This document shows, piece by piece, positions 1-22,950 of a stretch of 22,950 nucleotides of DNA. The notes below the pieces were generated by a model that worked only from the letters and a program-made list of their open reading frames with translations, had not been told where the DNA came from and did no database searches. The first letter of the stretch is position 1, and every line of letters begins with the position of its first letter. Origin of the DNA: a virus; the IMG/VR virus record IMGVR_UViG_3300036719_003869, positions 1 through 22,950 of that record. One strand, given 5' to 3'. The position numbers and the translations under genes were made by a program.

Positions 1-1
1 A

Positions 2-94
2 AATTTACCATTAGAAAAAAGACAAGATGCATTAGAAGAATTGAGAGATGGCGTAGAGATGTATAATCGACTGATAGAAAATCTAAAGCAATGA
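2..94 (+). CDS. C-terminal end of an unknown protein (5' partial)
   Basis: An open frame enters from the left edge and gives 30 residues before TGA at 92-94. It is rich in Glu, Leu and Arg and ends with NRLIENLKQ, which looks like the end of an amphipathic helix. The stop overlaps the next start as ATGA, the usual spacing in a phage operon, and this supports it being a real gene. Too little is visible to assign a function. Confidence 0.6.
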   Translation, partial: NLPLEKRQDALEELRDGVEMYNRLIENLKQ

Positions 95-642
95 AACACA
101 ACGTTTGGTTCATAGCCGACACACACTTCGGACATAGAAACATAATAAAATATTGTAATCGTCCATTCTCTTCGATTGAAGAGCACGATGAGATTCTAAT
201 GCAAAATTGGAACAACACAGTTAAGGGAGGTGACACGATCTATCATCTTGGTGATTTTGGATTCATTAATTCCGATAGAATTATAGGAAGGTTGCACGGC
301 AACATAAACCTAATAAAAGGAAATCACGATAATGAATTTGTCACAAAACACAAGAGATTTAATTTTGTCAAAGATGTACACTCCATAAAGAAATATGGCT
401 ATCACTTTTTCTTGTCACACTACGCCCACAGAACCTGGAGCAAGATTCGACATGGTGGCATACATCTATATGGACACTCACACGGAAATTTGCCAGATTT
501 TGGCAGATCGACTGATGTAGGTGTCGATGTTTGGAAATACATGCCAGTTTCTATCGATCAAATTATAGAGAAAATGAAAGATATAGATCCTATAGAAAAT
601 GGTATAACAATTAAACAAGGAGAAAATGAAAACGATTCTTGA
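91..642 (+). CDS. Calcineurin-like metallophosphoesterase
   Basis: This is a small (183 aa) cytoplasmic phosphoesterase of the two-metal calcineurin-like fold. All metal-binding motifs are visible in order: DTH at 10-12, GD at 54-55, GNHD at 77-80, H110 in LSHYAH, and GHSH at 128-131. Members of this fold hydrolyse phosphomono- or diesters; the substrate cannot be read from the sequence. The protein is close to the minimal single-domain size, with no signal peptide. The ATG overlaps the upstream stop (ATGA), and the 3' end overlaps the next gene by 17 bases, so translation is probably coupled. Similar stand-alone phosphoesterases are common in T4-like phages, where roles in nucleotide or RNA-end metabolism have been suggested. 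The specific role here is unknown. Confidence 0.88.
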   Translation: MKHNVWFIADTHFGHRNIIKYCNRPFSSIEEHDEILMQNWNNTVKGGDTIYHLGDFGFINSDRIIGRLHGNINLIKGNHDNEFVTKHKRFNFVKDVHSIKKYGYHFFLSHYAHRTWSKIRHGGIHLYGHSHGNLPDFGRSTDVGVDVWKYMPVSIDQIIEKMKDIDPIENGITIKQGENENDS

Positions 643-973
643 TGTCATTAATTATCTACAATCAACACTTCCAGATTCGCATGGTGGTTGTCCTGTATTA
701 ATTGGCGATTCAAATGTTTTGAGTAGTTATGAATATGAACCACTTACTCAATTGTACCGAGACGGCGTGATAAAGGCTCTTAAAATTATCACTGTAGAAG
801 AAGACGATTCTGACGCTGATAAGTTTTGGATTCAGTTCGAGATAGCAAATAACAAGGATGTGCCACAAGTTGTCCTACGAGAGCAATTTGGCAAAAAGAA
901 CTTCAATAAAACCGATGCCTTAAATAAACTTATAGTCTGTCTGAAAGACTGTTTTAAACTTCATAAAAAATGA
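626..973 (+). CDS. Hypothetical protein, 115 aa
   Basis: No family is recognised. The start is well supported: AAGGAG lies a few bases upstream of the ATG, inside the end of the phosphoesterase gene, and the two frames overlap by 17 bases. The protein looks globular and soluble, with an N-terminal helix (MKTILDVINYL), a mixed alpha/beta middle with an acidic stretch (EEDDSDAD), and a basic C-terminal helix ending KLHKK. There is no signal peptide or membrane segment. It is the last gene before a short intergenic gap with a promoter-like sequence, so it probably ends the leftmost transcription unit. Function unknown. Confidence 0.7.
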   Translation: MKTILDVINYLQSTLPDSHGGCPVLIGDSNVLSSYEYEPLTQLYRDGVIKALKIITVEEDDSDADKFWIQFEIANNKDVPQVVLREQFGKKNFNKTDALNKLIVCLKDCFKLHKK

Positions 974-1002
974 TTGCACCTCAGTATCTAATACGATATA
1001 CT
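974..1002 (+). promoter_or_regulatory. Candidate sigma70-type (early) promoter
   Basis: TTGCAC at 974-979 and TATACT at 997-1002 are separated by exactly 17 bases. The -10 matches consensus at 5 of 6 positions; the -35 matches only at its first three. The element lies in one of the few real intergenic gaps and ends 27 bases before the next start codon. It would drive the zincin/vWA/AAA+ unit. No T4 late motif is present here, which fits early or middle expression. Confidence 0.45.
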
Positions 1003-1029
1003 AAAATAGTAAGGTAAATCGAGACAAAC

Positions 1030-1245
1030 ATGGAATACAAATATCCAGAACAATTGACGAAAGAAGAATTGTCTATAGTACTAAGAAAAGTCTTAGACAA
1101 TCTTAAACAACTACAACAGCTATACACTAAATTTTATTATGAGGAGGAATACGAGAAAGCACTAGAAACCAAAAAGGCAATAGACTTACATTATGTAGCT
1201 CTTAATAAGTTTTTGACCGAACACCAAATGGATGAGGTTCAATAA
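1030..1245 (+). CDS. Small hypothetical protein, 71 aa, helical
   Basis: No family is recognised. The sequence is strongly helical and charged, with KEELSIVLRKVLDNLKQL followed by a Tyr/Glu-rich stretch, consistent with a short helical hairpin or coiled coil. It is the first gene after the promoter-like element at 974-1002. Its stop overlaps the next start (TAATG), so it is co-translated with the following small gene and belongs to the unit leading to the zincin, vWA and AAA+ genes. The ribosome-binding site is weak (GAGA about 7 bases upstream). A regulatory or adaptor role is possible but not shown. Confidence 0.65.
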   Translation: MEYKYPEQLTKEELSIVLRKVLDNLKQLQQLYTKFYYEEEYEKALETKKAIDLHYVALNKFLTEHQMDEVQ

Positions 1246-1466
1246 TGTCTGCTAAAATATATCAATTCCCTAGAAATTCATCGCAACAAATGATACAATG
1301 TAAAAGGATAGCTACTCAAATTGCGAATAAGTATGGGTTTAAAACAAATGATATAGTGTCCGAGATACTTGAACATGCGTATGAAGTATTACCGGATAAC
1401 TTTTCCTACAAAGATTTTGAGGAAGAAGTGATTGCTATTTGTGAAGATTTATCTTTAGTATACTGA
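1245..1466 (+). CDS. Small hypothetical protein, 73 aa
   Basis: No family is recognised. The protein starts with a short extended segment (MSAKIYQFPRN) and continues with helices containing many Glu and Ile residues (IVSEILEHAYEVL). It begins one base inside the preceding stop codon (TAATG) and ends 10 bases before the zincin gene, so it sits within the same operon. No membrane segment, cysteine cluster or catalytic motif is visible. By position it could be an accessory factor for the zincin/vWA/AAA+ group, but this is inference only. Confidence 0.65.
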   Translation: MSAKIYQFPRNSSQQMIQCKRIATQIANKYGFKTNDIVSEILEHAYEVLPDNFSYKDFEEEVIAICEDLSLVY

Positions 1467-1476
1467 GATTTTTAAA

Positions 1477-2409
1477 ATGAAATCAAACAATGCAATACAG
1501 AATTATGAGCTACTGGCAAAACTGTTTGCTAGTGAAAATATCGGCGTTGTTCTTAATCAGAGTTTGACTACCGCAGCCTTTGATATAAAGAACAGAACTT
1601 TATATTTACCATTCTGGGACTTCAAGCAAGAACAATTATATCATTTCGTTATAGGACACGAAGTTGGCCACGCATTGTTTACTCCGTATGATGATATATT
1701 TGTGAGTGAAGAGGGTAAAGAATTAAAACCAATCATCAATATAGTAGAAGACTATCGAATCGATATAAAGATAAAACAAAAATATCCTGGCTTGGTTTCT
1801 GATTATAAAAACGGAATTAAATGGTTGTTGGAAAATGATTTCTTTGGTAACGAAGAAAAAATATCACACTCATTACACAAAATTAATTACAAAACATTTT
1901 TGGATAGATTGGTATTATACCTCAAGGTAAAAGCCAATTATGAATCGTATGGTAGAATAGTCTTTAACACCGAAGAACTTTCATTAGTCAAGAAATGTAT
2001 AACTTGTTATAACTTTGAAAGTGTTGTAACAGTATCGAGAGAAATTCTAGAGTATCTAAAGAGAGAAAAAGAAAAAGATCAAGAAAACGAAGAAGACCAA
2101 GAGAATGAATCTCAAATGCAAAAAGTAGAAGTTTCTGGTACTGAGACTTCTGATGGTGGTCAAAATGAACAAAATGAAACGCAACAACAATCCGAACAGA
2201 TTCAACCACAGAAACCCACGAAGAATGATTCTGGCGAATTCTTTTCTGAAATCCAAAACACCTTTGAACAGAAAATGAATGAAAGTTTACAAGAAGCATT
2301 ATCTAAAAATATCACTTGCATTGAAATTAGTAATTGCGATATCATTAGTAATAGCAAATTATTCACTGCTGATGTACTCCATCGAATTTTATCATATTAT
2401 GAAGGTTGA
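1477..2409 (+). CDS. Zincin-like metallopeptidase with acidic tail (CobT N-terminal-like)
   Basis: This 310-residue protein carries a clear zinc-peptidase motif, GHEVGHALFTP at 60-70, with H61, E62 and H65 as metal ligands and catalytic Glu. N88-IVEDYR follows 25 residues later, and E91 is a good candidate for the third ligand of a gluzincin. After the catalytic part, residues about 196-253 form a low-complexity linker rich in Glu, Gln and Asn, and a short ordered C-terminal segment follows (254-310). There is no signal peptide, so it acts in the cytoplasm. The next two genes encode a vWA protein and an AAA+ ATPase. Bacterial CobT has an N-terminal domain, an acidic linker and a C-terminal vWA domain; here that order is preserved but split at the end of the linker into two genes. 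Whether it cleaves protein is not known. Confidence 0.8.
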   Translation: MKSNNAIQNYELLAKLFASENIGVVLNQSLTTAAFDIKNRTLYLPFWDFKQEQLYHFVIGHEVGHALFTPYDDIFVSEEGKELKPIINIVEDYRIDIKIKQKYPGLVSDYKNGIKWLLENDFFGNEEKISHSLHKINYKTFLDRLVLYLKVKANYESYGRIVFNTEELSLVKKCITCYNFESVVTVSREILEYLKREKEKDQENEEDQENESQMQKVEVSGTETSDGGQNEQNETQQQSEQIQPQKPTKNDSGEFFSEIQNTFEQKMNESLQEALSKNITCIEISNCDIISNSKLFTADVLHRILSYYEG

Positions 2410-2414
2410 TAAAA

Positions 2415-3680
2415 ATGAATTACTATACCAGAGATAATGCATCAAGATATAAATCTGATTATGAAAAAATGGATCGTGCATTAGAAATGATTTCGAGTCA
2501 TATGACGCAATTGTTTCTAAGAAAACAAAAAACCAGAGAATATCACAAAACGCAATTCAAAAAAACTGGTATACTAGACACTCAATCATTATCCAAACAT
2601 AAACTATCGGAAGATATTTTTATTAGAAAACAGATCGATTACAAAGGCGACAGTTACGGTTTTGTCGTATTGTTTGATATGTCTGGTAGTATGGGTTCTG
2701 AATATTTGCCTTGCATACTACAAATTTTATTGTTTGCCAAGTTTTGTAAAAAGGCCGGTTTGCCGTTTGATGTTTATGGGTTTAGTGATTTTAGAGTACA
2801 TAATTATGAGTCTGAACATTATCCATTTAATGCACCTCCGGACAAATGCAGATTATATAATTTTTTATCATCTTCATCATCGAAGCTAGATTTTCAAATG
2901 CAATCTAAAGCATTTTATTATCTCGCTAGAGCTGCCTCCGAGGCGAGCTATGCACACTCATTCGGCTACGGACTCTCTGGTACTCCACTGAATAATTCAA
3001 TGTTTGAATGTTTTAAGGTAGTAGATAATTTTCAACAAAAACACAAAAAGGATATAACTCATTTAATCGTCATAACCGATGGCGATGCAACGGATACAAT
3101 TGAAAGCAGAAACGAATTATTCTCCAGAGACTCACTTGGCGGACAAACATCTTTAAACATAAAGTACAAAAATAAAAGTTACTTTTATGATGTTTTGTCT
3201 AATTATGAAACACTTGTGAAAAATGGATTAATTAGAAATAGAACCGACAATATGATGTACCATCACATCGATTGGAAACCGGCTCAATATCATACTTTAG
3301 TTTCTGCATTAAGAAAACACTTTGGTCAATCATTGAAGTGCCACGAATTCTATATCCACAGTGATAGATTCTCTTCTGATGATATCAAAGTTAAAGTTAA
3401 TAATTTGCCACAATCTTTCAATACTTTTATTTGTCTTAATAAGAGTGTATTTGGATGTTTTGATGTAATACAACGAAGTGATTTTTGGAATGACGTAGAA
3501 TCTTTGGATGATGAAGGACTCGATGATGATTTCGATAAAGATATATATGCCAAAAGACCAAAACAAGTCGAAAATGTAAAAAAAGAAATAAGCAAAATTG
3601 GCAGAGATATGACCAAAAGTTTAGTCAAGACAAAATCTTTAAAAATTATTTCCGAAAAAATTGTTGATCTGTTAGTTTGA
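2415..3680 (+). CDS. von Willebrand factor A domain protein (CobT C-terminal-like)
   Basis: 421 residues. The metal-ion-dependent adhesion site is complete: D88-M-S-G-S-M, T190 in GTPLNNS, and D222 in ITDGDATD. Such vWA proteins work with MoxR/CobS-type AAA+ ATPases, as in CobS-CobT, NorQ-NorD or RavA-ViaA, where the vWA partner presents a target to the ATPase ring. About 85 residues precede the vWA core, and an acidic/basic tail follows (about 350-421, with repeated Asp then Lys). A TTG at 2406 would add three residues, but the ATG at 2415 has AAGG nine bases upstream and is preferred. It follows the zincin gene by five bases and precedes the ATPase gene, so the three products probably form one complex. 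Confidence 0.88.
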   Translation: MNYYTRDNASRYKSDYEKMDRALEMISSHMTQLFLRKQKTREYHKTQFKKTGILDTQSLSKHKLSEDIFIRKQIDYKGDSYGFVVLFDMSGSMGSEYLPCILQILLFAKFCKKAGLPFDVYGFSDFRVHNYESEHYPFNAPPDKCRLYNFLSSSSSKLDFQMQSKAFYYLARAASEASYAHSFGYGLSGTPLNNSMFECFKVVDNFQQKHKKDITHLIVITDGDATDTIESRNELFSRDSLGGQTSLNIKYKNKSYFYDVLSNYETLVKNGLIRNRTDNMMYHHIDWKPAQYHTLVSALRKHFGQSLKCHEFYIHSDRFSSDDIKVKVNNLPQSFNTFICLNKSVFGCFDVIQRSDFWNDVESLDDEGLDDDFDKDIYAKRPKQVENVKKEISKIGRDMTKSLVKTKSLKIISEKIVDLLV

Positions 3681-3731
3681 TTGTGTGATAATTTAATTAT
3701 AGAAAAATTGTTTATCTTGGAGATCATTGTT

Positions 3732-4619
3732 ATGTCAATTGTACCGACCAAAAATAACAACTATGTAAAGTGGGGCCATCATAATCTACTTTCACAGATT
3801 GTCGGTAGTCAAAATTTCTTTCCTGTCTTTATTACTGGTTTGTCCGGTAACGGCAAAACTATGATGGTAGAACAAGTATGCGCCGATCTGAAAAGAAAAT
3901 TGATCAGAATAAACGTAACCATTGAAACGGATGAAGATGATTTGATCGGTGGTTTTAGATTGAAGGATGGTGACACCGTATGGCATTATGGTCCGGTCGT
4001 TGAAGCAATGCGGGAAGGTGCGGTTCTTTTGTTAGACGAGGTTGATTTGGCATCTAACAGAATTATGTGTCTACAACCTGTACTTGAAGGTAATCCTTTG
4101 TACATAAAGAAAATGAATGAGGTCGTAACGCCAGCACCTGGCTTTACCATAATCGCTACCGCCAATACGAAAGGTCAAGGTGATGAAACTGGTAAGTTTA
4201 TCGGTACTAACTTTTTGAATGAAGCATTTCTGGAAAGATTTGCAATCACACTGGAACAAAAATATCCAAGTAAAGCGAATGAGAAAAAGATTCTTACCAA
4301 GATAATGACTAGAGGCGATGAAAAAATTGTCAATACCTTACTCTCGTGGTCTGAATCCATTAGAGATACCTTTGATGATGGTGGTTCAAATGAAGTCGTA
4401 ACCACTCGTCGTTTGGTTCATATATTACAAACCAATAACATTATAGGAAATATTAATGATTCGGTAAAACTATGTTTAAGTCGATTTGATAAGTCTACTC
4501 AAGAAACCTTTTACACACTGTGGGATAAAATGTATAATCTAGAGGAGATAAAAATCTTAGATGGTCAAACCGATATAGAAGAACTGAAAAAAGAAGACAC
4601 CGAAATTGAACTGTTTTAA
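3732..4619 (+). CDS. cobS: CobS/MoxR-type AAA+ ATPase
   Basis: A 295-residue AAA+ protein. Visible elements are Walker A GLSGNGKT (36-43), DLIGGF then a glycine-rich stretch before Walker B LLLDE (D102, E103), sensor 1 N145 in ATANTKGQGD, the arginine finger R169 in LERF, and sensor 2 R226/R227. The segment from ATANT through GDETG to the ERF region matches the CobS pattern, where phage homologues are often labelled cobaltochelatase subunit. No cobalamin gene is nearby, and the neighbours are a vWA protein and a zincin, so a MoxR-like remodelling ATPase is an equal or better reading. The frame can be extended to a TTG at 3681, but ATG 3732 has GGAG with a nine-base gap and removes an unlike leader. 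Confidence 0.88.
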   Translation: MSIVPTKNNNYVKWGHHNLLSQIVGSQNFFPVFITGLSGNGKTMMVEQVCADLKRKLIRINVTIETDEDDLIGGFRLKDGDTVWHYGPVVEAMREGAVLLLDEVDLASNRIMCLQPVLEGNPLYIKKMNEVVTPAPGFTIIATANTKGQGDETGKFIGTNFLNEAFLERFAITLEQKYPSKANEKKILTKIMTRGDEKIVNTLLSWSESIRDTFDDGGSNEVVTTRRLVHILQTNNIIGNINDSVKLCLSRFDKSTQETFYTLWDKMYNLEEIKILDGQTDIEELKKEDTEIELF

Positions 4620-4621
4620 CT

Positions 4622-4720
4622 ATGATGGAACTTTACTTTATACTTGTATTTGCGATTATCATTTTTGTGGTCATTCTAGTGCAAATGATCTTGGATGAAT
4701 TTAATGATGAAATGAAATAA
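4622..4720 (+). CDS. Tiny single-span membrane protein, 32 aa
   Basis: ATG-ATG at 4622 opens a 32-codon frame that ends TAA at 4720. Residues 4-22 are almost entirely hydrophobic (Leu, Ile, Val, Phe), and the C-terminal third is polar and acidic (LDEFNDEMK). This is the pattern of a one-span inner-membrane peptide with a short cytoplasmic or periplasmic tail. It fits exactly into the gap between the AAA+ gene and the protease gene, three bases after the former's stop. No strong ribosome-binding site is seen, so coupling to the upstream stop would be needed. It might anchor a partner or contribute to membrane permeabilisation at lysis; neither is shown. Confidence is moderate because of its size. 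Confidence 0.5.
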   Translation: MMELYFILVFAIIIFVVILVQMILDEFNDEMK

Positions 4721-4734
4721 AACTCTGAGCATAT

Positions 4735-5505
4735 ATGAAAATTAAAACAAAAATTGGACTATTGGCATTATCTTTGTTTGTATGTGTAAAGTCACACGCA
4801 CAAACTACTGAAAGAATTATTAATGGTATAACGGTGAATCGTGCTGTACCATATATGACTGCACTATATCTCGATGGTGAATTCTTTTGTGGCGGGACGC
4901 TCATCAAGCCTGGTTGGGTACTGACGGCTGCACACTGTGCCGAATTGTCAAAATTTTACGACCTATCTTTCTTCAAAGTAGGTGTTGGTGGTAAGAGTCT
5001 TTCTCATCCAAAGGCAAGATCTGGAGTAGAGTCTGTATTTTTTGATAATTGGAGTGGCTTTACATATAAGCGAGACTGGGCACTCTTTAAATTAAAGAGA
5101 AAATTAAAATCAAGATTGTATCCAAAACTGGCAACAAAGAATGTCGTGGGAAACCATAGAGCATTTGGTTGGGGTATTACCGAATCGGGTACAATATCAT
5201 CCCAATTGAAGGAATTGAAGTTTCCAATTTGGCAACAGAGTCAATGCAGTACTGTTTTGGGCGATCAATTTGACGACAAAACAATGATTTGTGGAGCCAA
5301 ATTGTCTTCGTCTAGTGAAGTGCTGGATGGTGGTGATACTTGTAATGGTGACAGTGGCGGACCAATTACCTCATTGAACCGAAGGGTTCTCTATGGTATT
5401 ACATCGTGGGGATTTGAATGTGCAAGTAGTGTTTATCCTGGCGTTTATGCTAGTGTACCCGCCGGTAGAGATTGGATTCTTGAAACTATTAAAAATAATT
5501 CTTGA
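4735..5505 (+). CDS. Secreted trypsin-like serine protease (S1 family)
   Basis: 256 residues. An N-terminal signal peptide (Lys-rich start, hydrophobic 7-18, likely cut after SHA at 22) is followed by a five-residue propeptide ending in Arg27. Then comes IING at 28-31, the trypsin-type activation end. The catalytic triad is complete: H67 in TAAHC, D114 in RDWAL, S207 in GDSGGP. D201 lies six residues before the catalytic Ser (chymotrypsin position 189), and both pocket glycines, in SWG and PGVY, are present, predicting cleavage after Lys or Arg. Cysteines 52/68, 171/186 and 203/229 match three standard disulfides, consistent with an oxidising periplasmic or extracellular site. It is downstream of the tiny membrane gene and just before the hairpin and tRNA. 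Family membership is very secure; the target is unknown. Confidence 0.93.
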   Translation: MKIKTKIGLLALSLFVCVKSHAQTTERIINGITVNRAVPYMTALYLDGEFFCGGTLIKPGWVLTAAHCAELSKFYDLSFFKVGVGGKSLSHPKARSGVESVFFDNWSGFTYKRDWALFKLKRKLKSRLYPKLATKNVVGNHRAFGWGITESGTISSQLKELKFPIWQQSQCSTVLGDQFDDKTMICGAKLSSSSEVLDGGDTCNGDSGGPITSLNRRVLYGITSWGFECASSVYPGVYASVPAGRDWILETIKNNS

Positions 5506-5517
5506 CATAAATTAATA

Positions 5518-5548
5518 AAGGTGCTAGATTTATTCAATCTAGCACCTT
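5518..5548. terminator. Perfect 13-bp hairpin; likely terminator for the minus-strand unit
   Basis: AAGGTGCTAGATT (5518-5530) and AATCTAGCACCTT (5536-5548) pair without mismatch around the loop TATTC. Read on the minus strand the stem is followed by a T-rich run (TTATTAATTTAT), as in a Rho-independent terminator. On the plus strand no T-run follows; the tRNA begins two bases on. It therefore probably ends the minus-strand transcript from 8026-5640. On the plus strand it may protect or process the RNA ahead of the tRNA. Confidence 0.7.
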
Positions 5549-5549
5549 C

Positions 5550-5623
5550 GCCCTTATAGTTAAAAGGTATAACAGTTGATTTGTAATCATCAATTCCTAG
5601 TTCGATTCTAGGTGAGGGCTCCA
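5550..5623 (+). tRNA. tRNA-Thr (anticodon TGT)
   Basis: A complete 74-base cloverleaf with encoded CCA. The acceptor stem GCCCTTA pairs with TGAGGGC (one G-T pair). The D arm is GTTA/TAAC. The anticodon arm is GTTGA/TCATC with loop TTTGTAA (anticodon 5582-5584). The variable loop has four bases, and the T arm CCTAG/CTAGG has loop TTCGATT. The anticodon stem has one T-T mismatch. G1-C72 and C2-G71 agree with known threonine identity pairs in Escherichia coli. UGU reads ACA, a frequent codon in this AT-rich genome. Confidence 0.9.
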
Positions 5624-5639
5624 CAATTCATTGCAGTAA

Positions 5640-6701
5640 TTACGCAACCGTTACAGATTTAAAGAACGGATTCAAGAATACAGGAACATTCAAGTTCGAT
5701 GCATTTACTGTACCAGTATCTCTAATAGTTCCCGTAATTTTTGTTTCAGGTGATAAACTTAAAGTACCAGCGGCAGAAGGAACTACACCCTGAAATAAAA
5801 CTTCATATACTCCGGTCAAGTTTGAAGGAACTGAGCAGTTAAAATTACCACCAGTCCAAGAAACTGATACCGTAGCACCGGCCGTGACATCAACCTTTTC
5901 GTTGAATACAACTTTAACGGTTAAAGGATCGCCCCTTTCATACGATTCTTCTGTAAATTTAATATCAACAACATCCGACACTCCTGCATCGATCAGTCTT
6001 CCGCCCATTGCGACTAGAACTTCGCCCGTCCTCAAAACGGTCCATCCGGATTGAGTCAGTACTATAGAATCGTTTTTATATTCTTTACACTTCTTTGGCC
6101 ATAAAGGAGGATTATTCAAACTCCAAAGTCCTGCTGGATTTCTTATTTCAAGTTCGTATTCTTGCTTGAATGTTGTGGCATTAATTCCTAAACTTTCTGT
6201 CAACAATTTAACTGAATTTACAGCCGCACCCGAGCTTGTACTGAATGCAATGGTTAATATCTCTTCACTATTACCAAACGAACCATTTGTGAATCCAGGT
6301 GTTAGTTCAATTCTAGGTAAATCTAGATGAACTTGCGGATCTTGTCCAAAATATATCAAATATTTTGTACCAACAACACCAGAAGACATCAAAAACACTT
6401 TGCTAGATTTAAACCAAGGCGCAAAATCCCCAGATCCTGTTGGTTTGGTATAAACAGCTAGATACGGTTTAGATACAGTAGAATCTAGAGTAACTACGGC
6501 GTATGCAGAGAAATTTTGCACAGTAATGTTATTAACAGATCCATCAAAGAAATACCAATTTATTTTTTGTCCTGCTAATGCATTTCTAAAATACCAACCA
6601 TTTCTCGTTGGAACTGCTGGATCGATACTACCAGGTCGTCCATCCGAATATACTGAGGCGGTATCCTCAAATACTTCAATTGGGGGTAAAAAGTCTGTCA
6701 T
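5640..6701 (-). CDS. Probable virion structural protein, 353 aa, with C-terminal Ig-like domain
   Basis: The start is set at 6701, where AGGA lies five bases upstream on the minus strand. A longer frame reaches 6752 but would overlap the gene upstream and add a Lys/Arg-rich leader. Residues about 1-180 are beta-rich, with GWYFRNALAGQ and INWYFFDGS motifs. The last ~95 residues (VDIKFTEESYERGDPLTVKV onward) read as an immunoglobulin-like beta-sandwich of the kind that decorates phage structural proteins. The gene follows the 430-residue protein on the same strand with a 32-base gap, so both are probably expressed late from the promoter at 8072-8079. No catalytic motif is visible. A fibre, collar or decoration role is possible; the exact role is unknown. 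Confidence 0.75.
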   Translation of the reverse strand: MTDFLPPIEVFEDTASVYSDGRPGSIDPAVPTRNGWYFRNALAGQKINWYFFDGSVNNITVQNFSAYAVVTLDSTVSKPYLAVYTKPTGSGDFAPWFKSSKVFLMSSGVVGTKYLIYFGQDPQVHLDLPRIELTPGFTNGSFGNSEEILTIAFSTSSGAAVNSVKLLTESLGINATTFKQEYELEIRNPAGLWSLNNPPLWPKKCKEYKNDSIVLTQSGWTVLRTGEVLVAMGGRLIDAGVSDVVDIKFTEESYERGDPLTVKVVFNEKVDVTAGATVSVSWTGGNFNCSVPSNLTGVYEVLFQGVVPSAAGTLSLSPETKITGTIRDTGTVNASNLNVPVFLNPFFKSVTVA

Positions 6702-6733
6702 TTTTTTCCTTTTTTGTATGTGTGTTTTTAGCT

Positions 6734-8026
6734 TTATGTTATTTCTTCCCAAACCATTGCACCCAGTGCATCGTCATCATTTACTCCACCCGTTGCGGCT
6801 AGAGTAAAAATTACAGACTGGCCTGTTAATCCATTTCTTTCTAATTGAAATTTGAACATTCCTGAATCTAAACTGGCAGTTTGTGAGCTTTGTGCGTCTA
6901 TGCCAATATAGCCTTCGACTAAAGACGAACCACCAGTTAGAGTACCCGTGTTGTTATACTCAACGGCAGAATCGCTACCAGCAGAATTCCAAGATCCACC
7001 AGTAATCGTACCACCTGATAATATTTTCCAATGTATTCTGGTATTATTACCTTTGCCAAAAACGCTTATGTTTTTTGGCACTACGATAGCATCCAATCTA
7101 TCTACTTTCAATCTTATTGACATTAAATTGTAAAACGTTCCTGCTGTTGGTAAATTTATTAAAGAGGAACTTCCTGCGCTTTTATTTCTTCCTCTCAGTT
7201 CATAACCGCCCTCAGATATCACACTACAACAAATTTGTCTTAACGAGCTTGATACCGAAGTGTTTGCCGTGTTTTGTATTTCATATCTTATTGGCAAGCA
7301 AGCTGTTGTCATATAGGTGCTTTCTATATGATTTGCGTGATGAAATGTATGACAGTGTACGAATTGCCCATCTATTACAAAACCACAACGAACCGAACCG
7401 ACACCCAACCATTCAATATCTGTCCAAAATATTTGTGCTGTGGCTAAATCTAAAGTTTTTCCGGATGGTCCAGTGCCGTCTAATTTGTCTATATTCCAAT
7501 CGGATTTAGCAACACGATTCAGATCGCTCACAGAACCGGATACGCTAGATCTTATCACAAAACTAATTACGCTATTATCTTGCTCTAAGAAAACTCCGTT
7601 ATTATCATTAAAGTATCCAACTCTTTGTCTGAGTCCACTTTGTGCTGTATCAAAACAAAATGTTGCTAAAATTTGTAGTGATTTGCCTGGTTGATATGCA
7701 AATACCCTTGTCGTCTCTCTTTTTACAAAAGAACCTGAAGATGTGTCTACATTTAATAAAATTGAGCTATCAAATTCATTATAAGAAATTGAACCGCCAG
7801 AAACGGATGTTAAAGTGGAGAAATGAGAATTGATTTGATATCTGTTAAAGCTATCGAATAGTGTGACGGGATTTGATACACGCATTCTGCCAAATGCATC
7901 TACCGCAGTGCCCGTAGGGTTATTGACGGAAGTCGGATTGCCATTTTGGTCGGCAATCATCACAACTTCAAACAATGTTTTTGCGTGTGTTAGGTAATTC
8001 TTTGTTCTCTTACTGTATTGTGCCAT
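6734..8026 (-). CDS. Probable virion structural protein, 430 aa
   Basis: A beta-rich, Ser/Thr/Gly-rich protein without signal peptide or membrane span. The N-terminal motif DAFGRMRVSNPVTLFDS (43-59) is of a type I recall from structural proteins of marine T4-like phages. The middle contains repeated strands with jelly-roll character (for example WTDIEWLGVGSVRCGFVID), which suggests a capsule- or fibre-like beta fold. It is the first gene of a two-gene minus-strand unit, and a CATAAATA late promoter lies 45 bases upstream of its ATG. Late timing, composition and the partner gene all favour a virion component, perhaps a tail fibre or neck protein. The specific position in the particle cannot be deduced. 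Confidence 0.75.
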   Translation of the reverse strand: MAQYSKRTKNYLTHAKTLFEVVMIADQNGNPTSVNNPTGTAVDAFGRMRVSNPVTLFDSFNRYQINSHFSTLTSVSGGSISYNEFDSSILLNVDTSSGSFVKRETTRVFAYQPGKSLQILATFCFDTAQSGLRQRVGYFNDNNGVFLEQDNSVISFVIRSSVSGSVSDLNRVAKSDWNIDKLDGTGPSGKTLDLATAQIFWTDIEWLGVGSVRCGFVIDGQFVHCHTFHHANHIESTYMTTACLPIRYEIQNTANTSVSSSLRQICCSVISEGGYELRGRNKSAGSSSLINLPTAGTFYNLMSIRLKVDRLDAIVVPKNISVFGKGNNTRIHWKILSGGTITGGSWNSAGSDSAVEYNNTGTLTGGSSLVEGYIGIDAQSSQTASLDSGMFKFQLERNGLTGQSVIFTLAATGGVNDDDALGAMVWEEIT

Positions 8027-8071
8027 TTTCTATTTTTGGAATGATCACAATATTCATTTTTAATTACATAC

Positions 8072-8079
8072 TATTTATG
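8072..8079 (-). promoter_or_regulatory. T4-type late promoter, minus strand (CATAAATA)
   Basis: On the minus strand 8079-8072 reads CATAAATA, seven of eight bases of the T4 late promoter (TATAAATA), which is read by the gp55 sigma factor. It lies 45 bases before the start of the 430-residue structural protein at 8026. A partner of identical sequence on the other strand sits 31 bases away. Confidence 0.7.
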
Positions 8080-8110
8080 ATTTTGGATTTTGTGTCGCAC
8101 CTAAATTCGA

Positions 8111-8118
8111 CATAAATA
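8111..8118 (+). promoter_or_regulatory. T4-type late promoter, plus strand (CATAAATA)
   Basis: CATAAATA at 8111-8118, seven of eight bases of the T4 late consensus, followed by AAAAATA. It lies 44 bases before the ATG at 8163. The AGAGG at 8144-8148 would lie in the resulting leader. It is divergent from the identical element at 8079-8072. Confidence 0.7.
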
Positions 8119-8162
8119 AAAATACACCGAGTATACTAAATCGAGAGGTGTTCATACTCAAA

Positions 8163-9287
8163 ATGAATTTTCATAGAATCAAGGTATTAGTCGTATTGCT
8201 TTTATTATGCCTACCATTCCAATTTCAATCTGTTGCGCTAACACCAGAAGTCAAAAGACCAAGACTATTCGGTATGGATTATCTTGGTGGTGGTAAGTAT
8301 CCACAAGTTATAATAGATTCACATCCTCGTGGTTGGGCCGCCGGTTTCTTTACACAAAAAGATTTATTTGATGATCCAACAAATGTCATAAAACATCTTG
8401 CTAGAAGAGGACGAACTCCGGCTATAAGACTGAACTTGGCTTGGAGAGACGATCACAATTTTACTAGAAATGATTTTCCTAAAATTATAGCAGAAGCAAA
8501 GAGGTTTGCAGAATTTCCTAAAAGATATAAAAATGTCATATGGTATTTTTCTGGCGCCACTGAACACGTTCTCAATAAAGAACTTGCAAAAGAACTGGCC
8601 GATGAGGTTTTAAAAGTTTTGCCAAAACGTAATAATTGTTTCTATGTAAACAATCCTTGGGTTCCTTTTGGTTCGTTCATAACGGGCGATAGAATAGTCA
8701 ATGAGGTACACGGGTCAAAAGCAAGTTCACTGAAGGGTGCATATTTATTTTCACATGATGGTAGTAGTTCCGTTGATGATGATATACAAACTAGAAAAGA
8801 GTCATTAAAAAGTGCTGAAATCTTTTTTCTTTGGCATCCGGCAATGAATGGCAGATTGAAGGTCACAGATGAAACGCCGAGGCCACAAAGAAGATCGTGG
8901 CCGACGAAAAGTTTAATAGAATCTATTAAATATTTACGTAACGATTCCGGCAAAGGAATATCGTTACCTACAAATTGGTTGTGGAAATCACATTCAGACA
9001 GACACTATACACCACCAGAGCCAAGAGCATATAAACCAGTTCTAATTGCACCAGCTAGATTAAAGTATTTTGAGTTAGTAACAAAAAGCGGAAAGGTTAT
9101 TGCCAGATCTAGTTCACCTTTGCCATTTGTTGACGGAAGATGGAGATATTACTTCGATGAATTTGGATATAAATTATCTCAAGAGGCAATAAAAGACCAA
9201 AATACAGGAGTTTGTAGATTAAGAGGTTCTGATGGTAAGATTTATGGCAAAGTAAATCCAGCATTTCGTCATGGAACTTTTAGATAG
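8163..9287 (+). CDS. Secreted protein of unknown function, possible TIM-barrel hydrolase
   Basis: 374 residues with a classical signal peptide (MNFHRIKV, then hydrophobic VLLLLCLPF, cut near residue 26). The frame extends to GTG 8148, but that codon overlaps the AGAGG ribosome site, so ATG 8163 is preferred despite a somewhat long 12-14 base gap. The body shows alternating strands and helices: PAIRLNLAW, VIWYFSGATEH, CFYVNNPW, AYLFSHDG, IFFLWHP. This order resembles a beta/alpha barrel glycosidase, with E in GATEH as a possible acid/base, but no family is certain. The last ~85 residues (KPVLIAP, GKVIARSSSPL, GRWRYYF) look like a separate beta domain similar to the end of the gp5-like protein. 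A late promoter precedes it. An envelope or polysaccharide target is inferred only. Confidence 0.7.
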   Translation: MNFHRIKVLVVLLLLCLPFQFQSVALTPEVKRPRLFGMDYLGGGKYPQVIIDSHPRGWAAGFFTQKDLFDDPTNVIKHLARRGRTPAIRLNLAWRDDHNFTRNDFPKIIAEAKRFAEFPKRYKNVIWYFSGATEHVLNKELAKELADEVLKVLPKRNNCFYVNNPWVPFGSFITGDRIVNEVHGSKASSLKGAYLFSHDGSSSVDDDIQTRKESLKSAEIFFLWHPAMNGRLKVTDETPRPQRRSWPTKSLIESIKYLRNDSGKGISLPTNWLWKSHSDRHYTPPEPRAYKPVLIAPARLKYFELVTKSGKVIARSSSPLPFVDGRWRYYFDEFGYKLSQEAIKDQNTGVCRLRGSDGKIYGKVNPAFRHGTFR

Positions 9288-9314
9288 TAAATATTCGCTA
9301 TGTTGTGGTCCTTT

Positions 9315-9323
9315 TGTTATAAT
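9315..9323 (+). promoter_or_regulatory. Candidate extended -10 promoter
   Basis: TGTTATAAT is an exact extended -10 element (TGn followed by the perfect TATAAT at 9318-9323). No good -35 is present at 17 bases, as is usual for this class. It lies 21 bases before the ATG at 9345 in a true intergenic gap and would start the ung island of small genes. Confidence 0.5.
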
Positions 9324-9344
9324 ATAAAAAATAGAGGAAACAAT

Positions 9345-9488
9345 ATGGCAAACAAAAATAAAAAAAGAACAAAGACTAGACATTTTATTGACTTCAAATT
9401 TCTTTCTGTGTTTGTACATGCAAACAAAAGGAAAAAGAAAAAAGGAAATAGAACACAAATATCTCAGAGGGAAATAAATGACAACTGA
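9345..9488 (+). CDS. Small very basic protein, 47 aa
   Basis: The ATG at 9345 has GAGGA six bases upstream; an upstream ATG at 9300 in the same frame lies before the promoter and has no ribosome site. The product is extremely rich in Lys and Arg at both ends (NKNKKRTKTR and NKRKKKKGNR) around a short hydrophobic centre (FIDFKFLSVFV). Nucleic-acid binding, or binding to host polymerase as for several small T4 early proteins, is conceivable but not shown. The end overlaps the next gene by 11 bases. Function unknown. Confidence 0.6.
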   Translation: MANKNKKRTKTRHFIDFKFLSVFVHANKRKKKKGNRTQISQREINDN

Positions 9489-10077
9489 AGTCACTTTAGT
9501 TCGCTTTGAGGACTATGCCAAATTTCTAGAATACGAAGAGAATATCGACAAGTTTACCGATATTTTCAACAAAGAAATTTGTCCACAGAGTGAAGATGTA
9601 GATTTTTGGAGAGATGAAAATAAAAAAGGTATAAATGAATATTCTTATAAGAAGTGGAAATTCTTATCAGAAAAGGGTTTGGTATCTTCATTGGGCGGCA
9701 ATTTGTATGCACCCATAACATATAAGTTTACATCTTCTATACACAAGAATCACAAATTTAAAATAGGACATTTCATTTCAGAATACAATCAAAATTCATT
9801 TGATACTAGATTGACAAAATCAATAGGCAAAAATTTATTTAATGTTTTCGGTCTTAAAATGAATTCATTAAAGATCGACAGATATCAACAACACGATTGG
9901 TTGTTATCTTATTACAATGCAATGCACTATAAAGAATTGTATTTACAGCACATTAAAAAATATTCTGAAGCTGAGGCCGACTTCATAACAAACGGTCTTG
10001 ACATTATAGCCGAAACTTGCGATTATATAATGAATAGACCAGATTCTAAAAAATTATTTTTAAGGTGGATAATATGA
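9478..10077 (+). CDS. Hypothetical protein, 199 aa
   Basis: No family is recognised. It is a soluble alpha/beta protein rich in Lys, Tyr, Asn and Phe. AGAGGG lies about eight bases before the ATG, a strong ribosome site. Its start overlaps the preceding small basic gene and its TGA overlaps the next ATG (ATGA), so it is part of a tightly coupled operon. A central aromatic-rich stretch (YQQHDWLLSYYNAMHY) and a C-terminal helix with acidic residues (SEAEADF) are the only noticeable features. No metal-binding or nucleotide-binding motif is visible. By position it is probably an early or middle protein. Confidence 0.7.
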   Translation: MTTEVTLVRFEDYAKFLEYEENIDKFTDIFNKEICPQSEDVDFWRDENKKGINEYSYKKWKFLSEKGLVSSLGGNLYAPITYKFTSSIHKNHKFKIGHFISEYNQNSFDTRLTKSIGKNLFNVFGLKMNSLKIDRYQQHDWLLSYYNAMHYKELYLQHIKKYSEAEADFITNGLDIIAETCDYIMNRPDSKKLFLRWII

Positions 10078-10355
10078 CTCAAATTACAAGTCACCTTCTA
10101 ATAAAACAAGAAGAATTAATCCACGAGTTTTATGATCTGGCAAGACATTCTGTATACACTAGTTATGAAGTGTCCGTAATTTTACACCAAAAGTACACTT
10201 GCATTTCGAGACAGAAGATTGAAGAAGAGAGTCGAAAGTATAGACGAGAAAGATATACAAATTTGGAAATTAGAGTTAATGAATTAATTCAATATGCGAG
10301 AAAAGAAGCATACGCATCAAGTAGTTTTTCATCCGGTTATAATCAAAAACGTTAA
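10074..10355 (+). CDS. Hypothetical protein, 93 aa, basic helical
   Basis: No family is recognised. ATG 10074 has AAGG eight bases upstream and overlaps the previous stop as ATGA; a GTG at 10065 in frame lies inside that ribosome site and is rejected. The protein is helical, with a Lys/Arg/Glu-rich middle (SRQKIEEESRKYRRERY) that could be a coiled coil or a nucleic-acid contact. The C-terminus is Ser-rich. There are no cysteines suggestive of a zinc site. Probably an early host-directed or DNA-related protein, but nothing specific can be claimed. Confidence 0.65.
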   Translation: MTQITSHLLIKQEELIHEFYDLARHSVYTSYEVSVILHQKYTCISRQKIEEESRKYRRERYTNLEIRVNELIQYARKEAYASSSFSSGYNQKR

Positions 10356-10369
10356 ACATAGGAAAAATA

Positions 10370-10678
10370 ATGAATTTGACTTTTGTGGATATTGTATTTG
10401 CTTTGATATTTTGGGTTATAGGATTTGGCACCGCAAGAAGTGTAAAATCATCAACCTTATCTGATTTGGAAGTGGCAAATAAAATTTTTGCAAGTAATTG
10501 CACTGTCTATTCAACTATGATATTATCAATTACAAAGACGTTGAAAATTTTAAAGTTAAAAGGATCAGACTTAAATAATATTAGCGAAAAGCAATTTTGT
10601 GAATTAGTTACAGAAGACTATGTTTTGCGTTGCGAAAATTTACAAAATGGGAATACAGAAAATGACGACCTTGATTAA
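10370..10678 (+). CDS. Membrane-anchored hypothetical protein, 102 aa
   Basis: The N-terminus carries one hydrophobic span (FVDIVFALIFWVIGFG, residues 5-20) followed by Arg and Lys, so it is likely an uncleaved anchor with the bulk in the cytoplasm. The remaining ~80 residues are mixed and end in a highly acidic/Asn-rich tail (ENDDLD). AGGA precedes the ATG by about eight bases. The last 17 bases overlap the start of the following gene. No known family is recognised. Its place beside ung and other small genes suggests an early protein acting at the inner membrane. Confidence 0.65.
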   Translation: MNLTFVDIVFALIFWVIGFGTARSVKSSTLSDLEVANKIFASNCTVYSTMILSITKTLKILKLKGSDLNNISEKQFCELVTEDYVLRCENLQNGNTENDDLD

Positions 10679-10859
10679 AGAAATTAGAGAAGAAATTGAA
10701 AAGACCGAATGCCAAATTCAGTATGTATACAGAACAATACATTCGTGTGTTGGTATAGGTTGCATAAATCTTTTCAGAGAACTTGAAGAGCTGTATCTCA
10801 AGAAGAAACGTTTACAGGAGCAATTGAATAATTTATGCAAGAGTGGAGAGAATTTTTAA
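10662..10859 (+). CDS. Small hypothetical protein, 65 aa, coiled coil
   Basis: The frame can open at 10620, 10647 or 10662. The last ATG is chosen because GGGA lies about nine bases upstream and the overlap with the preceding gene is then only 17 bases. The product is Glu/Lys/Leu-rich, with LIKEIREEIEKTE at the start and FRELEELYLKKKRLQEQL near the end, a pattern expected of two helices in a hairpin. The turn contains two cysteines (SCVGIGC). It overlaps the start of ung by 25 bases. Function unknown. Confidence 0.6.
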   Translation: MTTLIKEIREEIEKTECQIQYVYRTIHSCVGIGCINLFRELEELYLKKKRLQEQLNNLCKSGENF

Positions 10860-11581
10860 CACTACAATCGCACGAACAATATTTTCAGGATTTGGCATTA
10901 CGTGTGACCAATGAGAGAAAAAGGGTACTAGTATATCCAGATCCAGAAAATACGTTTAAAATTTTTGCGAGTGTACCACTAGCCAAAATCAAAGTGGTTA
11001 TAATAGGACAAGATCCTTATCACAATGGTGCTGCTACTGGCGTTGCATTCGAGTCTACGGAAGAGACTGTACCCGCTTCTCTGAACAATATATTTAAGGA
11101 AATACAGTCAGACATCGGAGATATCCAAATTCAAGGTAGACTGTCAAATTGGATTGATCAGGGTGTATTTTTGCTGAATAGAGTTTTAACAGTAGAAAGC
11201 GGAAGGCCAGGTTCTCATTATGGATTGGGGTGGGAGATTTTTACCGAAAGAGTTATAAAGCACATTTCGGATTCTTTGCCAAATGTGGTTTTTATGTTGT
11301 GGGGCCAGAAATCTGCCAAATGTTCTGCATTCATAGATAAGAGAAAGCATCTGATACTGAAAGCTGCACATCCATCGCCACTTTCAGCACACAGAGGTTT
11401 TTTTAATTGTAAGCATTTTTCTGCTTGCAATGAGTTTCTAAAAAAGCATAAAATAGATATTATAGATTGGAATCCCGTTAAAGTTGAAGGAGAAAAAAAT
11501 GACAGAAACATTATCGTTAAAGGAAGAGGAGAGCAATCAAGAATTGAGCACAGCGGAACCGAACCAGACTTCGGTTACTAG
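10835..11581 (+). CDS. ung: Uracil-DNA glycosylase, family 1
   Basis: This enzyme removes uracil from DNA by cleaving the N-glycosidic bond. All family 1 hallmarks are present: GQDPYH (58-63) with catalytic D60, GVFLLN (110-115), VVFMLWG (151-157), and HPSPLSAHRGF (179-189) with catalytic H179 and intercalating L183. The core ends near W212, matching the end of bacterial Ung (229 aa in E. coli), but this frame continues about 36 residues, over the first 83 bases of the next gene. An in-frame TAA two codons before ATG 10835 fixes the start; AGGAG is 14 bases upstream. In a phage it protects replicating DNA from deaminated cytosine or dUTP incorporation. The surrounding genes are small unknowns. 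Confidence 0.95.
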   Translation: MQEWREFLTLQSHEQYFQDLALRVTNERKRVLVYPDPENTFKIFASVPLAKIKVVIIGQDPYHNGAATGVAFESTEETVPASLNNIFKEIQSDIGDIQIQGRLSNWIDQGVFLLNRVLTVESGRPGSHYGLGWEIFTERVIKHISDSLPNVVFMLWGQKSAKCSAFIDKRKHLILKAAHPSPLSAHRGFFNCKHFSACNEFLKKHKIDIIDWNPVKVEGEKNDRNIIVKGRGEQSRIEHSGTEPDFGY

Positions 11582-11756
11582 AAAGTTGAATCCTGAAGCA
11601 CTTAAATCATATCAGAAATATCAACAAAAATATATGAATGTTTTTGGTAGACTTCAAGTAAGAAAAAATCCCACAAAAAGATGGAAGCTACAAGCAAGAC
11701 TGAAAACGCTACAAGAAAAACTAAAAAGAATCGAACCATTTTTATATGAAGACTAA
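11499..11756 (+). CDS. Hypothetical protein, 85 aa
   Basis: ATG 11499 has a perfect AAGGAG six bases upstream, which makes it a very secure start even though it lies inside the ung frame; a TTG at 11484 is rejected. The first ~30 residues are acidic and disordered (KEEESNQELSTAEPNQTS). The rest is basic and helical (RKNPTKRWKLQARLKTL), ending EPFLYED. An acidic arm followed by a basic helical region is typical of small DNA- or RNA-associated phage proteins, but no family is recognised. It is followed three bases later by another small gene. Confidence 0.65.
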   Translation: MTETLSLKEEESNQELSTAEPNQTSVTRKLNPEALKSYQKYQQKYMNVFGRLQVRKNPTKRWKLQARLKTLQEKLKRIEPFLYED

Positions 11757-11759
11757 AAA

Positions 11760-11939
11760 ATGGAAATTGACATCGCCATAGAAAAGTTAGAAATTCTTAA
11801 AGATCTTATAAAGGATGTTGAAGACATCCTATTAGGCGGTTTTTATGAATTAAAGGAAGAAGAAATAACACCGATGCTCTCAGAATTGCTAGAGGCATAT
11901 GACGTTTATAAAAAACTTGTAGAGGAATTATTACAATGA
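11760..11939 (+). CDS. Small acidic helical protein, 59 aa
   Basis: A 59-codon frame from ATG 11760 to TGA 11937-11939 fills the gap between two other genes exactly, and its stop overlaps the next ATG (ATGA). The composition is strongly acidic and Leu/Ile-rich, with heptad-like spacing (AIEKLEILKDLIKDVEDIL, then EELLEAY-like repeats), so a two-helix coiled coil is likely. The ribosome site is weak, as expected for a start three bases after the preceding stop. No function is recognised. Confidence 0.65.
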   Translation: MEIDIAIEKLEILKDLIKDVEDILLGGFYELKEEEITPMLSELLEAYDVYKKLVEELLQ

Positions 11940-12247
11940 TATACTTTGATGATGTGGTTGATTTTGATTTTGAGTTTGAACTGGCCTACATAAATTTCAA
12001 TGATTGGAATTTTATGCACAAGGTTAGACCTTCTTTGAATATGTTAGTATGGGTTGAACAAGAAAATGATAGTGTGCTTGCATATCTGGACATAGATGAA
12101 GATGAGCCGTTTTGGGTAGATGCAAAACAAAATAAAATAGAGTACAAGAAAGTACAAAAATGGAGACCTTGTTCAGAATCTTATATGGAGTGTGTATTTC
12201 TCGGCGAGACACTTAAACAATTACACGAACAAAACAACAAAGAATAA
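11936..12247 (+). CDS. Acidic hypothetical protein, 103 aa
   Basis: No family is recognised. The protein is rich in Asp, Glu, Phe and Trp; the first 30 residues alternate acidic and aromatic residues (YFDDVVDFDFEFELAY), and a beta-rich core follows. AGAGGA lies nine bases before the ATG. It overlaps the preceding gene by four bases and is directly followed by the next frame. The strong negative charge is seen in some phage DNA mimics, but there is no direct sign of that here. Soluble, no signal peptide. Confidence 0.65.
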   Translation: MIYFDDVVDFDFEFELAYINFNDWNFMHKVRPSLNMLVWVEQENDSVLAYLDIDEDEPFWVDAKQNKIEYKKVQKWRPCSESYMECVFLGETLKQLHEQNNKE

Positions 12248-12271
12248 GTGTATATATTTTGGTATCATATT

Positions 12272-12925
12272 ATGAAAACGATACAAAAACTAATCGTGAA
12301 TGATATTGTTCATAAGTTTTACCGAATAAAATCGTGGATTGCACACAGAACATACGACAAGTACCACATAATACACTTAGGAACTAAACCTGGGTTTTCA
12401 GACTCCCGTGAGATGTTATTGTATGCCAATTTTGCAGTATTGACACATTTTGTCGAGAACGAATTGGCTAAAATGGAAATAGGACACCGAACATTTAAAA
12501 AGATTAGTTATAAGGGATTATCTAATCGAGAACTCGGATTATCATATCTAGAACTTTGGTTAAATATGAGTCCGGAACTGTCGAGAGATGGTGAAGATTT
12601 AAATGAAGGTCACAGAAATTTCGCCAAAGAAGTTAGAGAGCTTTATCTTTGGTGGAAAGATGCTAGGCCTGGCAGAGTAGATATAAATCTAATTCAGATT
12701 GAAGAATTAATGGAACAGGTAAAGAATGACGGCAGAAAATGGTACAAGTTTGTAGAAATCGAAGGTTCTAAATTCCTCACAATGGAAGATGAACTTACTG
12801 AAAGTGAAAAAGAGTTGAGAAAGGAACTTCGGCAAAACTCGTTTGAATTGGAACAATATTGGGATAAAGAAGATCAAGAAATGTTACATCGTCTGATTAA
12901 TATCAGATTTTTTCTTTGGACTTAA
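12272..12925 (+). CDS. Hypothetical protein, 217 aa
   Basis: No family can be named. The frame opens at GTG 12248, directly after the preceding stop, but the ATG at 12272 is the more usual codon; neither has a clear ribosome site. The sequence is alpha-helical, with a Trp-rich middle (LSYLELWLNM, ELYLWWKDARPGR) and a highly charged Glu/Lys-rich C-terminal half (TESEKELRKELRQ). The WWKDxRPxR motif is the most conserved-looking segment. There is no membrane span or signal peptide. It belongs to the small-gene island and is followed one base later by another short gene. Confidence 0.65.
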   Translation: MKTIQKLIVNDIVHKFYRIKSWIAHRTYDKYHIIHLGTKPGFSDSREMLLYANFAVLTHFVENELAKMEIGHRTFKKISYKGLSNRELGLSYLELWLNMSPELSRDGEDLNEGHRNFAKEVRELYLWWKDARPGRVDINLIQIEELMEQVKNDGRKWYKFVEIEGSKFLTMEDELTESEKELRKELRQNSFELEQYWDKEDQEMLHRLINIRFFLWT

Positions 12926-12926
12926 A

Positions 12927-13154
12927 ATGACTAGACCAATAAATGATCGATATCTCCATCATACTGCAAGAAAGTCTCTGATTAGATTATTCAGAGATTC
13001 TATGAATTTTAATATGAAAAGTGATCTAAGTATTGAGGAGATGTACAGAATTGAAGATGAAATCGTAGAAGACTTTTTAATAGTGATGGATTACATAAAA
13101 ATGGTCTCTTTAGCCAAAAAGTCGCTAGATGATAAATGTTTGAAAGATACATAA
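12927..13154 (+). CDS. Small hypothetical protein, 75 aa
   Basis: No family is recognised. It starts one base after the upstream stop, with no visible ribosome site, so translational coupling is likely. The N-terminal third is basic (RYLHHTARKSLIRLFR), and the remainder is acidic and helical (IEEMYRIEDEIVEDF). It is the last gene of the island before the baseplate module; the 27 bases to the gp5-like start contain no terminator. Function unknown. Confidence 0.6.
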   Translation: MTRPINDRYLHHTARKSLIRLFRDSMNFNMKSDLSIEEMYRIEDEIVEDFLIVMDYIKMVSLAKKSLDDKCLKDT

Positions 13155-13181
13155 CTAGAGATCATTTTTCATAAACGCACT

Positions 13182-15815
13182 ATGTTAAAAAACTTTGAAG
13201 GCTTAGACGGTTTCGTGTGGTGGAAAGGCGTAGTAGAGGATCGAATGGACCCTCTAATGCTAGGCCGTGTTCGTGTACGCATTTTTGGACTACACACCGA
13301 AGATAAAAGTCAAATACCGACAGATACTCTACCTTGGGCTCAGGTTTGCTTACCAATCGATCACGGAAACAATGTCGTAGGACTCAGGGAAGGTGACTGG
13401 GTTTTTGGCTTTTTCATGGATTCCACAATATGCCAAATGCCTTGTGTGATAGGTATGATACCTGGCATACCGACACAGACCTCTGTGCCTGACGTAGGAT
13501 TTAATGATCCTACCACACCCGAACAGTTGAACAATAGTGAGGTACCTAGACCCCCAGAGTTTGGTGGCTCGTATGATTTTGGTTCCAATTTCGTAATAGG
13601 TATGCAAGATGCATCCAAAATTTCGGTCAATAAGTTTTTAACAGATGTGCGTTATCAAGTTCCGGTAGACGATAGACCTAAAATAGACAATCTAGTTCAA
13701 CAATTGCCAAAGTTTAATTCACAATCTACATTAAATTTGGCTCAAACATTTTTAAATCCTTCAAATGGTCTATCACTATTATCTCAAGATTTGACTACAA
13801 ATAGCTTTGATAACTTGATTAACGGAATGGGAATTTCTTCCGCTAAAAATCTATCAGACACAAACAGAAAAAATGTAACGGACGGATTAAATGTCGTATT
13901 AAATCAAATGTCAGCTAATCCGGATTTGTTGCTGAATTTTAAAGATGTCTTACAATCTGAAGTGACCAATAGAATAACATCATATGTTAATAACATAATA
14001 CCACCAGAAGTGTCGCAATCTTTTTCCACACTTGGTCCTTCTAGTCCTATTAATTTGATTTTATCGAATATACAAAATGGTGGAACGTTTGAAGTCACTC
14101 AATTGTTTAATGGTGATGTTGTAAGTAATGTTTCTTCTGTCATAACTGCGTTGATTCCGATAAACAATCCTCCTGAGATGATATCAAGGTTCGGTAGAGG
14201 TACGGCACAAAAAATCTCAGAATTTTTAGGATTAGATTTTGGTGCAAATGACGAAGAATTGATTCCTATAGAACTTGAAAGTGAAAGAGAAACTGATGAT
14301 CCACTTAGGAACGAAAACAAACTACCTATACAAGGAACTGCTGTTGGCGTTTTAAATCGTGAATTTGATATACAAAATTTTCCGTATGACGTAAACAATG
14401 ACGGCGTTTATGATGAGGCTGATGCGGAATTACTAAGACCATCGGCAACAAGCACCACAGAAGAACAATCCTCGGCGAACTACAACACGCCCGTGTATTC
14501 TTCTAGTAGATATCCACTTGAGCCATATTTAAATGAACCAGTAACACCAAGACTTGCCAGAAATCAAAAAATAGAAGATACCATCGTAGGTAAAAAGAAT
14601 TCAAATGTTTCCTCCTTTTCGGCGGCCGCATATGAACCAGTAAAAGGAATGAAATTAAGTCCGTCTTTACCGAGGATTGTTAATCCACAAAAAACAGAGA
14701 CAAAGGGCGAAACAAAAGATCAACTACCAGTCGAAGGCGAACCTTTTGAAGAACCTGCAACGCCTTATGCTGCAAAATGGCCATACAATCACGTATATCA
14801 ATCCGAATCTGGACATTACATAGAAATAGATGATACACCAAAGGCAGAAAGATTGCATTGGTATCATCGTTCTGGCACATTTAGAGAAATTCATCCTGAT
14901 GGTACACTGGTCGATAAGTGCTTGAATAAACTGTACACAATATCGGTGGCCGATACGTACATAGCAAGCAATAAAAATATAAACTTAACTTCCGATGAAT
15001 CCACAAAAATAAAAGCAGAAACCGAATTGACAATCGAATCCGGTTCAACTACAATAAGTACAGGTGGTTTATCTATTAAATCTGGCACAACCTTTCAAGA
15101 GATGGAAGGTGGTCATGCACAAAAGATCGCAGATAATAAAGAAGTAGAAGTAGGTGGCGATTACGTCTTAAAGGTTGACGGTAAAGTTAAAATAATCGCA
15201 GATACAATAGCATTTGAATCTTTGAGTTATATTTCAATGAGAGCTGCTTCATCGATCATATTTGAATCGCCGATTATAGCAAATAATACGGCTTCATTGA
15301 ACGTTTCTGGCGTTGCCAATTTATTTCCAACTTTCAGTCCTTTGTATACACAAAATCCAGAACCACCATTCGTACCAGAAGTTGAAAGTACTACCGAACA
15401 AACCTCTTCCAACTTCAAGCCTGGATTTAGAATTAGATTTTCTAATGGTTCATACGATCCGAGTCAGAGCAACTATCTCTACAAACCAAAGGCGGATAGT
15501 GATGGCAAGCCGGTCGTTCTGGTTCCGCCGGGTAGTGGACCGATAGTAATGTATGAAGCATTGCCAACGGGAGAATTGGAAACGTTTTTCATCTATTACG
15601 ATCATGCACCAGGAGATTTTTCTCAATGGCAAGTCACTGCGCCGAAGCATAGAAAAGGTAATGTCATCGAAAGGCCTAGATTTGCTGGTAATGCAAATGG
15701 TGGTAGAGATCACTATAGATTTTCAAAATATGCCAAAGATTATCCAAAACAATTTATTATATCCGATAACACTCGTGAATTTTTAGTATATGATGGGAAA
15801 TTTAGACATGATTAA
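13182..15815 (+). CDS. gp5: Baseplate central hub/spike protein, gp5-like, without visible lysozyme domain
   Basis: 877 residues versus 575 in T4 gp5. Residues 1-100 match the gp5 OB-fold, with GVVEDRMDPLMLGRVRVR at 16-33 almost as in T4. Residues 541-575 match the gp5 segment before the needle (SESGHYIEIDDTP, RSGTFREIHPDG), followed by a beta-helix-like repeat region to about 690. Between them, residues 100-525, the T4 lysozyme motifs are absent; the segment is Asn/Ser-rich with few charges. DVNNDGVYDEAD at 403-414 is a good EF-hand/dockerin-type calcium loop. After the spike, residues 746-877 form an extra domain (KPVVLVPP, GNVIERPRFAG, GGRDHYRF). The trimer should form the membrane-piercing spike under the tail tube. 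No late promoter is seen directly upstream. Confidence 0.9.
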   Translation: MLKNFEGLDGFVWWKGVVEDRMDPLMLGRVRVRIFGLHTEDKSQIPTDTLPWAQVCLPIDHGNNVVGLREGDWVFGFFMDSTICQMPCVIGMIPGIPTQTSVPDVGFNDPTTPEQLNNSEVPRPPEFGGSYDFGSNFVIGMQDASKISVNKFLTDVRYQVPVDDRPKIDNLVQQLPKFNSQSTLNLAQTFLNPSNGLSLLSQDLTTNSFDNLINGMGISSAKNLSDTNRKNVTDGLNVVLNQMSANPDLLLNFKDVLQSEVTNRITSYVNNIIPPEVSQSFSTLGPSSPINLILSNIQNGGTFEVTQLFNGDVVSNVSSVITALIPINNPPEMISRFGRGTAQKISEFLGLDFGANDEELIPIELESERETDDPLRNENKLPIQGTAVGVLNREFDIQNFPYDVNNDGVYDEADAELLRPSATSTTEEQSSANYNTPVYSSSRYPLEPYLNEPVTPRLARNQKIEDTIVGKKNSNVSSFSAAAYEPVKGMKLSPSLPRIVNPQKTETKGETKDQLPVEGEPFEEPATPYAAKWPYNHVYQSESGHYIEIDDTPKAERLHWYHRSGTFREIHPDGTLVDKCLNKLYTISVADTYIASNKNINLTSDESTKIKAETELTIESGSTTISTGGLSIKSGTTFQEMEGGHAQKIADNKEVEVGGDYVLKVDGKVKIIADTIAFESLSYISMRAASSIIFESPIIANNTASLNVSGVANLFPTFSPLYTQNPEPPFVPEVESTTEQTSSNFKPGFRIRFSNGSYDPSQSNYLYKPKADSDGKPVVLVPPGSGPIVMYEALPTGELETFFIYYDHAPGDFSQWQVTAPKHRKGNVIERPRFAGNANGGRDHYRFSKYAKDYPKQFIISDNTREFLVYDGKFRHD

Positions 15816-16131
15816 AAAATTAAACAAAGTACTTATCGTATCGCTACTAATTGTTCAATTTTTGGACATGAATTTTACATATTTTGGTATATTAAATCAC
15901 GGTTCTGTAGAAATTGAAGGTAATCCTTTAATTAAATGGCTGTGCTATCATCTTGGTCCAATGTTTGGATTATCCTTGATAAAATCATTAGCACTATTTG
16001 TATTGTCTTATGCATATCACACAGAATCGATATTGAACAGTAAATTTTTATTTACATCACTTTTTACGGTCAATTCTTTCTATGTTTATGTAATGTTTCA
16101 TTGGTCATACTATTTTTTGATCTTAGTATAA
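15808..16131 (+). CDS. Small membrane protein, DUF5658-like, 107 aa
   Basis: Three to four hydrophobic spans are visible (VLIVSLLIVQFLD, LIKWLCYHLGPMFGL, SLALFVLSYAY, FLFTSLFTVNSFYVYVMF). The pattern D..x..T in the first span, then EIEGNPL, then a second span matches my memory of the DUF5658 family, whose function is unknown. ATG 15808 has GGGA nine bases upstream and overlaps the gp5-like gene by eight bases; an ATG at 15790 has no ribosome site. Its place inside the baseplate module, read with late genes, suggests a role at the inner membrane late in infection, perhaps in lysis timing, but no such activity is shown. Confidence 0.7.
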   Translation: MIKKLNKVLIVSLLIVQFLDMNFTYFGILNHGSVEIEGNPLIKWLCYHLGPMFGLSLIKSLALFVLSYAYHTESILNSKFLFTSLFTVNSFYVYVMFHWSYYFLILV

Positions 16132-16134
16132 ATA
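16127..16134 (+). promoter_or_regulatory. T4 late promoter, exact consensus (TATAAATA)
   Basis: TATAAATA matches the T4 late promoter at all eight positions. It overlaps the stop codon of the DUF5658-like gene and lies 37 bases before the gp25 ATG, so it would drive gp25, gp6 and the gp7-like gene. Confidence 0.8.
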
Positions 16135-16171
16135 AAAGCCATAAGACTGTTAGTTTAGGCATCAATAGTTT

Positions 16172-16579
16172 ATGGCTCTAGAAAAAAGAAGATATAGCGA
16201 TTTAGATCTATCCTTCACTCCACATCCAGATACGGGCGATTTAATACCACTCAGGGGTGATAGGGCCATAGCAAGAGCCGTTCGACAAATTGTATCGACT
16301 AATTTTTATGAAAAGTTTTATAATCCATCTTTCGGTGGAAATGTAATTTCTCAATTGTTTGAACAGTACGATTCACAAACAGAGCACATCATAAAAACTA
16401 AAATTCAAGAGGCCATTCGTGATTATGAGCCTAGAGTTAGAATACAATCTATACAAGTTATGTACCCACCTTCGCAAAATCTATTAAGTCAAAATACTTT
16501 GGTGTTACAAATTCAATTCTACATAGTTGGAGAAACTGAATCAAAGCAAATTACATTTTCACTAAAAAGGGTCCGATAA
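16172..16579 (+). CDS. gp25: Baseplate wedge subunit gp25
   Basis: 135 residues, close to 132 in T4. The core is of the gp25 type: RAIARAVRQIVSTN, then the NPSFGGNV segment and the EPR motif in DYEPRVRIQ (about residues 88-96), which is the signature of this family from phages to type VI secretion (TssE). gp25 forms the wedge core with gp6 and gp53 and initiates the sheath. It is preceded by an exact late promoter and is followed directly by gp6 (TAA then ATG without a gap). The ribosome site is weak (AGG about 14 bases upstream). Confidence 0.95.
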   Translation: MALEKRRYSDLDLSFTPHPDTGDLIPLRGDRAIARAVRQIVSTNFYEKFYNPSFGGNVISQLFEQYDSQTEHIIKTKIQEAIRDYEPRVRIQSIQVMYPPSQNLLSQNTLVLQIQFYIVGETESKQITFSLKRVR

Positions 16580-18403
16580 ATGACAATTAAAAAGTTCACT
16601 GAATTGGATTTTCAGCAGATTAAACAAAATCTTAAAGATTTTTTAAGAAATCAACCAGAGTTTCAAGACTATAATTTTGAAGGTTCTGGCATAAATTTGC
16701 TATTAGATGTTCTTGCGTATAATACAGGGTATAATGCGTTTTATTCAAATATGATTGCTAACGAATCGTTTTTGGATAGTGCCATATTGAGAAATAATGT
16801 GATTTCAAGAGCTAAATCTTTGGGTTATGTTCCTACTAGTATTAGGGCACCTTATGCAACACTTAATGTAACAGTTAAATTGCCCAGTTCGGTCTTTTCA
16901 CAATTTCCTGAGTATATAATAGTTCCATTGCATCACGAATTTACTTCCAGATCGTCCAATCAGCCAATACAACTTTATACTATGGACAGAGTTGTTCTTC
17001 CAAAAACAACTCTAGTTGGTGGCGTACAGCAATATTCCGCTGACATAGACATCTATCAAGGCAAGAAAATAACTCACAAATTTACTGTAGATAATCAATT
17101 AAATTCAACGCAAAGATTCATTTTGCCAAATGCTAATATAGACAGTACAAAACTTTTTGTTACTATATTACAAAACTCAGGCGTGACACAGGGAGATACT
17201 TGGACATTAGCAAAAGATGTAACCGAAGTTGGTCCTGATGATAATGTTTACTTTCTACAAGAAGCGGATAATGAGTTTTTGGAACTGTACTTTGGTGACG
17301 GTTTTATAGGAAAAAAATTAGTAGATGGCAACCAAATCTCTGCAACATATTTTGTAACTGACGGTCCATTATATCACGGATTGAGTAAGTTTACCACTAC
17401 CAGCTTGACTGCGCCAAATAGCGTTACGATTGCACCACAATACATATCGATAACCACACTAGAGTCTTTGAGAAATGGTTCAGATAAAGAAACTATAGAG
17501 AGTGTAAAATTTAAAGCACCATTATATTATGATACACAAGCCAGAGCAGTCACAAAATCGGATTACGAGACTTTACTGATTAAAGACTATCCGCAAATAG
17601 AACACGTTAGAGTATGGGGAGGTGAAGATAATTCACCACCAAAGTATGGTGTTGTTTTTGTTTCCGCAAAACCAAAAAATGGATTGACCTTTAATACAAT
17701 AGAAAAGGAATCTATTATCAATACAATTATTAGACCTAGAAATATGGTCGCTATTGAAGTTGAAATGGTAGATCCAGAGTATATGAATATTGGTATAGAA
17801 ACTACGGTTAGATTTGAAGGTAGGAAAAATAGCAAATCTTCGGGTCAAATAGAAAACTCCGTTAGGGAGTCGATAAATAAATTTGCGACAGACAAGTTAA
17901 GCGGATTTGACACTACCTTTAGATACAGTGCGCTTTTGAGATATATCGATCAAGCCGACGACTCAATAACAGGTAATATCACTTCAGTCTACTTGAAATA
18001 TGCCGTAACGCCACCATTTAATGTACCGGTTCAATATAATTTTTCATTTCAATCTTCGCTTGATTTGGGCGATGTGCTACATGATATAAGAACGATAAAA
18101 AGTTCTGGATTTATATTCAACGGCTTTGAAACATTTATAACTGACGATGGTAATGGAAAACTATTTGCATACAGACCGTTTGGCTCGAATAAAATTATAG
18201 TAAATGACAATATAGGTTCTGTAAATTATGAAACTGGTGCGATTCAAATATCTAGTCTAAGTATACAAGGGTTAAGTGATGGTGGTAATAAACTATATTT
18301 CTACGCCACACCATCGAATGGTGATTTTTTCGCAAGTAGAAATAGAATGTTATTAATTCAACAGACCGATGTAAAAGTTATAGTTATTAATGAGAATAGA
18401 TAA
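16580..18403 (+). CDS. gp6: Baseplate wedge subunit gp6
   Basis: 607 residues versus 660 in T4. The N-terminal third carries the conserved gp6/J-type segment: FEGSGINLLLDVLAYNTGYN, NEFLD-like ANESFLDSA, and RNNVISRAKSLGYVP. The central part has the typical DYETLLIKDYPQIEHVRVWGG region, where gp6 dimerises and forms the iris around the hub. AAGGG lies about nine bases before the ATG. In the T4 baseplate gp6 joins neighbouring wedges and binds gp25, gp53 and gp7. Its stop overlaps the next start (TAATG), which keeps the T4 order 25-6-7 typical of marine relatives. Confidence 0.95.
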   Translation: MTIKKFTELDFQQIKQNLKDFLRNQPEFQDYNFEGSGINLLLDVLAYNTGYNAFYSNMIANESFLDSAILRNNVISRAKSLGYVPTSIRAPYATLNVTVKLPSSVFSQFPEYIIVPLHHEFTSRSSNQPIQLYTMDRVVLPKTTLVGGVQQYSADIDIYQGKKITHKFTVDNQLNSTQRFILPNANIDSTKLFVTILQNSGVTQGDTWTLAKDVTEVGPDDNVYFLQEADNEFLELYFGDGFIGKKLVDGNQISATYFVTDGPLYHGLSKFTTTSLTAPNSVTIAPQYISITTLESLRNGSDKETIESVKFKAPLYYDTQARAVTKSDYETLLIKDYPQIEHVRVWGGEDNSPPKYGVVFVSAKPKNGLTFNTIEKESIINTIIRPRNMVAIEVEMVDPEYMNIGIETTVRFEGRKNSKSSGQIENSVRESINKFATDKLSGFDTTFRYSALLRYIDQADDSITGNITSVYLKYAVTPPFNVPVQYNFSFQSSLDLGDVLHDIRTIKSSGFIFNGFETFITDDGNGKLFAYRPFGSNKIIVNDNIGSVNYETGAIQISSLSIQGLSDGGNKLYFYATPSNGDFFASRNRMLLIQQTDVKVIVINENR

Positions 18404-21400
18404 TGTCACAATCTATAACATGCACTGGCATAAGTTCTGGATTTTCATCATCAAACCACGTGATGGTTGGTGTCGTTAAACCATCCTCAATTTCGACAGC
18501 CTCTATCGTTAGCTCACCAAAGGTTAATTTACAAAATTTAGTTCCTTCTTCAATTGCTTCCGGAGAAGTTCACGGATCTCCTACTGTCATAAAACAACCG
18601 AGACAAATTCAAAGCATAGCAAAAATAGTTAAGCATAGATTGCCCCAATATGTTCAATCTGATTTTCCTAGATTTATAGATTTTCTAGAAAAATATTACG
18701 AATGGATGGAAATCAGAGGCAATGCTTTAGGATTAAGTAAAGATTTACCTAGATTACAAGATCTTGACACAACTGAAGACCCATTTTTACATTCACTTCA
18801 AAAAGAAGTGATGTCTAGATTTCCTAAAGAATTATACGTAGATCCTGCAAATCCAAATAATAGAGTTAAAATACAAAATGCCATAAAAAACATTGTGCAA
18901 TTTTATGGTGCAAAGGGAACAGAAAGAGCATACAAATATTTGTTTAGATTAATATTAGGTGCTGAGATTGATTTCTATTATCCTCGTGTGGATATGCTCC
19001 GACCATCTGATGGAAAATGGATTCAAAACTATTCTGTTAGAGTTGAGATGCCAACTAATTCGGCAGATACTCCATTTGCATTCATCAATAAAAAAATAAT
19101 TGGACAAAATAGTCAAAGTTCCGCATTTGTTGAATATGCTATAAAACTTGAGATAGGTTTAAATGTCGTATACGAGTTATTTTTAAATAGAAGTTCAATA
19201 ACGGGAGAATTCTATCCTGGCGAAATATTATATTCCGATGAGGCTCCAAACGTTTTCGCAAATCCTGTAACTTGCGTAACTGGTTTTAAATTATTCGACA
19301 AAGGTTCAAACTATTCTATAGGAACTGAGATAGCGAGTAATTTTCAAAACTTTAATATTCAAGATTTTAAGGCCACTGTATCTACCGTAAATACTTTAGG
19401 CAATGTAACAAAAGTTGATATTGTTTCTCCAGGATTTAAAATACCACCAACAGCATTTAGTGAAGTAAAAATTGGCGAAAGAACTTACAACAATATATTA
19501 GTTTACGAACCGGATGGTGATAATCAATTACACATAATTCCTCAAGTTGGTACAATAATAAAATATAAAGGATATTTCTTAAATGATGATGGAAAATTAA
19601 GTGATGCAAAATTTATACAAGATAGTTTTTATTATCAGCAATTTTCTTATGTAATCAAGGTTAGTGAATCTTTTGACTTTTATGAATCTTTTGTTAAAGA
19701 TTTAATTCATCCATCCGGTTTAAAATTATTTGGAAACTTTTTAAGTGAAAACTTTATTTCAAGTGGAGCGAAAGTACAGAATAATCTACAAGTTAGTTGG
19801 CATAACGAAGTTGAATATAATGATATTTCATTTAAGCCGCTAGATGTAGAATTAAAATTAGAAGTCGATCCTAACATACAACCTGAACTCGATGAATACC
19901 AACTAGAAAGTCTAGTCAGATACAGAAATGGTGCATCATTAAACAGCATCGATAGATTTAAATTTACATATAAGCCAAATGGTGGAAATGATGAAGATAG
20001 ATTGTTATATTCGGGCAACTCAAATTATTGGAAAACCGATTTTGCAAATTATCAAATAAAAGATTTCTTTGATATCGTTGTTGGAGATTTTTGGATGAAA
20101 CCTTGGTTAAGAACCAAGATACAACCAGAACCAATTTTAAAAGATCCTTTATGTGATACGTCATCACCTTTCCCTAGTGGATCGAAGCAGTTATTTACTA
20201 TCAACATACACACACAAGAAATATTTGGAACTCCTTCAATATTGAGTGGTGCGACATCGATTTTAACTTCATCTATAAATTCTGATGAACAGTTTGGTAG
20301 TAGCAATATAGATCTTGGCATATCTCCGATAGTTTTGCCTCCTGAAGAAACTTTGTACACTTGGGGATACGTTGGAAATGGAACTTTACCAAAATTACAA
20401 TCGACTCCAATAAATGAAGACAATTTAATACCATACTCAGATGTCATACTAAAAGGAGGATTTGGTTGGGGCGAATTGTTGATGGCACTCAAGCAGGATG
20501 GACAACTATGGGAAGATAATATATTTTCAGGTTTAACATTTAATAGAGATTCAAATTTTGTCAAAATTACAGGCGTTCAAAACGTTGGGGGCGGAAATTA
20601 CGGAAATGCCGGAATTAAAGATGACGGAACATTGTGGCAATGGCCTCATTATGTTTGGTACGAACCTTCCACGCATACCGCACCAACCTTATTGAATGCC
20701 GATACCGATTGGGTAAGTCTTGACAGCGGAAGTAATCACTTTTTGGCATTAAAGTCTGATGGAACATTGTGGTCGTGGGGCCGAAACGTTGAAGGTCAGC
20801 TTGGTGATGGAACAACTGTGGATTCAATAACGCCAATTCAAGTAGGTACTGATACAGATTGGTCTTTTATAGCGGCGGGTGGAAATGCGTCATTTGCAAT
20901 TAAAAATGATGGAACACTTTGGCAATTAACGACGAGTGTTTTACAAATAGAGCTTGATACTGATTGGATTAATGTCTCAACTTCAGGTGGACACCATTTA
21001 GCTATAAAATCGAACGGAACTCTGTGGGCATGGGGAGATAACACCACAGGTCAATTAGGTGATGGTACTACAATTTCAAAGGCTCAACCAATTCAAATTG
21101 GCACTGATAATGACTGGATGGAAATTGCAACAGGATTTATTTACGGCGGTGGATATTCATATGCAATAAAATCAGATAAGTCATTGTGGGGTTGGGGATG
21201 GGGGTCTAGACTATTGAGCGATTCTCCTGGCACAAATATTAGCACGACACCACAAAGCCTCACAACGTATTTAAAATGGAATAGAATACAAACACACGCA
21301 TTTCAAAGTGGTGGAATTTTAGATGTAACATCACCTAAACCTATTTTTTGTAATGGTATAAGTACAGGAGAAGCATTTGGTTCCTTAACACAAATTGAGG

Positions 21401-22950
21401 TTGTGCCCGATTCAGTTGTATATGGACTGGGAAATAGCGGATCGGGCGAAATAGTGTCGAGTGGTGGAAATGTCACTATTGCAAAATCATTTAATTCAAT
21501 AGACGAATGGACAGACGTTTTCGCCGGAGAAAGGATAACGTTTTTGTTGAAACCAAATAAAACTTTATGGGCAATGGGTTCTCAACAATATTCAATGGGA
21601 GATGGAGCATCAACTAGTTGGCCTGAGCAAGGCGCTGCCGTTAATCCGCCGATCCCAATTGAGTCCGGAGATACTTGGAAACAGGTTAGTCACTGGGCTT
21701 GGTTTGGTGATAATTTTGCTCACGCAATTAAAGAAGATGGAACACTTTGGGGTGCCGGATGGGTTAGCGGAAATTTGAACAATTTATGGGCCGGAACCTC
21801 AACGGCGACTCCTTGGTATTTTGCTCAGATTGGAAGCGAAAGTAATTGGAAGAGTGTTTCCACTACAAATTGGACGTTTGGTTTAAAGGCTGATGGTACA
21901 CTTTATCATTGGGGATATCCACCCGCAGGTTTGAGTGGATGGTTAGGAACGATAACACAGGTAGGAACAGATACGAATTGGAGCAAGGTTGTTAGCGGTC
22001 TTTGGCATTGTATTGCATTAAAAACGGATGGTACTCTATGGGGTTGGGGCAATAATGACTATGGCCAATTAACAGGAACAAGTAATTCATATGGAGCTAC
22101 TCCATCACAAATTGGTACCGCAAACGATTGGATTGATATACACGCAGGCGAAAACTTCACTATTGCCATTAAATCGGATGGTACTTTATGGGGTTGCGGA
22201 ATTAACAGTGTGGGACAATGCGGTGCAGGTCAAGGTGTAGGAACCAGCGGTCCTTACGGTTACTTAATTGTGACAAGTTTAACTCAAATTGGAACAGACA
22301 CCGATTGGGCGAGTCTGGGAGAGTGTCACGGCAGAAGTGGTACCTTGGCAATTAAAACTGATGGATCGCTGTGGGGATGGGGAAATAATAATGATTATCA
22401 ACTTGGTCGCATAAATGGTACTTTCGGCAATTCGCCTGTTTTTACTCCTACGAGATTGTTGACTCCAAATATACCAATTGTAAAAGCCTCAATGGGCGCA
22501 TTGCACACTATGTTTTTAGTTGATTCCGATGTTCCGTGGCAAGGTGTAATTTCATCTGGTATTGAATCCGGAGAGGCCTTTGGACAAACTCAATTATTAG
22601 GTTCTAATGGTTTATTATACACTTGGGGCGATGCACGTTATGGTGTTCTCGGAAACGGTACATATCAAACCGATGCGTTAGATGCTGATGTATTGAGTCC
22701 TACCGTGATTAGTAGTGGGGTAAAATGGAAAGACATTTCCGTAGGTTCCCAACATATGATTGCGCTAAAATTGGACGGAACACTATGGTCTTGGGGATTA
22801 AACACCAACGGACAGTTAGGAAAAGGTACAACCACAAACAATAATGCAAATGGAACTCCTGTGCAAATAGGAAGTGATAGTAACTGGATTTCCGTCTCGG
22901 CAGGTGACAATCATAGTCTTGCAATTAAAAGCAATGGAACAATCTGGGCT
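18403..22950 (+). CDS. gp7: Baseplate wedge gp7-like protein with RCC1 propellers (3' partial)
   Basis: 1516 codons are open to the right edge. Residues about 70-480 match the C-terminal part of T4 gp7: FPRFIDFLEKYYEWME (88-103), FYGAKGTERAYKYLFR (167-182, compare T4 FYSTKGIEASYKFLF), IIGQ with a beta segment and GEFYPGEI, then LIHPSGLKLFG (434-442). This part should bind gp6 in the wedge. From residue 650 on, the chain changes to RCC1-type blades (A-[IL]-K-x-DGTLW then WGxN), forming two complete seven-blade sets and the start of a third. Four I-x-S-x-E-x-[FH]-G motifs occur, at about residues 51, 625, 986 and 1387. T4 gp7 (1032 aa) lacks RCC1 repeats. The propellers probably stand on the outside of the baseplate. 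Confidence 0.9.
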   Translation, partial: MSQSITCTGISSGFSSSNHVMVGVVKPSSISTASIVSSPKVNLQNLVPSSIASGEVHGSPTVIKQPRQIQSIAKIVKHRLPQYVQSDFPRFIDFLEKYYEWMEIRGNALGLSKDLPRLQDLDTTEDPFLHSLQKEVMSRFPKELYVDPANPNNRVKIQNAIKNIVQFYGAKGTERAYKYLFRLILGAEIDFYYPRVDMLRPSDGKWIQNYSVRVEMPTNSADTPFAFINKKIIGQNSQSSAFVEYAIKLEIGLNVVYELFLNRSSITGEFYPGEILYSDEAPNVFANPVTCVTGFKLFDKGSNYSIGTEIASNFQNFNIQDFKATVSTVNTLGNVTKVDIVSPGFKIPPTAFSEVKIGERTYNNILVYEPDGDNQLHIIPQVGTIIKYKGYFLNDDGKLSDAKFIQDSFYYQQFSYVIKVSESFDFYESFVKDLIHPSGLKLFGNFLSENFISSGAKVQNNLQVSWHNEVEYNDISFKPLDVELKLEVDPNIQPELDEYQLESLVRYRNGASLNSIDRFKFTYKPNGGNDEDRLLYSGNSNYWKTDFANYQIKDFFDIVVGDFWMKPWLRTKIQPEPILKDPLCDTSSPFPSGSKQLFTINIHTQEIFGTPSILSGATSILTSSINSDEQFGSSNIDLGISPIVLPPEETLYTWGYVGNGTLPKLQSTPINEDNLIPYSDVILKGGFGWGELLMALKQDGQLWEDNIFSGLTFNRDSNFVKITGVQNVGGGNYGNAGIKDDGTLWQWPHYVWYEPSTHTAPTLLNADTDWVSLDSGSNHFLALKSDGTLWSWGRNVEGQLGDGTTVDSITPIQVGTDTDWSFIAAGGNASFAIKNDGTLWQLTTSVLQIELDTDWINVSTSGGHHLAIKSNGTLWAWGDNTTGQLGDGTTISKAQPIQIGTDNDWMEIATGFIYGGGYSYAIKSDKSLWGWGWGSRLLSDSPGTNISTTPQSLTTYLKWNRIQTHAFQSGGILDVTSPKPIFCNGISTGEAFGSLTQIEVVPDSVVYGLGNSGSGEIVSSGGNVTIAKSFNSIDEWTDVFAGERITFLLKPNKTLWAMGSQQYSMGDGASTSWPEQGAAVNPPIPIESGDTWKQVSHWAWFGDNFAHAIKEDGTLWGAGWVSGNLNNLWAGTSTATPWYFAQIGSESNWKSVSTTNWTFGLKADGTLYHWGYPPAGLSGWLGTITQVGTDTNWSKVVSGLWHCIALKTDGTLWGWGNNDYGQLTGTSNSYGATPSQIGTANDWIDIHAGENFTIAIKSDGTLWGCGINSVGQCGAGQGVGTSGPYGYLIVTSLTQIGTDTDWASLGECHGRSGTLAIKTDGSLWGWGNNNDYQLGRINGTFGNSPVFTPTRLLTPNIPIVKASMGALHTMFLVDSDVPWQGVISSGIESGEAFGQTQLLGSNGLLYTWGDARYGVLGNGTYQTDALDADVLSPTVISSGVKWKDISVGSQHMIALKLDGTLWSWGLNTNGQLGKGTTTNNNANGTPVQIGSDSNWISVSAGDNHSLAIKSNGTIWA
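20350..22950 (+). repeat. Tandem RCC1-like blade repeats (protein-level)
   Basis: Blades repeat every 120-200 bases with the core [AG]-[IL]-K-x-[DN]-G-[TS]-L-W. Block 1 begins with LYTWG near 20352 and has cores near 20487, 20611, 20747, 20897, 21001 and 21163. Block 2 begins with VVYGLG near 21418 and has cores near 21544, 21725, 21882, 22016, 22164 and 22348. Block 3 begins with LYTWG near 22615 and has cores near 22762 and 22921, then is cut by the window end. One opening strand plus six cores gives seven blades for blocks 1 and 2. Confidence 0.85.

Follow-up and report, generated by a model that had tools for sequence, protein, structure and literature searches.

The window, that is, the whole stretch of 22,950 nucleotides of viral DNA that was analysed, contains three adjacent genes on one strand that encode an HExxH protein, a vWA protein with a MIDAS motif and a CobS-like AAA+ ATPase. 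An earlier note on this DNA had described this arrangement, and all three genes were confirmed, at the following positions and together with small ORFs on either side:

1030–1245, + strand: 71-aa ORF, no Pfam match, best PHROG match at only E 0.042
1245–1466, + strand: 73-aa ORF, only sub-threshold Pfam and PHROG matches
1477–2409, + strand: gene assigned to the zincin half of a phage CobT-like protein, 310 aa (phrog_459 match)
1657–1671, + strand: HEVGH of the zincin gene (sequence)
1747–1749, + strand: Glu of INIVED in the zincin gene (sequence)
2401–2405, + strand: GAAGG, a probable ribosome-binding site for the vWA gene (sequence)
2415–3680, + strand: gene assigned to the vWA half of a phage CobT-like protein, 421 aa, best start ATG 2415 (phrog_459 match)
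2676–2690, + strand: MIDAS DMSGS of the vWA gene (sequence)
3732–4619, + strand: CobS-type AAA+ ATPase, 295 aa, ATG at 3732, stop ending at 4619 (phrog_249, AAA_5)
4622–4720, + strand: 32-aa hydrophobic ORF, doubtful gene (read from the sequence)

Codons were compared with those of one relative (L007, 99/96% identical); the numbers are small. The ratios of synonymous to nonsynonymous changes were 10/2 for the zincin gene, 18/16 for the vWA gene, 25/4 for the CobS gene, 9/2 for the 71-aa ORF and 2/2 for the 73-aa ORF. The 32-aa ORF, with a ratio of 1/8, gave no sign of a conserved protein gene. The two small genes proposed to precede the trio stand as ORFs, while the tiny membrane gene proposed to follow it is doubtful. 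A trypsin codon count in the same comparison was an indel artefact and was discarded.

The zincin matches positions 9–247 of phrog_459 (5e-54) and the vWA protein matches positions 334–640 of the same profile (1.4e-42). This is a phage family annotated as 'peptidase' or CobT-like, the members of which usually form one fused chain, with three of which the vWA protein was aligned. The profile matches indicate that the two genes almost certainly encode the two halves of one CobT-like protein, and that the ATPase, which has the Walker A motif GLSGNGKT and matches positions 106–365 of the 380 positions of phrog_249 (8.8e-104) as well as Pfam AAA_5 (2.4e-23), is the phage CobS. A fusion by frameshifting is unlikely, because the zincin and vWA frames are open together for only about 4 bases. 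Pseudoalteromonas phage XG4 likewise has separate genes for the zincin and the vWA protein; their order is reversed, and they precede clamp- and clamp-loader-like ORFs (assigned from sequence) in a stretch with replication-block matches. Phage cobST, including a split cobT in the haloarchaeal virus HHTV-2, has already been described by Liu et al. (2021, PMC8651126), and one of the HHTV-2 proteins, R4T663 (355 aa), resembles the window zincin in structure (E 1e-4). The window trio is, therefore, a known phage gene pair in split form, and the suggestion that a peptidase takes the place of a cobalamin component does not hold, because the zincin is the N-terminal half of a CobT-like protein published as cobST. 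The published cluster (phrog_459 plus phrog_249; part of the T4-like cyanophage core) comprises the same two families; the window differs in that the split occurs in a marine T4-like phage, the module is gone from the gp46–gp45 site, and CobS has no N-terminal domain. This domain (about 80–100 residues) is present in the 13 aligned relatives, where its model (pLDDT 76) has the winged-helix order H-E-H-H-E-E; the structural matches are weak and mixed, with calmodulin and EF-hand rows beside winged-helix rows, so that a winged-helix character is suggestive only. When the fused family was compared with the sequences of solved structures, only chance matches appeared, the best of them in the acidic linker.

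The window zincin contains both HExxH (HEVGH) and a downstream acidic ligand (INIVED), and this metalloprotease-site region is followed by an acidic low-complexity tail. All 113 phage zincin ORFs that had been fetched without HExxH in the search patterns contain this motif. This is taken as the main count because the other 75 ORFs, all of which also contain HExxH, were fetched with patterns one of which includes HEV[GS]H (a contig that was fetched twice contributes twice to the total of 188). A longer motif pattern failed in five of the 188, and HExxH is present in those five. H61, E62, H65, E91 and D92 are invariant in 29 aligned rows; HExxH has been lost in the CobT of phage nickie. The best-ranked structural matches of an AlphaFold model of the zincin (pLDDT 77) are HExxH-type proteins, and the first 22 in a second comparison are metallopeptidases or zincin-like proteins (Z 4.7–8.0); a Foldseek search with the model yielded nothing from the PDB at E<=0.001. 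Sequence and profiles uphold the earlier view of a MoxR/CobS-type ATPase that has a vWA partner, and of a zincin site that is intact; catalytic activity of the zincin is somewhat favoured.

Several lines of evidence connect the module with replication genes. In 13 annotated T4-like loci it has gp46 on one side and gp45 on the other; in phages of Rhizobium, Pseudomonas, Salmonella and Escherichia it lies a short distance ahead of DnaE, and in ICP2 it precedes primase and polymerase. Of 187 zincin-bearing stretches, 134 contain one or more replication-block genes. The pair in CRP-810 has no annotated replication gene alongside. In the lineage of the window, the trio lies away from replication genes and nearer to baseplate genes: in the 157-kb relative G001 it is found at 127–130 kb, with gp46 at 61–63 kb and gp45 at 59 kb.

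The two families occur in phages in nearly equal numbers. In tblastn searches of 50,697 phage records, the zincin query matched 463 records and the vWA query 462 (both at E 1e-3), and the CobS query matched 509 (1e-10). A second CobT branch, retrieved with CRP-810 as query (1e-3), adds 47 records, yielding 510 CobT-like versus 509 CobS matches, compared by name group and not record by record; the named groups of this branch match those of the CobS set (Vibrio 13, Rhizobium 10, Klebsiella 6, Pseudomonas 6, Escherichia 4). Nine of ten sampled IMG/VR records contain CobS (E<=7e-102), which in two cases is separated from the CobT gene by about 16 and 18 kb. There was no CobS within the fetched stretch at 37 fused and five partial zincin loci; of three such records checked (G190, G191, G192), two have CobS elsewhere, while it is missing from the third, which is a 46-kb fragment. 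A scan of genome contigs revealed 18 loci, most of them in MAG contigs, apparently co-binned phage. One contig, from the assembly of a Nonlabens isolate, contains the gp46-CobT-CobS-gp45 block in full, and its phage would infect Nonlabens; the E. coli phage PhiR41_1 has an HExxH CobT-like gene and CobS.

In the phages searched, the large chelatase subunit does not accompany the module. As the earlier note had found for the window, a search for CobN gave no match in G001, HTVC008M or P-SSM4, and with one CobN query, matches were obtained in two of the 50,697 phage records, both UNVERIFIED and with CobS matches of merely 18–31 bits. None of 23 genomes from the Nonlabens genus gave a CobN match, nor did the E. 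coli control. The module is carried by phages of hosts that lack CobN, namely E. coli and probably Nonlabens. The co-occurrence of the genes across phages supports the earlier note, and in the material examined neither linkage to cobN nor absence of the partners beside cobS in related phages was encountered.

These results bear on the proposal, made by Liu et al. (2021, PMC8651126), that viral CobST hijacks the CobN of the host, raises cobalamin levels and thereby feeds a B12-dependent ribonucleotide reductase. It draws support from the homology of phage and cellular CobS, from the full-length alignment of the CRP-810 CobT with TIGR01651 (178.7 bits), and from cyanobacteria, which have CobN but no cobST according to PMC9227772. 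Two CobN/ChlH-family genes were found in a Prochlorococcus single-cell genome; Pelagibacter, the host of HTVC008M, is not known to have CobN. PMC4303638 suggests that Pelagibacter scavenges nutrients or uses cobalamin-independent routes, and SAR11 is described as having neither MetH nor MetE in PMC12478193. The reductases point in both directions. A class I, B12-independent NrdB is encoded in 15 of 19 records, whereas G194 encodes a class II-like enzyme and G001 one of the class II RTPR type (TIGR02505, 316.6 bits, cut-off 340); matches of 14–16 bits to TIGR02505 in P-SSM4 and S-SZBM1 were taken as cross-hits to class I. As G001 has this class II-type enzyme and gave no match to a class I small subunit, the window lineage may need B12. 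However, apart from the hosts without detectable CobN, the window CobS reaches only 73.8 bits with TIGR01650, far below the equivalog cut-off of 558.55 bits, and HExxH is kept in phages but absent from the eight cellular CobTs directly beside CobS (see below). Taken together, the hijacking of host CobN appears unlikely, and the module is probably not chiefly a cobalt chelatase.

On the profile evidence, cellular cobaltochelatase CobST (PF06213/TIGR01651, TIGR01650) is nevertheless a true relative of phage CobST. It likewise consists of an AAA+ CobS adjoining a protein with an N-terminal domain, an acidic linker and a MIDAS vWA domain; the window has the same order of linker and vWA domain, but in two chains. 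The phage CobS profile matches the CobS proteins beside eight cellular CobTs at 1e-25 to 3e-32, which speaks against the statement of a review (PMC5083919) that the cobS genes of cyanophages and of bacteria are not homologous. PF06213 and TIGR01651 had no match in the window proteins, PF06213 matched one of 13 fused relatives (E 0.071), and a direct profile comparison of phage zincins and cellular CobT N-domains was not significant (0.7%), so that homology rests on a chain through the intermediate A9 (hhalign 99.1%, then 94.2%). The two systems differ in that HExxH is present in none of the eight cellular CobTs directly beside CobS, and in that the window relative has no CobN match. Three further cellular proteins were considered outside this set, namely L224 and L226, which keep HExxH, and L227, which has no HExxH, a PF06213 match below the cut-off and a 45-bit CobS-like neighbour; a CobS-like ATPase lies two genes before L224. 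In 11 gammaproteobacterial genomes with PF06213 matches, five also had PF02514 matches (genome completeness is not given).

Two other groups allow comparison. In the second phage CobT branch, seven of the 47 records were examined (CRP-810, ICP2, PhiR41_1, SSU5, RHph_N1_10, CMS-2020a, nickie); like the window they have HExxH (6/7), a vWA domain, a CobS neighbour and mostly a replication context, but they are fused, lie beside DnaE or primase and are closer to TIGR01651 (two tested). DUF2201 zincin-vWA proteins combine HExxH, seen at 11 of 12 loci, with a vWA-type motif in a single chain, and their loci have no strong CobS-like neighbour in the stretches examined; comparison of profiles revealed no link to the phage zincin N-domain (hhalign 0.2%), with one of 13 fused relatives matching at E 0.021.

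Cellular CobS forms a ring-shaped AAA+ motor, and phage CobS would do the same. The vWA subunit would dock on CobS via its MIDAS and present a client protein, which the zinc-holding zincin half would cut or grip. Less surely, the client would be located on or near replicating phage DNA, e.g., a part of the replisome, a clamp, a bound host protein or a DNA-protein block, and the module would help replication rather than supply a corrin ring with cobalt. Taken as one, the reading as an AAA+/vWA/zincin remodelling or proteolytic machine that probably serves phage DNA replication has about even chances; for a replication-linked client, considered separately, they seem slightly below that.

A more far-reaching version sees phage CobST as an ancient AAA+/vWA/metalloprotease associated with the replisome, which would clear or cut proteins on DNA during replication, and from which the B12 cobaltochelatase motor would have arisen when the protease site was lost. 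Wss1/SPRTN-type proteases with an AAA+ partner offer a comparison. However, CobN-family genes occur in both genomes with an HExxH-keeping CobT-like protein (G094, G112) but in only two (G056, G148) of the eight with an HExxH-less CobT, so that loss of the motif does not track chelatase work in this small cellular sample, which makes such a derivation less likely; it is considered quite improbable, and if it were true, the label 'cobalamin gene' in marine viromes would be wrong. Slightly less probable still is a protease used in counter-defence or host takeover, with a protein of the host or of a defence system as its target for removal, in which case the linkage to replication genes would reflect early expression only: a motor with a vWA protein and a zincin would suit targeted removal, and MoxR-vWA pairs occur in conflict systems according to PMC7159879, but the bpMoxR profile of the ternary conflict systems matches the window ATPase with 16.3 bits only (cut-off 27, E 0.0053), and the occurrence in unrelated phages suggests a more general need. 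The role in virion maturation or assembly raised in the earlier note gained no direct support and is very unlikely, since, despite a gp5-like baseplate gene about 8.6 kb downstream of the trio and a MoxR-vWA pair cited for archaeal virus tail assembly (PMC7159879), the module is part of the replication block in most relatives and G001 encodes its own gp21-type prohead protease.

New in the present study are the retention of HExxH in phage zincins (113/113) as opposed to cellular CobTs beside CobS (0/8), the near-equal numbers of CobS and CobT-like genes, and the presence of CobN in just two phage records, neither with a strong CobS. Among the papers listed in searches of the literature outside subscription journals and preprints, none considers phage CobT to be an active metalloprotease, and none refers to DUF3150. 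There is about one copy of cobS per marine myo-cyanophage genome, and surveys list it as a vitamin B12 synthesis gene, although the same source states that the function of cobS in infected cells is not known (PMC9983427). The partner with a protease site, the replication context in unrelated phages and the hosts without CobN make the question of its role testable, and they caution against inferring B12 metabolism from counts of phage cobS. In addition, they offer a testable origin for the N-terminal domain of CobT.

The window, a virus record from IMG/VR, is 22,950 bases long. The earlier note had described five main ORFs and a tiny sixth one, and this description was borne out. The genes relevant here, including two that follow the trio, are:

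1477-2409, +, zincin (310 aa)
2415-3680, +, vWA protein (421 aa)
3732-4619, +, CobS-type ATPase
4735-5505, +, trypsin-type serine protease (Pfam Trypsin 4.2e-38) directly after the trio, probably with a signal peptide
5550-5623, +, tRNA-Thr(TGT) gene

A search of 50,697 phage records for the protease gave no match at 1e-5.

In a PHROG profile search, the ATPase matched phrog_249, the phage CobS family, and the zincin and the vWA protein matched consecutive parts (positions 9-247 and 334-640 of 736) of a single family, phrog_459, annotated as 'peptidase'. Alignment with three fused homologues showed that the zincin corresponds to their N-terminal and the vWA protein to their C-terminal part, with the split point in the region past the acidic linker; 13 aligned fused phage homologues are 688-784 aa long. 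The zincin frame stops at 2407-2409 and is followed by an ATG at 2415, with GAAGG at 2401-2405. The same split is present in three other contigs (96-100% identity), and codon differences relative to one of these indicate purifying selection on the zincin and CobS, and weaker selection on the vWA protein. Among 192 scanned entries (191 loci and the window), the two parts are fused in 175, separate in eight and partial in nine, the separate entries being the window, Pseudoalteromonas phage XG4 (L012) and three contigs that were each retrieved twice. XG4, whose record is UNVERIFIED, has the genes in the order vWA, zincin, CobS, clamp-like and clamp-loader-like, the last two assigned by sequence and place; because this order differs from that of the window, the XG4 split probably arose separately. 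The XG4 CobS-like gene (L012 8191-9421) is spread over two frames in this record. It should be noted that CobS of both split-type lineages (window 3732-4619; L012 8134-9421) lacks an N-terminal domain present in relatives, which is predicted to be winged-helix-like.

Every one of the 113 zincin ORFs from loci whose retrieval did not involve HExxH carries this motif, as do 75 further ones fetched with patterns, one of which includes HExxH; the downstream motif N-x-x-E-D/N-x-R-I occurs in 183/188 (contigs fetched twice are counted twice). The core of the AlphaFold model of the zincin is mostly confident, and on a second look its best-ranked PDB matches were metallopeptidases or zincin-like proteins, at Z scores (8 or below) that do not prove kinship. 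Foldseek returned no PDB match at E<=0.001; matches among viral models were CobT-annotated phage proteins and HHTV-2 R4T663.

PDB matches of the zincin model (Z score, value in A, residues)
ZMPSTE24, 8.0, 3.7 A, 133
abylysin, 7.5, 3.8 A, 95
selecase, 7.4, 4.2 A, 96
BlaR1, 7.3, 5.0 A, 127
ArdC, 6.4, 4.1 A, 123
BepA, 6.4, 4.0 A, 110
IrrE, 5.8, 3.9 A, 92
Wss1, 4.7, 3.6 A, 81

The three genes appear to travel together. Searches of the 50,697 phage records with the zincin, the vWA protein and CobS (E limits 1e-3, 1e-3 and 1e-10) matched 463, 462 and 509 of them, with nearly identical counts by name group (Synechococcus 365/365/365, Cyanophage 61/61/61, Prochlorococcus 24/24/24, Pelagibacter 3/3/3). 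The CobS records beyond the zincin set have their counterpart in a second CobT-like branch (47 records), the comparison being by name group and not record by record.

The genes for the CobT-like protein and CobS come after gp46 in 14 annotated T4-like loci from phages of Prochlorococcus, Synechococcus and Pelagibacter, and likewise in a Nonlabens assembly contig; gp45 comes next wherever the stretch extends far enough (L022 stops short of it), sometimes with other genes intervening. At least one gene of the gp46-gp45 replication block occurs in 134/187 zincin-bearing stretches scanned, and of the 53 stretches lacking any such gene, 29 carry an RNase H homologue in its place, frequently together with NrdB. 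G001, a relative of 156,877 bases that is 95.8% identical to the window across 20.9 kb, holds most T4-type core genes looked for; it has gp46 and gp45 together at 59-63 kb, where the trio is absent, and the trio at 127-130 kb, with a gp5-like gene roughly 9 kb away. From these counts and this layout, the module is usually part of a DNA-metabolism region and has moved in the lineage of the window. The Nonlabens contig (L121, 188 kb), with its T4-like phage block, belongs to a Nonlabens xiamenensis isolate assembly, which suggests a phage of Nonlabens.

HExxH is absent from all eight cellular CobTs directly beside CobS (L217-L223 and L225; Gammaproteobacteria), and is kept in two low-scoring cellular proteins matching the CobT profile PF06213, L224 (with a CobS-like ATPase two genes upstream in gene order) and L226. 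It is also present in 6/7 CobTs of the second phage branch; that of nickie (L263 3753-5837) has DSEISK at the corresponding place and keeps the vWA motif, so cleavage may be dispensable in some members of the module. In profile comparisons, the phage fused family matched the HExxH intermediates (99.1%, E 4.9e-19), and these matched cellular CobT (94.2%, E 1.1e-7), while direct comparison of phage family and cellular CobT failed. This chain and the distribution of HExxH would most simply mean that the CobT N-domain is a zincin whose site was presumably lost in one cellular branch. Loss of HExxH does not track the presence of CobN in this sample: CobN-family genes occur in both the L224 and L226 genomes, versus 2/8 genomes with HExxH-less CobT (drafts, completeness not given). 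Caulobacter vibrioides, a control genome, has a CobT match (PF06213) and no CobN match (PF02514), and thus CobT in cells may likewise work in the absence of CobN. In two gammaproteobacterial genomes (L242 7536-11600; L243 7902-12617), a DUF3150 gene lies directly upstream of a CobT-like gene that has HExxH; in one genome a CobS/CbbQ-like ATPase comes before it, and in the other a primase-like gene lies downstream. No mention of DUF3150 was found in the open-access articles searched.

That phage CobST is a vitamin B12 system, as proposed in PMC8651126, is in line with the homology of the module to CobST, with CobN/ChlH-family genes in a Prochlorococcus genome, and with a class II ribonucleotide reductase gene of RTPR type in G001 (L025 5316-7241, -; TIGR02505 316.6 bits, just under the cut-off). 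However, this reading is doubtful: of the 50,697 phage records, only two matched CobN, each of them UNVERIFIED and with a weak CobS match (18 and 31 bits); 23 genomes of the genus Nonlabens had no CobN match; nor had the E. coli control, yet the E. coli MG1655 phage PhiR41_1 has a CobS-CobT pair; and class I reductase was found in 15/19 records, including all 13 GenBank ones. Moreover, phages whose replication systems differ have the module close to gp45/gp44, DnaE, primase or DNA polymerase, CRP-810 being an exception with endonuclease V and integrase nearby.

By analogy with MoxR-vWA systems in general, CobS would act as the motor, with the vWA protein as MIDAS adaptor and the zincin as effector, working in that order, and the client would likely be a protein at the replication complex of the phage. 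The trio is a real and known kind of phage module, here split and relocated, and the B12 label usually given to the phage CobS-CobT module is doubtful and open to testing.
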